A program made the translations under genes and the position numbers. Positions 1 through 60,091 of a stretch of DNA of 60,091 nucleotides are shown here, one piece after another (position 1 is the first letter of the stretch; each line of letters starts with the position of its first letter). The notes under the pieces were generated by a model. That model did not search any database. It was not told the origin of the DNA and saw nothing but the letters and a program-made list of their open reading frames with translations. The DNA is from an uncultured Opitutia bacterium (lineage in GTDB: Bacteria > Verrucomicrobiota > Verrucomicrobiia > Opitutales > Opitutaceae), in NCBI GenBank assembly GCA_903896015.1, contig CAITWF010000018.1:1-60091 (forward strand), read 5' to 3'.

Positions 1-67
1 CCGCTACCTCAACATGGACCTCCTGCGCGAACACCTCAAACGCTCCCCGCAACCCAAGGCCGCCTAA
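1..67 (+). CDS. 3' end of an unidentified gene (partial)
   Basis: An open frame enters from the left edge (first complete codon at base 2) and stops at TAA 65-67, giving only the last 21 residues. These are basic and polar and end in KAA. The fragment is too short to assign. Hairpins just downstream (73-91 and 119-141) and the repeat-rich, gene-free stretch that follows would fit the end of a mobile element, but that is inference only. Confidence 0.4.
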   Translation, partial: RYLNMDLLREHLKRSPQPKAA

Positions 68-510
68 CCGGCGGGAGGCTGACCGCCTCCCTGCCACCCT
101 CCACTCAATCCATGAAAGGGAGGTGGCTACGCCCCCTCCCATAAACCCTCCCCATAAATCTTTTTAACTCACCAAACCATCGTACCACCAATCCACTTTT
201 GCTGAACTTGACGGACACAACTGGTCAGATTGGAAGGAGGCTCGGTAGGCCCCGTGCGTCAAAAATTACGCTTTGTTTTCAAAATTACGCTCTGTTCTGG
301 GAGGTGTCTAAAATAACGCTTTGTTTTGAGCCCCCCCCGGTCGGGGTTCAGCCAGGTAAGCAGCATGGTCCGAATCCCGACGGGCCCACTCTTTCTGCAA
401 CCCTTGACCCTTACTTGTCGACTCGGCGACAGTGGTCGATGACCCTCATGCTCACTTGGGAGAGAAACTTTCATTCTCATAGTGATAAAGCATGCTGGGC
501 ATACCAAAAA
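68..510. other. Non-coding stretch with hairpins and direct repeats
   Basis: No convincing gene is visible in these 440 bases. Frames on both strands are short and low in complexity. The stretch holds two G/C-rich inverted repeats (about 73-91 and 119-141), three copies of an A/T-rich 18-19-base repeat (262-327), and an imperfect C-run/G-run inverted repeat near 331-350. It resembles a decayed mobile-element end or a repeat-bearing spacer. The argG terminator follows at 511. Confidence 0.5.
262..327 (+). repeat. Three direct repeats of an 18-19-base A/T-rich unit
   Basis: The unit AAAATTACGCTTTGTTTT occurs at 262-280, again with a few changes at 281-299, and a third time at 310-327 after a 10-base spacer. 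The first two copies abut exactly. The unit is much richer in A/T than its surroundings. It could be a protein-binding iteron, a transposon end or a remnant of either. Three copies without regular spacers do not make a CRISPR. Confidence 0.7.
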
Positions 511-532
511 GGCCCGATCTGGGGATCGGGCC
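511..532 (-). terminator. Rho-independent terminator of argG
   Basis: A perfect 9-base-pair hairpin has arms GGCCCGATC (511-519) and GATCGGGCC (524-532) with a 4-base loop. Read on the minus strand it is followed by a run of five T (506-510 complement). It lies 24 bases beyond the argG stop, as expected for an intrinsic terminator. Confidence 0.85.
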
Positions 533-555
533 GAAGTCGAAGCACTGTGGCGGGC

Positions 556-1782
556 TCAGATTTTCGGGCCGCCTTGCGCTAGGTTCCGCGCGCGGAGGCG
601 CAGGCCGTTCAGACGGATGAATCCGGTGGCGTCAGTCTGGTTATACCAGCTCTTCACGCCCTCCATCGACGCGATGTTCATGTCGTAGAGCGAGTATTTC
701 GACTTCCGGCCGCAGGTGATGATATTGCCCTTGTAGAGCTTGAGCCGGACGGTGCCGGTCACATATTTCTGGCTCTCATCGATCAGCGCTTGCAGCGCCT
801 CGCGCTCGGGCGCGAACCAGAACCCGTAGTAAACCAGCTCCGCGTATTTCGGCACGAGCGAGTCGCGCAGGTGCATCACTTCGCGATCCATCGTGAGCGA
901 CTCCACCTGACGGTGACCCTGCATCAGGATCGTGCCGCCGGGCGTTTCGTAGACACCGCGCGACTTCATGCCGACAAAACGATTCTCCACGAGATCGACG
1001 CGGCCAATACCGTGCTTGCCGCCGAGTTTGTTCAGCGTCTTCAGCACGCCAGCAGGCGAGAGCTTTTTCCCGTTCACGGCCACACAGTTGCCCTTCTCAA
1101 ACTCGAGCTCGACATATTCCGCCTTGTTCGGCGCATCCTCGGGCGAGACGGAGAGCTTAAACATTCCCTTGTTCTCCTTCGTCGTTGGATCGAACCAGGG
1201 ATCCTCAAGGATGCCGGCTTCATAGGAAATATGCAGAAGGTTTCGATCCATCGAGTAGGGCTTCTTGAGCGACGCTTCGACGGGAATCTTGTGCTTCGCG
1301 CAGTAGGCGATCATCTCGGCGCGGCCGGGAAATTCATCGCGGAATTTCTCAATCTTCCACGGGGCGAGAATTTCCAGGCGCGGATTGAGCGCCATGTAAG
1401 TCAACTCGAAGCGGCACTGGTCGTTGCCCTTGCCGGTGGCACCGTGCGCGACCGTGTCGGCCTTTTCTTTCTTCGCGATCTCGACCTGCGCCTTGGCGAT
1501 GAGCGGACGTGCGATCGACGTGCCGAGGTAATACTGGCTCTCGTAGATCGCGTTGGCGCGGATCATCGGGTAGATGAAATCGCTCGCGAACTCCTCCACG
1601 AGATCGAGCGTGTAGTGTTTCGATGCGCCCGTCGCGCGCGCCTTCTGCGGCAGGCCGTGCAATTCTTCCTCTTGGCCGATGTCAGCGGCGAACGTGACAA
1701 TTTCCGCGTCGTAGGTTTCGCGGAGCCATTTGACGATGACGGACGTGTCGAGTCCGCCGGAGTAGGCGAGGACAATTTTCAT
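556..1782 (-). CDS. argG: Argininosuccinate synthase
   Basis: The 408-residue protein, normal for the family, joins citrulline and aspartate using ATP to make argininosuccinate, the penultimate step of arginine synthesis in the cytoplasm. The N-terminus carries the P-loop-like pyrophosphatase motif AYSGGLDTS, and the ATGKGNDQ stretch of the family follows around residue 115. The ATG at 1782 starts directly at [10 protein letters not shown], so the start is secure although no Shine-Dalgarno sequence precedes it. It is the first of six arg genes in the window. argH was not found here. Confidence 0.97.
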
Positions 1783-1931
1783 AACGAGTGATCAGTGGAA
1801 AACATCAGGCCCCGCCGCGCAAAGGAAAAAGCGCCCTGCCCCTCGCACAGCGCGATTGCGCTCCTCGCGTTCACTGTGCTGCCGCCGGAGCGCGGACGTG
1901 CGGAATTCACGACGCGTTTACCGGCGGGAAA

Positions 1932-1960
1932 TTGAAGTCAGCCGGGCGCCCTGTATTACT
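1932..1960 (+). promoter_or_regulatory. Candidate sigma-70 promoter for the pseudopilin gene
   Basis: TTGAAG (1932-1937), a 16-base spacer and TATTACT (1954-1960) resemble -35 and -10 boxes. The start codon is 56 bases further on. The 16-base spacing recurs in other candidate promoters in this window. This is a pattern match only. Confidence 0.4.
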
Positions 1961-2015
1961 CAGACCGTCAGGGTTTGATTATCATTCATCATTCATCCCA
2001 TGCCTGCATCCTGCC

Positions 2016-2498
2016 ATGAAAACCTCCACTCCTCGACCGCCACCGCGCCGCCGCGCGGCGTTTACCCTCGTTGAAATCATGATTGTCGTGCTCATCATCG
2101 GCCTGCTGGCCGCGATGGCGCTCCCCGCGTTCCAACGCGTTCAGGCCAGCTCCCAAAACAGCCGCTTCATCTCCGATCTGCGCACGTTTGCGCAAGGCTA
2201 TGAAACGTATTGCACCAAGAATGGCGGCTGGCCGCCAAACGCCGGCACCGGAGTCGTGCCCTCCGGCATGTCAGGCGAAATCAAAGACTCCGCGTGGACC
2301 GTCGCGAAAAACTCAGTCGGCGGCCGGTGGAACTGGGATTTTAACAACAACGGCATCACTGCCTCGATCTCCTGCGTCAACGTCACCGTTTCAGACGCTC
2401 AGATGGCCGCGATAGACGCCAAGATCGACGACGGCGATCTCACGACCGGAAACTTTCAAAAGGTTAACGGCCGATTCATGTATATCCTCGAGCACTGA
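2016..2498 (+). CDS. Type II secretion/type IV pilin-like pseudopilin
   Basis: The 160-residue protein begins with a basic leader (MKTSTPRPPPRRRAA) followed by FTLVEIMIVVLIIGLLAA, the prepilin cleavage/methylation signature with the conserved Glu at +5 and a hydrophobic helix. The residue before the cleavage site is Ala rather than the usual Gly. The rest looks like a small globular pseudopilin head (WNWDFNNNG) with no recognised subtype. An in-frame extension upstream exists, but the ATG at 2016 places the leader correctly. It stands alone between argG and argF, pointing opposite to both, so it is not part of a secretion operon here. Confidence 0.85.
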   Translation: MKTSTPRPPPRRRAAFTLVEIMIVVLIIGLLAAMALPAFQRVQASSQNSRFISDLRTFAQGYETYCTKNGGWPPNAGTGVVPSGMSGEIKDSAWTVAKNSVGGRWNWDFNNNGITASISCVNVTVSDAQMAAIDAKIDDGDLTTGNFQKVNGRFMYILEH

Positions 2499-2538
2499 GA
2501 CGCCCACGGAAAACAGCCCGAGCGCGCGTCGGGGCGGC

Positions 2539-3486
2539 TCAACGCCGCACTGCTTGCGCCAGCGTCGCGAGAATCGCCTTCTGCATGTGGAGGCGATTCT
2601 CCGCCTGGTCGAAAATGATCGACCGCGGATTGTCCAAGACGTCCTGCGTAACTTCCTGCCCGGCGTGCGCCGGCAAGCAGTGCATAAAGTAGGCGTCAGG
2701 CTTCGCCGCGGCGAACAGCTCCGGCGTCACCGCAAACGGCGACATCACGCGGATGCGCTCCGCGGTCTCCTCTTCCTTGCCCATGCTCACCCACACATCG
2801 GTGTAAACGACATCGGCATCCTTCACCGCCGCATAAGCGTCAGTCGTAAATTCGTAGGCACCGCCGTAGCCTTCGCGCGCGAGCAGCGCATCGAACTCCG
2901 GCGCGGCGTCGAAACCTGGCGGACCCGCGAGCGCGATCTTCATGCCAAAGAGATTCGCGCCCAAAATCCATGAATTCGCGACATTGCAGCCGCGATCGCC
3001 CACGAAGGCGATCTTCCGGCCGCGGAGTGAATGCACCATGTCGCCGCCGTTGTTTCCCGACCAGCGCTCCGCGAGCGTGAACATGTCCGCAAAAATCTGG
3101 CACGGATGCAGCAGATCTGTGAGGGCGTTGATCACCGGCACGCTGCCCAACGCCGCGAGCTGCTCCACCTCCGCATGATCGTAAGTCCGCACGATCAGCC
3201 CGTGAATGAAGCGGGACAGCACCCGCGCCGTGTCGGCGATCGTTTCACCACGGCCAAGTTGGATGTCGTTTTTGTTGAGGAAAAGCGGATTGCCGCCGAG
3301 TTCATGGATGCCGACCTCGAACGACACGCGTGTGCGCGTCGAAGATTTAGAAAAAATCATCGCCCACGTCTGGCCGGCCAGCGGCTGCGCGTGGCTGCCG
3401 CGCTTCGCCTTGAACTCGCGCGCGAGCTCAAACAGCGCCGGCAATTCGGACGCAGTGAAGTCGGTCTCCTTGAGGAAATGCTTCAT
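2539..3486 (-). CDS. argF: Ornithine carbamoyltransferase
   Basis: This 315-residue enzyme transfers a carbamoyl group to ornithine, giving citrulline. Visible signatures are the carbamoyl-phosphate motif SKSSTRTR (about residues 47-54), LLHPCQIFAD and the ornithine-loop motif HCLPA. Length and motifs are canonical. It lies 60 bases downstream of argD in the same direction, so argB-argD-argF is probably one transcript. The leader before ATG 3486 has no purine-rich ribosome site. Confidence 0.97.
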   Translation of the reverse strand: MKHFLKETDFTASELPALFELAREFKAKRGSHAQPLAGQTWAMIFSKSSTRTRVSFEVGIHELGGNPLFLNKNDIQLGRGETIADTARVLSRFIHGLIVRTYDHAEVEQLAALGSVPVINALTDLLHPCQIFADMFTLAERWSGNNGGDMVHSLRGRKIAFVGDRGCNVANSWILGANLFGMKIALAGPPGFDAAPEFDALLAREGYGGAYEFTTDAYAAVKDADVVYTDVWVSMGKEEETAERIRVMSPFAVTPELFAAAKPDAYFMHCLPAHAGQEVTQDVLDNPRSIIFDQAENRLHMQKAILATLAQAVRR

Positions 3487-3546
3487 GAAAACGGGTAGGT
3501 ATGAGCGACGCGGAGCCGCTCGCCGAGTGAAAAATCGTCGCGGTGC

Positions 3547-4773
3547 TTAGCTCTTAGCCACCAGCGCCGACAGGAAGATATCGACTGATTGGGCCAGTTC
3601 TGCCGCCGTCGCCACCAACGGCGGCAGAAACCGGATGACATTGTTACCCGAGCTCACGACCAGCAAACCGCGCTCGCGCAGCGCCACGACCCACGGGCCG
3701 ATATCGCCGGTCATCTGCACGCCAACAAGGAAGCCTTTGCCGCGGACGTCTGCAATGTGCTGCGGAAAATCTTTCAGCAACTGACGCAGCGCTTCATGCC
3801 ACAGGACACTCGCCTTCGTGACATGCGCCAGCAACCCCTCCCGCTCGATCACATCAAGCGTGGCGAGCCCTGCCGCGCAGGCGAGCGGCGTGCCGCCAAA
3901 CGTCGTGCCGTGATTGCCCGGCTGAAAAAGATCAGCCGCCTTCTGGCCCGCCCAGACCGCGCCGATCGGCATGCCGCCGCCGAGCCCCTTCGCCATGGCG
4001 ATCACGTCGGGCCGCACGCCGGCGTGCTCAAACGCATAAAACTTTCCCGTGCGCGCAATGCCGCACTGCACTTCGTCGAGCATGAGCAGCAGGTTCTTCT
4101 CGTCGCAAAGTTTCCGCAGTCCACGCAAAAAATCCGGCGTGCACGGATTGATGCCGGCCTCACCCTGGATTGATTCGACGAGGATGGCCGCCGTCGAATC
4201 GTCCACGAGCGCCGCAAACGACTCCACGTTGTTCAGTTCGCCAACCAAGAAGCCGGGCACGAGAGGACGAAAGCCTTTCTGGATCTTTTCCTGCGGCGTC
4301 GCGCTCATGCCGCCGAACATCCGGCCGTGAAACGCGTTCTTCGCGACGATCACTTTGTAGCACTTGCCCTCCTCGCCTCCGGCTTTACGCACGCCGTGCA
4401 AGCGCGCGAGCTTGATCATCGCCTCATCGGCTTCGGCGCCGCTGTTGCAGAAAAACACCCGACCTGGTCCCGCGTAGCCGACGATCCGCTTGGCCAGTTC
4501 TCCTTGATTGGGATTCCGGAAAAGATTGCTGACGTGGATGAGTTCGCCCGCTTGCCGCTGCACCGTCGCCACCCAATGCGGATGGCAGTGCCCGAGCGCG
4601 CTGACGGCGATGCCGGAGGTAAAATCGAGATAAACATTACCGGCATCATCCCACACCTGCGTGCCGCGGCCACGCACCAGCGTCATCGGCGCGCGCGCAT
4701 AATTTTTCATCACATGCGCGTCGTAAAGCTCGGCGGTGCTGGTGCGGACAATGGACGGTTCGGTCATAAGCAT
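3547..4773 (-). CDS. argD: Acetylornithine aminotransferase
   Basis: A class-III PLP aminotransferase of 408 residues that converts N-acetylglutamate semialdehyde to N-acetylornithine. Signatures are FFCNSGAEA, the LDEVQCGIARTGK segment with the cofactor Asp, and AKGLGGGMPIGA with the PLP lysine. An upstream in-frame ATG (4896) would add about 41 residues of poor quality and overlap argB, so the start is set at 4773 (MLMTEPS). A second ATG at 4767 is also possible. A weak AAAAGG lies before this start. Confidence 0.95.
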   Translation of the reverse strand: MLMTEPSIVRTSTAELYDAHVMKNYARAPMTLVRGRGTQVWDDAGNVYLDFTSGIAVSALGHCHPHWVATVQRQAGELIHVSNLFRNPNQGELAKRIVGYAGPGRVFFCNSGAEADEAMIKLARLHGVRKAGGEEGKCYKVIVAKNAFHGRMFGGMSATPQEKIQKGFRPLVPGFLVGELNNVESFAALVDDSTAAILVESIQGEAGINPCTPDFLRGLRKLCDEKNLLLMLDEVQCGIARTGKFYAFEHAGVRPDVIAMAKGLGGGMPIGAVWAGQKAADLFQPGNHGTTFGGTPLACAAGLATLDVIEREGLLAHVTKASVLWHEALRQLLKDFPQHIADVRGKGFLVGVQMTGDIGPWVVALRERGLLVVSSGNNVIRFLPPLVATAAELAQSVDIFLSALVAKS

Positions 4774-4846
4774 GAGCCTTTTCTCAAGGCGTACCGGCGA
4801 AAGCGAAAGATTAAGTGCGACGCGGAAGATTACAGGTGATGACGCG

Positions 4847-5728
4847 TCATCCCTGCACAATTTCAGTGCCGATCCCCTTGTCGGTGAAAATCTCAAGCAG
4901 CAGCGAATGCGGCAACCGGCCGTCGATGAAATGTACTCGCTGCACGCCTTCCTGCAGGGCCCGCACCGCGCTCGCGACTTTTGGCCGCATGCCCTTGTCG
5001 ATCACGCCCTTCCTTTTGAGGTCATCGACCTGCGAGGTCTTCAGTGTGGAAATCAGCGAATCCGGATTCTTCGGATCGGAGAGCAAACCGGGCACATCGC
5101 TCATGTAGACGAGCCGCCGCGCTCGTAACGCACTCGCCACGCGACCGGCCGCCACGTCGGCGTTGATGTTGTAGGGCTTGTTGTCGAGGCCCTCGGCCAC
5201 CGGCGAAATCACCGGGATGAAACCTTCCGCAATTTCCTTTTTGATCAGCTTCACCTTCACCTCGGTCACATCGCCCACGAAACCAAGATCGACCGGGTTG
5301 CCGTCGTCATCCACCAGAAGTTTTTCGCAGACGAGCACCGAGTCGCCCGGCATGCCCTGCGGCTTGCCCTTCGCGGTCGCGATCGCGGCGCAGACATCCT
5401 TGTTCACGATTTCGTCGAGCGTCTTCTTCACAACCGCGATCGTGGCCTCGTCAGTGACACGCAGGCCGTTCACAAAATTCGCCTTCAGGCCCGACTCCGC
5501 CATCGCCTTCGTGATCGCCTTGCCGCCGCCGTGCACCACGACGACGTTGATCCCGCACGCCGCGAGAAACGCGATGTCGAACGCCACCCGCGTCCGCCCC
5601 GCCGGATCCGGATCATCCATGAAGCTCCCGCCGTATTTCACGACGAAGATCGAACCACGAAAATCCTGAATGTAGGGCAGTGCCTCCAGCAGCACCTTCG
5701 CCTTCGCGGTGATTTCGGCGACGTTCAT
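4847..5728 (-). CDS. argB: Acetylglutamate kinase
   Basis: The 293-residue amino-acid kinase phosphorylates N-acetylglutamate, the committed and usually feedback-controlled step. It shows [11 protein letters not shown] near the N-terminus, [10 protein letters not shown] (about residue 62 on) and [12 protein letters not shown] near the nucleotide site. It is the first gene of the argB-argD-argF run. The long N-terminal helix ([17 protein letters not shown]) is of the kind found in arginine-inhibited hexameric forms, so feedback control is likely but not shown. Confidence 0.96.
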
Positions 5729-5866
5729 CGCAAGGAGAGCGCGCGGCTCGCGGCCGCGTGGTGGGAGGGGGGACGAAAATCAGCGATCACGTTTTATATC
5801 GGGAAGCTTGAATAAGCCACGCGCGCCGCGCATTTCCACAAAAATTTTCAGCCAACCCCCGCCTTG

Positions 5867-5942
5867 TCATTCTGAGCGCAGCAAAGAATCCACTTTCACG
5901 ATCTACTTCACGCACGAGTTCTCCGCTGCGCTCGGAATGACA
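5867..5942. repeat. REP-like inverted repeat, copy 1
   Basis: The segment opens with GTCATTCTGAGCGCAGCAAA and closes with GCTGCGCTCGGAATGACAG, forming a long imperfect inverted repeat between the divergent argB and argJ genes. The same terminal sequence returns at 8577-8672. Such elements are usually non-autonomous and multicopy. It lies on the upstream side of both genes, so it could affect their promoters. Confidence 0.75.
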
Positions 5943-5991
5943 GTAAGAAAAATCTTCTTCACTCCGCGCCGCAGCCTGCCACTTCTCACGC

Positions 5992-7311
5992 GTGCCCAGC
6001 ACGAATCTCACGTTTCAAAATCGTAACGAACACCGCGCGTGGCTCGCGTCGCAGGCCGCGTTGCCGATCGGTTTTAAGGTGGGCACCACGCGCTTCGACT
6101 TCGTGCCGCGCGAGGCCCCGAAGCCCGCGAAGATGACGCTCACGCTCATCGCCCTCGATCGCGCGACGCCGCACTTCGCGGCGATGTTCACGAAAAATGC
6201 GTTTCCCGGTGCGCCGATCATCGTTGGCCGCAAGCGGCTCAAGGAGCCCACGCTCGGCGCGATTCTCGTGAATAACAAAATCTCGAACGTCTGCGCACCC
6301 GGCGGGGTCGAGGCCAGCGAGCACGTGTGCGCCGAGACTGCCAAGCTCCTCAATCTTTCCGCGACGCAAGTGCTGCCGAGCTCAACCGGCGTGATTGGCT
6401 GGGGCCTGCCGGTCGAGGCGATGGTCGCGGCCCTTCCGCAAGCGGTCAGCGCGCTCGCCGCCGGATCGATCTTACCGGCGGCCGAGGGCATCGTGACGAC
6501 GGATCTTTATCCGAAAATCCGCCGCGCCGATTTGCCGGGTGGCGGCAGCATCGTCGGTATCGCGAAAGGCGCCGGCATGATCGAGCCGAACCTTGCGACC
6601 ATGCTCGTCTACATCCTCACCGATTTCGCGGTGCCGCGCGCCGAGTTGCGCGTGATGCTCGCCCGCGCGGTCGACGCGAGCTTCAATACGATCAGTATAG
6701 ACAGCGATACGAGCACATCCGACACCGTCGCGATCGTTTCGTCGGGCCGCGTGCCGTGCACCGACTTTGGCGCGTTCGAGCGCGGACTTCATCAAGTCTG
6801 CCGCGATCTCGCGGAAGATGTCGTGCGCAATGGCGAAGGCGTGCGCCACGTCATCCGCGCGACCGTGAGCAAAGCCGCCAGCCCAGCCCTCGCCCGCGCG
6901 CTCGGCAAAGCGATCGTCAACGCGCCGCTCTTCAAGTGCGCCGTCGCCGGTAATGATCCCAACGTCGGCCGCCTCGTCCAAGCGATCGGCAAATACGTCG
7001 GCGCGCACGCGCACGGCACCGATCTCTCGAAGTTGAGCGCCAAAATGGGCGGCGTGGAAATTTTCGCGAACGGCGTGTTCCAACTGAACCCGGAAAAGGA
7101 AATCGCTCTCGTGAAGCACCTCAAAGACGCCGAACTTTACGAGAGTGCGCCTGCGAAAGACGGCGTGTTCTCCGCCCCGATCGATTTTCCGCGCCACGAA
7201 CGCTGTGTCGAACTCGCGATCGAAGTCGGCAACGGCGCGGCGTCCGCCACCGTGCTCGGCGGCGATCTCACGCACGAATACGTGAGTGAGAACGCGGATT
7301 ACCGGAGCTGA
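5992..7311 (+). CDS. argJ: Glutamate N-acetyltransferase (ornithine acetyltransferase)
   Basis: ArgJ moves the acetyl group from N-acetylornithine back to glutamate, recycling acetyl in arginine synthesis. At 439 residues it is slightly longer than typical. The self-cleavage site is clear: KGAGMIEPNLATM, with Thr203 as nucleophile of the mature beta chain. The start is GTG 5992, and the protein begins with the alignable NRNEHRAWLASQAALPIGF. The N-terminal region is divergent from common ArgJ (no standard AAGVAAGIK stretch). Whether it also uses acetyl-CoA cannot be read from sequence. It is the only arg gene here on the plus strand. Confidence 0.95.
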   Translation: MPSTNLTFQNRNEHRAWLASQAALPIGFKVGTTRFDFVPREAPKPAKMTLTLIALDRATPHFAAMFTKNAFPGAPIIVGRKRLKEPTLGAILVNNKISNVCAPGGVEASEHVCAETAKLLNLSATQVLPSSTGVIGWGLPVEAMVAALPQAVSALAAGSILPAAEGIVTTDLYPKIRRADLPGGGSIVGIAKGAGMIEPNLATMLVYILTDFAVPRAELRVMLARAVDASFNTISIDSDTSTSDTVAIVSSGRVPCTDFGAFERGLHQVCRDLAEDVVRNGEGVRHVIRATVSKAASPALARALGKAIVNAPLFKCAVAGNDPNVGRLVQAIGKYVGAHAHGTDLSKLSAKMGGVEIFANGVFQLNPEKEIALVKHLKDAELYESAPAKDGVFSAPIDFPRHERCVELAIEVGNGAASATVLGGDLTHEYVSENADYRS

Positions 7312-7397
7312 GGCCGCTGGAGGGCGTATGTCTTTCCGACGCCGACCAGAGGCAAACGCACAACGGCGTCAGCAAGACTGACGCTCTATGCCAGGCA

Positions 7398-8537
7398 TCA
7401 CTGATTCACATGCACGACCGTCGCGGGCGGGAAGCCGTTGAAGTAGGTCGCGCTGGCGTGGCTGTAGGCGCCGATGTTTACTGAGTAAACGAGATCGCCT
7501 CGTTCCATGTCGGGGAGATTTTCCGCCATCGAGACGACGTCGAGTGCGTCGCAGGTCGGGCCGAACACCGAGCAGATCGTTGTCGGGCCTTTCTTGAACG
7601 CCTTCACCGGGTATTTGCAGTGATCGAAGATCACGCCGGAGTAAGTGTGGTAGACGCCGTCGTTGATGTAGTAGCTCGTCTTGCCGTCGCGCACGGCCTT
7701 GCCAATCACAGACGCAACTGACGTGCCGCACACCGCCGCGAGGAAGCGGCCAGGCTCCGCGAGGATCTGGATGTCCTTAGGAAAAAGCCGCTCGAGTTCG
7801 TTGTTGATGACCTTCGCGAGCACCGGGAACGGTTTCACCGAGTCGTCATACGGCGCGGGGAAACCGCCGCCGATGTCGAGTAGGTTCATCTTCGTGTAGC
7901 CGCGATCCCGGGCTTCCTTGAAGATGTTGGCCGAGAGGTTCAGCGCCTGGACGTAGTTGTCGAAGTTCGTCGTCTGGCTGCCGACGTGGAAGCTGATGCC
8001 TTCGACGGTCAGGCCTACTTTGTCCGCGGCAAGAATCAGATCGACGGCTTCGCCCGGATTCGCGCCAAACTTCGAGGAGAGCTCCACCATCGCACCAGTG
8101 TTCGGCACCTTGAGGCGAAGCACGAGTCCGGCGTTCGGCGCGTGCTTCTTGATTTTGTAGATCTCCTCGAGGTTATCGAAGGTGACGAGCGGCTTGTATT
8201 TGTTCAGCTCCTCAAGCGTGTCCGTCGGCTTCGTGGGATTCGCGTAGATGATCTTGTCCCAGATCCAGTCCTGCCGCTGCTTCGGGGGCATCGACTTGAT
8301 GTTCTCGTAGACGATCTTGAATTCGGGCATCGACGCGACGTCGAAGCTCGCGCCTTCCTTGAAGAGGGTGCGGACGATCTCTGCATCGGGGTTCGCCTTG
8401 ACCGCGTAGTAAGCTTGGACGCGCGGCAGATGTTTGCGGAAAAGCCGGTAAGCTTTCCGCAAGGCATCGTGATCAATCACGAAGAGCGGCGTGCCGTGTT
8501 TTTTCGCGAGCGACTGGAGCTTGGATTGCGAGATCAT
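7398..8537 (-). CDS. Ornithine decarboxylase, alanine-racemase-fold (group IV)
   Basis: The 379-residue PLP enzyme has the fold of eukaryote-like ornithine and diaminopimelate decarboxylases. It shows the PLP lysine in YAVKANP (Lys47), the phosphate-binding LLDIGGGFP, EPGRFLAA, and the active-site Cys-Asp in FGPTCDALD, which favours ornithine or lysine over diaminopimelate. Its neighbour upstream is homospermidine synthase, which consumes putrescine, so ornithine to putrescine is the likely reaction. A lysine or mixed specificity remains possible. No Shine-Dalgarno precedes ATG 8537. Confidence 0.88.
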   Translation of the reverse strand: MISQSKLQSLAKKHGTPLFVIDHDALRKAYRLFRKHLPRVQAYYAVKANPDAEIVRTLFKEGASFDVASMPEFKIVYENIKSMPPKQRQDWIWDKIIYANPTKPTDTLEELNKYKPLVTFDNLEEIYKIKKHAPNAGLVLRLKVPNTGAMVELSSKFGANPGEAVDLILAADKVGLTVEGISFHVGSQTTNFDNYVQALNLSANIFKEARDRGYTKMNLLDIGGGFPAPYDDSVKPFPVLAKVINNELERLFPKDIQILAEPGRFLAAVCGTSVASVIGKAVRDGKTSYYINDGVYHTYSGVIFDHCKYPVKAFKKGPTTICSVFGPTCDALDVVSMAENLPDMERGDLVYSVNIGAYSHASATYFNGFPPATVVHVNQ

Positions 8538-8576
8538 GGCGTGAGAATCACCGACGGGCGTTTAACAAAACCGTTT

Positions 8577-8672
8577 GTCATTCTGAGGAGTGCGAAGCAC
8601 CGAGTGGAACTTCGCCGATCTCCTACGCGAGAAATGTGGCGGTGGATTCTTTGCTTCGCTCAGAATGACAGA
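8577..8672. repeat. REP-like inverted repeat, copy 2
   Basis: The segment opens with GTCATTCTGAGGAGTGCGAA and closes with TTCGCTCAGAATGACAG, with GGATTCTTTG inside. The ends match those of copy 1 at 5867-5942. It fills most of the gap between the homospermidine synthase and decarboxylase genes, which share a strand, so it would be transcribed in the middle of their message if the two are co-transcribed. Confidence 0.75.
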
Positions 8673-8680
8673 AAACTCGA

Positions 8681-10138
8681 TCAACCCGCATCGGTCACGA
8701 CGAAGTTCTTGAACTGCCACGGGTCCTTCCGATCGAGGTCGGGCTTGTTGTAGCGATCAAAGGTGGTGTCGCGGCCCTTGAGCGGGGTCCAATCGGAGCT
8801 CTTCGAGATCCACTTGCCGAGGTAGGGCTTCGCGATGTCGAGGATGTAGTCGTGCGGGAGCTCGTCGGGGACGACGACGCCGGACTCGGGATTTTCGATC
8901 ATCCACGTCGTCGCACCGACGACCGAGATGGCGACCTGCATCGTCGTGGCATTTTGGTGCGGGACGAGGCGGCGGGACTCCTCGATCGAAAGGTCGGAGC
9001 CGACCCACCATGAGTTGTAATCGTGGCCCATGATCAGCGCGCCGAGGATGTCGGCACCGCCGGTGATCTCGTCGTTCATGATGCGCTGGTTGGCGTTCAA
9101 CTTGTAGTTGTAGCCGCGCATTTCGGCGAGCGAAGCGATCGCCTCGTCGCAGGGGCAGTAGGCGTAGTGCATCGTCGGGCGATACACGGCTTTCTTGCCG
9201 TCCCACACGGTGAGCTTGTCGGAAATCGTGAAGGCCTCGCCGTGGCGGACGACCATGCCGAGGATGTTGTAGTCGGGCACCCAGGAACGGACCCAGACAT
9301 TGATGCCCATCTGCGCGAGGCAGATTTGGTTCTTCGGGCCGTTCTTATGCTGGAAGGCGTGCTTCGGGAGCGTCTTCTCGTGCGTGCCCCAGCCCATCTC
9401 GGAGGTGGTGGTGCCTTCTTCGCGGAAGCCTTCGATCGACCAGGTGTTCACGAACTCGTCCACTTCCTTCGACTTGTTGGTGATCTGCGTGTCGCGCTCG
9501 GAGCAGTGAATGACCTTCACGCCAATCGCTTGGGCGAGACGGTTAAATTGCTGGGTCTTGATCAACTCACCGATATTCTCGGCGGCCTTCGCCTTGACCT
9601 TCTTGTCGGCGATCAGGCTGTTGCCGATGTCGATGAGGCCCTGCTTCACGAAGTGCGAGATGAGGCCGGGATTCGCGCCGTGCTCGATGACGGCAGTCGG
9701 GCCCTTGGTCTTCCACGAAGCGAGGCGCTTGCGGAGATTCATGTGCCGCCAGTAAAGCGTCTTCTCGGTCGGGTGCTGGTTCGGGCCGGCCGCGTAAGGA
9801 TCCCAGAGCTCCGTCGAGGTGTTGATGTAACGCACGCCATGGTCGTGGCACCACTGGAGGATTTCGATCGCGTCGATGTTCCACGCGAGATCGATCAGGA
9901 TGTCGCCGGCGCCGACGTGCTTCGCGAGGAGCGTCGCCATGTTTTCCTCGGTCACGCGATCGCGGACGAACCTCACGCCCTTCGAGGTCCATTGCTTCAG
10001 CTTTTCGGCGCGGTTCTCGAAATCCATCACGGTGACGTTTTTCGCGGGCACCTTGATGTGCTTGAAGAGAATCGGGAGCGTGCATTCGGCGACCGCGCCG
10101 TAGCCGACGAAGAGGATCTTGTTTTTGAATTCGATCAT
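8681..10138 (-). CDS. hss: Homospermidine synthase
   Basis: The 485-residue protein belongs to the saccharopine-dehydrogenase-like family and makes sym-homospermidine from two putrescines (or spermidine plus putrescine) using NAD. It starts MIEFKNKILFVGYGAVAE with a Rossmann glycine motif. The later stretches TSTELWDPY, VIEHGANPGLISHF and EMGWGTHEKTLP are typical of bacterial homospermidine synthase. The length fits this enzyme better than the shorter carboxynorspermidine dehydrogenase. ATG 10138 is preferred over an in-frame ATG at 10165, which only adds nine residues before the conserved start. Placement beside ornithine decarboxylase supports the function. Confidence 0.92.
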   Translation of the reverse strand: MIEFKNKILFVGYGAVAECTLPILFKHIKVPAKNVTVMDFENRAEKLKQWTSKGVRFVRDRVTEENMATLLAKHVGAGDILIDLAWNIDAIEILQWCHDHGVRYINTSTELWDPYAAGPNQHPTEKTLYWRHMNLRKRLASWKTKGPTAVIEHGANPGLISHFVKQGLIDIGNSLIADKKVKAKAAENIGELIKTQQFNRLAQAIGVKVIHCSERDTQITNKSKEVDEFVNTWSIEGFREEGTTTSEMGWGTHEKTLPKHAFQHKNGPKNQICLAQMGINVWVRSWVPDYNILGMVVRHGEAFTISDKLTVWDGKKAVYRPTMHYAYCPCDEAIASLAEMRGYNYKLNANQRIMNDEITGGADILGALIMGHDYNSWWVGSDLSIEESRRLVPHQNATTMQVAISVVGATTWMIENPESGVVVPDELPHDYILDIAKPYLGKWISKSSDWTPLKGRDTTFDRYNKPDLDRKDPWQFKNFVVTDAG

Positions 10139-10160
10139 GATGGGTGCGTGTAGATGAAAC

Positions 10161-10228
10161 GTCACTGTGCGCGACGCGCGCGCGCAGTGACAAGAATTTT
10201 TCCGCGGCGATCGCGTAACGCGATCGCC
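10161..10228. repeat. Two inverted repeats between argC and hss
   Basis: A perfect repeat with arms GGCGATCGCG and CGCGATCGCC around TAA (10206-10228) begins directly beyond the argC stop. A second, G/C-rich one with GTCACTG and CAGTGAC ends spans about 10161-10191. On the minus strand neither is followed by a T run, so they are not standard terminators. They may stabilise the message between argC and hss. Confidence 0.55.
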
Positions 10229-11254
10229 TTAAAGCAAACCGGCGGTTTCATCGAAACCGCACCAGAGATTCATGATCTGCACGGCCTGGCCGCTCGCGCC
10301 CTTGACGAGGTTGTCCTCCGCCGACGTGAGAATGAAATTTCCCGTGCGGGGATCGAAGACGGCGGAAATGTCCACGCGGTTCGTGCCGACGACGTGTGCG
10401 GTGTCAGGCGTTTCGCCGGTCGGCAGAACCTGCACGAACGGTTTGCCGGCGTAAGCGCCGCGCCACGCCGCGTAAACTTGCTCAATCGTGCCGCCGGGCG
10501 TGGCGGGCACGGTGATCGTGGTCGCAATGCCCCGGCGCATCGGCGCGAGATGCGGGTTGAACTGAATAATCGTTTTCGCGCCGCTGAAGAGTGCGAGTTG
10601 CTCTTCCACTTCGGCGAGGTGGCGGTGCTTTACGAGGCCGTAAGCTTTCGCGCTTTCGGCACGTTCGCAGAAGAGAAACGCTTCCTCGGCTTTTTTGCCG
10701 GCGCCGCTGACACCACTGAAGGAGTTCACGACAATGTGTTCCTTCGTGACGATGTTGGCTTTGAGCAGCGGCGCGAGCGGGACGATGATGCTCGTCGGGT
10801 AGCAACCGGGCGCGGCGACCAATTTCGCCTCGGTCTTCCAGGCGGGCGCGGTGAGTTCGGGCAGCACGAAGCGCGCGGACGGGAGTAATTCGGGCGCGTG
10901 GTGCTCGCCGTAGTATTTCGTGTAGGTCGCGAGATCCGCGATCCGGAAGTCGGCACTGAGATCGATCACGCGTTTGCCGGCGGCGACGAGGGCCTTCGCG
11001 TAGGTCGCAGCAGCGCCATGTGGGAGCGCGAGAAAAAACAAATCGATGTCGGTCTGCGCGAGCGCGGCGGGATCGGAGTCGGAAAATTTCAGACCCTGAT
11101 CGATGCCGCGGACGGCGGGGATGACTTGCGCGAGGGGCTTGCCGGCGTGCGTGCGCGAGGTGACGGCCGCGAGAGTAACTCGCGGATGACCGAGGAGGAG
11201 TTTGACGAGAACTTCGCCCGAGTAACCGGATGCACCGACGATGCCGACTTTCAT
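10229..11254 (-). CDS. argC: N-acetyl-gamma-glutamyl-phosphate reductase
   Basis: ArgC (341 residues) reduces acetylglutamyl phosphate to the semialdehyde with NADPH. The N-terminal Rossmann motif VGIVGASGYSGE and the catalytic cysteine in AAPGCYPTS are intact, as is HRHLAEVEEQL with a conserved histidine. It lies upstream of hss on the same strand with 90 bases between them, so the arginine and polyamine genes may share a transcript. The leader is pyrimidine-rich (CTCCTCT), the opposite of a Shine-Dalgarno sequence. Confidence 0.96.
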   Translation of the reverse strand: MKVGIVGASGYSGEVLVKLLLGHPRVTLAAVTSRTHAGKPLAQVIPAVRGIDQGLKFSDSDPAALAQTDIDLFFLALPHGAAATYAKALVAAGKRVIDLSADFRIADLATYTKYYGEHHAPELLPSARFVLPELTAPAWKTEAKLVAAPGCYPTSIIVPLAPLLKANIVTKEHIVVNSFSGVSGAGKKAEEAFLFCERAESAKAYGLVKHRHLAEVEEQLALFSGAKTIIQFNPHLAPMRRGIATTITVPATPGGTIEQVYAAWRGAYAGKPFVQVLPTGETPDTAHVVGTNRVDISAVFDPRTGNFILTSAEDNLVKGASGQAVQIMNLWCGFDETAGLL

Positions 11255-11311
11255 AGTAGAGGAGATGAATGCATCTGGGCGCGCAGCCGGGTCAAATCAC
11301 AAAGCAAAACA

Positions 11312-11333
11312 GCCCGCGCGAAATCGCGCGGGC
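11312..11333 (-). terminator. Hairpin terminator of the putative porin gene
   Basis: A perfect 10-base-pair hairpin (GCCCGCGCGA, loop AA, TCGCGCGGGC) lies 55 bases beyond the porin stop. On the minus strand it is followed by TGTTTTGCTTTG, a broken T tract, so an intrinsic terminator is likely. Confidence 0.65.
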
Positions 11334-11388
11334 CGTTGTGTTGCGGTGCCGTCGACGAGCGACGGAGGCCGACAAAGTTGAGACGCGG

Positions 11389-12234
11389 TCAGAAGGTGAT
11401 CGCGTAGCTGACGGTGACCACGCCGCGGGCAAGCGCGCCGCCGTTGGCCACCTTCGGCGTGCTGCCAAGCTTGAGGAAGTTGTCCGAGCCCTTGGTATAA
11501 GCCAAGCCGATGCTGAGCTTCTGCGTGTCCTTGACGATCTGGAAAGGCATTGTGGCGCCGATGAGCCAGTAGTTACCCCACGCCTTCAAGTCTGCCGGCT
11601 GATCGGGCGCCGAGCTGTTCCATTTATAAGTGCCGACTTGGGCGGCGAGATCGACCTCGGTGCCGGCGTCCTTCAGCGGCACAGCGTAGGCGGCGTTGAA
11701 CTCAAGGGTCGGGCCTTTGTTCACGAAGTCATAGTAGACCTTCGGGGTGAGGGTCAGCGCACCGACGGTGTAGTTGGCTGCAAGATTGGGCTCGAAGGTG
11801 CCCTTGTAGAAACCGTCGGTCTTCTTCGCACGCGGATAGGTGTAGAAGGTGAAGCCGGGTTGAAGGTTCAACGTATCCTTAACCACGTCGAATTTGTAGG
11901 AGCCGTAGAAATCGAACTCCGGATTAGACTGACCGGGAACGATTTTGGAATCGAAGGGGAAATTGCTCCACACGCCGAGAGCCAGCACATCGTAATCGTA
12001 TTCGAGCGAAGGCTCGAAGCCGGCGCCACCGAGACGCACGCCACGAAACATATACTGCGATGCGAAAGAGGGTGTAAACGTCCACGAGGCGGTTGGCGCC
12101 GCGGGCGCAGGTGCCGGGACGGCGGCCGCCGGGGCCGTTGCCGCAGCCGCAGCAGGGGCGGCAGTCTGGGCTTGGAGCGAGATGGCGCCCAGGGTCAGGG
12201 CGCTGAGGATGAGTGCAGTTGTTTTTTTGTTCAT
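11389..12234 (-). CDS. Outer-membrane beta-barrel protein, TorF-like putative porin
   Basis: The 281-residue protein has a signal peptide (MNKKTTALILSALTLGAIS, then LQAQ), an Ala/Pro-rich linker to about residue 50, then alternating hydrophobic strands beginning SWTFTPSFASQYMFRG and ending in the aromatic VTVSYAITF, typical of an outer-membrane barrel. It resembles the TorF-like putative porin family. An in-frame upstream ATG (12312) is rejected because the signal peptide begins at 12234. A sigma-54 promoter match lies about 60 bases upstream, which would suggest nitrogen- or stress-linked control. Substrate unknown. Confidence 0.8.
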   Translation of the reverse strand: MNKKTTALILSALTLGAISLQAQTAAPAAAAATAPAAAVPAPAPAAPTASWTFTPSFASQYMFRGVRLGGAGFEPSLEYDYDVLALGVWSNFPFDSKIVPGQSNPEFDFYGSYKFDVVKDTLNLQPGFTFYTYPRAKKTDGFYKGTFEPNLAANYTVGALTLTPKVYYDFVNKGPTLEFNAAYAVPLKDAGTEVDLAAQVGTYKWNSSAPDQPADLKAWGNYWLIGATMPFQIVKDTQKLSIGLAYTKGSDNFLKLGSTPKVANGGALARGVVTVSYAITF

Positions 12235-12295
12235 TTGGTATGCGTGAGTTTGCAGCAGGATTGACCGGAATTCAGTCCCGGACGGAAGGGAAGAT

Positions 12296-12311
12296 AGCAA
12301 GCGGCTTGCCA
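12296..12311 (-). promoter_or_regulatory. Candidate sigma-54 (-24/-12) promoter of the porin gene
   Basis: On the minus strand the sequence TGGCAAGCCGCTTGCT matches the sigma-54 pattern, with GG and GC separated by exactly 10 bases. Transcription would begin near 12283, giving a leader of about 50 bases before ATG 12234. The same bases form a palindrome (GCAAGC G GCTTGC), so a repressor site is the alternative. Confidence 0.6.
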
Positions 12312-12349
12312 AGTCCCCTAATCCGGCGGCGCGCCAGGGCTAATGACAC

Positions 12350-12378
12350 AAAAACGCCGACGGAAAATCCATCGGCGT
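12350..12378 (-). terminator. Rho-independent terminator of rplM-rpsI
   Basis: A hairpin with arms ACGCCGACGG (12354-12363) and CCATCGGCGT (12369-12378), one G-T pair and loop AAAAT lies about 50 bases beyond rpsI. On the minus strand it runs into TTTTTGTG. Confidence 0.75.
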
Positions 12379-12424
12379 CGTTCGTAACAGCTTCCGGCGC
12401 AGCGGCACCGGGAGGGAAACGCAC

Positions 12425-12829
<405 letters not shown>

Positions 12830-12846
12830 GGTGCTAATCTAAAAAA

Positions 12847-13275
12847 TCAAACGTCGATCTTCACCGGGTTGTTGGCTTCGTGCGTGTGCTTCGGGCCCGC
12901 GAACACGCGGAGCTTGGTCAGCATGTGGGCGGCGATGCGATTCTTCGGGAGCATGCCCTTGACCGCGTGCTCGATGATGAACTCGGGGTGGCGTTCGCGC
13001 TGCTCGGTGACTTTCCGGTAGCTCTCGCCGCCGACGAAGCCGGAGAAGAACATATACTCGTTCTGCGCTTCCTTCTTGCCCGTAAGAACGACCTTCTCGG
13101 CATTAATCACGACCACGTAGTCGCCGGTGTCGACGCTCGGGGTGTAGGAAGCCTTGTGGCGGCCACGGATCAGGTTGGCGGCCTTGACGGCGAGACGGCC
13201 AAGCACAACGCCTTCGGCATCGATCAGATGCCACTTCGGTTGCACTGTCTCCTTGCTAGCGAGGAAAGTCTTCAT
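12847..13275 (-). CDS. rplM: 50S ribosomal protein L13
   Basis: L13 (142 residues) is a large-subunit protein needed early in assembly. WHLIDAEGVVLGRLA and YRKVTEQRERHPEFI followed by AVKGMLPKN are typical. The start is set at ATG 13275 (MKTFLASKE), the usual L13 beginning, instead of an ATG five codons earlier. It heads the rplM-rpsI operon. Confidence 0.97.
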   Translation of the reverse strand: MKTFLASKETVQPKWHLIDAEGVVLGRLAVKAANLIRGRHKASYTPSVDTGDYVVVINAEKVVLTGKKEAQNEYMFFSGFVGGESYRKVTEQRERHPEFIIEHAVKGMLPKNRIAAHMLTKLRVFAGPKHTHEANNPVKIDV

Positions 13276-13290
13276 GGGAAAAGGGGTCAA

Positions 13291-13318
13291 CAGCTAGGGT
13301 TTCGCCGAGGGCTGTCAA
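13291..13318 (-). promoter_or_regulatory. Candidate promoter of rplM-rpsI
   Basis: On the minus strand a perfect -35 box TTGACA (13313-13318) is followed after 16 bases by TAGCTG (13291-13296), a poor -10 box. The start codon comes 15 bases later, so the leader would be under 10 bases. Confidence 0.35.
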
Positions 13319-13428
13319 CCCCCGTTTTTTGTGGAGTGGATCGCTGGTGAAACATCCCCTCGCGCAACAGAAAATCGCCCACCGAGGCCATGCTTGCGGG
13401 GCACAACAGCGAATGCGACCATGCGGAC

Positions 13429-13818
13429 ATGAATCATCGCTCCGTCCTCGTCGCCGCCGGCCTGCTTGGCGCCTTCGGCGTCGCCCTTGGCGCGCTCGGC
13501 GCGCATGCCTTGGAGAGTTTTCTCACCGAGCGCGGCATGACGCACGCGTGGGATACCGGCTCGCGCTACCAACTCATCCATGCCGTCGCGCTGCTCGCGG
13601 TCGCCGCGTGGCTGCGTCACGCCAAGGGCGCCGCGGCGGCGCGCGCCGGCTGGGCCGCGCGCGGCTGGATCGTGGGGACGATTCTTTTCTCCGGTTCGCT
13701 TTATGGAATCGCGGCGGGCGGGCCACGGTGGCTCGGACCGATCACGCCGCTCGGCGGACTGGCACTCATCGCCGGCTGGATCGCACTGATCGCGGCGGCG
13801 CTCGCGAAGGAAGTGTAA
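13429..13818 (+). CDS. DUF423 family small membrane protein
   Basis: This 129-residue protein has about four hydrophobic segments and the DUF423 hallmark at the N-terminus (LLGAFGVALGALGAHAL), followed by RYQLIHAVALL. Members (YgdD, TMEM256) are inner-membrane proteins of unknown function. ATG 13429 is chosen over one at 13390, which would add 13 polar residues before the first membrane segment. It ends 10 bases before the next gene and probably shares its transcript. Confidence 0.85.
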   Translation: MNHRSVLVAAGLLGAFGVALGALGAHALESFLTERGMTHAWDTGSRYQLIHAVALLAVAAWLRHAKGAAAARAGWAARGWIVGTILFSGSLYGIAAGGPRWLGPITPLGGLALIAGWIALIAAALAKEV

Positions 13819-13828
13819 CGCGATCGCC

Positions 13829-15235
13829 ATGGCGCGCCCGCTTTCACTTCCCGCCGACCTTCGCGCAATGCTCGAGGCGGTGCGGCGCGTGGGCCGGCCG
13901 CGGCTCGTCGGCGGCGGCGTGCGCGACTGGCTGCTCGGACTTGAGCCGAAAGATTTTGATCTCGAAGTGGCGGGCATAGATTTCGAGACGCTCCACCGCA
14001 CGCTCGCCCCGTTTGGCGCCACTGATGTCGTCGGACGCAGCTTCGGCGTGATCAAAGTCCGCAGCGCCGCGACCGGCGCGGAATACGACTTCTCGCTCCC
14101 GCGCCGCGAATCAAAAACCGGCGCCGGCCACCGCGGCTTCGCCGTCGCGCCCGATCCGGCGCTGAGCGATGCGGACGCCGCCGCGCGCCGCGATTTCACC
14201 GTCAACGCCATCGCGCTCGATCCGTTTTCCGGCGAACTAATCGATCCGCATGGCGGGCAGCGCGATCTCGCGGCGCGCGTTTTGCGGCACACGAGCGCGG
14301 CGTTCGTCGAGGATCCGTTGCGCGTGCTGCGCGCAATGCAGCTCGCGGCCCGCTTCGATTTCTCGCTCGCACCAGAAACCGCAACGTTGTGCCGGGGCAT
14401 CGCGAACACGTTTGCCGAGCTACCGGTCGAGCGCGTTTGGCACGAATGGGAAAAGTGGGCGGAAAAATCGCTACGCCCGTCACGGGGGCTCGCTGTGCTG
14501 GAGGAAACCGGCTGGCTGAAACACTTCCCTGAAATCGCCGCGCTGCGCGACACACCGCAGGAACCCGAGTGGCACCCGGAGGGCGACGTGTTCACCCACA
14601 CGCAATTCTGCCTCGACGCACTCGTCGTGCTCGACGACTGGAAAGATTCCGCCGGACCTCGACGCCGCGTGCTCATGTTCGCCGTGCTCGCACATGATTT
14701 CGGAAAACCCGCCACCACGGCGCAGGTCGAAAAACGCGGCGCGCTCCGCTGGACGAGTCCGGGCCACGAATCCGCGGGCGGCCCGCTCGCCGAAACTTTT
14801 CTCCGCCGCATCGGTGCGCCGCTCGAACTCGATGCGCCCGTGCGCACGCTGGTCGTCCATCATCTCGCGCACCACCACGGCCAGACTCACTTCACGGACA
14901 CGGCCGTCCGGCGCCTCGCGCGCAAACTCACCCCCGCGACGATCGACGAACTCGCGCTCGTGATGCGCGCGGACAGCAACGGCCGTCCTCCCCTCACCTC
15001 GCCGGAAACGCACCTGCGCATCGACGAACTCCTCGCGACCGCCCATGCGCTCGCGCTCGCCGACACCGCACCCAAGCCGCTGGTCCTCGGCCGGCATCTC
15101 ATCGCCCTTGGACGAAAACCCGATCCCAGTTTCAAAAAAATCTTGGAGGCCGCCTTCGAGGCGCAGTTAGACGGCGCGTTTGCCGACGAAACCGGCGGTG
15201 TCGCGTGGCTGTGCAATTTCCTGCAACAGCCTTAG
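13829..15235 (+). CDS. CCA-adding-type tRNA nucleotidyltransferase/poly(A) polymerase family protein
   Basis: The 468-residue class-II nucleotidyltransferase has GGGVRDWLLG and the metal-binding DFDLE (around residue 45), RRDFTVNAIALD, then the tRNA-binding head (DPLRVLRAMQLAARF), and a C-terminal HD phosphohydrolase region with HTQFCLDAL, AHDFGKP and VHHLAHHHG. The most likely role is adding or repairing the CCA end of tRNAs. CCA-adding, A-adding and poly(A) polymerase activities cannot be told apart from sequence alone. Its last 69 bases overlap the opposing MOSC gene. Confidence 0.9.
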   Translation: MARPLSLPADLRAMLEAVRRVGRPRLVGGGVRDWLLGLEPKDFDLEVAGIDFETLHRTLAPFGATDVVGRSFGVIKVRSAATGAEYDFSLPRRESKTGAGHRGFAVAPDPALSDADAAARRDFTVNAIALDPFSGELIDPHGGQRDLAARVLRHTSAAFVEDPLRVLRAMQLAARFDFSLAPETATLCRGIANTFAELPVERVWHEWEKWAEKSLRPSRGLAVLEETGWLKHFPEIAALRDTPQEPEWHPEGDVFTHTQFCLDALVVLDDWKDSAGPRRRVLMFAVLAHDFGKPATTAQVEKRGALRWTSPGHESAGGPLAETFLRRIGAPLELDAPVRTLVVHHLAHHHGQTHFTDTAVRRLARKLTPATIDELALVMRADSNGRPPLTSPETHLRIDELLATAHALALADTAPKPLVLGRHLIALGRKPDPSFKKILEAAFEAQLDGAFADETGGVAWLCNFLQQP

Positions 15236-15700
15236 TTCAATCGGGCCGACGCTGAGTTCGCCGTCGGTCAGAATTTTCGCGCGCAGTCCGCCGCGGCCGC
15301 GTAGCCAGTCCTCTGCGCCCGGAGCGATCGCGTGGTTCATCCAGTGGCACGGTCGCGCCTCGCCCGTGCCCTCAAACTCCATCGCGCCGAGCGTGAAACG
15401 GCGGCCGATGAGCGAATTCAGGTCAAGGCCCTCGACGACGACGTTTCGCCGAAACGCGCCCGGCGAGAGCGCAGACACGGTAAATTTCTCGCGAGCCGCC
15501 TGGAATGTTTCCCATGCGAAAAAAGTAATCTGCCCCGCGTAGTCCGCCCGCCAGCCGTAGAATCGATCGCCCTCGAGGCCCCAGCCAGCACGACCGCGCG
15601 CGCGCGGGACTTCGTTCGTCGCGTGCTCCCCGGCAGGCGCCTGGAAGTGGCCAAAAAAATTATGGCCCGGCGAAATAAAAATGTGCCGGACGTGCGACAT
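15167..15700 (-). CDS. MOSC domain protein
   Basis: The 177-residue single-domain protein resembles the molybdenum-cofactor sulfurase C-terminal (MOSC) family: HNFFGHF near the start, GLEGDRFYGW, FRRNVVVEGLDLN, and GEARPCHWM with the conserved cysteine (about residue 120) of the sulfur-carrying site. Such proteins are thought to pass sulfur to molybdenum or other metal-sulfur centres. XdhC and MocA-like proteins some 9 kb away fit a molybdo-enzyme background. The end lies inside the 3' end of the nucleotidyltransferase gene on the other strand. Confidence 0.85.
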   Translation of the reverse strand: MSHVRHIFISPGHNFFGHFQAPAGEHATNEVPRARGRAGWGLEGDRFYGWRADYAGQITFFAWETFQAAREKFTVSALSPGAFRRNVVVEGLDLNSLIGRRFTLGAMEFEGTGEARPCHWMNHAIAPGAEDWLRGRGGLRAKILTDGELSVGPIELRLLQEIAQPRDTAGFVGKRAV

Positions 15701-15713
15701 CAGCGCGTGGCGA

Positions 15714-17726
15714 TCAGTTGCCGGTTTTTGCGGGCAGATCGATCATCTGGCTCGGGCCAATTCTTACGCCGGGCTTCAGTACATTCGCTCGAAGGAAGGC
15801 GTCCACGCGCGAGAAAAACGCGATACTCTTTTCCTCCATACGGAAGCCGTGGCCCTCATCCTCCTCGATAATCATTTCGTAGGGTTTGCCGGCTTTTTTC
15901 AGCGCGCGCTCCATGTCGTAGCCATGATCGATGTGCACGCGCGGATCGTTTTTTCCGTAGGCCATGAGCAGCGGGGCGGTGATACGATCGGCGAGATTCA
16001 CCGGCGAGGTGTCGTGCAGCCGCTTGCGATCGGCCGCATCGCCGAGCGAGCCGAGCCGCGTGTTGCGCCAATACATCCGATCGGCGGGCGCGTCCTTCGG
16101 AATGAGCAGCGTGATGTCGGTGACGCCGACGTAATTGATCCCCGCGCAATACAGCTCGGGCGTCAGAGTGAGTCCCGCCATCGTGGCGTAGCCGCCGTAG
16201 CTTGCGCCGCTGATCACCACGCGCGCGGGATCGGCGATGCCTTGGGCGATCGCCCACTTCACGCCGTCGGTAAGATCGTCCTGCATTTCGAGGCCCCACT
16301 TTTTAAAACCGGCGCGCTCGAAATCGAATCCGTAGCCGCCGCTGCCGCGATAGTTGACCTGCAACACCGCAAATCCGCGACTCGCATAAAACTGCACCTC
16401 GTCGTTGTAAGCCCACTCGTCGCGAATGCCGAAGGGTCCGCCGTGCGGGTGGAGAATGAGCGGAAGATTTTTTGCGGGCCGGTTTTTTGGCAGCGTGAGG
16501 TAGCCGTGGATCAGCAGGCCGTCGCGCGCGGCAAACTCGACCGGTTTCAGCGGCGAGAGTTTGTCGGGGTCGATGCCGGGTTTCACGACGGCGAGTTCGC
16601 TCAGTTTCTGGCGGACGCGATCGTAGAGGTAGTAGACGCCTGGGTCGCGATCGCTGGACGAGAAATAAATAATCTTCGAGCCGTCCTCGGCGAACTGGCG
16701 CGGGCGGTGCACGGTGTCGGGCAGCGATTTCTCGACCTTCTGTTGCAGCGCGGCCATCTCCGGATCGATCCAGTGAAAGCGCGTGCGATCCGCGGCGTAG
16801 GCGAGGCCGACGATTTTTTTCTTGGCGGCGTCGTAGATCGTCGAGGGCACCGGGGTGGACGAGGCGACGGCGTTGGCCTCGAGCGCATCGTAAGTATCGT
16901 CGGCAAACACGAGATCGAGCAGGCGGCGCTCGGCGAGATCGTAGCGGTATATCGCTTTGGTTTTGCGGCCGACGTCGGACCATACGAACAGCGTGCGGTT
17001 GTCGCCGTCGAACGCGATCGGTTCCCAGCCGGGTTGATCCATGTGGTGCTCGCCGAGCGTGATCCAGCCCTGCTTCGCGTCGTGATAGAGGACGCGGCGG
17101 ATCTGCTGCTGATCGATCACGGCGAGGCGGACGGTGCCGGTGTGATCGCGGAGGTAGAAGTCAACGTTGCCGGGCGCCTCAATGAGTTTGGTGATGGTGC
17201 CGGTCTTGAGGTTCATCGTAGCGACGTCGGACCAATCGCCGTAGGTGAGATTGGCGAGAACGAGGATGTTTTTCGTGTCGCCTTCGATCGGACCGAGGAC
17301 GCTGCGGAAGCGGACGTTGGCCTCGCCGAGGGTGTCGGCCTTGGAGTAGCCGGAGGCGAGGACGGTGGGGTTGGCACCATCGCGATCGACGGCGTAGAGA
17401 GCGAAGGATTCGCGGCCGGCGTCGTCGACTTGGAAGAGGATGCGATCGTTGCTGGCCCACTGGGGGCGCGTGGCCTGGCGATCCTTGAAATTCGTGAGGA
17501 GGTTTTTCGTGCCCTTCTCGAGATCAATCACGGCGAGGTTCATCCGGTGCTCGTAGGGGATGAGGCAGGCGATGCGTTTGCCGTCGGGCGAAAAGGTGAG
17601 CGAGGCGATCGAGGGGGCGTGAAAGAACGTCGCGACGGGCGGCTCTTTGGGAGTAACCGACTCGGCGGCGGAGAGCGACGCGGCCAGCACGAGCGGGAGC
17701 AGCAGCAGGGGCAGGCGGGAATGCAT
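15714..17726 (-). CDS. Secreted S9 family prolyl oligopeptidase-like peptidase
   Basis: The 670-residue protein has a signal peptide (HSRLPLLLLPLVLAASLSA), a beta-propeller region (residues about 40-390, with TFSPDGKRIA-type blades) and an alpha/beta-hydrolase domain. The catalytic triad is present: Ser in GASYGGY, Asp in YGKNDPRVH, His in DEGHGF. It should cleave peptides outside the cytoplasm, probably as a dipeptidyl or acylaminoacyl peptidase. ATG 17726 begins the signal peptide; an upstream in-frame start overlaps the terminator of the receptor gene. Lying just downstream of two TonB-dependent receptors, it may process peptides taken up by them. Confidence 0.92.
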   Translation of the reverse strand: MHSRLPLLLLPLVLAASLSAAESVTPKEPPVATFFHAPSIASLTFSPDGKRIACLIPYEHRMNLAVIDLEKGTKNLLTNFKDRQATRPQWASNDRILFQVDDAGRESFALYAVDRDGANPTVLASGYSKADTLGEANVRFRSVLGPIEGDTKNILVLANLTYGDWSDVATMNLKTGTITKLIEAPGNVDFYLRDHTGTVRLAVIDQQQIRRVLYHDAKQGWITLGEHHMDQPGWEPIAFDGDNRTLFVWSDVGRKTKAIYRYDLAERRLLDLVFADDTYDALEANAVASSTPVPSTIYDAAKKKIVGLAYAADRTRFHWIDPEMAALQQKVEKSLPDTVHRPRQFAEDGSKIIYFSSSDRDPGVYYLYDRVRQKLSELAVVKPGIDPDKLSPLKPVEFAARDGLLIHGYLTLPKNRPAKNLPLILHPHGGPFGIRDEWAYNDEVQFYASRGFAVLQVNYRGSGGYGFDFERAGFKKWGLEMQDDLTDGVKWAIAQGIADPARVVISGASYGGYATMAGLTLTPELYCAGINYVGVTDITLLIPKDAPADRMYWRNTRLGSLGDAADRKRLHDTSPVNLADRITAPLLMAYGKNDPRVHIDHGYDMERALKKAGKPYEMIIEEDEGHGFRMEEKSIAFFSRVDAFLRANVLKPGVRIGPSQMIDLPAKTGN

Positions 17727-17770
17727 GCGGAAAGCAAAAGCGATTCGGCGCGCGCGAGTGAAATAAAAAA

Positions 17771-17792
17771 GCGTGCTCCCGAAGGAGCACGC
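17771..17792 (-). terminator. Rho-independent terminator of the downstream TonB receptor gene
   Basis: A perfect 9-base-pair hairpin (GCGTGCTCC, loop CGAA, GGAGCACGC) lies 32 bases beyond the receptor stop and on the minus strand runs into TTTTTTATTT. It separates the receptor from the S9 peptidase gene. Confidence 0.88.
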
Positions 17793-17823
17793 TTGAAGGT
17801 CGGCTACAGCCAATGCGACGGGA

Positions 17824-20607
17824 TCAGAAATCTTTCGTCACGCGGGTGTAGAGGAAGCGGCCTTCGACGGCATCGCCGTAGATGCCGGGATCGAAGCCGA
17901 GCGTGCCGGCGCGGCCGTTGGGCGCGGGGCGGGTATTGAGGATGTTGCGCGCACCGATCGAGAGCTTCGTGCCGAAGAAGCCGTTGTAGCGGAGCTGGAG
18001 GTTCATGGTGGTGAAGGGATTTTCACCCCAGCCGGCGGCGGTGTAGCCGTCGTTGAACCAGCGGCCAGTCCAGACCGTGCTGACCGAAGCGCCGTAATCC
18101 TTGTAATTCCAGGCGACCTGACCCTCGCCCTTCCAGCGGGGGTTGTAGTAGCGGCCGACGTTGTTGAAGAAGCCGCCGCCGAGGCCGGAATCGCTGCCGG
18201 TCTTGATGATTCCCGTGGCATCACCCGAGAAGGTGAATGAGCCGTAGCGGGTGTTGCGGAGCGAATACTTAACTCCGTAGTCCATGCCGCGGTAGACTTG
18301 GTAGGCTAGCGGGTTGTTCGAAGGAACAGAGGCGAGGTAGAGGATCGGGCCGGGGTTGCCGAGGGTGTTGTCGCGCACGATGCCATTCGGGAACTGCGCG
18401 CGGCCGGCGGCAGACAGCAGGTAAGTGCTGCTCGGGGTGACGATGACCTGGTTGATCCGGAAGTCGAAGAAGTCGATGCTGACGGAGAGGTTCTTCACAG
18501 CCGGCGACTCAAGCACAGTGCCGACATATTGGACCTTGGCGGTTTCCGGGAGGAGGTTCGGATTGCCACCGGTCACGACCTTGAGCTGCGCCAGCGGGTC
18601 CTGCGGACGGAGCGGGTCGGCCGTCACACTGGACGTGAAACCGACGGTCTGCGACGAGTAGAGCAGGCCGAGAGCGGGCGCCTGGAACGACTCCGAGTAG
18701 GAGGCGCGGAGCAGCACGTTGAGGTAGCGGGTGTCGGGGAGGCGGACCTTGAGGCCGACCTTCGGCTTGGAGGTATCGCCGAAATCGCTGTAGTGTTCGT
18801 GACGTCCGGCGAGTTGGACTTCGGCGGAGCCGAATTCCTTGATCTTGTAGATCGGCACGGTGAGTTCGACGTATTCGGAGGCGACGGTGCGCTTGCCGAC
18901 GAGGGGCGAGCCACCGCCAGAACCGATGTAAGCAGCGGTGTCAGGATTCGTGGTGAGCTGCTCGTTGCGGATTTCAAAACCCGCGGCCATGCCGATGTCA
19001 CCGGCGGGCAGGGTGTAGAGCTTGCCCGTGGCGCTGATGTCGTAGGCAAGCGACTCGGCCTTGTTGCTGCCGACCGAGTTGGTGTAGAGCGCGGCGGTCA
19101 ATCCCGGATCGGAGGGGCCGAAGGGGTTGAGGTATTTGCCGACGAAGCCGGTGAGCGTGCCGTTGAGCGCGGACTGGTAGGTTGCGGCGCGGATGGCGTT
19201 GCGCGCGACGGAGGTGACAGTGTCAGCGCCGTAGCTAACGGCCGACTCCCAGTCCCAACCACCAAGGACCGGAACCGTGCCGCGGAGGCCGCCAACGATA
19301 TTGGAGGCGACGGACTCGGTGTCGAACTTGCGGACAGGGCCGAAGAGCGCGCGGGCCGAGAGAGTCGTGAGGTTCAGGCCAAACGGATTATAGGGATTCG
19401 TGGTCGGGAGCGTGAGACCCTCGGTCGAGTAACCGATGACGACGGGCGTAAACGCGAAGTAAGTCGAGTTCTTCGAGTAGGTCACATCGGCGAAGGCCTT
19501 GAGGTTATCGCTGAAAGTGTGCTCAAGCGAGGTGTAGTCGCTGATGTAATCGTAGGCCGGGTAGATTTCGCTGACAGGCGCGAAATTATAGCGGTTTTCG
19601 TTACCGATGAGGACGGCATTCGGATTCGCCGGGTCCTGGGGCGCGGCGGTGAAGGATGCGAGCGTCGGATTGGCAACCTGTGCGCCCCCCTTGACGACGA
19701 AGCTCCAGCTCGAGGCCGTCGTGGCCGTCGCCGGAAAGGAGAGACCGAGCGCGGTGGCTTGAGCACGAGTCAGCGTAAGATTCGCAGGGAGGTTCGAGGT
19801 CGAATTTTGGTTCAGGCCCTTGTTCGCACCGAGGCCGGAGAAGTCAGTGCTGGTGACGCCATAGTCGGAGAGATAATTGGCATTGCCCAACTTCACGTCG
19901 AACGCGGTGAGAATCTTGGTGTTTTTCAGATCTGCTCCCGCGACCATGCTCAGTTCGCGCGTCCCGGTGTCCTTGCCGGCACTGCTAAGCGTGTTTCCGT
20001 AGTAGGCCGAGGTGGAGAGTCCGCTGAAGTTCTTCTTCAGCTTGATGTTCATCACACCCGAGATGGCGTCGGAGCCGTAAATTGCAGACGCACCGTCCTT
20101 GAGCAAATCGACGCTTTCGATCGCGGCGGCCGGGATGCTGTTGAAGTCGAACACCGAGCGGTTGCCGCTGTTCGTCAACGCATACGGGACTGCGCGGCGG
20201 TTGTTCACCAGCGTGAGGAAGCGCTGCGAGCCGAGGCCGCGCAGGTTGGTCGTGGCAGCGCCGCGCAGGAAGCTGTTGTTCTGGTAGATCGAGTTGGCCG
20301 CGCCGGAGTTAAACGGCAGGCTCTGGATGAAATCGCCCACGTTGACGAAGCCGTAGGCTTCGATTTCGGCGGCGGCGTACGTCGCCACCGGAGCCGGTGT
20401 TTCGTAATCGAGTCGTTTAACGCGGGAGCCCGTCACCTCGAATTTTTCGAGGGTTTGAGTCTCGGCGGGAGCGGCGGCGCTCTTGTCGTCTTTCTTATCG
20501 TCGGCTTTTTTCGTGTCCTGCGCGGCGAGGGAGCCGAGGCAGAGAATCGAAACAAGTCCGTAACGTGCGGTCGCAGAAGCGACCGCCTGCAGCAGCGGTT
20601 GGTTCAT
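17824..20607 (-). CDS. TonB-dependent receptor (downstream of the pair)
   Basis: This 927-residue outer-membrane receptor has a signal sequence ending near LGSLAAQ, a charged Asp/Lys stretch, the plug-domain opening LEKFEVTGSRVKRLDYE, plug motifs NLRGLGSQRFLTLVNNRR and IPAAAIESVDLLKDGASA, then a 22-strand-type barrel ending in FLYTRVTKDF with a terminal Phe. ATG 20607 precedes the signal peptide; a longer frame to 20784 adds implausible sequence. Ligand unknown. The plug starts resemble receptors for peptides or plant polymers in Opitutaceae, but this is a guess. A paralogue lies directly upstream. Confidence 0.92.
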   Translation of the reverse strand: MNQPLLQAVASATARYGLVSILCLGSLAAQDTKKADDKKDDKSAAAPAETQTLEKFEVTGSRVKRLDYETPAPVATYAAAEIEAYGFVNVGDFIQSLPFNSGAANSIYQNNSFLRGAATTNLRGLGSQRFLTLVNNRRAVPYALTNSGNRSVFDFNSIPAAAIESVDLLKDGASAIYGSDAISGVMNIKLKKNFSGLSTSAYYGNTLSSAGKDTGTRELSMVAGADLKNTKILTAFDVKLGNANYLSDYGVTSTDFSGLGANKGLNQNSTSNLPANLTLTRAQATALGLSFPATATTASSWSFVVKGGAQVANPTLASFTAAPQDPANPNAVLIGNENRYNFAPVSEIYPAYDYISDYTSLEHTFSDNLKAFADVTYSKNSTYFAFTPVVIGYSTEGLTLPTTNPYNPFGLNLTTLSARALFGPVRKFDTESVASNIVGGLRGTVPVLGGWDWESAVSYGADTVTSVARNAIRAATYQSALNGTLTGFVGKYLNPFGPSDPGLTAALYTNSVGSNKAESLAYDISATGKLYTLPAGDIGMAAGFEIRNEQLTTNPDTAAYIGSGGGSPLVGKRTVASEYVELTVPIYKIKEFGSAEVQLAGRHEHYSDFGDTSKPKVGLKVRLPDTRYLNVLLRASYSESFQAPALGLLYSSQTVGFTSSVTADPLRPQDPLAQLKVVTGGNPNLLPETAKVQYVGTVLESPAVKNLSVSIDFFDFRINQVIVTPSSTYLLSAAGRAQFPNGIVRDNTLGNPGPILYLASVPSNNPLAYQVYRGMDYGVKYSLRNTRYGSFTFSGDATGIIKTGSDSGLGGGFFNNVGRYYNPRWKGEGQVAWNYKDYGASVSTVWTGRWFNDGYTAAGWGENPFTTMNLQLRYNGFFGTKLSIGARNILNTRPAPNGRAGTLGFDPGIYGDAVEGRFLYTRVTKDF

Positions 20608-20785
20608 AACTTTAGTTGGGTTGGTGTGTCTCCAGCCGAGCCAGACGGCAGGCTGAGTTGTGTATGTAACAAACTTATCACACAAAACTGGACCCGAGTT
20701 TTGCAATGCTGAATTCCGCCTATTTTTAGAGCGCAACGGACATCCGGTTTGCTCGTATCCGGCCTGACCAAGGTGTCGCCACAAA

Positions 20786-20819
20786 AAAAGAGCGGCCCGC
20801 CGAAGCGGGCCGCTCTTTT
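20786..20819 (-). terminator. Rho-independent terminator of the upstream TonB receptor gene
   Basis: A 15-base-pair hairpin (AAAAGAGCGGCCCGC, loop CGAA, then its complement) lies 37 bases beyond the receptor stop. Both arms end in A/T runs, so it can work in both directions. The CGAA loop and layout match the terminator at 17771-17792. Confidence 0.9.
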
Positions 20820-20855
20820 GAAAAACGCGGGAAGCGTGAGACGCTTCCGCGGAGA

Positions 20856-23800
20856 TTAGAACTTCTTCGAGACTTCGAGGAAGTAGAAGCGACCGATGAT
20901 ATCGTAGGTGCGCTTGTCGGTGTTGTCTTCGTTGCCGTCCGGGATGTAGGGTGCGATCTTGTTGGTGAGGTTGTTCACGCCACCGACGACCGAGATGCCA
21001 TTATACCAACCCTTGCCGGTGAAGGCATAGCCGACCGAGAGGTCGACCGTCGTGTAAGACGGGATGGTGTAGGCGAGGCCGTTGGCGGTCTTGGCATTGG
21101 TCGTCGATTGGCCCGCGAAGAGCGAGCCGGCATCCACCACCGTCGGGATGTAGGAAATCAACAGCGAGGTATTGAAACCACGGTACTGCCAAAGACCCGA
21201 ATAGTTAATCTTGTATCCGGGCAGCACGCCGTTGGCGCCACCGAGGCCGTAAGTGCTGCTCGTCTCCTGACGCGCATACTGCTGGTTGCCGGCGGTCGGC
21301 GTCGGCCGGAACTTGTAATTAAACAGCACGTTGGCGTTGGCGCCCACTGAGAGTTTGCCGTAGGACTGCATGATGGAGGATGGCACCTCGTAGTTCACGC
21401 CGAGGTCGAGACCGTCGGTGTATTGCTCACCGGACGGATTATGTTGCACGGAAATGCCGCCAATGTTGGTCGACGTAACCTGATTCGGCGCGGTGGATGT
21501 CATCTTGGAGCCGTCGGCAAAAAGGAACGTCGACGCGTATTGGGAAGCCGAGCCCTTGGCGTTGAGATCGGCATAGATGCCGGTGTAGTCAATGCCGCCC
21601 ACTTTGTCTTCCTTGACGAAGTAGTAGTCGAGGTTCAGCGACAGGCCCTTGATTTCCTTCGGCGAGTAAACGACACCAAGCGTGCGACTGATAGAGTTCG
21701 AAGGCTGAAGGTTCGGATTGGAGAGTTCCAGCGTGTTACCACCGAACTGGCCAGTCGCGAACTTGCCGGGAACCGCGCCACCCGAAGTGGTGATCGTGCC
21801 GAGCGGCACGGTAAAGGTGGGCGAGTTGCCGCCCGCCGGGCCGTAAAGGCTGTAAATCGTCGGTGCAATGAAACCCTTGGCATACGTGCCGCGAATCGTC
21901 AGGTCACGGTCAAGCGGCTGCCACTTGAAGCCCAGCTTCGGCACTTTGTCCGTGGCGTTAGAGCTGAGTTTCTCGTAGCGACCCGAAGCACTGAGGTCCA
22001 GAAGGTAGGCACCTGGGAAGCGGTAGGAGCCTCCGAAGACAGGGATGTTGACCTCGGCGAACGCGGAGCGCGTAGAGCGGCTGCCACCCGCGAAGGTGTT
22101 CGCGACACCATAGCCGAGAGCCAAGCCTTGGGCATAGAGGCCGTCCACCGAGGCGGACAACGTCTCACGACGGTACTCGAGACCGGTCGCGAAGGCGAGT
22201 TTGCCAGCCGGCAACTCAAACGGCGTGCCGCGGAAGAGTAAGTTGAACTGATTGAGCTGGGTCGTGCCCCATTGGAAAAGCACGGTGCTGAGGGCGGCAA
22301 TGTCGCGCGGGTCCTGCTGAAAGCCTTGGACCGAAAAATAATTCCAGACCGGCAGGTTGTTGCCCGAGGCATCTGTGTAGACCGAGAGCGGACGGCCGGA
22401 GGAATCGTAAACGTAAGCGGTGCCCGCCGCATTGGTCTGTGGCTTGAGAAGCTGGTTCATCACTGAACCGTTCGCACCACCGTAAGTTTGGAACGTGGCG
22501 GTGGCGCGACTGTAAGTGCTGTCGATCTGCCAGCTGTAGTTTTCGTTAATGTCGCCTTTAAGGCCGGCCACCAAGCGATAGGTTTCTGTCGAGTCGTTGG
22601 AATAGCGATTGCCAATGTCGACCAAGCGCGTGCGGACACCCGGGTCACCCGTGAAGCCCAGGCCGATGTTAATCCCAAAGAGATTATAGGGATTGTTGGC
22701 CGGGATAATGAGGCTGTTCGCGCCAACACCCGCGAGCGGGGACGGGGCGAGCACGGTGCCATTGTTGATCGTCTCGGCGTAGAGTCCGTCGGCAAAAAAC
22801 ACGAGGCTCTTGCCGTAGATTTCGTGCTCGCCGTTGAGCACGAACTGGCGGCGATCGGTCGGCACAATCGTGGCCGTGCCAAACTGGGTCGTGTTCAGGA
22901 TCGTTACGCCGCCACCGGAAGCGACAGAGAGGGGGGTGGTGAGCGTGGAGATGTAGATGCCCGCGGCGGTAAGCTGCGCGAGCGTCTGGGCCGGAGCATT
23001 CGGATTGGTCTTTGCCGGGGGCGAGACCAGCGAAGCGTTGTAACCGGGAGCGCCTTTCGCGAGCGGCGAGCCCGCCAGAATGAAGTTACCTACGCGACCT
23101 TGGTAGCTGCCGCTGTAATAGCTCGGTAATGCAGCCGATGCGCCGGCAGCATTGAGGCCCGCGACATCGAGGCTGGCGACGGAACGTGCGTTCGACGAGA
23201 GCTGGTCGTTGCGGTAGTAATTCAAACCAACCGTAATCGACGTCCCTTCCTTCGAAACGCCCCCGATCAAACTGGCGTTCAGAGTTGTGTAGTCACGCTT
23301 ACCGGTCATCCCGTAGCGCGTGCTGGCCTCGAAGCCATTGTAGTCCTTCTTGAGGATTACGTTCACGACACCGGCGATGGCATCCGAGCCATAGAGGGTC
23401 GAGGCACCGTCCTTGAGGATTTCAATACGATCAATCATCCCGATCGGAATGGTGTTGAGATCGACGAGGGCACCGTTTTGGAACGGCGAACCCGTCATGC
23501 GGCGACCATTCACCAAAACGAGTGTGGTCAGGTTGCGCAGAGCGACGTAGGATTCGCCACCGCCACCGTTGTTGGTCTCAGTGCTGACGTTACCGTTGCC
23601 CTGGAAGTCAGGATTGAACTTCTTGAGGAGCTGACTGACATCCGTCGAGCCCGTCGAGCGGATGGTCTTGCTGTTGACGACGTCGACCGGGCTGGGGCCA
23701 ACCAGTTCAGAGACTTTGATCATGGAGCCCGTGACTTCGAATTTTTCGAGGGTCACGGTGGTGTCGGGAGCGGCCGCCGGGGCGCTCGTTTGAGCGAGGC

Positions 23801-23879
23801 CGGCATTGGCCGCGAGGAGGGCAGCGAGGGTCGCGAAAAGCGACGACGCAGCCGCAAACTTCCGCGTGCGGATGTTCAT
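20856..23879 (-). CDS. TonB-dependent receptor (upstream of the pair)
   Basis: The 1007-residue receptor has a signal peptide (SLFATLAALLAANAGLAQ), the opening TVTLEKFEVTGSMIKV, plug motifs RNLTTLVLVNGRRM and IDRIEILKDGASTLYGSDA, and a barrel ending RFYFLEVSKKF with a terminal Phe. The start at ATG 23879 begins the signal peptide; 30 further in-frame codons upstream are rejected. It lies 248 bases upstream of a second receptor with the same architecture, and both are followed by an S9 peptidase gene, giving a three-gene same-strand array. The intergenic terminators suggest separate transcription. Confidence 0.93.
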   Translation of the reverse strand: MNIRTRKFAAASSLFATLAALLAANAGLAQTSAPAAAPDTTVTLEKFEVTGSMIKVSELVGPSPVDVVNSKTIRSTGSTDVSQLLKKFNPDFQGNGNVSTETNNGGGGESYVALRNLTTLVLVNGRRMTGSPFQNGALVDLNTIPIGMIDRIEILKDGASTLYGSDAIAGVVNVILKKDYNGFEASTRYGMTGKRDYTTLNASLIGGVSKEGTSITVGLNYYRNDQLSSNARSVASLDVAGLNAAGASAALPSYYSGSYQGRVGNFILAGSPLAKGAPGYNASLVSPPAKTNPNAPAQTLAQLTAAGIYISTLTTPLSVASGGGVTILNTTQFGTATIVPTDRRQFVLNGEHEIYGKSLVFFADGLYAETINNGTVLAPSPLAGVGANSLIIPANNPYNLFGINIGLGFTGDPGVRTRLVDIGNRYSNDSTETYRLVAGLKGDINENYSWQIDSTYSRATATFQTYGGANGSVMNQLLKPQTNAAGTAYVYDSSGRPLSVYTDASGNNLPVWNYFSVQGFQQDPRDIAALSTVLFQWGTTQLNQFNLLFRGTPFELPAGKLAFATGLEYRRETLSASVDGLYAQGLALGYGVANTFAGGSRSTRSAFAEVNIPVFGGSYRFPGAYLLDLSASGRYEKLSSNATDKVPKLGFKWQPLDRDLTIRGTYAKGFIAPTIYSLYGPAGGNSPTFTVPLGTITTSGGAVPGKFATGQFGGNTLELSNPNLQPSNSISRTLGVVYSPKEIKGLSLNLDYYFVKEDKVGGIDYTGIYADLNAKGSASQYASTFLFADGSKMTSTAPNQVTSTNIGGISVQHNPSGEQYTDGLDLGVNYEVPSSIMQSYGKLSVGANANVLFNYKFRPTPTAGNQQYARQETSSTYGLGGANGVLPGYKINYSGLWQYRGFNTSLLISYIPTVVDAGSLFAGQSTTNAKTANGLAYTIPSYTTVDLSVGYAFTGKGWYNGISVVGGVNNLTNKIAPYIPDGNEDNTDKRTYDIIGRFYFLEVSKKF

Positions 23880-24039
23880 GGTAGTTATCAGTTGGTTGTG
23901 GTAAGGCCAAGGCGGCTTGCGCCGCTTTCGCTTAGGACTAGGCGAACAGATGTGGTCCCGTCGGGGCAAGTGAAATTATGGTTACATCCATTGCCTTGCG
24001 GGGCTTGCCAACGCCGCTGGATCGCGCCCTTTTGTCTCA

Positions 24040-25047
24040 GTGAAAGAGCTGTCCGCCATCGTCAAAATCCTGATCGACTCGGGAACCGGGGCATCGGTTT
24101 TGGCCACTCTGACATCCGCGGAGGGCTCGTCCTACCGCCGACCCGGAGCCCGACTGTTGATTACGAATGATGGCAAGCGCCTCGGATCGATCAGCGGGGG
24201 ATGCCTGGAGGAGGACGTCGTCGCGCGAGCCCGCACCGTGATGTCCACCGGCCGCGCCGAGATTGTGATCTACGACACCACGACCGAAAACGACCTGGTG
24301 TGGGGCGTCGGGCTCGGCTGCCACGGCGTCGTCAAGGTCTTGATCGAAAAACTGCCCTCTCGGCCGGCCTGGGCGGTCACGCTCGCCGAAAATTTCGCCG
24401 CCCGACGCTCCACCCTGCTGGCGGTGCTGCATGAAACGGCCAATCCAGCCCAGCTCGGCACGCGGATCGCCAGCGGGTCGGGTGACCCGGTCACCGCCAC
24501 GGCGTCCGGCGGCGTTTTCCTCAACGTCGTCCCCCCTCCCACCTCGCTCGTGATTTTCGGCGCCGGTGACGACGCGCAACCGCTCGCCAGCCTCGCCCAC
24601 GAACTCGGCTGGCACATCACCATCGCCGATCCGCGGCCGGCCTTTGCGACCGCCGCGCGTTTTCCGAACGCCGATCGGCTGCTCATCGCGCCCACCGCCG
24701 AACTCGTTGATCGCGCCGCGCCCGACGCCGCCACGCTCGCGGTCGTGATGACGCACCACTACGTGCATGACGTGCCGTTGCTCCGCGCGCTGCTCACCCT
24801 TCCACTCGCCTACCTGGGCTTGCTCGGTCCTAGAAAGCGCGCCGAAAAAATCCTCTCCGACCTCGCCGCCGAAGGCGTCGCGGTCGCGGATGCCGCGCGC
24901 GCCCGGCTGCATGCTCCCATCGGCCTCGACCTCGGCGCTGATTCGCCGGAACAGGTCGCCCTCGCCATCGTCGCCGAGATCCAAGCCGTGCTCACCGGCC
25001 GCGATGCCCGCCCCTTGCGCGAACGCGCCCGCCCGATCCATGAATGA
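24040..25047 (+). CDS. XdhC/CoxI family molybdo-enzyme maturation protein
   Basis: The 335-residue protein has the N-terminal XdhC_CoxI domain with SSYRRPGARLL and the conserved ISGGCLEEDVV cysteine motif (about residues 50-60), and a C-terminal Rossmann-like domain with VIFGAGDDAQPLASLA and LGLLGPRKRAEKIL. Family members bind molybdenum cofactor and help insert or sulfurate it in xanthine-dehydrogenase-type enzymes. The start is GTG 24040. The next gene overlaps by eight bases and encodes a MocA-like nucleotidyltransferase, so the two form a cofactor pair. No xanthine dehydrogenase subunit is in this window. Confidence 0.92.
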   Translation: MKELSAIVKILIDSGTGASVLATLTSAEGSSYRRPGARLLITNDGKRLGSISGGCLEEDVVARARTVMSTGRAEIVIYDTTTENDLVWGVGLGCHGVVKVLIEKLPSRPAWAVTLAENFAARRSTLLAVLHETANPAQLGTRIASGSGDPVTATASGGVFLNVVPPPTSLVIFGAGDDAQPLASLAHELGWHITIADPRPAFATAARFPNADRLLIAPTAELVDRAAPDAATLAVVMTHHYVHDVPLLRALLTLPLAYLGLLGPRKRAEKILSDLAAEGVAVADAARARLHAPIGLDLGADSPEQVALAIVAEIQAVLTGRDARPLRERARPIHE

Positions 25048-25654
25048 GCCGGCTGCCGCGTTTCGCTTCGGGCTCGTGATTCTCGCCGCCGGCGAATCGG
25101 CGCGCATGGGCTCGCCGAAACAACTGCTCCCGCTCGACGGCCAACCACTGCTCGTTCACACGATCGAAGCCGCCCTCGCCTCCGCCGCGTGGCCGATCGT
25201 GGTCGTGCTCGGCGCCCACGCGGAGAAAATCAAGCCCGTCCTCGCACGCCTGCCCGTGCTCATCGTCGAAAATCCCACCTGGTCGGAAGGCATGGCATCC
25301 TCATTGCGTCTCGGCGTCGCCACGCTCCAACAATTTTCGCGCCAGCTCGACGCCGCCCTCGTCGCCCTCTGCGATCAGCCCGCATTTTCCGCCGACACCA
25401 TTGCGCACCTCGTCGCCGCCCAGCGCGCCACCCGCCGCAGCATCGTCGCCGCGCGCTACGCCGGCCGCAATGCCGCGCCCGCGCTTTTCCTCCGCGAGCA
25501 CTTTCCCGTGCTCACGGCGCTGACCGGCGAGTCCGGCGCGCGAACGCTGCTCAACGATTCCCCCGAGCGCGTCGCCGCGATCGATCTGCCGGCGCTCGCG
25601 CTCGATCTCGACACGCCGGCCGACTACGCCGCGCTGAAAAAAGCCAAGAACTAG
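25040..25654 (+). CDS. MocA-like molybdenum cofactor cytidylyltransferase
   Basis: The 204-residue nucleotidyltransferase has the sugar-nucleotide-type signature LAAGESARMGSPKQLLP near residue 16 and the metal-binding ALCDQPAF at about residue 112. Proteins of this type add CMP or GMP to molybdopterin. ATG 25040 overlaps the XdhC stop (ATGAATGA), indicating translational coupling; the frame stays open far upstream but without family similarity. The end at LDTPADYAAL is typical of the family. Confidence 0.9.
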   Translation: MNEPAAAFRFGLVILAAGESARMGSPKQLLPLDGQPLLVHTIEAALASAAWPIVVVLGAHAEKIKPVLARLPVLIVENPTWSEGMASSLRLGVATLQQFSRQLDAALVALCDQPAFSADTIAHLVAAQRATRRSIVAARYAGRNAAPALFLREHFPVLTALTGESGARTLLNDSPERVAAIDLPALALDLDTPADYAALKKAKN

Positions 25655-25655
25655 A

Positions 25656-25741
25656 TTTAACCGCAGATAACGACGATGGCGCGGATAGCAAAAGGTGCTC
25701 CTGCCTTTGTCCGCGTAATCCGCGTAATCCGCGGTCAAAAA
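25656..25741. repeat. Intergenic inverted repeat with an ATCCGCGTA tandem
   Basis: The segment starts TTTAACCGCAGATAACG and ends AATCCGCGGTCAAAA, so the ends are imperfect inverted copies. The right arm has two tandem copies of ATCCGCGTA or its near match. It fills the gap between the MocA-like gene and the next gene. It looks like a dispersed, possibly mobile, non-coding element. Confidence 0.7.
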
Positions 25742-25749
25742 ATAGCGCC

Positions 25750-26223
25750 ATGAAAAAACTCCTGTTTGTCCTCGCACTGCTCGCTCCGCTCTCGTTTCAA
25801 GCCGCGCCCGACAAGGAAAAATTGAAGCACGAAGTCGCCGCGATGGAGGATGTGTTTTGCGCGATGGCACAGGAAAAGGGACTGCTCGCCGCGTTCTCGC
25901 ATTTCGCCGCCCCCGACGTCGCATTCATCGACACCGATCCGCGAAAATTCCGCGGCCAAGCCGCCGTCGTCGAGCGCATCGGCCCCGATCAACCGGGTGA
26001 GAAGCTGACGTGGGCGGCCTCGTTCACGGACGTTGCTGACGACGGCACGCTCGGCTACAACTACGGCCGCTACGAGTCGCGCCACCCCGGCCCCGACGGC
26101 AAGGACGTCGTGCGCGGCGGCTGGTTTCTCACGATTTGGAAGAAGCAGCCCGACGGCTCGTGGCGCTACGTGATGGACAATGGCGCACCGGATCGGCCGC
26201 CGCCTCCGCCGAAGAAATCCTAG
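25750..26223 (+). CDS. Secreted NTF2/SnoaL-like small protein
   Basis: The 157-residue protein has a signal peptide (KKLLFVLALLAPLSFQA) and a compact alpha+beta domain. The stretch HFAAPDVAFIDTDPRKFRG with a later RYESRHPGPDGK and GGWFLTIWKKQPDGSWRYV resembles DUF4440/SnoaL-like folds, which are often non-catalytic binding domains. The C-terminus is proline-rich. Function unknown. ATG 25750 is chosen for the signal peptide. Confidence 0.75.
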   Translation: MKKLLFVLALLAPLSFQAAPDKEKLKHEVAAMEDVFCAMAQEKGLLAAFSHFAAPDVAFIDTDPRKFRGQAAVVERIGPDQPGEKLTWAASFTDVADDGTLGYNYGRYESRHPGPDGKDVVRGGWFLTIWKKQPDGSWRYVMDNGAPDRPPPPPKKS

Positions 26224-26232
26224 GACAGATTT

Positions 26233-26281
26233 TGTGGGTCGAGCTTTATGCCCGACATGTCGGGGATAAACCCGACCTACA
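26233..26281. repeat. REP-like 24-base inverted repeat
   Basis: Two nearly perfect arms meet at a central ACATGT: TGTGGGTCGAGCTTTATGCC on the left and its complement with a few mismatches on the right, ending CCCGACCTACA. It lies between convergent genes (NTF2-like and purK), where it could fold into a strong hairpin in both transcripts. Confidence 0.8.
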
Positions 26282-26302
26282 CTGTCCGGGCCGCGAACGG
26301 GC

Positions 26303-27439
26303 CTACAGTTTCTCCTTCAACTCCGTCGCCCGGGCCAACGCCGTCGCGACATCATCCGCTCGCACCGTGAAGTGTCCCATTTTCCGGCCGATGCGCGGCT
26401 CGGCTTTTCCGTAGAGGTGAAGCTTCGCGCGCGGCGCCGCGAGGATCGCCGCCCAGTTTGGATCGCCGTCGACTCTTCCATCCCGCCACTTCCACGCATC
26501 ACCGAGGATGTTCACCATCACCGTCGGCTCACGCACCGCCACGCCGCCGAGCGGCAGACCGCACACCGCACGCACGTGCTGCTCAAACTGACTCGTCTCG
26601 CACCCGTCGATCGACCAGTGGCCGGAGTTGTGCGGACGCGGCGCGAGTTCGTTCACGAGCACCTCGCCGTTCGTCGCGACAAACATTTCAACCGCGAGCA
26701 ATCCAACCACGCCGAGCTTCTCCGCGATCGCCACCGCGAGTGATTCCGCCGCGCGCGCCACCGTCGGTTCGATCCGCGCGGTCACGATGGAAAAATCGAG
26801 GATGTGCCGCGTGTGGATGTTTTCTGCGACCGGAAACGCCTTCGTCTCGCCGGTCGTGCTCCGCGCGACAATCACGGACACCTCGCAAGCGAACTCCACC
26901 CAGCGCTCCACCACGCAGCGACGCCCACGAAAGATCGCCGCCGCCTGCTCCACGTCGCGCGCGTCCGACAATTTTTTCTGTCCCTTGCCGTCGTAGCCAA
27001 AGTCCGCGGTCTTCACGACGCACGGCAGCCCGACCTCCGCAACCGCCGGCGCGATGTCGCCGTCGAGCGCTTCGGCGTAGCGTACATGCGGAAAGCCGTT
27101 CGCCTTCAGCCACGCTTTTTCGCGCTGCCGGTTCTGCGTCGTGTGCAACACTTCCGCGCGCGGATGCAGCGGCACGATCGGCGCGAGCGCGGCGAGCGGC
27201 GTCGCGGGAATGTTTTCAAACTCGTAGGTGATCACGGCGCACTCGCGCGCGAATGCCACCAGCGCCGCGGTATCGTCGTAGCTCGCGTTGACTTCCTTGT
27301 TCGCGATCGCTCCGGCGGGACACGGACCCGCCGGATCGAAGACATGCACGCGGTAGCCGAGCGTCTGCGCCGCCAGCGCCAGCATCCGCCCGAGTTGTCC
27401 GCCACCAAGCACGCCGATCGTTTGGCCCGGCGCGATCAC
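26303..27439 (-). CDS. purK: N5-carboxyaminoimidazole ribonucleotide synthase
   Basis: PurK is an ATP-grasp enzyme that makes N5-CAIR from AIR, bicarbonate and ATP in purine synthesis. The protein (378 residues from GTG 27439) has [18 protein letters not shown] at the N-terminus, [12 protein letters not shown] in the ATP-grasp region and [13 protein letters not shown] near the end. GTG 27439 is favoured because GTGA overlaps the purE stop and begins just before the conserved glycine motif; a longer frame to 27493 would overlap purE by 58 bases. purE and purK are translationally coupled. Confidence 0.93.
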
Positions 27440-27918
27440 GGGAGTTTCGATTTCAAAATTCTCTTGGTTTGCGCGGTCCGGAAAGTTTTCCACGCGCGCT
27501 GCGTCTGCGCATCGCTCTGCGCGAGCAGCGACGCCGCGAACAGCGCCGCGTTGATCGCTCCGGCCTTCCCAATCGCGAACGTCGCCACGGGCACTCCGCC
27601 CGGCATCTGCACGATCGAGAGCAGCGAATCGAGGCCCTTCAGCGCCCTCGACTCCACCGGCACGCCGAGCACCGGCAGCGTCGTGAGCGAGGCAGTCATG
27701 CCCGGCAAGTGCGCCGCACCGCCCGCGCCCGCGATGATCACCTTGAGCCCTCGACGCTCGGCGCTTTCGGAGTAGGTCACCATGAGCTTCGGTGTGCGGT
27801 GAGCGGACACAACGCGTTTTTCAAACGGCACGCCGAGCGCCGCGAGTTGCGCGGCTGCGTGCTGCATCGTTTCCCAATCTGACGTGCTGCCCATGATAAT
27901 CCCGACGAGTGGCTTCAT
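27436..27918 (-). CDS. purE: N5-CAIR mutase
   Basis: This class-I PurE of 160 residues interconverts N5-CAIR and CAIR, working after PurK. Motifs: [19 protein letters not shown] and [12 protein letters not shown], all typical. It is the first gene of the purE-purK pair. The presence of purK supports the two-step bacterial route instead of a class-II AIR carboxylase. Confidence 0.96.
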
Positions 27919-28038
27919 GCAGCGAGTAGCGATAAGCGGTAAGCCGAAAGCTCTGCAAACCGGAAACGTGGACTAGGACGCTCGCCGATCCGCTCAAAGC
28001 GTGTTGCCTCTCGCGCGGCGGGGCGCGAAACGTGTGTC

Positions 28039-28680
28039 ATGCCTTCCACGCAGTTTATCCCCCGCATCGCCGGATTCGTCGCACTTGCGCTGCTCGCTGG
28101 TTGCACTCGCTCGGAAAGCGCCGCCCCCGCCGCGCCCAAGTCACCACCCCTTTTCGCAACGCTCGAAACCGAGAAGGGCAACATCGAGATCGAGTTGCTC
28201 CCGAAGGATGCGCCGAAGACCGTCGAAAATTTCCGACTGCTCGCCGAGCGCGGCTTTTTCAACGGCCTCGTGTTTCACCGCATCGTGAAGGGCTTCATGC
28301 TTCAGACCGGCGATCCGCTCGGCAACGGCAAGGGCGGCGAGAGCGCGTGGGGCAAGCCGTTCGTCGACGAAATCCAAAAAAACTCTCCCCTCTACCAACT
28401 CGGCTCCGGCTACAAGCGCGGCATCGTCGCGATGGCCAACTCCGGGCCCAATACCAACACCAGCCAGTTTTTCATTCTACATCAGGACTACTTGCTGCCG
28501 CCCGCCTACACGATTTTCGGGCGCGTGGTGAAAGGACTCGACGTGGTCGACACCCTCGCCGACACGCCAACGAAGCGCGGCTACGACGGCATGATGAGCC
28601 AGCCCATCACGCCGCCCGTGATCCACAAGGTGACCGTCCACCCGGCCGCACCGGCCGCGGCGTCCACCGCATCAAAGTAG
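28039..28680 (+). CDS. Lipoprotein cyclophilin-type peptidyl-prolyl isomerase
   Basis: The 213-residue protein has a lipoprotein signal (ALALLAGC, Cys at about residue 23) followed by a cyclophilin domain with VFHRIVKGFMLQTGDP and the SQFFI-type active-site segment NTNTSQFFILH. It should catalyse proline isomerisation in the cell envelope, attached to a membrane by lipid. The 3' end overlaps the opposing RDD gene by nine bases. Confidence 0.92.
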   Translation: MPSTQFIPRIAGFVALALLAGCTRSESAAPAAPKSPPLFATLETEKGNIEIELLPKDAPKTVENFRLLAERGFFNGLVFHRIVKGFMLQTGDPLGNGKGGESAWGKPFVDEIQKNSPLYQLGSGYKRGIVAMANSGPNTNTSQFFILHQDYLLPPAYTIFGRVVKGLDVVDTLADTPTKRGYDGMMSQPITPPVIHKVTVHPAAPAAASTASK

Positions 28681-30465
28681 CGACACGCCCTTCGGCACGC
28701 GCACGACCGTCGTGCCGGCGATCTTGTCGTGCCAGGATTGCTTGTCGTCATCGATCGCGACCCAGAGAAACCCGAGGCCGACGACCGCAAGCGAGAGGAA
28801 GCAGCCGAGCGCGCGCACAATCGCCGTCGCCCAGTCGACCTCCCGGCCGTCGAGACGCACGACTTTCAGACCGCACACGATGCCGCCAATCGTCGTGCCC
28901 TTGAGTTTCCACATCACCGCGCCGTAGCCAGCGACGACGATCAGAATAAAGCTGCCGCTGTGGTGGAAAACCGCGGTGAGCATGCCGACGAGGATGAAAT
29001 CCAGCAGCATCGCCGCGAGGCGGATGAGGAAGCCGGCGCGAGGATGCGTGGCCGCCGAAATCACGGGCTGCGCCGGCGGCGCAAATGCGGGCATGACGGG
29101 CGGCACAGGCGGCGGCACCGGAACCGGTGGGGGTGAAATCGATCCGGGCATGGAGGCCGCGGGCTCGCCCGCGACTGCTCCCATCGCGCCAAAACCCGGC
29201 GAACTCATCGGCATCGGCGGCGGGGTGGGCGCGACGGGTGCCACGGGCTGAGTGGGCGGGATCAGCGGATAGGGCAGCCCGGCGCCCGGTGCACCCGCCG
29301 GCGTGGGATTCTCGCGTTTGTTCACAAGAATGAGCGTGAAGATCACGACGCCGAGTCCGAGCACGTCGAAGGATTTTTGCACGAGCATGCCCAAGATCGG
29401 CACGCAATAGATAATTAGCAAAATCGCTCCGCCGATGATCGCGGCGACCGCAGCGTGGTTGAGCGGACCGTCGCCGAAGAATTTCGTGATGCGCCGGCCG
29501 ACCCACACCAGCATCACCGTCTTGCCGACGAGGCCCGCGACGAAGAGGCCCAGCACGAGGAACGGCACCGCCGCGATTCCAACGACCGTGATGCAGAGCA
29601 GCACGATCAGCACGGGCGCGAACAGGATGCTGAGAACGGCCGTGAGAATCGAGGAGCCGGGGCGCGCCTCAAGCGTCGTCACGCACTTGTCCACGCTGCC
29701 GCCGAACACCAGAGCGATGAGGGCGTAGAGCGCGAAGAACGCGATCGCGAAGGCCCACGCAAACCCAAGTCCGCGGGCGAACGCCAGCGGCCGGCCCCAC
29801 ATCGCGCACTCGCGAAACCACGTTTGCAGGCCGGTGAGGTGCGGCATCATGCCACCGCCGATCGCTACATTTTGCACACTGCCATGGACGATCGCCTTAG
29901 GATCGCGCTTCACGGTGCCGCCGACCGAGACAATCTCGCCGCCGACCTCCGCGTCCGGCCCGAGTTCGACATCGCCGAGCACCGCGACGACCTGGCCGCC
30001 GACTTTGCTGTTAACATAGGTGTTGCCGAGGACGGCGACGGCCGAGTCGCCCACCGGGCCCGTGACCCGAGTGTTGCCGAGCACCGAAACGACGGCGTCG
30101 CCGACTTCGCCTTCGCTCGTCGAGGAGCCAAGGATCGAAACGACGGCGTCGGCCTTTTGATCTTTTGCGAGGAAGGAATCATGCGCGATGGAAACGACCG
30201 CGTTGTCGCTGTGAGCCCGACCGCGCGCCGGGCGCGGAGCGCGGGGCGCCGAGGGCGTCGGCTGATCGAGGCGGCGCAGCGGCAGTTCTTCGTTCTTGTC
30301 GGCGGCGGGCGGAGGTTGATCAGCGGTGGCCGCGGCAGGCGGCGGGGAATCGACCACGGGCGGTGTGGAGAGTTTCTTTTCGTCTTGGGCGAGCGCCGCC
30401 AGCGTCAGCGAGAGAAAGCACGCGAGCGCGGCGCCGCAGAAGAAGTGGCGGAGAGAGGTTTTCAT
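28672..30465 (-). CDS. Membrane protein with bactofilin-like repeats and a C-terminal RDD domain
   Basis: The 597-residue protein has a signal peptide (CGAALACFLSLTLAALAQ), a Pro-rich linker, five to six beta-helix-like repeats around residues 85-180 (such as DAVVSVLGNTRVTGPVG), about four membrane segments in residues 200-365, a Pro/Met-rich linker, and a C-terminal RDD domain with three membrane segments (FLIRLAAMLLDFILVGML, then VVRLDGREVDWATA). The combination of extracytoplasmic repeat and RDD is unusual. It is the last gene of a sigma/anti-sigma operon, so it may be the signal-receiving or target protein. Function unknown. Confidence 0.8.
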   Translation of the reverse strand: MKTSLRHFFCGAALACFLSLTLAALAQDEKKLSTPPVVDSPPPAAATADQPPPAADKNEELPLRRLDQPTPSAPRAPRPARGRAHSDNAVVSIAHDSFLAKDQKADAVVSILGSSTSEGEVGDAVVSVLGNTRVTGPVGDSAVAVLGNTYVNSKVGGQVVAVLGDVELGPDAEVGGEIVSVGGTVKRDPKAIVHGSVQNVAIGGGMMPHLTGLQTWFRECAMWGRPLAFARGLGFAWAFAIAFFALYALIALVFGGSVDKCVTTLEARPGSSILTAVLSILFAPVLIVLLCITVVGIAAVPFLVLGLFVAGLVGKTVMLVWVGRRITKFFGDGPLNHAAVAAIIGGAILLIIYCVPILGMLVQKSFDVLGLGVVIFTLILVNKRENPTPAGAPGAGLPYPLIPPTQPVAPVAPTPPPMPMSSPGFGAMGAVAGEPAASMPGSISPPPVPVPPPVPPVMPAFAPPAQPVISAATHPRAGFLIRLAAMLLDFILVGMLTAVFHHSGSFILIVVAGYGAVMWKLKGTTIGGIVCGLKVVRLDGREVDWATAIVRALGCFLSLAVVGLGFLWVAIDDDKQSWHDKIAGTTVVRVPKGVSLL

Positions 30466-30474
30466 TTCGGAAAG

Positions 30475-30933
30475 TCAGCGGTTAACGTAGAGGGTGCGGT
30501 AAGCGGCGGTGCCGAGACCGAAGAGCGTCGCGTAAAGCCCGACGATCGCGGCCGCGCCGCCATAGAGCCAGACGGGCGAGATGCCGCGGATGATGATCGC
30601 GCCGAAGGTGATGGCGCTCGCGGCGACCCCGCGCAGCGCGGAAACCCATGCAAAGTCCGCGGCGACGGAGTTGAGTGCGCGCGTGGTGTCCAAGCCGGCG
30701 AGCGCCCAGACGAACGCCGCCGCCAGCGCAGCGGATGCGACGAGAAACACGCCGCGCACCGCAACCGGCCAGTGCGCGAAATCCTGCCGCCACCACGGTA
30801 GCGCGGCGCGGCGCGAGAGTTCGGCGAGCACGCGCTGCTCCAGCGAGCGCGGCGCGCGGCGCGGCGGCTGATCGCGCAGCGTGCGGGCGATAAACTGTTC
30901 GAGGTTTTTGTCGGACTCGGGGGAAATTTTCAT
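30475..30933 (-). CDS. Putative membrane anti-sigma factor
   Basis: The 152-residue protein has a basic cytoplasmic N-terminal region of about 55 residues (DKNLEQFIARTLRDQPPRRA) and three hydrophobic segments (VFLVASAALAAAFVWALA onward). It overlaps the ECF sigma gene by ATGA and lies nine bases before the RDD gene. Position and a soluble N-terminus on a membrane anchor suggest an anti-sigma factor. No conserved zinc-finger motif is seen, so this rests on context. Confidence 0.6.
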   Translation of the reverse strand: MKISPESDKNLEQFIARTLRDQPPRRAPRSLEQRVLAELSRRAALPWWRQDFAHWPVAVRGVFLVASAALAAAFVWALAGLDTTRALNSVAADFAWVSALRGVAASAITFGAIIIRGISPVWLYGGAAAIVGLYATLFGLGTAAYRTLYVNR

Positions 30934-31532
30934 GGGGTTAAGCCTGTCAGTTTTTCGTGGCTCGCGCCGGAGCGTTGGAGGACTTTGGCGAGCGCGGCGC
31001 GAGCGCGGAGGATGTCGGTCTTCACCTTCGCCAGGGACACGCCGAGTTTCTTGGCGATGTCTTCATAAGGCAGGTCCTCGAAATGATAAAGGACGAGCGG
31101 CACGCGCTGGTGCTCGGGAAGATCGTCGAGCGCACGTTCGACCCAGGCACGTCGCTCGGAGGCGTCGACCCCCGCAAAGAAATCGTCGCCCGCGGCGAAC
31201 TCGATCTCCGGCTCATCCTCCACCGCCCCGTCGCGCTTGAACTCGGAGAAAAATTTCCAGCGGTTACGGTAGCGCGAGAGGTGGTTGAGCGAGAGGTTGG
31301 TCGCGACGGTCTTGAGCCAGCCACCCGCCGTCGGGCTGGTGCGCAACTGGTCGAAGTGTTGGTGCGCCTTCAGGAAGGTTTCCTGCGCGATATCCTCGGC
31401 CTGCGCGTCGTTGCCGGTGAGGCGGGCGGCGGTCGAGAAAACCATGTCTTGGTAGGCGCGCATGAAGGTCGTGAAGTCGGCCGGGGGGATCAGCCCCGAG
31501 GGTGGTGTTTGCACTGGAAGTTCATCGTTCAT
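30930..31532 (-). CDS. ECF (RpoE-type) RNA polymerase sigma factor
   Basis: The 200-residue sigma-70 factor has region 2 (YQDMVFSTAARLTGNDAQAE, ETFLKAHQHF and WLKTVATNLSLNHLSR) and region 4 (LPEHQRVPLVLYHFEDLPYE and ASLAKVKTDILRARAAL-type recognition helix). It directs transcription of its own target set in response to an envelope signal. Its stop overlaps the start of the putative anti-sigma gene, and the 4-base overlap implies coupled translation. A GTAACTTT motif upstream could be an autoregulated -35 element. Confidence 0.93.
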   Translation of the reverse strand: MNDELPVQTPPSGLIPPADFTTFMRAYQDMVFSTAARLTGNDAQAEDIAQETFLKAHQHFDQLRTSPTAGGWLKTVATNLSLNHLSRYRNRWKFFSEFKRDGAVEDEPEIEFAAGDDFFAGVDASERRAWVERALDDLPEHQRVPLVLYHFEDLPYEDIAKKLGVSLAKVKTDILRARAALAKVLQRSGASHEKLTGLTP

Positions 31533-31565
31533 GCGCAGAACACGGGCCGGACCGAAAAGTCGCAG

Positions 31566-31574
31566 GAAAGTTAC
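31566..31574 (-). promoter_or_regulatory. Candidate ECF-type -35 element upstream of the sigma factor operon
   Basis: GTAACTTTC on the minus strand, about 34 bases before ATG 31532, contains the AACTT core of many ECF -35 elements. No clear -10 element at the right distance was recognised, so this is a weak suggestion of autoregulation. Confidence 0.25.
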
Positions 31575-31721
31575 TGGGCCCGCCGGCCGCCGGGGGCGAG
31601 CGCGAACGGGCCGGGCGGCTAACGCCCGGGATTAGCGGCAGTGCAAGTCCATCTGCATGCCCGCCCCACCCTTGCCAGCGCCTCACGCTGGAGGGAAACT
31701 GCCTGCAACAAAACCAACCCC

Positions 31722-34709
31722 ATGTCCGTTACCCTTCCCTCGTTCCCACCTCCCGACCCCGCCATCGAAAAACGCGTCCGCGAACTCGGCGAAAGACTTT
31801 TTGCCGCGATGGACGCTGCGCCTGTCCCCGGAATTTTTTCCAAGAAAGGCGCCTACGCCCGCGTGATGGAGTGGTCGATGAAGGACCCCGCGTTCAAAAC
31901 GCAGCTCTTCCGCTTCGTCGACGTGCTGCCGTCGCTCAAATCGTCGGCCGAAATCGTCCGCCACCTTCAGGAATACCTCGGCGAAAAAGCCGTCGAGCTG
32001 AACCCCGCGATGAAAGCCGGCCTCGCCGCCTCGTCCTTCGCGCCCGGCCTCGTCGCCGGCCCCGTCAAGGCCAACGTCGTCTCGATGGCCGCGCAATTCG
32101 TCGCCGGCGAAACGCCCGACGATCTCGTGAAACAACTTCGCAAGAACGCGAAACTTGGCCTCGCCACCACGATCGATCTGCTCGGCGAGACGGTCGTGAG
32201 CGAGGCGGAGGCAGATGTGTTTCTCCAGCGCAACCTGGACGTACTCGACACCGCCGCCGCCGCGTTCGCGAAGGAACCCACGCCCGCGTTCAGCGATATC
32301 GGGGCGAACAACGTCGCCCTTCCTCGCCTCAATTTGTCGGTCAAAATCTCCGCGCTCACCCCCGACGTTCACCCCGCCGACCCGGAAAACTCGATCGCCG
32401 CGCTGAAGAAGCGTCTCCGCCCGATCCTGCGGCGCGCGAGCGAAGTTGGCGCGTTCATCAATTTCGACATGGAGAGCTACAAGCTGAAAGACCTCACGCT
32501 CGCGCTCTTCAAATCGATCCTCGAGGAGGCTGAGTTTCAGGCAAAGCCCGCGATCGGCATCGCGCTGCAGGCCTATCTCCGCGACCTCATCGCGTGGGCG
32601 CGGAAAAACAACCGCCCCATCGGCGTGCGCCTCGTGAAGGGCGCTTATTGGGACTACGAGACGATCCTCGCGCAGCAGCGCGACTGGCCGATTCCGGTTT
32701 GGTCGATGAAACCCGAGTCCGACGCCAACTACGAGAAACTCTCCACGCTCCTCCTTGAAAATATCGACGTCGTTTCGCCGGCGTTTGCGTCGCACAATGT
32801 CCGCTCCTGCGCCCACGCGATCGCCCACGCCGAGCGGCTGAAAATTGATCCCTGCGCGTATGAATTTCAGGCACTCTACGGCATGGCCGACGAGCTGAAG
32901 ACCGCACTGCAGCAAAACGGCCACCGCGTCCGCGAGTATTGCGCCATCGGCGAACTGCTGCCGGGCATGGCCTACCTCGTCCGCCGCCTACTCGAAAATA
33001 CGAGCAACGAAGGCTTCCTCCGCATCAAAAACATGGGCGAGGCGACGAAGGATCAACTCCTCAAGAGCCCAGTCGAGCAAATCGCGGCCTCCCACGCATC
33101 GTTCGCGCCACGCCCGTTGCTCGCGGGCTCGTTTTGCAACGCCGCCAACACCGACTTCACGCTCGCCGCTAACCGCGACCACCTTCGCGCCGCGCTGGGG
33201 AGCGTGACCGCTTCTCTCGGCAAAAAATGGCCGCTCGTCATCGGCGGGAAAAAAGTCGCTGACCGCGACTGGATCGCCTCCACGAATCCCGCCAAGCCCT
33301 CGCAGGTCATCGGTCATTGGGCGCGTGCCACCATAGCGGACGCCGATGCCGCCGTCGCCGCCGCCCGCGCCGCGCAGCCCGCTTGGGCCAATCTCTCCGC
33401 CGACGATCGCGCGAAAATTCTCGAGCGCGCCGCCGATCTCATGGAGTCACGCCGACAGGAACTGAACGCGCTCCTTATTCTCGAAGCCGGCAAACCATGG
33501 CTCGAAGCCGACAGCGACGTCAGTGAAGCGATCGATTTTTGCCGCTACTACGCGGTCGAAATGCGCAAATTGGATCAGCCCACCGTCACGCAAGCCGTGC
33601 CCGGCGAGCGCTGTGTTCTGCGCCACACCCCGCGCGGCACCGGCGTCGTGATCGCGCCGTGGAATTTTCCGCTCGCGATCCTCTGCGGCATGACCGTCGC
33701 GCCGCTCGTCGCCGGCAACACCGTGATCATGAAGCCCGCCGAACAAACTTCGATCATCGCGGCGACGTTTATGGACGCCCTCACCGCCGCCGGCGTGCCC
33801 GCGGGCGTCGTGAATTTTCTACCCGGCTTCGGTGAGGACGTCGGCGCGCACCTCGTCGCCCACGCAAAAATCGACTTCATCGCCTTCACCGGCTCGCGCG
33901 CTGTAGGCACGAAGATTTGGGAAATCGCCGGTCGCACGCTGCCGGGTCAGGTAAACTTGAAAAAAATCGTCTGCGAAATGGGCGGCAAAAACGCCCTCAT
34001 CATCGACAACGACGCGGACCTCGACGAAGCCATCCCCGCCACGCTGGCGAGCGCCTTCGGCTTCGCCGGCCAGAAGTGCTCCGCGCTCTCGCGGCTGATT
34101 GTGCTCGATGAGATTTACGACGACTTCGTGGATCGCCTCATCGCCGCCGCCGCCGCGACGCCGGTCGGCGATCCCTCGCTCCCCGGCACCGTCGTCGGTG
34201 CCGTGATCGACGCCGATGCGCAGAAGAAAATCCTCGGCCTGATCGAGATCGGAAAACGTGAGGCGAAGCTGGCGTGGCAGGCCACGCTGCCGGCCGACGT
34301 GCTGGCGAGCGGCGGCCACTTTGTTCCGCCGACGATCTTCATCCACGTGAAGCCCGACGCCACGATCGCGCGAGAAGAAATCTTCGGCCCGGTGTTCGCC
34401 GTAATTAAAGTCCGCGATCTCGACGAGGCGATCGCGGTCGCGAACTCGACCGATTACGCACTCACCGGCGGGCTGTTCTCGCGCAGCCCGCGCGCGCTGG
34501 AGCGCGCCGAGCGCGAACTGATGTGCGGCAACGTGTATCTCAACCGCGGCATTACCGGCGCGATCGTGGAGCGACACCCGTTCGGCGGCTTCAAGATGAG
34601 CGGCGGCGGCACGAAGGCCGGCGGCAAAGGCTATCTGGAAAATTTCCTCTTCCCGCGCGCGATCGTCGAAAACGTCATGCGCCGCGGTTTCACGCCTCCG
34701 ACCGAGTAA
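31722..34709 (+). CDS. putA: Bifunctional proline dehydrogenase/glutamate-semialdehyde dehydrogenase
   Basis: The 995-residue PutA-like enzyme oxidises proline to glutamate in two steps. The N-terminal half holds the FAD proline dehydrogenase barrel ([23 protein letters not shown]); the second half is an aldehyde dehydrogenase with the Rossmann-like [15 protein letters not shown], catalytic Glu in CEMGGKNA and Cys in AGQKCSAL. There is no N-terminal ribbon-helix-helix DNA-binding domain, so it is not expected to act as its own repressor. ATG 31722 (MSVTLPSF) is chosen over an ATG 27 codons earlier. Confidence 0.94.
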
Positions 34710-34724
34710 ACGTTCCCTCTCGTC

Positions 34725-35555
34725 TCACACCGCGGTCGCACAGAGCAGCACGTAGTGCGCGCGCGCGCGATCCGCGCATTCCTCCAAATCGGTCTCGCTG
34801 ACTCCCGCGAGCGTGAGCTTAGCGGGCGTGACCTCCCAGTGGCCCGTCTCGCCGGGCAGATCGAGGCCAAAGCGCGCGGCGACGCCGCAGGCGAGATTGA
34901 GCACGCAGGCGCCGACGTTGGAATCATAGTCCGCCAGCGGATCGGCGTGGCCACGGATCGAGTCGGAAAGTTCAAGCGGGAAACGCCAGTGTTCCAGCAG
35001 CGTCGTGGTCGCTTCGGCGGACGTGATGCCGAACGTTTTTTTCTCCCAGTCGGCGACGGACGGCCATTCGGCCTCACCGGGATAGACACCGCCGTGAGCT
35101 GCAGCATCGAGCACCACGCGGCCGAGCGTGCGCAGGAGACCTGCGGTGTAGGCCAAGCCGGGCTCGCGGCCGGCGCGGCGCGCGAGCACTTCGGCAGCAG
35201 CCGCGGTGGCGACGGAGTTTTCCCACAGCCGCGTGGCTTTGAGCCGATAAGCGAACAAATCCTCCTGGCACACCTGCTGGATCGCCGCGAGGGCGACGAG
35301 CCGCTGAATTTCGTTGAAGCCGACATGCTGCACCGCACCCTCCAGCGAGTCGTTGCGCACGCGGATGCCGAAGAGCACGCTGTTGCTCATGCGGATCACG
35401 TGAAACGTGAGCGCCGGATCGAGCCGGATGAGCTGCACAATGTCCGACAAGTCGGTTTCATCCCGGGCCAGCAACTCGCGCAGTCTTGCAAAGGTGGCGG
35501 CGGCCGGGGCGAGTTTGTTGCCTAGGTTGACGATGGTTTCGCGGGTGATGGACAT
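34725..35555 (-). CDS. HDOD domain protein
   Basis: The 276-residue protein is a single HDOD domain (residues about 15-210): IVQLIRLDPALTFHVIRMSNS, then VQHVGFNEIQRLVALAAI and a long helical core. HDOD proteins act in bacterial signalling, usually with other output or receptor domains, and lack the metal site of HD-GYP. No extra domain is visible. It lies 15 bases from the 3' end of putA, convergent with it. Confidence 0.88.
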   Translation of the reverse strand: MSITRETIVNLGNKLAPAAATFARLRELLARDETDLSDIVQLIRLDPALTFHVIRMSNSVLFGIRVRNDSLEGAVQHVGFNEIQRLVALAAIQQVCQEDLFAYRLKATRLWENSVATAAAAEVLARRAGREPGLAYTAGLLRTLGRVVLDAAAHGGVYPGEAEWPSVADWEKKTFGITSAEATTTLLEHWRFPLELSDSIRGHADPLADYDSNVGACVLNLACGVAARFGLDLPGETGHWEVTPAKLTLAGVSETDLEECADRARAHYVLLCATAV

Positions 35556-35625
35556 GGGGAGACAGAAGGATGCATCCCTTCACTCGGCACGATCGCCCCG
35601 GAGGCTAAGAGATTTTTTCGCCCGC

Positions 35626-36453
35626 CTAGAAATCCAGCGCCTTCATCGGGCCGATCTTCACCCCAAATCGTTCGCTGTAGGGCTTCACCCGCTGAAAGTC
35701 CGTGCGCTTCAGATCGAACCGACCGCCCACGGGAATAAACATCACCGAGGCGGTCCCTGCGCCCGACACGGACGACATCACCGGCACGAATTTCGGATCG
35801 ACGACACTGAAATCAATGTTGGCCGAACCGCCCTTGACCTTGACGACGAGTTTCATCCGAAACGAGTCGCGCACGCGCAGCGCGACATTCTCCAGCGCGC
35901 GCCGCTCCTTGCTGAGGCGCGCGAGCAGTTCGAACTTCTCCACGGGTAGCGTGCTCTTCGGATCGTTGCGGAGCGGGACGTTGTAAGTCACCGCTGCCTC
36001 CGTCTCGCTCTCGATCACCGCGTGCGCGAGGTCGATCGCGGCGTTGTCACTCCCGAGGCGGAACCGGCCCACCGTGCTGCCCGGCGCCTTGCCCTCCGCT
36101 TCCTCGCGCTCAAGCCGCTCCCCGCGCTTCTCGCCACGTTTGCGATAGTCCCTGAGTTGTTTTTCCGATGGCGGCTCGCCGTTGATTTTCAGCGGTGTGT
36201 ATTGCTCCGCATACGGCTTTGAGGGATCGAAGCGGACAACGGTTTCACCCTTCGGCTTACCCTTGGTGTCAGTGTTGACCGTGGTCTCGATGTAGGCCCA
36301 GCGATCGAAATCCTGAGAGAGCTTGTTCAACGCCTCAAGGAGCAGCGGCGGCACCGGCGGATCCGCGGGCGGAGGCACGGGCTCGGCTGCGCGCACCCAG
36401 ACCGCAAAGCTGAGCAGCAGGATGTTACTAAAACTGGAAAACGTGCGGCGCAT
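35626..36453 (-). CDS. Secreted protein of unknown function
   Basis: This 275-residue protein has a signal peptide (SFSNILLLSFAVWVRAA), a Pro-rich N-terminus of the mature form, a helical charged stretch in the middle (KRGEKRGERLEREEAEGK) and then alternating beta-like sequence (RMKLVVKVKGGSANIDFSVV). The mature form looks like a periplasmic or outer-membrane-linked protein. No family is recognised. It is 58 bases downstream of pckG on the same strand, so it may be co-transcribed. Confidence 0.7.
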   Translation of the reverse strand: MRRTFSSFSNILLLSFAVWVRAAEPVPPPADPPVPPLLLEALNKLSQDFDRWAYIETTVNTDTKGKPKGETVVRFDPSKPYAEQYTPLKINGEPPSEKQLRDYRKRGEKRGERLEREEAEGKAPGSTVGRFRLGSDNAAIDLAHAVIESETEAAVTYNVPLRNDPKSTLPVEKFELLARLSKERRALENVALRVRDSFRMKLVVKVKGGSANIDFSVVDPKFVPVMSSVSGAGTASVMFIPVGGRFDLKRTDFQRVKPYSERFGVKIGPMKALDF

Positions 36454-36511
36454 CGGTTTTTGAACCGTGCGCCGCAGGCTTCGTTCCGCAAGATTTTCCG
36501 GAATCGAAAAA

Positions 36512-38338
36512 CTACATCCGGCAAATCAGCAGCTCGCGCTCGTAGACGAGCTCTTTCGGGAGCGCGGCATGAAGTTCGATGAACAGCTCCTCGTGGCCGA
36601 GCACTTCGTTCTTCCAGGCGGCGCGATCGAAGGCTTGGAGCGCGTCGAACTTGGCTTCCGGGAAATCCATACCGGTCCAATCGATGTCGCGGTAGCGCGG
36701 CACCCAGCCGATCGGGGTTTCCTTGGCGCGCCCGCCGGCCTGCACGCGATCGAAGATCCATTTGAGGACGCGCATGTTTTCCGAAAAACCGGGCCACAGG
36801 AATTTGCCGTCGGCATCCTTGCGGAACCAGTTCACGTGGAAAATGCGCGGTGTCTCACTGAGGTGCCGCTGCATGCCGATCCAGTGGCGGAAGTAATCGC
36901 CCATGTTGTAGCCGCAGAACGGAAGCATCGCCATCGGATCGCGGCGCACCTTGCCGATCGTGCCGGCAGCGGCAGCGGTCATTTCAGATCCCATCGTCGC
37001 ACCGACGTAAACGCCGCTCGACCAGTTGAAGGCCTGATAAACGAGGGGCATCGTCGTCGCACGGCGGCCCCCAAAGATAAACGCGCTGATCGGCACGCCG
37101 GCGGGGTTTTCCCAGTCGGGGTCCATCGTCGGACACTGCTTCGCAGGCGCGGTGAAGCGCGCGTTCGGGTGCGCAGCCTTCGCGCCGGTCGCCTTCGCGA
37201 TCTCGGGCGTCCAGAGCTTGCCCTGCCAGTCGGTCGCAACCTCGGGCGGCGTATCGGTCATGCCTTCCCACCAGACGCCGCCATCGGGCGTGAGCGCGGT
37301 GTTGGTGAAAATGGAATTCTTCGCGAGCGCTTTCATGGCGTTCGGATTGGTCTTGTTGCCCGTGCCGGGCGCGACGCCGAAAAAGCCCGATTCGGGATTG
37401 ATCGCGCGGAGGCGGCCGTTCGCGTCGGGTTTGATCCACGCGATGTCATCGCCGACGGTCCAGACCTTCCACCCCTGTTTCTGGAAGTGCTCGGGCGGAA
37501 TGAGCATCGCAAAATTGGTCTTGCCGCACGCGCTCGGGAAAGCGGCCGCGACGTAAGCTTTTTTGCCCTGGGGATTTTCGACGCCGAGGATGAGCATGTG
37601 CTCGGCCATCCAGCCTTCGTCGCGCGCCATGGCGGACGCGATGCGGAGCGCGAAGCACTTTTTGCCGAGCAGCGCGTTGCCGCCGTAGCCAGAGCCGTAG
37701 CTCCAGATTTCGCGGGTCTCGGGGAAGTGAACAATGTATTTCTCCTTGTTGCACGGCCACGTGACGTCCTTCTGGCCCTTGGCCAGCGGCGCACCCACCG
37801 AATGCACGCACGGGACGACGCGTTTGAAATCCTTGTCGATCAACTCGAAGATCTTTTTGCCGACACGCGCCATAATGCGCATGTTGACGACGGCGTAGGG
37901 CGAGTCGGTGAGCTGGACGCCAATCTGCGACATCGGCGATCCGATCGGGCCCATGCTGTAGGGCAGCACATACATCGTGCGGCCCTTCATGCAGCCGTTG
38001 AAGATGTTCTTGAGCGTCTTCCGCATCTCGAACGGGTTGACCCAGTTGTTCGTCGGGCCAGCGGCCTCCTTCGAGAGGGAGCAGATAAAAGTGCGATCCT
38101 CGACGCGCGCGACGTCGCTGGCATCGCTGCGGGCGTAATAGCATCCGGGCCATTTCTTCTGGTTCAGCTTGATGAACGTGCCGCCAGCGACCATCTGCGC
38201 GCAGAGGGCGTTGTATTCTTCCTGAGAGCCGTCCACCCAGTGGATGAAGTCCGGTTTGCAGAGGTCCACCATCTTGTCCACCCAGCGGAGCAAGTGCTTG
38301 TTCGAGCTAAGGGGTTTCGAAGCCGGGCGCTTTTTCAT
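36512..38338 (-). CDS. pckG: Phosphoenolpyruvate carboxykinase (GTP)
   Basis: The 608-residue GTP-dependent enzyme converts oxaloacetate to PEP, the entry to gluconeogenesis. The P-loop [13 protein letters not shown] and the GTP-class stretches [14 protein letters not shown] and [12 protein letters not shown] are intact and full length. It starts at ATG 38338 ([10 protein letters not shown]). A promoter match nearly touches the start codon (38348-38375), so the transcript could be almost leaderless. With propionate, proline and isocitrate genes nearby it sits among central carbon functions. Confidence 0.97.
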
Positions 38339-38347
38339 AGGGGGCGA

Positions 38348-38375
38348 ACCGTAACCGACCGGAGCCGCGAGTAAA
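38348..38375 (-). promoter_or_regulatory. Candidate near-leaderless promoter of pckG
   Basis: On the minus strand TTTACT (38370-38375), a 16-base spacer and TACGGT (38348-38353) are followed after nine bases by ATG 38338. Transcription would begin within about three bases of the start codon. The same TACGGT box and 16-base spacing occur before the gene at 41778. Confidence 0.45.
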
Positions 38376-38465
38376 CGGGAAAGGCACGGGGCGCTGGGGA
38401 ATGAGTTAATTTGTTTTAAGCATTAGCGAGTCGCGTTCGGCGCCGATTACGCGCAACTTCACCCC

Positions 38466-38636
38466 GTGACCAAGCTCTGCATTTTTGTCGGCATGACGAT
38501 CGGCGGCATCGCGGGCAGCGTGCTCGCAGGCGCCTTCGACATGGACACGTTTTCGCTCGGATCGTTTGTGCTGAGCGGCATCGGCAGCATGGCCGGTGTC
38601 TACGCCGGCTGGAAAATCGCGCAGAAGTTTAACTGA
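38466..38636 (+). CDS. Small glycine-rich membrane protein (56 residues)
   Basis: From GTG 38466 to TGA 38636 a 56-residue frame reads MTKLCIFVGMTIGGIAGSVL, then a short acidic loop (GAFDMDTFS) and a second hydrophobic stretch GSFVLSGIGSMAGVYAGWKI. Two Gly-zipper-like segments suggest a small inner-membrane protein with two helices. It lies between the divergent pckG and convergent cation transporter genes and reads as a real gene by its even composition and charged C-terminus. Function unknown. Confidence 0.6.
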   Translation: MTKLCIFVGMTIGGIAGSVLAGAFDMDTFSLGSFVLSGIGSMAGVYAGWKIAQKFN

Positions 38637-38645
38637 CGCCGCCCG

Positions 38646-39557
38646 TCACTTCATCGGCTCGATGTGCACCGACACATCGCTGATCGCGTGCGGCGCGGAA
38701 GCGATGAGCGCATCCTTCACCGCGTGAGCGATGTCGTGCCCGGCGCGAACCGAAAGATCGCCCTCGACGCGCACTTGTATATCGACGAGATGCGAAAGGC
38801 CGCTCTTGCGCACGCGCACCTTGTCGAGGGCCCGCACGCCCGGTACTGCGAGGGCGAGTGAGCGGACTTCGTTTTCAAATGACGGTGCGACCGCCGAGTC
38901 CATCACATCGCCCAGCGCGCGGCTGATCATGGTCACACCGTTGAAGGCGATCACGACGCACGCGAACAGCGCCGCCCAGTCGTCGGCCGTCTCCCAGCCT
39001 TTTCCACCCCAGATCGCGATGCTGATGCCGACGAAAGCCGCCGCGCTCGTCACCGCGTCCGACCAATGGTGCATCGCCTCGACACCAAGCGCAGTGCTGC
39101 CGACCTCGATGCTCTTGGCACCGACCCGCCGCGAGAAAATCAACTTCACCACGACCACGATCGCGAGGAGCACAAGTGTCCACCACGACGGACCGCGGTG
39201 CGGAGTGACGATCTCGTGGATCGCGTGCCAGCCGATCCAGCCGGACATCGCGAACACAAAGGCCGCGACCGCGAGCGCCGCGAGCGACTCCGCCTTGCCG
39301 TGGCCGTAGGGATGGTCCGCGTCCGGCGGCTGCGCGGCAACGCGAAACCCCGCCCACACGATCACCGACGTGAGAATATCGAGCAGCGACTCCGCGCCAT
39401 CCGCGATCAGCGCGTAGGTGTGGCCGAAGATGCCGCCGGCGAATTTCGCGAGCGCGAGCACGGCGTTGAGGCCCATGCCGCGCAGCACGAGCCGCGCGCT
39501 ATCGTCGGCGCGTTGCTTCGCGGCAGCGTGGGGTGGCGGCAGGGCGGCGGGGGTCAC
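38646..39557 (-). CDS. Cation diffusion facilitator family transporter
   Basis: The 303-residue protein has about six membrane segments in residues 25-210. Metal-site motifs are visible in HTYALIADGAESLLDI (Asp in the second helix) and AMHHWSDAVTS (His and Asp in the fifth). The C-terminal cytoplasmic domain has paired His residues (SHLVDIQVRVEGDLSV). It should export Zn, Fe or another divalent cation by proton exchange. Metal choice is not decided by sequence. The start is GTG 39557. Confidence 0.92.
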   Translation of the reverse strand: MTPAALPPPHAAAKQRADDSARLVLRGMGLNAVLALAKFAGGIFGHTYALIADGAESLLDILTSVIVWAGFRVAAQPPDADHPYGHGKAESLAALAVAAFVFAMSGWIGWHAIHEIVTPHRGPSWWTLVLLAIVVVVKLIFSRRVGAKSIEVGSTALGVEAMHHWSDAVTSAAAFVGISIAIWGGKGWETADDWAALFACVVIAFNGVTMISRALGDVMDSAVAPSFENEVRSLALAVPGVRALDKVRVRKSGLSHLVDIQVRVEGDLSVRAGHDIAHAVKDALIASAPHAISDVSVHIEPMK

Positions 39558-39643
39558 GCCCCCAAACTACCGACGATCGCGCGCTGCGGGCCAGCCCGCA
39601 ATTATTGACCCCGCCGCCAGCGCACGCCACGCTAGCGGGCATC

Positions 39644-40099
39644 ATGGCCGCGCAAATCAGCTCCTCCGCGAACGATCCGGTGAAACAATTTTCGGTATTC
39701 ACCGAAAATCGCGTCGGGCGCCTCCACGATCTCACGTCGCTGCTGAAGGCGCACAACGTCCACATCATGGCGATCACCGTGCTCGATACGACCGACTGCG
39801 CGATCGATCGCCTCATCGTCGATGATCCCGACAAGGCAAGGGAGCTGATGGTGAACAACGATTTTCCTTACTCCGAGTGCAGCGTGCTCGCCGTCGAGAT
39901 CAGCGATGAATCGGAGTTTCAGGGTGTCCTCTCCGCGCTGCTCGAGGCCGAGATCAACATTCACTACATCTACAGCTTCATCAAACGCCCGGAGGGAAAG
40001 TCCGCCATGGCGATCAACACGGAGGACTTTGAAGTCGCCGGCCAAGCGCTCAATCAGCGCGGCTTCCGGGTGCTCACGCAAAGCGAGATCGCGCGATGA
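39644..40099 (+). CDS. Tandem ACT domain protein
   Basis: The 151-residue protein is made of two ACT-like halves: KQFSVFTENRVGRLHDLTSL with MAITVLDTTDCAI, and AVEISDESEFQGVLSALLEA with IYSFIKRPEGKSAM. ACT domains bind amino acids and are usually regulatory. There is no catalytic partner in the protein. It converges with the isocitrate dehydrogenase gene. ATG 39644 begins the first domain; earlier in-frame codons are implausible. Confidence 0.88.
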   Translation: MAAQISSSANDPVKQFSVFTENRVGRLHDLTSLLKAHNVHIMAITVLDTTDCAIDRLIVDDPDKARELMVNNDFPYSECSVLAVEISDESEFQGVLSALLEAEINIHYIYSFIKRPEGKSAMAINTEDFEVAGQALNQRGFRVLTQSEIAR

Positions 40100-40163
40100 A
40101 GAGAATGCCGCCGACGCAACGAAGCGATCGGCGGCACATGCGGTTCCGGGGAGGTCGGCGGCG

Positions 40164-41687
40164 TTATTCGCCCTGGCCGAGCGAGTAACCGGGCTGACCG
40201 TTGAACCGGTAAAGGTTCTCGGTTTTGATCACGTCCAGCCCGGTTTGTGTAAGCGCCGTCATCGCCACCGGAATTTCGTGCGCGGTAATAACGTGGCCCG
40301 CGGCCGCCATGACGCGGCAGCGCCAGTGATCGGTGCAGAAGGTTTCCGGATGACCTTCCGGCCAGACCATCACGCCGCGGTTCGTGATCATTTTTAGTTG
40401 AAGTGAAGCGGGCAGCGCCGCCCGCACGCGTTGCGCCAGCTGCCCGGCGGATCGACCGGGCTCATCCCAGTGGACAAACAGATCCGAGCCTTCGAGGATT
40501 TTTTCGGGCCGGCTCGCGGGGGTCGGCGTGAGCGCTGCGGCCACCACGGGTTTGTCGACGGTACCAGCCGCAGACTGTGCCATAGCCTTCGGCAGGTGGC
40601 GCGGCTCTTGGCCGAGCCGAGCAATCACAGCGTCGGCAAACTGCGCCGTCGTCGCGCGGCGCTGCCGGCTGGAATCACGGAAGATGTCGGCCGTGGCCAC
40701 ACCGTCCTCAAGCGTGCGCAGCCAGGCGTTGCGAATGCGATTCGCCACGTCCGCCTGCCCGACGTGGACGAGCATGAGTCCTGCCGCTTCGAGCAGTCCG
40801 GAGGGATTGGCGAGCCCGCGACCCGCGATGTCGGGCGCGGAGCCGTGCACCGCCTCGAACATCGCACCGGCGTCCCCGATATTGGCCGAGCCGGCGAGCC
40901 CGATTGAACCGGCGCATTGGGCGACGATGTCAGAGAGGATATCACCGTAGAGATTGGGCGCGAGCACGACATCGAACCGATGCGGCTCCGTCGCCAACAG
41001 CGCCGCGCCAATGTCGACGATCATCACCTCGGTTTGGATCTCGGGATAGGCCGCGGCCGTTTCGAGAAACACTTTCCGGAAGAGCCCGTCCGTGAGCTTC
41101 ATGATGTTATCCTTCACCATGCAGGTGATTTTCCGGCGGCCGTGGCGGCGTGCATACGCGAAGGCGTAGCGCGCGATGCGTTCGCAGCCGGGGCGCGTGA
41201 TGAGTTTCAGGCACTGGTAAACCTCGTTGGTCTGGCGGTGCTCGATGCCCGCGTAGGTGTCCTCCTCGTTTTCGCGCACAACCACCACGTCGAGGCCGGT
41301 GAAGAGCGACGGCACGAACGGCGCGTGGCTCACACAGGGCCGGACGTTGGCGTAGAGTCCGAGCGTCTTGCGCAGCGTAACGTTGAGGCTCTTGTAGCCC
41401 GATCCCACCGGCGTGGTGATCGGCGCTTTCAGCAGCACGCGCGTGCGCCGCAGCGAGTCCCACGCCTCCGCGCCGATGCCCGACGTGCGGCCGGCGCGAT
41501 AAACCTTTTCCCCGATTTCGATCTCCTCCGGGGCTAGGCGTGCACTGGCGGCGGAGAGGATGCGAAGCACGGCGTCCATGATTTCGGGGCCGATGCCGTC
41601 GCCGCGGGCGACGGTGATCGGAACGGCGGCGGGAGCAGCCGGGAGCGAGGCGGGTGCGGCGGTGGCCGCGATGGTGGCGGTGTTCAT
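40164..41687 (-). CDS. icd: NADP-type isocitrate dehydrogenase
   Basis: The 507-residue enzyme resembles the Thermus-type isocitrate dehydrogenase: N-terminal ITVARGDGIGPEIMDAV, the substrate loop NVTLRKTLGLYANVRPC, the RENEEDTYAG segment, the metal-binding GDILSDIVAQ, and a long C-terminal extension of about 140 residues (after DAVIARLG). It converts isocitrate to 2-oxoglutarate. Coenzyme choice is not proven. It is divergent from a winged-helix gene, and a perfect palindrome lies directly before the start codon. Confidence 0.92.
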   Translation of the reverse strand: MNTATIAATAAPASLPAAPAAVPITVARGDGIGPEIMDAVLRILSAASARLAPEEIEIGEKVYRAGRTSGIGAEAWDSLRRTRVLLKAPITTPVGSGYKSLNVTLRKTLGLYANVRPCVSHAPFVPSLFTGLDVVVVRENEEDTYAGIEHRQTNEVYQCLKLITRPGCERIARYAFAYARRHGRRKITCMVKDNIMKLTDGLFRKVFLETAAAYPEIQTEVMIVDIGAALLATEPHRFDVVLAPNLYGDILSDIVAQCAGSIGLAGSANIGDAGAMFEAVHGSAPDIAGRGLANPSGLLEAAGLMLVHVGQADVANRIRNAWLRTLEDGVATADIFRDSSRQRRATTAQFADAVIARLGQEPRHLPKAMAQSAAGTVDKPVVAAALTPTPASRPEKILEGSDLFVHWDEPGRSAGQLAQRVRAALPASLQLKMITNRGVMVWPEGHPETFCTDHWRCRVMAAAGHVITAHEIPVAMTALTQTGLDVIKTENLYRFNGQPGYSLGQGE

Positions 41688-41703
41688 ACGATGCTTACAT
41701 CGT
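41688..41703. promoter_or_regulatory. Palindrome immediately upstream of icd
   Basis: ACGATG, spacer CTTA and CATCGT (41688-41703) form a perfect inverted repeat that abuts the icd start codon at 41687. In the small gap shared with a winged-helix regulator gene, it is a plausible operator, which is inference. Confidence 0.4.
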
Positions 41704-41743
41704 GATATCTAATACATGAAGTCAACATCATTCGTGAGTTCTC

Positions 41744-41771
41744 TTGAAGCCGGGGTGCCGTCCGCTACGGT
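41744..41771 (+). promoter_or_regulatory. Candidate near-leaderless promoter of the winged-helix gene
   Basis: TTGAAG (41744-41749), a 16-base spacer and TACGGT (41766-41771) are followed six bases later by ATG 41778. Transcription would start at or next to the start codon. Confidence 0.5.
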
Positions 41772-41777
41772 TCAGCC

Positions 41778-42077
41778 ATGGCCTCACCCTCCACCCCGCC
41801 GCCCGCCGGCTGGACGTTTCTAACCAATCATACCCACGTCCTCGTCTGCCTCGCGCAGAATGAGGACATCACGCTGCGCGAAGTCGCCCAGCAGGTCGGC
41901 ATCACCGAGCGCGCCGTGCACGCGATTGTCACCGCGCTGGAGGAGGAAGGCGTGCTCACGCGCACCCGCGAAGGCCAGCGCAACCGCTACAAGCTCAACC
42001 GCAGCTATCGCCTGCGGCACCCGCTAGAATCGCACCGCAAGGTCGGCGATTTGCTCGATCTGATCGGCAAGGAGTAG
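41778..42077 (+). CDS. Winged-helix transcriptional regulator
   Basis: The 99-residue protein is mostly one winged helix-turn-helix: HTHVLVCLAQNEDITLREVA, recognition-helix region ERAVHAIVTALEEEG and a wing with TREGQRNRYKLN. It resembles MarR- or IclR-type DNA-binding domains without a ligand domain. It is divergent from icd and may regulate itself and icd through the palindrome in between. Confidence 0.82.
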   Translation: MASPSTPPPAGWTFLTNHTHVLVCLAQNEDITLREVAQQVGITERAVHAIVTALEEEGVLTRTREGQRNRYKLNRSYRLRHPLESHRKVGDLLDLIGKE

Positions 42078-42187
42078 GCGTTACCCTTCGAATAAGTCCG
42101 AGGAGAAGCGGCATCAGCGTATAGCGCGCAGCTTCGCTGCTCAATCTCGAGCGTTCAGCCCTGTACTTCTCCGCTCGACCAAAGCTT

Positions 42188-42724
42188 TTAGCCCTGAACT
42201 TCGCCCATCTTCTCGCCCTCGAGTTCGTAGAGGCCCGTCATGTAGCCGTTCTCGAACATCGCGCCGACTTTCAGCTCGCCGTAAAATTGCACGGGCACGT
42301 CCATCAGCGGGGCCACACCCTTCTTCATCTTCACGATCACCCACTCGTTCATGTTCGGCACAGAGCCGTAGCAGCAGGCCATCGTGTTGCGCATGAGAAG
42401 AAATTCCGTAACGAGCCCCTTCTCCATTTTCACCGGCACCATGAAGCCCGTGATGACGGCCTTCTTGCCGTTCCATTCCTTCACGCCGGCAGGAATCTGC
42501 TCCTCACCGGTCGGCGGTTTGGCGTTGGGCGCGGCCGCGGGATCAAACGCGGGCGGGGTGAAATTGTAGGACGCGAGCTGCTCGAAGCCGAGCTTCAGGT
42601 AGCCGTTGTCGACAGCGATGCTCGCCGCAGGCGTCCCCGGCGCCGGCGCGGCATCGGCCGCGCGCATAAAGCCACCAACCGAGACGATCGCGGAAATCCA
42701 AACGAGGGCGCGGAGCGTTTTCAT
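42188..42724 (-). CDS. DUF3299 family secreted protein
   Basis: The 178-residue protein has a signal peptide (RALVWISAIVSVGGFMRAA) and a DUF3299 domain recognised from WNGKKAVITGFMVPVKMEKG and LMRNTMACCYGSVPNMNEWV, which holds paired cysteines, and a final beta stretch. Function of the family is unknown; the CC pair may bind a metal or take part in redox. ATG 42724 is used, not an upstream ATG, because the signal peptide starts here. A candidate promoter lies eight bases upstream. Confidence 0.8.
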   Translation of the reverse strand: MKTLRALVWISAIVSVGGFMRAADAAPAPGTPAASIAVDNGYLKLGFEQLASYNFTPPAFDPAAAPNAKPPTGEEQIPAGVKEWNGKKAVITGFMVPVKMEKGLVTEFLLMRNTMACCYGSVPNMNEWVIVKMKKGVAPLMDVPVQFYGELKVGAMFENGYMTGLYELEGEKMGEVQG

Positions 42725-42732
42725 TGCTGAAC

Positions 42733-42760
42733 ATCTTACCCGAACCCCGCCGTTCGTCAA
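42733..42760 (-). promoter_or_regulatory. Candidate near-leaderless promoter of the DUF3299 gene
   Basis: On the minus strand TTGACG (42755-42760), 16 bases and TAAGAT (42733-42738) give five of six matches to each sigma-70 consensus box. The start codon begins eight bases further on, so the message would have a leader of about two bases. It is the best sigma-70 match seen in the window. Confidence 0.6.
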
Positions 42761-42911
42761 AGGGCGATTTTACCGCAAATCACGATCTCGGCGCGCGCGG
42801 CGCAAGGTCCGGCGTGCGGCCCGCCATCCGGGCGGGCAGTCGCAGCCGAAATCCGCCGGCCGCAAAGTTGTTGTCCGGTTTTCAATCCCGTGACGTTTAT
42901 CGGCAAACGGC

Positions 42912-44453
42912 ATGATCGACGACGCCACCCTGCTCCATCGCTATGCGGCACATCGCTCCGAGGGCGCGTTCGCCGAGCTCGTTAGGCGTCACTTGCCGTT
43001 GGTCTATTCGGCGGCGATCCGCCGGCTCGAGGGCGACGCTCACCGGGCGGCCGATGTGGCCCAATCGGTTTTTGCCAAACTGGCGCGCGACGCAGACCGA
43101 CTTTCCCGGCACACCGCTCTCACGGGCTGGCTTTACACCGCAACGCGCAACGCCGCGATCGACGTCGTGCGCTCAGAGCAGCGCCGGCGCATCCGCGAAC
43201 AGGAGGCCCACACCATGCAGGAAATTTCCGCCCCGCCCGAAACCCCGATCGATTGGGCAAAACTCCAGCCCGTGCTCGACGGCGTGATGGACGAGCTCGA
43301 GGACGACGATCGCGAGGCGGTCCTGCTGCGCTATTTTCAAAACCGCCCCTTCGCCGAAATCGCCTGCGCGATCGGCTTGAGCGAGGATGCGGCACGCAAA
43401 CGTGTGGAGCGCGCCGTCGAGAAACTCCGCAGCCCGCTCCGCCAGCACGGCATCACCTCCACGTCTGCCGCGCTGGCCACCGTGCTAGCAAGCGAGACGG
43501 CCCTCGCCGCACCCGCCACACTCGCAAGCAGCATCGTGGGAGCCGCGGTCGCGAACGGCAGCGTCACCGCGGGAACCGCCGTCTTGACCAGCACCGCCAA
43601 GCTTTGGATCGGCATCGCGGCCGCCGCGGCGATCGGCGGCGCGGTTGGAGTAGTGTCCCAGCGCGGAACGATCGCCGAGCTGCGTGACGCACAGGCGAAA
43701 ACCCGACAGGAGCTGGCCAAACTTCCGGAAACGAACGCCGCCAGTCTGAATGCGCGCGTCGCGGCCGAGCAGGAATTGGCGCCACTCCGTGCGTCATCGC
43801 GCGCCCGCGACGCCGCAGCGCCAGCGTCGAATCAGACAGTCACGCCACGCCCCACCGATGCCGCTCCCCGCTCCGCCACACCGCTTCCGATCGCGCAGAC
43901 ACCCAAGACGCGCCAGCAGCGCTCGGATCTTCATCAGCGTTACGATCCCTTTCTGCTAAAATACGGACTCACGCCCGCCCAAGCCGATCGCTTCGTCGAC
44001 CTGAAGATTGCGATCTACGAAGCGCAGGATGATCTGCAGGCGGCGGTGCGCACCGCTGGCGCCCAAGGCGACAGCACAGCCGTCGAAGCCATGCGCTCAA
44101 AACTCGTGAAGCCCATGTGGGACGAGATTCGCCAACTCCTCGGCCCCGAGGGCTACCGGGCCTACGGGAGTTTCGAGACCGCCTCGGCCTACCGCCCCGC
44201 TTACATCGATCCGATGCTGCCCGAATTCTACTCCGCGAACGTCCCGCTGTCCGCCCAGCAAGTCGATCAACTGCTTCAACTCGTCACCGCCCACCACCGC
44301 TCCGTGCGCGTCAATCCCACCGACATCAGCACCCAAGGAATCGTGGACTGGGACGGCGTCGTGGCGCAGGCCGGTGAGGTTCTCACGCCCGCGCAGCTCG
44401 TCGTACTGCAACGCTACACCACCAGCAGAAAATCCGAACAGGCGTCGCACTGA
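42912..44453 (+). CDS. ECF sigma factor fused to a membrane anchor and outer C-terminal domain
   Basis: The 513-residue protein begins as a normal ECF sigma factor: region 2 at residues 10-90 (FAELVRRHLPLVYSAAIRRL, LTGWLYTATRNAAID) and region 4 at 120-175 (YFQNRPFAEIACAIGLSEDA). An Ala-rich linker (180-228) follows, then a membrane helix at about 231-250 (LWIGIAAAAAIGGAVGVV), a coiled-coil-like stretch (255-300), a Pro/Ala-rich linker, and a helical domain from about 340 with LTPAQADRFVDLKI and LTPAQLVVLQRYTT, reminiscent of LTxxQ/CpxP-type periplasmic sensors. The sigma part is thus held at the membrane with a sensor outside. It heads a four-gene run of exported proteins. Confidence 0.88.
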   Translation: MIDDATLLHRYAAHRSEGAFAELVRRHLPLVYSAAIRRLEGDAHRAADVAQSVFAKLARDADRLSRHTALTGWLYTATRNAAIDVVRSEQRRRIREQEAHTMQEISAPPETPIDWAKLQPVLDGVMDELEDDDREAVLLRYFQNRPFAEIACAIGLSEDAARKRVERAVEKLRSPLRQHGITSTSAALATVLASETALAAPATLASSIVGAAVANGSVTAGTAVLTSTAKLWIGIAAAAAIGGAVGVVSQRGTIAELRDAQAKTRQELAKLPETNAASLNARVAAEQELAPLRASSRARDAAAPASNQTVTPRPTDAAPRSATPLPIAQTPKTRQQRSDLHQRYDPFLLKYGLTPAQADRFVDLKIAIYEAQDDLQAAVRTAGAQGDSTAVEAMRSKLVKPMWDEIRQLLGPEGYRAYGSFETASAYRPAYIDPMLPEFYSANVPLSAQQVDQLLQLVTAHHRSVRVNPTDISTQGIVDWDGVVAQAGEVLTPAQLVVLQRYTTSRKSEQASH

Positions 44454-44479
44454 GCCCGTCAAACACTTCAATCCCCACC

Positions 44480-44983
44480 ATGAAACTCCCCCATAAAAAC
44501 CTCCGCCGCGCCCTCCTTGTAGCGGCGCTTCCCCTGCTCGCGTTCAATTTTTCCCAAGCCCAAACCTCCGGCAACACACTGCCGCCTGCTCCGCCGCCAA
44601 TTTCCGAGGCGGATTTTCCCTACACCATCAAGGTCAAGACCTGGCCGGCAGAGGAAGGCTTTCGCCGCGGCGATCGACTCCAGATCGAATCGGTGAAGGG
44701 CGATCGGCCGACGATCGAGCCGGGCGGCTCCTATCTCGTGCAGGGCACCTACACGCTCGGCTCCGCGCCAAGCGCGAGGCTGATGCTCTCCCTCACCTCT
44801 AAGGGCGGTCGCAGCCTCACTTCGGCAACTCAGCGCATGAATATCGATCAGGGCACCGGCGCCTTCACTCTCGCGACGACCGTGCGGGATTCGGGTCAAC
44901 TCCATGTCTCGTTCTACTTCCCCGATCCGAACGAACCGCGACGCAGCTCCTCTGGAGGAGGAATCTATTTCGACAACCGCTGA
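44480..44983 (+). CDS. Secreted protein of unknown function in the membrane-sigma operon
   Basis: The 167-residue protein has a signal peptide (LLVAALPLLAFNFSQAQ), a Pro-rich segment and a beta-rich domain (SYLVQGTYTLGSAPSARLML, then GQLHVSFYFPDP). It resembles an immunoglobulin-like or carbohydrate-binding-like domain in its strand pattern but no family was recognised. It starts 26 bases after the sigma factor gene and is likely on the same transcript. Confidence 0.7.
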   Translation: MKLPHKNLRRALLVAALPLLAFNFSQAQTSGNTLPPAPPPISEADFPYTIKVKTWPAEEGFRRGDRLQIESVKGDRPTIEPGGSYLVQGTYTLGSAPSARLMLSLTSKGGRSLTSATQRMNIDQGTGAFTLATTVRDSGQLHVSFYFPDPNEPRRSSSGGGIYFDNR

Positions 44984-45061
44984 GGCCAAAACCATCGGCG
45001 CACCCCGGCCACCCACGATTTCCCTCTGGCCGACCGCTGCCAGCGCCGATTCAACCGTAAG

Positions 45062-46777
45062 GTGATCCGGCCCGGTCTTTTACTCGCGTGCAGTCTTGCC
45101 TCGGCTGCGCGGCTGCTCGGGCAGACGGACCCGTTTGAAACCCGCGTCGAGTTGTTGTTCCGGCCGCTGCTCGCGGAGCAGATGGCGCTCTCGCCCGATG
45201 GTCGGCGCGTCGCCTACACGAGGCAGGCGGGCAACGATCTGCAGGTAATCATCCTCGATGTTGAAAATCCACTGGCAAAGGTCAGGCTCAACGTCGACGA
45301 GGCGCGCACCGTTCTCTTCGCGAAAGAAAAACAGCACGCGCAACTCCGCTTCCTGCGATGGGCCACCGCCGATCGGCTCGTGATGGCGCCGACGGTGGTG
45401 CGCATCATGGTGCCCACAATGCCGCCGCCGTCCTCGCTTGACGCCGAACGCTTGCTGACCGAAGGACCGCCGCCCAAGCTGCCCGATACGCCAAAGATCA
45501 CCGCACCGATCATGGCGGTGGATGCCACCGGACTCAACCCGACGGAGCTCGCGGACGCATCGCCAGAAGCGACAATCGCGCCGCCGATTAATGGCTTCCT
45601 AACGAACAATCGCGAGAGGCTGGTGGTCTTGTTTCCGCCGGACGAAGGCGGTCGCGTCACGATCGATGTTCGCACCGGCAAAAAAACAGAACTCGATGAC
45701 GAACGCCCGCTCACCACCGCCGCCGACGGCCGGTTCCCGTTTCCGGGCGAGGCGCGCATCAGAGCGATGGAGGATTTGGCCCGCAAATTTCCTCATCGCA
45801 CCGCTGAGCTGCTGGACTGGACGGAAGACCTTCAATATCTCCTCGTCCACATCACCGGCGGCGGCGATCCCGGGCGCGTGTTTGTGTATCAGCGGCCGCT
45901 CAACCTCATGCTGGAAGTTTTTCGCAATGCCCCATGGTTGAATAGCAGCGAGCTCAACGAGACTCGCGCCTTCGAGGTCGCCGGACCGGACGGAACGCGT
46001 CTCAGCGGCTGCGTCACCTGGCCGCGCGCCCCACGGCTGAAGCCGCCGCCATTGCTCGTGTGCTTTCCGACGAAGATTCCCGGCAGCGCGCAACCCGACT
46101 TCGATCCGGAGTCGCAGCTGCTCGCCGACCTCGGCTTCGTCGTGCTGCGACCGAATCATCGCTTTGCGAAAAACTTTTCAGCTCAGGATCGCGCGGCCCT
46201 GCGGACGGGCCTCGATCGCATCTCGGTCGACGATGCGGCGGCGATGGTGGGAAAACTGGCCGAGTTATTTCCGAACCGGCCGTTCGACGCGAAGCACATC
46301 GCGACGCTGGGCCGTGGTTTTGGCGGCTACGTCGCCGTGCGTGCGCTCCAACTCCGCCCTGATGTGTTTCACGCCGGCATCGCGATCGACGCGCCGATGG
46401 ATCTTCGCCGGTGGCTCTACCCCGCGGTCTTCTTCCTCGACGCTCCGCACCCGACAGATCTTCCGTCAGGTATTTTCACTTCCGACTCCGAGGAACTGGA
46501 AAGAATTTCCGTCGCCAACCACGCCGCGTCGTTGACGCGCCCGGTGATGTTCATCGTCGAGCCCAGCCGCAACGCCACGGTCGAAATGGGCGTGAGTGCG
46601 GTCCGCGCAGAGTTGAAAAAGGCCGGACACGCCGCGGACTACCTCGAGGCGGAGCCCGGTTTCGCGCTCGGCTTGCCAAAGGCGCGCGCGGCCGTTTATC
46701 GAAAAATTGAGGAATTCATCAACCTGCGGCTCTACGATTATCGCGTGAAGATCGGGCCGTCCACCGAGGTCAAATGA
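45062..46777 (+). CDS. Prolyl-oligopeptidase-like protein lacking its catalytic triad
   Basis: The 571-residue secreted protein (GTG 45062, signal peptide to about residue 20) has S9-like propeller sequence (QMALSPDGRRVAYTRQAG) and an alpha/beta-hydrolase C-terminus. Aligned by eye to the intact S9 peptidase at 15714-17726, the nucleophile motif GASYGG is GRGFGG with Gly419 in place of Ser. The Asp site (YGKNDPRV) is VEPSRNAT, with Arg in place of Asp. The His site (DEGHGF) is EPGFAL. All three residues are missing, so a binding or scaffold role is more likely than proteolysis. It overlaps the next gene by ATGA. Confidence 0.82.
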   Translation: MIRPGLLLACSLASAARLLGQTDPFETRVELLFRPLLAEQMALSPDGRRVAYTRQAGNDLQVIILDVENPLAKVRLNVDEARTVLFAKEKQHAQLRFLRWATADRLVMAPTVVRIMVPTMPPPSSLDAERLLTEGPPPKLPDTPKITAPIMAVDATGLNPTELADASPEATIAPPINGFLTNNRERLVVLFPPDEGGRVTIDVRTGKKTELDDERPLTTAADGRFPFPGEARIRAMEDLARKFPHRTAELLDWTEDLQYLLVHITGGGDPGRVFVYQRPLNLMLEVFRNAPWLNSSELNETRAFEVAGPDGTRLSGCVTWPRAPRLKPPPLLVCFPTKIPGSAQPDFDPESQLLADLGFVVLRPNHRFAKNFSAQDRAALRTGLDRISVDDAAAMVGKLAELFPNRPFDAKHIATLGRGFGGYVAVRALQLRPDVFHAGIAIDAPMDLRRWLYPAVFFLDAPHPTDLPSGIFTSDSEELERISVANHAASLTRPVMFIVEPSRNATVEMGVSAVRAELKKAGHAADYLEAEPGFALGLPKARAAVYRKIEEFINLRLYDYRVKIGPSTEVK

Positions 46778-48528
46778 ACGCGTCGTGCTCAAGCCTTTTC
46801 AGCCTCGCGGCGCTCGCTCTCGCGGGCACTGCGGCGCTCGCACGCGGCCAATCGCCCAATCCACTCGCGGCGGCGGCCGATGCGCCCGCCGTGGAGTTGC
46901 CGCCGATGGTCGTCGCCGAGTCGGCTGCCGCGCCGCCGTGGCTTTACGTCAAGGTGGGCAACATGGAATACCTGTCGCGGTGCTCGGCGGCGACGACCCG
47001 CAGTTACGCCGAGGAGTGGGAGCGCGCGCTCCAGATCATGGGAGCGTTCGTGCCCGATTCGCTGCTGCCGCGGAATGAAATCCCCGCGCTCACGATTCTC
47101 GTCAGCCAAAGTTTCGGCCAGTCGACGAGCCCCGAGTTGTTGAGGGAACTGAAGCAGCAGGCGGCGCTGCACGACCGCGCCCGCTTTGGGCAGGAGCCCC
47201 GCGCGATTTCCTACCGCTTTGCGCCCAACATGCGCCTCGAAGATCGCGACACGTATGCGACCTTCGCGTATGTCGACGAGTCGAGGTTCGACGCGTCGCG
47301 GCTCACCGCCACCCCCGCCTACCTGCGGTTCCTGCTGGAGCGGCGTGTGCCGGCGCTCCCCGCGTGGTTCATCGAAGGCATCGACCAAGCCTATCGCAAC
47401 GCCACCCTGTCGCTCGACGAGATCACGCTCCCGGATTTTTCCTGGGTCGACGACGCTCAGACACGCTGGCTCGCCCGCTCCCCCGACGCGCCGCGGGCGC
47501 TGCTGCCGGCGAGCGAACTCTTCGCGCCCGACGCCCTGCGCGGTCCCATCAACGGAAATCCGCAGCGCGTCGAAACGATGAAGGCGCAAGTCGCCCTCTT
47601 CGTGCGCTGGGCCTTGGAAGGCGGCGTGTCGACCCGGGATGCACTCTGGCAGTTCGCCGCCCGCGCCGCCGAACAGCCGGTGACCGAGCTGATGTTCGAG
47701 TCGTGTTTTGGCTTCGACTTCGCGGAACTGCGCGATCGGTTGAGCGACTATCTGCCGGGCACGTTGCAAAAGTTCCCCCGCCTCGATCCGGGAAAACTTC
47801 CGCGCGTGCCGCGCGCCGCCGTGCGCCCAGCCACGGTCAGCGAGATCGCGCGCCTTCGCGGCGAATGGGAACGGCTGGCGATCGGTTTTGTGAAGAACGG
47901 CCAGCCGGAAGTGCAGGAGCACTACGTAGCGCAGGCGCGGCGCACGCTCCACCGCGCCTACGACACCGGCGACCGCGATCCGCGGCTGCTGGCAAGGCTG
48001 GGGCTCTGCGAACTCACGGCGGGCGATGCGGCGGCCGCGCGAAGCTTTCTGGAGTCGGCGACAGCGGCGCGCGTCGGCCGAGCGCGCGCTTACTACGAAC
48101 TCGCGCGCCTGCACCTCGCGGACCTGCGGCGCGACCAGCCGGCCACGAAACTTTTTTCCCCCGCCGAACTCAGCCCGTCACTCGATCTTCTGCGCGTGGG
48201 CGCGCGTCAGAAACCACTCCTGCCGGAGATGTTTCTTCTCCTCGGCGACGCGCTCGTGCGCAGCAGCGTCGCGCCCACCGCCGAAGACTTCGTCTTGCTC
48301 GACGTCGGCGCGGCGGCGTTCGCACGGCGACCGGATGTCAGCTTTCAACTCGCGCTCGCGTTGGCGCGCCACGGGAAGCGAGACAGCGCGGCCGCGCTTC
48401 TGGCCGCGAGCAGCGACTACGTGAACGACGACAATCTACGTGCGCGTTTCGCCCAGCTACGACAAACGCTTGCTTCCTCTGAACCTCACGACAGCGGCGC
48501 GAGCGTCTCCGCGACCGGCGTGCGGTAG
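46774..48528 (+). CDS. Secreted helical-repeat protein of unknown function
   Basis: The 584-residue protein has a signal peptide (SLFSLAALALAGTAALARG), an N-terminal domain with LPAWFIEGIDQAYRNA (a peptidase-MA-like position, but no HExxH was seen), and a C-terminal half rich in Ala/Leu helices (RLGLCELTAGDAAAARSFLE, ALALARHGKRDSAAALL) that look like TPRs at about residues 390-560. Its first four bases overlap the pseudo-peptidase gene, so both proteins are made together and may form a complex. Its last 43 bases overlap the opposing permease gene. Confidence 0.7.
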   Translation: MNASCSSLFSLAALALAGTAALARGQSPNPLAAAADAPAVELPPMVVAESAAAPPWLYVKVGNMEYLSRCSAATTRSYAEEWERALQIMGAFVPDSLLPRNEIPALTILVSQSFGQSTSPELLRELKQQAALHDRARFGQEPRAISYRFAPNMRLEDRDTYATFAYVDESRFDASRLTATPAYLRFLLERRVPALPAWFIEGIDQAYRNATLSLDEITLPDFSWVDDAQTRWLARSPDAPRALLPASELFAPDALRGPINGNPQRVETMKAQVALFVRWALEGGVSTRDALWQFAARAAEQPVTELMFESCFGFDFAELRDRLSDYLPGTLQKFPRLDPGKLPRVPRAAVRPATVSEIARLRGEWERLAIGFVKNGQPEVQEHYVAQARRTLHRAYDTGDRDPRLLARLGLCELTAGDAAAARSFLESATAARVGRARAYYELARLHLADLRRDQPATKLFSPAELSPSLDLLRVGARQKPLLPEMFLLLGDALVRSSVAPTAEDFVLLDVGAAAFARRPDVSFQLALALARHGKRDSAAALLAASSDYVNDDNLRARFAQLRQTLASSEPHDSGASVSATGVR

Positions 48529-49691
48529 GCCTTCAGCGCCGGCACCACGCCGCCCAACGCGCACAGCCCGATCATCGCCAGGGGGCAGATCCAAAGAATC
48601 GGCAGCTTCGCCGTGATGTCGATCACTACCCCCGTCTGGGCGCGGATGATTCCGGCCACGCCGATTAACAGCGCGAAATAAAACACAAAACCCGCCATCG
48701 CTCCGAGCGCGCCGATGACAGCCGCTTCCGCGACGACCGCGCCGAAAATTGTCCGCCGCCGCGCCCCGAGCGCGCGCATAATCGCCAGATCGCGCTGCCG
48801 CGCGCTCATCGAGTTGTAGATGCTCGCGAGCACCGAGCCGGCGGCGACCAGCGCCACGAGATAAGCGACGAGCGCGAGCACCTGATCGAACCAGGAAATC
48901 TTGCTGAACAAATCCGCGATGATCGCGCCGACCGGATAGGCCAGCGTCATTCGGTTGCCCTGCTTGTTATACATCATGTCGAGCATGAAGCCCGCGCTCG
49001 GCGAGCGCAGTTGGATGAGCACCGCGCTCACATCCGTCGCCGCGCGCGCGTCGTGGCCGCTCATCGTCTGCAAACCCTTCAGCGGAATCCACACCACGCG
49101 ATCGGCCGGCGTGTTGGTCGGTTGGAGGATGCCCGTCAGCGTGTATTCGTCGGCGTGCTGGTTTTTCGCATCGTAGTTCAATCCGTGAAACGGGTGAAAT
49201 TTGTCGCCGACCTTCAGGCCGAGTTTTTCCGCCGCAAAGCTTCCGGCGATCGCTTCCTTCGCGTCCGGCGTGAAAATTTTTCCGCCGGGCTCGAGCGCGT
49301 ATTTTTTCCCCGGGGCGTATTCCACGGTCTCGAATAATTCCGGCACCGTGCCGACCAGCCGGTAGCCGCGCAGGTTGTCACCGACCGCGATCGGAATCGC
49401 GACCTTCACGGCGGGATGACGCTTGATCGCTTCGTAGTCGGCGTAGGCGAGATTGCCGGGCGACGCTTCAAGGTGGAAAATCGCGTTGAGCACGAGTTGG
49501 AGCTTCGAGCCGCGCGCGCCGAGCACGGCATCGAAACCGGCGTTGGTCTGGGTAAACGCCGTTTGCGACTGCGTCTTCACCATCCATACCGTCATGAGCA
49601 GCCCGCTCGCGAGCGCGATGCTGCCGGCCGTGATGAACGTCGAGAGCGCGTGCTGGCGCAGCGACCGGTAAATAATCAGCGGCAGCGTCAT
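48486..49691 (-). CDS. FtsX/MacB-type ABC transporter permease
   Basis: The 401-residue permease has an N-terminal membrane segment (TFITAGSIALASGLLMTVWM), a periplasmic domain of about 200 residues, and three C-terminal membrane segments (LALVAYLVALVAAGSVLASI onward) with the FtsX coupling stretch SARQRDLAIMRALGARR. ATG 49691 overlaps the ATP-binding gene by four bases and begins MTLPLIIYRSLRQHAL. It should be a mechanotransmission or lipoprotein/lipid-export permease and not an importer. Substrate unknown. Confidence 0.9.
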   Translation of the reverse strand: MTLPLIIYRSLRQHALSTFITAGSIALASGLLMTVWMVKTQSQTAFTQTNAGFDAVLGARGSKLQLVLNAIFHLEASPGNLAYADYEAIKRHPAVKVAIPIAVGDNLRGYRLVGTVPELFETVEYAPGKKYALEPGGKIFTPDAKEAIAGSFAAEKLGLKVGDKFHPFHGLNYDAKNQHADEYTLTGILQPTNTPADRVVWIPLKGLQTMSGHDARAATDVSAVLIQLRSPSAGFMLDMMYNKQGNRMTLAYPVGAIIADLFSKISWFDQVLALVAYLVALVAAGSVLASIYNSMSARQRDLAIMRALGARRRTIFGAVVAEAAVIGALGAMAGFVFYFALLIGVAGIIRAQTGVVIDITAKLPILWICPLAMIGLCALGGVVPALKAYRTPVAETLAPLS

Positions 49692-50365
49692 CGTGGCGCC
49701 CCTTTCATCGCGAGATTGATCTCGCCGAAATCCTGCCGTTTTTCGAATTGCCCGAGCACAAGTTCGTCGTGGCTTACCAGCAATAGCGCCGCGCCGTGCT
49801 CGCGGCAAACTTCACGAATCAAAACGAGAGCCTCGCTCGAGTGCTTGCGATCGAGGTTGCCGGTGGGCTCATCGGCTAGGACGAGCTTGGGCCGGTTTGC
49901 CAGCGCACGGGCGACGGCCACGCGTTGCTGCTGCCCGGTCGAGAGCTGCCGCGGAAAATGATCCAGCCGGTGGCCGAGCCCCATGCGCTCAAGCACGTGC
50001 TTCGCGTGCGCCTTATCCGCGCCGCGTGGGCCGAAGCTCATGCCGAGCACCACGTTTTCGATCACGGTGTAGCCTTGGAGCAGGTTAAAGGTCTGAAAAA
50101 TGTAGCCGAGCTTCTCCGCGCGCAGCCGATCGCGCTTCGCCTCGCTCAGCGCCGTCATGTCCGCGCCATCGATCGCCACCCGGCCGCTGTCGGCCGCGAG
50201 GATGCCCGCGATCATGTTGAGAAAAGTGGTTTTGCCCGAGCCGCTTTCGCCGCGCAGCGCCATTTGCTCCCCCGCGGCCAGCGCGAACTGCGCCACGTTC
50301 ACGATGTCCACGCGCTCCCCATCGGGTGCGACGAACGACTTTTTCAGATCGGTGACGGCGAGCAT
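49688..50365 (-). CDS. LolD/MacB-type ABC transporter ATP-binding protein
   Basis: The 225-residue ATPase has Walker A GESGSGKTT, the Q-loop (IFQTFNLLQG), signature LSTGQQQRVAVARAL, Walker B LVLADEPTGNLD and the H-switch SHDE. The short form and TGNLD Walker B are typical of LolD/MacB/FtsE-like exporters. It is the first gene of a two-gene operon with the permease (overlapping ATGA). Confidence 0.94.
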   Translation of the reverse strand: MLAVTDLKKSFVAPDGERVDIVNVAQFALAAGEQMALRGESGSGKTTFLNMIAGILAADSGRVAIDGADMTALSEAKRDRLRAEKLGYIFQTFNLLQGYTVIENVVLGMSFGPRGADKAHAKHVLERMGLGHRLDHFPRQLSTGQQQRVAVARALANRPKLVLADEPTGNLDRKHSSEALVLIREVCREHGAALLLVSHDELVLGQFEKRQDFGEINLAMKGAPR

Positions 50366-50469
50366 GTGGTTTAAAGTGTAGTGGGCGAGACGGCGGCGGT
50401 TGCCAAACGTTTCATGCAGAAATCGCGCCGTTGCGAATCCGCCCTAGTGCGCTGAGCGTAGCGTTTCCT

Positions 50470-50970
50470 GTGCCCACGTCCGCCGACGCAGATATCCGCC
50501 CCTCATTCTGGCAACGCCGCCTCGTTGCGCCGCTGCGGGCACAGCTCACGCAGGGCGTCACTCCTGACCAGCTCGCCCTCACGCTCGCCATCGGCACCAC
50601 GTGCTCGCTCTTTCCGTTTTTAGGCACGACCACGCTGCTCAACCTCGCCGTCGGCCTCGCCCTCCGACTCAACCAACCGATCCTGCAAACGGTGAACTAT
50701 CTGCTCACCGCCGCGCAGCTCGCGCTCATCCTCGTCTACGTGCGCGCCGGCGAATTCATCTGGCGCGCCGCGCCCGTGCCGCTGTCGATCGCTCAACTCT
50801 TCACCGAGTTTCGCACCGATCCTTGGAGATTCCTGCAAAGCTTCGGCTGGACCGGCGTCCACGCCTTCACGGCGTGGGCGCTTACCGCGCCGTTGTTGGT
50901 CGCCGCAATCTATTTCGTGACGCGGCCCGCGCTGCGCCGGCTCGCCCGCGCGTGGCCGACGCGTGCTTAG
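50470..50970 (+). CDS. DUF2062 family membrane protein
   Basis: The protein (166 residues from GTG 50470) has the DUF2062 pattern: TPDQLALTLAIGTTCSLFPF with LGTTTLLNLAVGLALRLNQP, then two more hydrophobic segments. Function of the family is unknown. Its start is unclear: an in-frame TTG at 50431 adds 13 residues. It is separated by about 105 bases from the divergent ATP-binding gene. Confidence 0.8.
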   Translation: MPTSADADIRPSFWQRRLVAPLRAQLTQGVTPDQLALTLAIGTTCSLFPFLGTTTLLNLAVGLALRLNQPILQTVNYLLTAAQLALILVYVRAGEFIWRAAPVPLSIAQLFTEFRTDPWRFLQSFGWTGVHAFTAWALTAPLLVAAIYFVTRPALRRLARAWPTRA

Positions 50971-50973
50971 GCG

Positions 50974-52602
50974 CTAGTTTCGTCCCCGCGCTCCGTCGGA
51001 GAAATTCTCGAACTTCTCCGTCACGCGCAGGCGGGCTGAGGGTGGCGGCAGCACGGAAGGCAGGCTCGCGGAGATGCTCGTGTTGCCTTCGCCACCGACG
51101 AGCGCCACGAGCGCCGCCACGGCTTCGTCGAGCGCCACGGCCTGCGCGCTCAACTGGGTCGAGGCGCTGGCCGTCTCCTCGGCGTGCGCGGCGTTGGCCT
51201 GGGTGACCTTGTCCATCTGACCGACCGCCTGGTTGACCTGTCCGACGCCAGCGCTCTGTTCTTTCGACGCCGTCGCGATCTCGGCCACGAGTGTGTCAAC
51301 GCGCCGGATTTTTTCGACGATTTCGGCGAGGCTCGCCTCGACGCGGCCGCACAACGCCACGCCACGGTGGCTCTTCTCGATCGAATCAGTGATCTTTTCG
51401 CCGGTCTCGCGCGCGGCGGCGGCGCTGCGCTGCGCGAGCGCACGCACTTCCTCGGCCACGACCGCAAAGCCCATACCGGCCTCGCCCGCCCGCGCCGCCT
51501 CGACCGCCGCGTTGAGCGCGAGGATGTTCGTCTGAAACGCAATCTCGTCGATCGTCTTGATGATTTTGGCGATGTTGTCACCCGCCGTCTTGATGTCGGC
51601 CATCGCAAGGTTGAGTTGCTGCATCCCGGCTGCGCCCGCCTCAGCCGAGGCGTTGGTCGAGGCCGCGAGTTTCTTCGCCGAGACCGCGGTGTCGGAGTTG
51701 CGCTGCGTCATGCTGGAAATCTCCTCAAGCGTGGCGCTCGTTTCCTCGAGTGAGGCCGCCTGCTCGGTCGCGCCTTCGGCAAGATTCTGGCTCGCGGTCG
51801 AGATCTCCGCCGATGCCGCCGTGGTTTGCTGGCTCGCCGAGCGCAGGCTCGCGATCGACAGGCGCAGCGGCTTCACCACGAGCCGGCGATTGAGGACGTA
51901 GAAGCCGGCGGCGACCACGAGGGAAAGCGGCAAAACCCACGCCAGGCTCCGTCCCATGCCATGCCACACCACCGCATCAACGCGCCGCAGATCGGCCTTC
52001 AGCACGAACGCGCCATGCACCTCGCCCGCGTGCCAGTTTTCCATGGTGAAGCCGACGACATCCTTGCCATCGTGCGTCGGGCTCGTCGCCGGATCGCCGT
52101 GGCAGGTGAGGCAGTCTTGGGAAAGTTTGATCGGTCGCGCGTAGACGAGCTGATTGCGCTCCTGATCAATCTGCACCAACTCGGACACAGAGCCTGTTTC
52201 GAGCGCGCTGAGAATCTTTTCTTCGTCGGGCGTGGGTAGATTCTTTGGGTTGCGCGCTTGGTGTTTCGGAATTCGAAACTCAAAACCCTGCTCGGCCGCC
52301 GCTTTCTCGATCGCCTTCCACGCCGCAACGACCGGGATCGTGCCGTAGATCGTGGACGAGCGCAGATCGCCGCCCGCTTTGAGCTCGGCGACAAGCCGCG
52401 CGCGGTCGAAGGCATGCTCGGTATTGAGGCGCGCGATGCTCTCGCGGACGTTTTCCGCCTCTGAAATCGCAGAGCGCATCGAAGCCACGGTGAGTTCGAC
52501 GCCCTGTTCACGAATCACGAACTGCTGCACTACGAGAGCAACGGTCACGGTGGCGGCCATCGCCGCGAGCGCCGCCAGCGTCATTTTGGTTCCGAGTTTC
52601 AT
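50974..52602 (-). CDS. Methyl-accepting chemotaxis-like receptor with heme-c (DUF3365) sensor domain
   Basis: The 542-residue protein has a membrane segment at residues 8-30, a periplasmic domain (31-215) with the heme-c motif CLTCHGDP at Cys164-His168 and the DUF3365 (Tll0287-like) look, a second membrane helix ([18 protein letters not shown]), and a cytoplasmic signalling domain with the hairpin tip [20 protein letters not shown]. There is no HAMP domain that I can recognise. It probably reports redox state or a gas ligand. No che genes are nearby, so the output may be to a distant pathway. Confidence 0.9.
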
Positions 52603-52778
52603 TTGGGAGGGTAGCGTATGATTGCAACTGTTAGCGTGCGATGCGGCGCCTTATGATCGTCGGCACCGATCGAGCCGTTCCCAACTCACATTAAACTCAC
52701 TTCGCGCACCCGAGATGCCGGCGATTTTCCAGCGCACGCAGCCTCGACTCGCGGTGCGTTTCACGCGAACGTCCCCAC

Positions 52779-53618
52779 ATGAGTTCGCCCAGCCCCGGGA
52801 AAAAATTCCGCGATGCGCTCGCCGCCGAACATCCACTCCAGATCACCGGTGCGATCAACGCCTACGCCGCGCTCCTCGCCCAACGCGCTGGCTTCCGCGC
52901 GCTCTACCTCTCCGGCGCCGGTGTGGCCAATCACTCTCACGGCATCGCCGACACCGGCGACACCACGCTCGCCGATGTGCTCATCGATGCGCACCGCATC
53001 GCGCAACGCGTGCCGCTCCCAATCTTGGTCGACATTGACACCGGCTGGGACGATCCCGTGCGCGCCGTCCGCGAACTCGCCGCCGCCGGCGTCGCCGCCG
53101 TGCACCTCGAAGATCAAGTCCCCGCGAAACTCTGCGGCCACCTCCCCGGGAAACAACTCGTCCCTACCGCTGAAATGATCGCGCGCGTAAGTGCCGCCGT
53201 CTCGGGCAAACCCGATTCCGATTTCGTCGTGATGGCGCGCACCGACGCCGCCGCGAACGAAGGCGTCCCAGCCGCGATCGCGCGCGCGCAAGCCTACGTC
53301 GCCGCTGGCGCCGACATGATTTTCGCCGAGGCGCTCCGCACGCTCGAAGACTTCCGCGCGTTCACCGCCGCGGTGAAGGTGCCGGTCCTCGCGAACCTTA
53401 CCGAGTTCGGCCAGACGCCCTACTTCACCGTCGACGAACTCCGCGCCGCCGGCATCGCGATGGTGCTTTACCCGCTTAGTGCCAGCCGTGCCGCCGCCGC
53501 CGCGTCACTCGAAGTTTATTCCGCGATCCGCAAACACGGCACGCAACGGGGCGTTGTCGGCCAAATGCAAACCCGCGCCGATCTTTACACGACGCTCGGC
53601 TACACGCCGCCGAAATAG
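52779..53618 (+). CDS. prpB: Methylisocitrate lyase
   Basis: The 279-residue enzyme cleaves 2-methylisocitrate to pyruvate and succinate, last step of the methylcitrate cycle. The ICL-superfamily motif appears as [14 protein letters not shown] with the catalytic Cys. [10 protein letters not shown] carries metal ligands and [13 protein letters not shown] is a typical methylisocitrate lyase stretch. It starts at ATG 52779 and is 11 bases before prpC, so they form an operon. Confidence 0.94.
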
Positions 53619-53629
53619 CGGCCCACCCC

Positions 53630-54811
53630 ATGAACGACCCCACCCCGCCCCCCACTCCCGTTTCCAAAGTCAAAAAATCCGTCGCGCTCTCCGGCGTGAT
53701 CGCGGGCAACACCGCCATCTGCACCGTCGGCCAGTCGGGTAACGACCTTCATTACCGCGGCTACGACATCGCCGATCTCGCGCACGTCGCCACCTACGAA
53801 GAGGTCGCGCATCTGCTCATTCACGAACGCCTGCCCAACGCCGCCGAACTCGCCGCGTATCGCGCCAAGCTCATTTCGCTGCGCGGCCTCTCCCAGCCAA
53901 TCCGCGCGATCCTCGAACAGCTCCCCGCGTCGTCTCACCCGATGGGCGTCCTCCGCACCGGCTGTTCCGCGCTCGGCGCGATCGACACCGAACCGTCCGC
54001 CAAAGGCAGCGCCGGCCCCAACGATCCCACCGTCGCGCGCGCAATCGCCGACCAGCTCATCGCCTCGTTCCCGTCGATGCTCCTCTACTGGCATCACTTC
54101 GCGACGACTGGCAAACGCATCGAGGTCGAGACTGACGACCCCACGATCGCCGCGCATTTTCTCCGGCTGCTGCACCAACGCGTGCCCAAGCCTCTCCACG
54201 TCCACTCGCTCGATCGCTCGCTGATTCTCTATGCGGAGCACGAGTTCAACGCCTCCACCTTCACCGCGCGCGTCATAGCCGGCACGGGCGCCGGCATCTA
54301 CGGTTGCGTGACCGGCGCAATCGGCGCGCTGCGCGGCCCGAAGCACGGTGGCGCCAACGAGGTCGCCCACGAAATCCAACTCCGCTACCGTACGCCGGAC
54401 GAAGCAGAGGCCGACATCCGCGCTCGCGTCGCCCGCAAGGAAATCGTCATCGGCTTCGGCCACCCCGTTTACACGATCAGCGATCCGCGCAGCGCCATCA
54501 TCAAGGAAATCGCCCGTGAACTCTGCGCCGACGCCGGCGACGTGAATTTTTTTAAGATTTGTGAGCGAATCGAATCGGTCATGTGGGAGCTGAAGAGAAT
54601 GTTTCCCAACCTCGATTGGTTCAGCGCGCCCGCCTATCACATGATGGGCGTGCCGGCCGCGATGTTCACGCCGCTGTTCGTCATCGCACGCACCGCCGGC
54701 TGGTGCGCGCACGTGATCGAGCAGCGCGCCGATGGCAAAATCATCCGCCCCTCCGCCAACTACACCGGGCCCGACAATCGCCCGCTGCCGCCGCTCGCGC
54801 ATCGCGGTTGA
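53630..54811 (+). CDS. prpC: 2-methylcitrate synthase
   Basis: The 393-residue citrate-synthase family enzyme joins propionyl-CoA and oxaloacetate. Motifs: [20 protein letters not shown] and [10 protein letters not shown] at the N-terminus, active-site His in LKHGGANE-like GPKHGGANE and in [13 protein letters not shown]. Its closeness to prpB and prpD supports methylcitrate over citrate synthase activity. A hairpin terminator follows at 54846. Confidence 0.95.
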
Positions 54812-54845
54812 ATTCTCCGGCGCGGCGCGGTGAAGAAATTCAAAC

Positions 54846-54865
54846 GGCGCGGATCGCTCCGCGCC
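54846..54865. terminator. Bidirectional terminator between prpC and the lipoprotein gene
   Basis: A perfect 8-base-pair hairpin (GGCGCGGA, loop TCGC, TCCGCGCC) lies between the convergent prpC and lipoprotein genes. Short T-rich stretches follow it in both directions (GAGTTTAACC on plus, TTTGAATTTC on minus). Confidence 0.5.
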
Positions 54866-54897
54866 GAGTTTAACCGACAAACCCCAACCACGCCGGA

Positions 54898-55383
54898 TCA
54901 AATCCACGCGCCTTCGTAAAAGCGGTAGGCGCCGCTTTCGGTTTCCCAGTGCGGCGAACTCCACTTCGCATTAGCGTAGGGCGGCACTTCCCAGTGGCCG
55001 GCCATCCACTCATACTGGCTGTTGCGCCATGTCCAGTAACCGGCGATCCACACGTGCGAGGACGACGGCTGCGCGATGACCACTTCGGCCTGCATGGCCG
55101 GCGGAGCCTGCGCAACGATGTAGGAGTTGACGGGAGTCGTCTGCGTCGTGACTACCGTGCCACTCGGGGTGTTCTGCGTGGTCTGGGTCGTCTGCGTCAT
55201 CATCGGCGCAGGCGCGGCCATCACCACCCGCGTGGGCGGCGGCGGGGGCGGAGCGGAGACCATGTGGGATTCCGGCTCCGAAGCGCAGCCGACCAGCAGC
55301 CCCAGAGCACCGCAGAGCGCCGGGATCAGAATGCAGAGCGGAGCGCGAAAAATTTTCTGCGAAGCGGACCAGGTAATTTTCAT
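54898..55383 (-). CDS. Lipoprotein with WxxGxW/YxW-type repeats
   Basis: The 161-residue protein has a lipoprotein signal (ALGLLVGC, Cys about residue 33), a Pro/Thr/Gln-rich region ([16 protein letters not shown]), and a Trp/Tyr-rich C-terminus with spaced motifs [16 protein letters not shown], then MAGHWEVPP and [10 protein letters not shown]. It resembles the YxWxx repeat lipoproteins found in envelopes. Function unknown. The gene is nested, on the opposite strand, between prpC and prpD. ATG 55383 begins the signal peptide; an in-frame start at 55536 is rejected. Confidence 0.8.
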
Positions 55384-55582
55384 ACAGAGGCAGACTGGGA
55401 AAGCAGCGAGCGGTTCGCGTCGAACCGCCGAACCCGCTGGGGCCTTCACCCTCCGTCGTCGGCGGCGGTGCGCGTTTCCTCGTTTGCCAGCGCGCGCGGC
55501 AATCGCTTCGTTCCAAGTCAACCCGCCCCATGGCAACCAGTGCGGCTCGCGAAAAATCGACGCCCACGTTCAAATCCCAACC

Positions 55583-57067
55583 ATGTCCTCGCACATCTCC
55601 AATGTCCGCCCGCCACCCGACGCGCTCCTCGCCGAGATCGCCGACTACGCGCTCAACTACTCGACGCCCTCCGACGAGGCGCTCGACACCGCGCGCTGGT
55701 GCCTGCTCGACACACTCGCCTGCGGAATCATGGCGCTGCAATACCCGGCGTGCACAAAACTCCTCGGCCCCATCGTCCCCGGCACGTCGATCATTAACGG
55801 CGCGCGCGTCCCCGGCACCGCCTACGAACTCGATCCCGTGCAGGCCGCGTTCAACATCGGCACGATCGTCCGCTGGCTCGACTTCAACGACACCTGGCTC
55901 GCCGCCGAATGGGGCCATCCCTCCGACAACCTCGGCGCCATCCTCGCGACGACTGATTGGATTTCGCGCAACAAGGCAACGGGCACTAAGCTCTCAGCGT
56001 TCAGCACTCAGCTTTCAGCCTTGGACTCCAGGCCTGCACCCACAGTCCGCGACGTCCTCGTCGCGATGGTGAAAGCCCACGAAATCCAAGGCATCCTCGC
56101 CCTCGAAAATTCCTTCAACCGCGTCGGACTCGATCATGTGCTACTTGTGCGAATTGCATCTACAGCGGTTGCTACAGCGCTCCTCGGAGGCAGCCGCGAC
56201 CAAATCATCAACGCTCTCTCCCACGCCTGGCTCGACGGCTCCGCGCTGCGCACCTACCGCCACGCCCCCAACACCGGCTCCCGCAAATCCTGGGCCGCCG
56301 GCGACGCCACCAGCCGGGCGGTCCGCCTCGCCCTCATCACCATGACCGGCGAAATGGGCTACCCGTCCGTCCTCAACGCGAAGACGTGGGGCTTCCAGGA
56401 CGTCTCGTTCAAGGGCAACGCCGTCAAACTCGCCCGTCCGCTTGGTAGCTACGTGATGGAGCAAATCCTCTTCAAAATTTCCTTCCCCGCTGAATTCCAC
56501 GCACAAACCGCCGTCGAATGCGCCGTTCAACTCCATCCCAAAGTCCGTGACCGCCTCGCCGACATCACGCGCGTCGAACTCACCACGCACGAATCCGCAA
56601 TCCGCATCATCGACAAGACCGGCCCGCTCAACAACCCCGCCGACCGCGATCACTGCCTGCAATACATGACCGCGATCGGCCTCATCCACGGCAACCTCAC
56701 CGCCGGACACTACGAGGACCAAGCCGCCGCCGACCCGCGCATCGACGCCCTCCGCGCCAAAATGACTGTCGTCGAAGACAAACAGTATTCGAAAGATTAC
56801 CTCGACGCCGACAAACGCTCGATCGCCAACGCCGTCCAAGTCTTCTTCAAGGACGGATCCAAAACCGATCGCATCGAAATCCACTTCCCGATCGGTCACC
56901 GTCGCCGCCGTCGCCAAGGCATTCCGATTCTCGAACAGAAAGCAATGAGGGCGTTCGATGCTCACTACGAAGGACCAAAGTCCGACCAACTCATGTCACT
57001 CTTCACCGACCGCGCGAAACTGGAAGCGATGCCGGTGCAAGAGTTCGCAAGGGGATTCACGAAATGA
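55583..57067 (+). CDS. prpD: 2-methylcitrate dehydratase
   Basis: The 494-residue PrpD dehydrates 2-methylcitrate to the methylaconitate product. Family stretches are intact: [51 protein letters not shown] and [12 protein letters not shown]. Compared with E. coli PrpD it carries about 15 extra residues ([15 protein letters not shown]) near 142-156, encoded by a repeat-like DNA stretch. ATG 55583 is chosen; a long in-frame extension (to 55127) overlaps the lipoprotein gene. It completes prpB-prpC with prpD. Confidence 0.93.
56000..56035 (+). repeat. In-frame repeat insertion inside prpD
   Basis: CTCAGCGTTCAGCACTCAGC and the following CTTTCAGCC consist of repeated TCAGC units and encode the extra [12 protein letters not shown] residues of PrpD. 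Similar TCAGC-rich runs occur as dispersed repeats in many verrucomicrobial genomes (from general knowledge). The insertion keeps the frame. Confidence 0.6.
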
Positions 57068-57141
57068 AAACGCGACTGCTCTCGTTGAAATACGATGCGG
57101 GTCGACAACGAATCTAAGTCCCGCATTTCAAGAGTTGTCGC

Positions 57142-57366
57142 ATGAAAAACTTGGGCGCCTCCGCCCTCTTATTTGGACTTCTTTTTATCACCGGCTGCAC
57201 GACCTATCAGTCGATCGCACCAGGAATCGCACCGATAACACTAAAAGCGGCGGAAACGCGGCCGATCGGGATCGACCCTTTAGCGGACGTGATCAATGTG
57301 GCCTTAAAACTGATTCTGCCTTCTCCCCACCGCGACGCGACCGTCGGCTTCAGCCCCCGCACCTGA
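57142..57366 (+). CDS. Small lipoprotein of unknown function
   Basis: The 74-residue protein has a lipoprotein signal ending FITGC (Cys about residue 19), then TTYQSIAPGIAPITLKAAE and a hydrophobic stretch in the last third (LADVINVALKLIL). No family was recognised. It lies nine bases before the bicupin gene and probably shares its transcript. Confidence 0.65.
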   Translation: MKNLGASALLFGLLFITGCTTYQSIAPGIAPITLKAAETRPIGIDPLADVINVALKLILPSPHRDATVGFSPRT

Positions 57367-57375
57367 TCTTTCCTC

Positions 57376-58242
57376 ATGAAATCGTTGCTCCAAATCCTCT
57401 CGGCAGCGTGCCTCGTTTTTTTCGCGGCGGCAGCCGTGGCCCAGCCGGTCGTCGTCAACATCTACAAGCCGCCGACCAACCCGACACCGCTACTCACCAC
57501 CTTCGTCGATTGGGACGCGCTGGCGGTCAAGCCCTCCGCGGTGGGCGAAACGCGCGCGGTCTTCGACAATCCCACGGCGACGCTGGAGAAACTCGAGATG
57601 CATATCACGACGCTGAAGCCCGGCATGGCGTCGCACCCGGTGCACCAGCACGCGTGGGAAGAAATCCTGCTCGTGAAGGAAGGAGATATCGAAGTGTCGC
57701 TCAACGGCAAGAAACAGCACGCCGGCCCAGGCAATCTCATTTTCTATGCGTCGCACGATCCGCACAATGCGACGAACGTCGGCGACAAGCCGGCCACCTA
57801 TTACGTTATCAATTTTGTCACCGACCTCATCCACACACTGCCCGACAAGCCGGCGCTCGAACAGGCCGTGCCCGGCATGTTGCCCTCCGGCATTTTTGAC
57901 TGCGATCACGCGGCAGCGACGCCGTCCGCCACCGGTTCCCGCGCCGTCGTGCTGAATTCGCCCACCCTGACTTTCAAGCAGTTCTCGACGCACATCAGCA
58001 CGCTCAACGTCGGCCAGAGCACCAAGCCCGATGTCACCGATCCGGGCGACGAACTCTTCATCGTCCGGGCGGGATTGCTGGAAGCCTCGATCAACGGGAT
58101 TACCTGTCGCCTCAAGGCGGACTCATTCTTCTACTGCGCGCCGAACGACAAACGCACCTTCAAGAACATCGGCCTCACGCCGGCAGCCTACCAGGTGATT
58201 AAGATCGTCTCGGCCAAAACGCCGAAGCCGCCCGGCGAGTAG
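57376..58242 (+). CDS. Secreted two-domain cupin
   Basis: The 288-residue protein has a signal peptide (SAACLVFFAAAAVAQ) and two cupin domains. The first (about 60-150) has the metal motif HPVHQHAWEE and a later His in SHDPHNATN, so it can bind metal. The second (about 195-275) has a matching fold pattern (DPGDELFIVRAGLLEASING) but no His ligands in the corresponding place, so it is probably structural or binds a ligand without metal. The reaction is unknown. Confidence 0.82.
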   Translation: MKSLLQILSAACLVFFAAAAVAQPVVVNIYKPPTNPTPLLTTFVDWDALAVKPSAVGETRAVFDNPTATLEKLEMHITTLKPGMASHPVHQHAWEEILLVKEGDIEVSLNGKKQHAGPGNLIFYASHDPHNATNVGDKPATYYVINFVTDLIHTLPDKPALEQAVPGMLPSGIFDCDHAAATPSATGSRAVVLNSPTLTFKQFSTHISTLNVGQSTKPDVTDPGDELFIVRAGLLEASINGITCRLKADSFFYCAPNDKRTFKNIGLTPAAYQVIKIVSAKTPKPPGE

Positions 58243-58558
58243 TTGCTGGTGGCGCAGCGCCGCTAGCCGCGGACCCGCCGGGGCTACTCGGTTTCGCGTG
58301 CGATCAAATCCCGCAATCGAAGCAGGCGTCGCTCCTTCGCGCCCTCGGCGCAGTGGTAAAGGATCCAGCATTGCGACTAATGAAATCCCGTTCACCGATC
58401 TGCCTGAGGTGGGTAATCCGCCCACTCAGCCTATTCGCCGCGAACACCGGGCAGGCAATCAGGCCCGCCCTCGAGCCGTTCCCGCTCGAATCTTGCACCC
58501 CATCACCGCCGCCGCTTGAGTGCAGCCATCATGGCTCACGATCAGGGTGCCAGAGAGT
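58243..58558. other. Intergenic stretch without a recognised gene
   Basis: The 316 bases between the bicupin stop and the zinc-ribbon gene show only short frames of skewed composition on either strand. I see no hairpin terminator with a T run, no tRNA-like fold and no clear repeat. Confidence 0.5.
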
Positions 58559-59212
58559 ATGACCGACCGACACCAACCAATGGAGCGTCTCAATCCAGGC
58601 GGCATCATCACATGCAAACGCTGCGGCACTAAGAACCGGGTCCCACGTTTTTCGCAAAAGCTACGCCCCATCTGCGGCAGTTGCAGGTTGCCGCTTTTGG
58701 AGCCTTTTTCCGCCAAGATTAAACGAATCACGGTGCGCCGGAAGCCGATCTGGATCGGTGTTTGCACCCTCATCGCGCTCGGCGGGCTGGCCGCTGCATA
58801 TCTGCGATGGGCTAAGCCCGCGCACCCGCTTCCCGTCAACGGCACCACCACGAATTATTCGAAGCGCGATGCGATTGTGCCGCTGTCGATTTCGATTCAC
58901 GCCGGCACCGGCAGCTGCTTCGTGAAGATCACCGCTTGGACCAGCGGAGCGACGACCATGACCGTCTTCGTGCGCGCCGGGCAATCGGCAACGACCAAGG
59001 TTCCGTTCGGCTCCTATCGGATCAAATACGCCACCGGCGATCAGTGGGGCGGAGAGACCGTGCTATTTGGCCCCGACACCAGCTATGCGATGGTGGACAA
59101 GCGATTTGATTTTGTCCAAACGGACGACCCGAAAAAGAGCCCCCCGGTTGAGCAGTTCCTGCAGCTGAATGGGACTCTCCGGGAATCAAAAATTTCCGCG
59201 AAGGATTTCTGA
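58559..59212 (+). CDS. Zinc-ribbon membrane protein of unknown function
   Basis: The protein (217 residues from ATG 58559) has a zinc ribbon with CKRC and CGSC pairs (about residues 19-47), a basic linker, one membrane helix (IWIGVCTLIALGGLAAAYL) and a beta-rich outer domain with FVRAGQSATTKVPFGSYRIK and VLFGPDTSYAMVDKRFDF. That outer domain looks like one found in scattered bacterial and phage proteins of unknown role. A GTG at 58520 is an alternative start. Confidence 0.75.
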   Translation: MTDRHQPMERLNPGGIITCKRCGTKNRVPRFSQKLRPICGSCRLPLLEPFSAKIKRITVRRKPIWIGVCTLIALGGLAAAYLRWAKPAHPLPVNGTTTNYSKRDAIVPLSISIHAGTGSCFVKITAWTSGATTMTVFVRAGQSATTKVPFGSYRIKYATGDQWGGETVLFGPDTSYAMVDKRFDFVQTDDPKKSPPVEQFLQLNGTLRESKISAKDF

Positions 59213-59461
59213 AAACGCGGAAAGGCCCCACACGCGATCAACGTTATGGCCTAGCCTCCGCCCGTCTGCTCCGTGTTCGGCGACCCGGTGATCGGCTGTC
59301 TTCCGATCGTCCGCGCGGGTGCGGCGCACCGCCCCCCCCGGAAAAAGCAGCCGTCGATCACACATTTAAGCCCCAACAGAAAATGGCCCGGTTCGCGCGC
59401 CAAGAAATGCGCAACATTGGAGATCGAATCCGGCCGAGACTGACACAGCATACCTGTTGTC

Positions 59462-60089
59462 ATGAATGCTCGCCGCGCCTTCGCCTTGGGCGTCGCCGCT
59501 CTGCTCGTCAGCGGCGGCTGTTTCAACTGGCAGCACGACGTAACACTCAAGGGCATCGCGTTTGAAAGGGTCCGGTCCGAACCGAATGGCTACGTCATCG
59601 GGTGGATCAAAGCGGACACCTTGGTGGGCGATCGCTGGTGCAAGAGGGGCTGGCTCCATCTTTACCCCAACGGCGTCGTCGCCGCCTTCACCGCCGCGCG
59701 ACACAATTCCCGCCGGCACGTGGGTCTTCCAAGAGCCGGATGGCGCGATCACCGTGTGCGCTTTCCCGCGAGACACCGAGGTGCAGGGTCATCTGTGCCG
59801 CGGCTCGGGCGGTCCCGAAGGCGTGCAGACGGCGCTGTATGCGGATGGCGGCCTGAAGCAATTTTTTCCGCAGGGCACGGTGCGCATTGATGGCGTGCCC
59901 TGTAGCGCGAGCCTGTTCGAAGCTGGCATCGAGTTGCACCCCAACGGGCGGCTGAACCTAAAAACGGCGATTGAAACCGACCCCGGCGATCGCGCTCGCC
60001 GAGTTTCGTATAGTTTTTTGTGCAGGAGGCCGACCGAAGCCGGCGGAATCAGGCTGGAGCCGGCAGCGCCGGTGGGGCCGGCCCCTTGA
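59462..60089 (+). pseudogene. Lipoprotein gene interrupted by a frameshift
   Basis: From ATG 59462 the reading frame gives a lipoprotein signal (ALLVSGGC) and MORN-like sequence (GWLHLYPNGVVAAFTAA). After about 59696 the protein continues in the next frame (DTIPAGTWVFQEPDG, then CAFPRDTEVQGHLCRGSGG, ALYADGGLKQFFPQG, IELHPNGRLN) to the TGA at 60087-60089. The two halves read as one protein of about 209 residues if a single extra base in the GC-rich run CCGCCGCGCG (59691-59700) is removed. It may be a true pseudogene, a sequencing error, or programmed frameshifting. Function unknown. Confidence 0.75.
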
Positions 60090-60091
60090 TC

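Follow-up and report, generated by a model that had tools for sequence, protein, structure and literature searches.

The window, i.e. the whole analysed stretch of 60,091 nucleotides from an uncultured Opitutia bacterium, contains four co-directional open reading frames headed by a gene for an ECF sigma factor (Table 1). Their spacings of 26 and 78 bases, the 4-base overlap and the sigma factor length of 513 residues are exactly as given in a preliminary description of this DNA.

Table 1. Positions of the genes and features of the sigma locus in the window.
Feature	Position	Strand	Basis
Family promoter, TTGTCCGGTTTT (42871-42882) ... GACGTTTA (42892-42899)	42867..42902	+	PWM score; covariation with sigma residues
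Membrane-tethered ECF sigma factor (predicted), 513 aa	42912..44453	+	ORF, Pfam, hydropathy
ECF sigma regions 2 and 4, residues 19-176; putative promoter-reading residues I83, D84, V86, D159	42966..43439	+	TIGR02937 7e-27; covariation
Weaker hydrophobic linker segment, residues 196-214	43497..43553	+	in most family members; topology uncertain
Membrane helix, residues 231-249	43602..43658	+	hydropathy
Outer helical domain, class 1, ~residues 332-512	43905..44447	+	AlphaFold2; family alignments
Protein 2, 167 aa, signal-like N-terminus and rare domain	44480..44983	+	homologue neighbourhoods
Protein 3, 571 aa, GTG start, S9-peptidase-like without nucleophile serine	45062..46777	+	Pfam; alignment
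Protein 4, 584 aa, exported, weak TPR match, conserved partner of the dead S9 gene	46774..48528	+	Pfam; homologues

In agreement with an ECF factor, which has sigma regions 2 and 4 only, the first protein matches Sigma70_r2 (8e-14) and Sigma70_r4_2 (3e-11), both above the Pfam cut-off, and no region 3 is among the matches listed for it. The membrane helix has a hydropathy of 1.97. A second, weaker segment (hydropathy 1.57), absent from the preliminary description, precedes it, and a hydrophobic linker segment is found in 93 of 94 full-length relatives from named genomes. AlphaFold2 predicted residues 322-513 with a pLDDT of 90.3. Together, the ECF regions, the hydrophobic linker and the confident helical C-terminal domain support the earlier claim that the sigma factor would be tethered at the membrane and carry an outer domain; judged by homology and domain content, this domain looks to lie outside the inner membrane.

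The preliminary description had further likened the C-terminal helices, as an inference, to LTxxQ/CpxP sensors. The likeness stands at the level of the motif and does not extend to the Pfam family, as LTXXQ (PF07813) reached only E 0.98 and 10.6 bits, the cut-off being 24.3, and was not among the 25/50 families listed for 19 aligned family members. Fold searches with the outer domain (Foldseek, VIA-align) gave no significant match; structures of CnrX were among the weak ones (Foldseek E 1.3-6, VIA-align Z ~5 over ~85 residues). We also considered an internal start at the methionine before the membrane helix (MSTTK in most members), which would give a free anchored sensor, and discarded it, as Shine-Dalgarno-like sites are not enriched there (3/32, compared with 21% of random in-frame positions and 6/34 called sigma starts).

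The best 80 matches of the sigma factor among bacterial and archaeal genomes carry Verrucomicrobiota titles, with one lacking a phylum name. From sequence comparison, it appears to belong to a large, little-noticed modular family in which the sigma part and the linker are kept and the outer domains are swapped. Among 62 members the outer domains include TonB_C (12/62), CarboxypepD_reg (2), Big_1 (2), SLBB/Poly_export (1) and SecDF_P1_head (1). As these are extracytoplasmic types, they were counted for an outer placement of the C-terminus. The class-1 domain is not exclusive to sigma genes, an idea that was ruled out once the search went beyond sigma-centred loci: in 18 chosen genomes it occurs at 94 places, 15 of them at an aldolase locus and 36 classed as 'other'. 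A literature search covering titles and abstract openings, with several key papers lying outside it, returned no description of this sigma family or of the twin rule described below.

Upstream of the sigma gene lies the family promoter, with a PWM score of 25.3 against 11.8 for the next best site anywhere in the window (25.6 and 12.0 with shared genes left out of training). As the start codon at 42912 follows just past it, the transcript would be nearly leaderless. All three family sigma genes of the source genome have this promoter. After removal of six sigma genes shared with the training set, a score of at least 22 was found at 21/29 sigma genes, a strong match being missing at the other 8, and at 4 sites elsewhere in 656 kb on both strands (before removal 27/35, and 3 elsewhere). 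Across 87 members the promoter bases covary with residues of the sigma factor behind them, residue 84 with -10 position 25 (MI 1.06) and residue 159 with -35 position 6 (MI 0.93), while the shuffled maxima were 0.50-0.67. In an alignment with SigW, the counterpart of residue 159 is G167, where the DNA-recognition helix begins. On supported tree branches the residue-159 rule is represented by only 3 independent changes, each in line with it (p 0.25; 15 on the best tree), and the residue-84 rule by only 1. Hence, each sigma factor seems to read its own promoter, a trait common but not universal among ECF factors, and the family members look like self-activating receptors, which supports the self-contained circuit suggested earlier. 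Within the scanned sequence, hardly any genes other than those of sigma factors have the motif, which suggests that the output of the sigma factor consists mainly of its own transcript. A site with a score of 21.8 beside a paralogous S9/TPR pair (G000:C96) was rejected as a further target, being absent in a same-genus relative and having no clear gene behind it.

The gene following a class-1 sigma gene encodes an anchored protein with the same outer-domain type in 20 of 28 cases, whereas a class-1 neighbour follows 0 of 37 other sigma genes (p=1e-10). In named genomes, with genes shared with the first set removed, 16/40 sigma genes have an own-type neighbour (shuffled mean 4.9, maximum 10; 19/46 before removal of six shared sigma genes). 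The corresponding controls gave own matches for 0/27 opposite-strand and 1/31 upstream neighbours. Outside class 1, 8/19 own matches consist of coiled coil only. One sigma factor of 733 residues holds both outer-domain copies fused. The twin gene is missing at the window sigma and in 7 further class-1 cases of the 28, and protein 2 was dismissed as a divergent twin, as no similarity was found. The only other gene found in the source genome for the same outer domain, G000:C69, lies between a topA-like and an aldolase-like gene; the core anchored protein that it encodes could partner the window sigma in trans.

Protein 2 has no Pfam match, and among 387 genomes of the phylum it was found in 10, source genome included. 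In G216 its domain is encoded by the third gene of an operon of sigma/anti-sigma-like type, and in G170 it belongs to a BlaR1-type M56 receptor whose gene adjoins a BlaI-like one; the remaining neighbourhoods have no adjoining sigma or receptor gene by rough gene calls, of which one stretch gave zero genes. With two homologues beside signalling genes and others without, on such rough calls, the case for a general signalling partner is weak, and we did not retain it. Protein 3 matches Peptidase_S9 (Pfam, 1.7e-11) and reads GRGFGG at the catalytic GxSxGG; the nucleophile serine is missing here and in 15/15 aligned relatives, which agrees with the catalytically dead S9-like protein described earlier. 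An ordinary S9 gene of the window (15714-17726) retains this serine. The TPR match of protein 4 is weak (Pfam, best 0.0018, below the curated cut-off). The gene caller picked a spurious ORF opposite protein 4, but homologues that cover almost all of protein 4 confirm its reading frame. The pair of dead S9 and TPR genes recurs at 11 other places, where the fetched flanks contain no family sigma. Conversely, no relative of protein 2, S9 or TPR protein was found at the sigma-centred loci L131-L150, and at 78 named sigma loci the sole match was a weak one to the TPR protein (E 6e-4, an 83-codon fragment at the locus edge). A conserved sigma-S9-TPR operon was therefore rejected, as no relative examined repeats the order; what is conserved beside the family sigma genes is the anchored twin, and genes 2-4 appear to be an unusual local addition downstream of the sigma gene.

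The gene at 42912 thus probably encodes a one-piece transmembrane sigma receptor, with the ECF part in the cytoplasm, a hydrophobic linker that ends in a single membrane helix and the helical domain beyond the inner membrane; it would activate its own promoter and be released by proteolysis. In the tethered state the sigma part would be restrained. A change in the envelope may be sensed by the outer domain, in many members jointly with its anchored twin, and would make the protein accessible to proteolysis in two steps, first by cleavage at site 1 and then by a site-2 protease of the M50 type. Once free, the sigma factor would activate its own promoter in a positive loop that is reset as fresh receptor is made, and protein 2 and the dead-S9/TPR pair may share its transcript, as output or replacement partner. 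M50 proteases are encoded in the source genome and also in all 14 control genomes, so their presence says little on release. For the family as a whole, the chances seem nearly even that it comprises transmembrane one-component receptors with sigma output, swappable extracytoplasmic domains and, in many members, anchored twins, each running an insulated, self-activating circuit whose private promoter code depends on a few residues. In that case, the twin would act as decoy or co-receptor and, by pairing with the outer domain of the sigma factor, keep the latter held or let it go.

That proteins 2-4 form an exported sensor complex with the sigma factor, the operon being one functional unit as the preliminary description proposed, is improbable and found no support. 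Co-direction, short gaps, one strong family promoter heading the genes, a frequency of terminator-like sites that does not exceed that of shuffled sequence and the recurrence of the protein-2 domain with signalling genes in two genomes speak for it; the gene-order search, for which lack of conservation had been named in advance as refuting, showed the four-gene neighbourhood to be unconserved in relatives, and the S9/TPR pair without sigma, the rarity of protein 2 and its other, roughly called neighbourhoods argue against it as well. It is possible, if somewhat doubtful, that genes 2-4 are cargo that landed behind the sigma gene and are now its regulon output and not sensors. The other contexts of the S9/TPR pair are consistent with such cargo, as is a promoter motif found almost only at sigma genes; this reading relies on putative co-transcription, however, and is compatible with the self-activating receptor, not opposed to it.

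A hairpin, with both hydrophobic segments crossing the membrane and a cytoplasmic C-terminal domain sensing an internal signal, could arise from the two segments present in 84/94 members (named genomes). Flank charges over these 84 proteins are mixed, +83/-8 in the loop between the segments and +163/-151 past the second one, where the absolute number of K/R is thus higher. The TonB_C, CarboxypepD_reg, Big_1, SLBB and SecDF-P1 domains of relatives at the same place, as well as 46 anchored downstream proteins with a single N-terminal segment and a positive tail (N side +69/-2), make such a topology very improbable. Rather unlikely is also a sigma factor that acts from the membrane without being detached, the outer domain altering the conformation or dimer state of the sigma with no cleavage. 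In favour of this, the sigma part might offer a packing surface for the conserved linker, and for other C-terminally extended ECF factors a change of conformation or the binding of a partner is described as the mode of action (PMC8999054). However, IutY, likewise membrane-bound, is named in the cited part of that review as the only extended ECF factor with experimentally characterised proteolytic release (PMC8999054). Moreover, no confident structural contact was predicted: the full-length model has a pTM of 0.38, residues 215-250 fall below pLDDT 50 and the linker is undefined.

To date, the tethered sigma factors studied are isolated cases such as IutY, whose outer part is a FecR-like anti-sigma domain. 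In IutY this domain is served by an outer-membrane receptor, whereas the window sigma carries the helical class-1 domain and has no Pfam match to FecR or STN at E up to 1; its family further differs in having twins and its own promoter type. Common to both is a sigma domain, a membrane segment and a periplasmic regulatory domain in a single polypeptide, and the activity of IutY of Pseudomonas putida (ECF243) is reported to be released by Prc and RseP (PMC5411451, PMC8999054). With its naturally exchanged outer domains, paired partners and decipherable promoter code, the modular family could reveal by which route a signal from outside acts on a sigma factor when no separate anti-sigma factor is involved, and what keeps numerous sigma circuits running side by side in one genome insulated from each other. 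C-terminal membrane extensions, of up to 400 residues, are likewise described for ECF48, ECF52 (SCO4117) and ECF53 of Actinobacteria, for which proteolytic release was proposed (PMC8999054). These belong to another phylum and have a zinc-finger anti-sigma domain, which had no Pfam match in the window sigma, whose sole cysteine is Cys152 of 513 residues. In Cupriavidus metallidurans the periplasmic sensor CnrX controls the ECF factor CnrH (PMC4598750), but as a separate protein acting via CnrY, whereas the outer domain here is part of the sigma factor, and the resemblance in fold lacks significance (Foldseek E of at least 1.3, Z ~5). By description, the ECF57 and WD40-linked factors of the related Planctomycetes are a likewise expanded ECF family with C-terminal extensions; ECF57 has WD40 repeats and two linking cysteines (PMC8999054), and the window sigma has neither, with no WD40 match in Pfam. 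In Tuwongella immobilis, some ECF factors were reported to be recovered from Triton X-100 or SDS fractions (PMC8567305).

The preliminary description had proposed a sensor operon of four genes, and its layout, including positions, gaps and overlap, is confirmed. Profile matches place ECF regions 2 and 4 at the front of the sigma factor, followed by two hydrophobic stretches (residues 196-214 and 231-249); beyond these, structure prediction gives long helices and then a C-terminal domain of ~180 residues, mainly helical and with a mean pLDDT of 90.3 (AlphaFold2). Signal-like N-termini are seen in proteins 2 and 4, a Pfam search with protein 2 gave no match, protein 3 is S9-like with the nucleophile serine absent, and protein 4 shows a weak TPR match. 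Terminator-like sites are not more frequent across the region than in shuffles (7 vs. a mean of 6.7).

Relatives of the window sigma factor (the family) occur at E 1e-30 or better in 22 of 57 genomes (this one, 1 from its genus, 35 from its taxonomic family and 20 from its order), often in tandem arrays; G024 alone has at least 25, with scoring limited to 26 candidates per genome. Class-wide, 51 of 236 sampled genomes have a family sigma factor at 1e-40. A species-level search drew on 84,980 bacterial and archaeal species, each represented by a single genome; the titles of its best 80 matches, representing 78 loci (the named set), name Verrucomicrobiota, except one that reads just 'bacterium'. 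The gene caller found 106 family sigma genes in 77 of these loci, and six genes are shared with the first set, of 34 sigma genes. Full-length members of the named set (untruncated, 260 aa or longer) number 94; a hydrophobic linker segment is present in 93 of them and a second one in 84. A conserved motif, by majority MSTTK, lies ahead of the last helix.

The helical outer-domain type of the window sigma factor (class 1) was found in 51 sigma genes over both sets, shared genes counted twice. For 62 sigma factors lacking it, a Pfam scan (E up to 0.01) gave, among the first 25 of 40 families, TonB_C in 12, CarboxypepD_reg and Big_1 in 2 each, and SLBB/Poly_export and SecDF_P1_head in 1 each. These are extracytoplasmic domain types, and it is mainly because other members carry them there that we place the C-terminus outside; the charge pattern around the hydrophobic segments is mixed and does not settle the topology. 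On these sequence matches, the outer domains of the family are modular. A fold search with the window outer domain repeatedly returned CnrX structures among weak matches, with no match significant. Members with TonB_C as their outer domain, such as the one in L148 (8.5e-17), might contact a TonB-dependent receptor directly.

Downstream of many family sigma genes lies a twin, an anchored protein with the sigma factor's own outer-domain type. Among the first set's downstream neighbours (the window's own excluded), 19 of 25 share a similarity cluster with the C-terminus of the preceding sigma factor. In the named set minus shared genes, 16 of 40 match their own sigma factor (E under 1e-3), compared with a mean of 4.9 and a maximum of 10 for shuffled pairings, 0 of 27 opposite-strand neighbours and 1 of 31 upstream neighbours. 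Including shared genes, own matches were 19 of 46 (shuffled mean 6.1, maximum 12), and 12 of 46 once a coil of ~80 residues was stripped (shuffled mean 3.4, maximum 7). Resemblance to any sigma C-terminus was observed for 45 of 471 non-family genes, 37 of them directly downstream of a family sigma gene, including two sigma remnants. When both sets were joined (65 distinct sigma-neighbour pairs), a class-1 protein came next after 20 of 28 class-1 sigma factors and after 0 of 37 others (Fisher p 1e-10); own matches were found in 19 of these 37 pairs, in 8 of them through the coil alone. A 733-aa sigma factor of G005, the only such case in both sets, carries tandem class-1 domains (residues 340-514 and 536-708) behind one membrane anchor, and the gene after it is on the opposite strand, as expected if sigma domain and twin form a working pair. 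It is a sigma factor and its twin fused.

The use of the class-1 domain goes beyond this role. Among 94 class-1 places across 18 chosen genomes, 25 form part of a sigma factor, 18 lie within 3.5 kb downstream of one, 15 belong to a locus with a class II aldolase-like gene and 36 are elsewhere. In 13 of the 18 genomes an anchored copy adjoins the aldolase-like gene, with a topA-like gene on the far side in 11; both neighbour names are our assumption from the protein starts. In this genome, the aldolase-locus copy at C69 is the sole class-1 match apart from the window sigma factor.

The four-gene neighbourhood is not conserved. In the 57 genomes, the serine-less S9 and TPR genes adjoin at 11 further places, and no family sigma gene is present in their fetched flanks. 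The two genes are a conserved pair, both enzymes apparently dead: the TPR-like partner has an LPxWFxxG stretch, which we take to be reminiscent of a zinc peptidase, and no HExxH in the aligned region. A promoter-like site (score 21.8) by this genome's second pair faces away from it, with no clear gene behind the site. Protein 2 has two relatives in the 57 genomes; counting this genome, it is present in 6 of the 236 sampled class-wide and, by profile search, in 10 of 387 sampled across the phylum. In G216 its relative is the third gene, after a separate sigma gene and an anti-sigma-like gene, and in G170 a similar domain lies within a BlaR1-type M56 receptor with a BlaI-like repressor gene adjoining; in the other neighbourhoods, rough gene calls revealed no adjoining sigma or receptor gene.

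Coordinates of the features discussed
Location	Strand	Feature
Window 28672-31532	-	Conventional ECF sigma operon
Window 45062-48528	+	Dead-S9/TPR pair
G031, G024, G001, G018, G028, G008, G021 (1 each); G007 (3); this genome, C96 (1)		Other dead-S9/TPR pairs
L114 8293 (G000:C96:28296)		Promoter-like site by second pair
L141 5465-7666	-	733-aa sigma factor, G005
L148 9568		Promoter ahead of small exported protein
L148 10303-11742		Sigma factor with TonB_C
L237 4431-4808 and 4833-6968		Locus of BlaR1-type M56 receptor with protein-2-like domain, by BlaI-like gene
L291 5824-6951 and most of L292-L309		Anchored class-1 protein by class II aldolase-like gene

The 120 bases 5' of 134 distinct family sigma genes yielded a motif, TTTTGT[TG]CGGTTTT, followed after ~6 bases by a stretch resembling CGGCG and then by a -10-like element. 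At least 11 of the 14 positions of its first part match in 87 of 134 upstream regions vs. 3 of 134 shuffled ones, and the motif starts 40-48 bases ahead of the start codon in 76 of the 87, so that the messages would be almost leaderless. With the named set minus shared genes as training data, a matrix found, at scores of 22 or more, 21 of 29 other sigma genes and 4 sites elsewhere in 656 kb (both strands); the window site scores 25.3. This genome contains 8 occurrences of the pattern TTGTBCGGTTTY, 3 standing at its three family sigma genes, and a single one of the reversed pattern. Across the 57 genomes a stricter pattern matched 31 times, with 20 matches about 40-50 bases ahead of a family sigma gene and one at 97; as the reversed control gives 20, the remaining 10 are at chance level. 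A strong site (score 28.6) lies ahead of a small exported protein, TonB_C-like by eye and not a sigma factor, a possible target gene.

In 87 sigma/promoter pairs, mutual information (MI) was highest between residue 84 and promoter position 25 (1.06; D-C 31, K/R-G 27) and between residue 159 and position 6 (0.93; N-G 42, D-T 31, D-C 6, N-T 2); in 20 shuffles, the maximum over all pairs lay at 0.50-0.67 each time. The next strongest links join residues 56, 83, 60 and 86 to positions 26-28. Residues 83-86 presumably correspond to region 2.4, and we take the -10 element to be represented by positions 25-28 and the -35 element by position 6. In an alignment with SigW, residue 159 falls on G167, adjacent to T168 and K170, two residues shown to touch the -35 element in the structure of SigW (PMC6713349). 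This genome's three family sigma factors all fit the residue-base rule (D-C, N-G, D-T). Shared ancestry lowers the weight of these counts: the best tree shows 15 changes each for residue 159 and its base, but well-supported branches leave only 3 independent pairs for residue 159, all agreeing (p 0.25), and only 1 for residue 84. Each family sigma factor appears to read its own promoter.

Most likely, the window sigma factor would be restrained by its membrane tether, the outer domain would sense an outside signal, proteolysis would release the sigma factor, the freed protein would fire its own promoter, and newly made receptor would reset the circuit. Tether, self-reading promoter and domain modularity are supported by sequence evidence; sensing and release we infer by analogy with IutY. 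Tethered ECF factors are already known, namely IutY and ECF48/52/53 (PMC8999054). Titles and abstract openings in the literature search contained nothing on this sigma family, the twin rule or the promoter; as the search did not cover the 2021 ECF classification, some members may already carry numbers there. On the minus strand of the window, a gene for a conventional ECF sigma factor (200 aa) overlaps by 4 bases that of a two-segment membrane protein, followed by an RDD-domain protein; this is an ordinary sigma operon.
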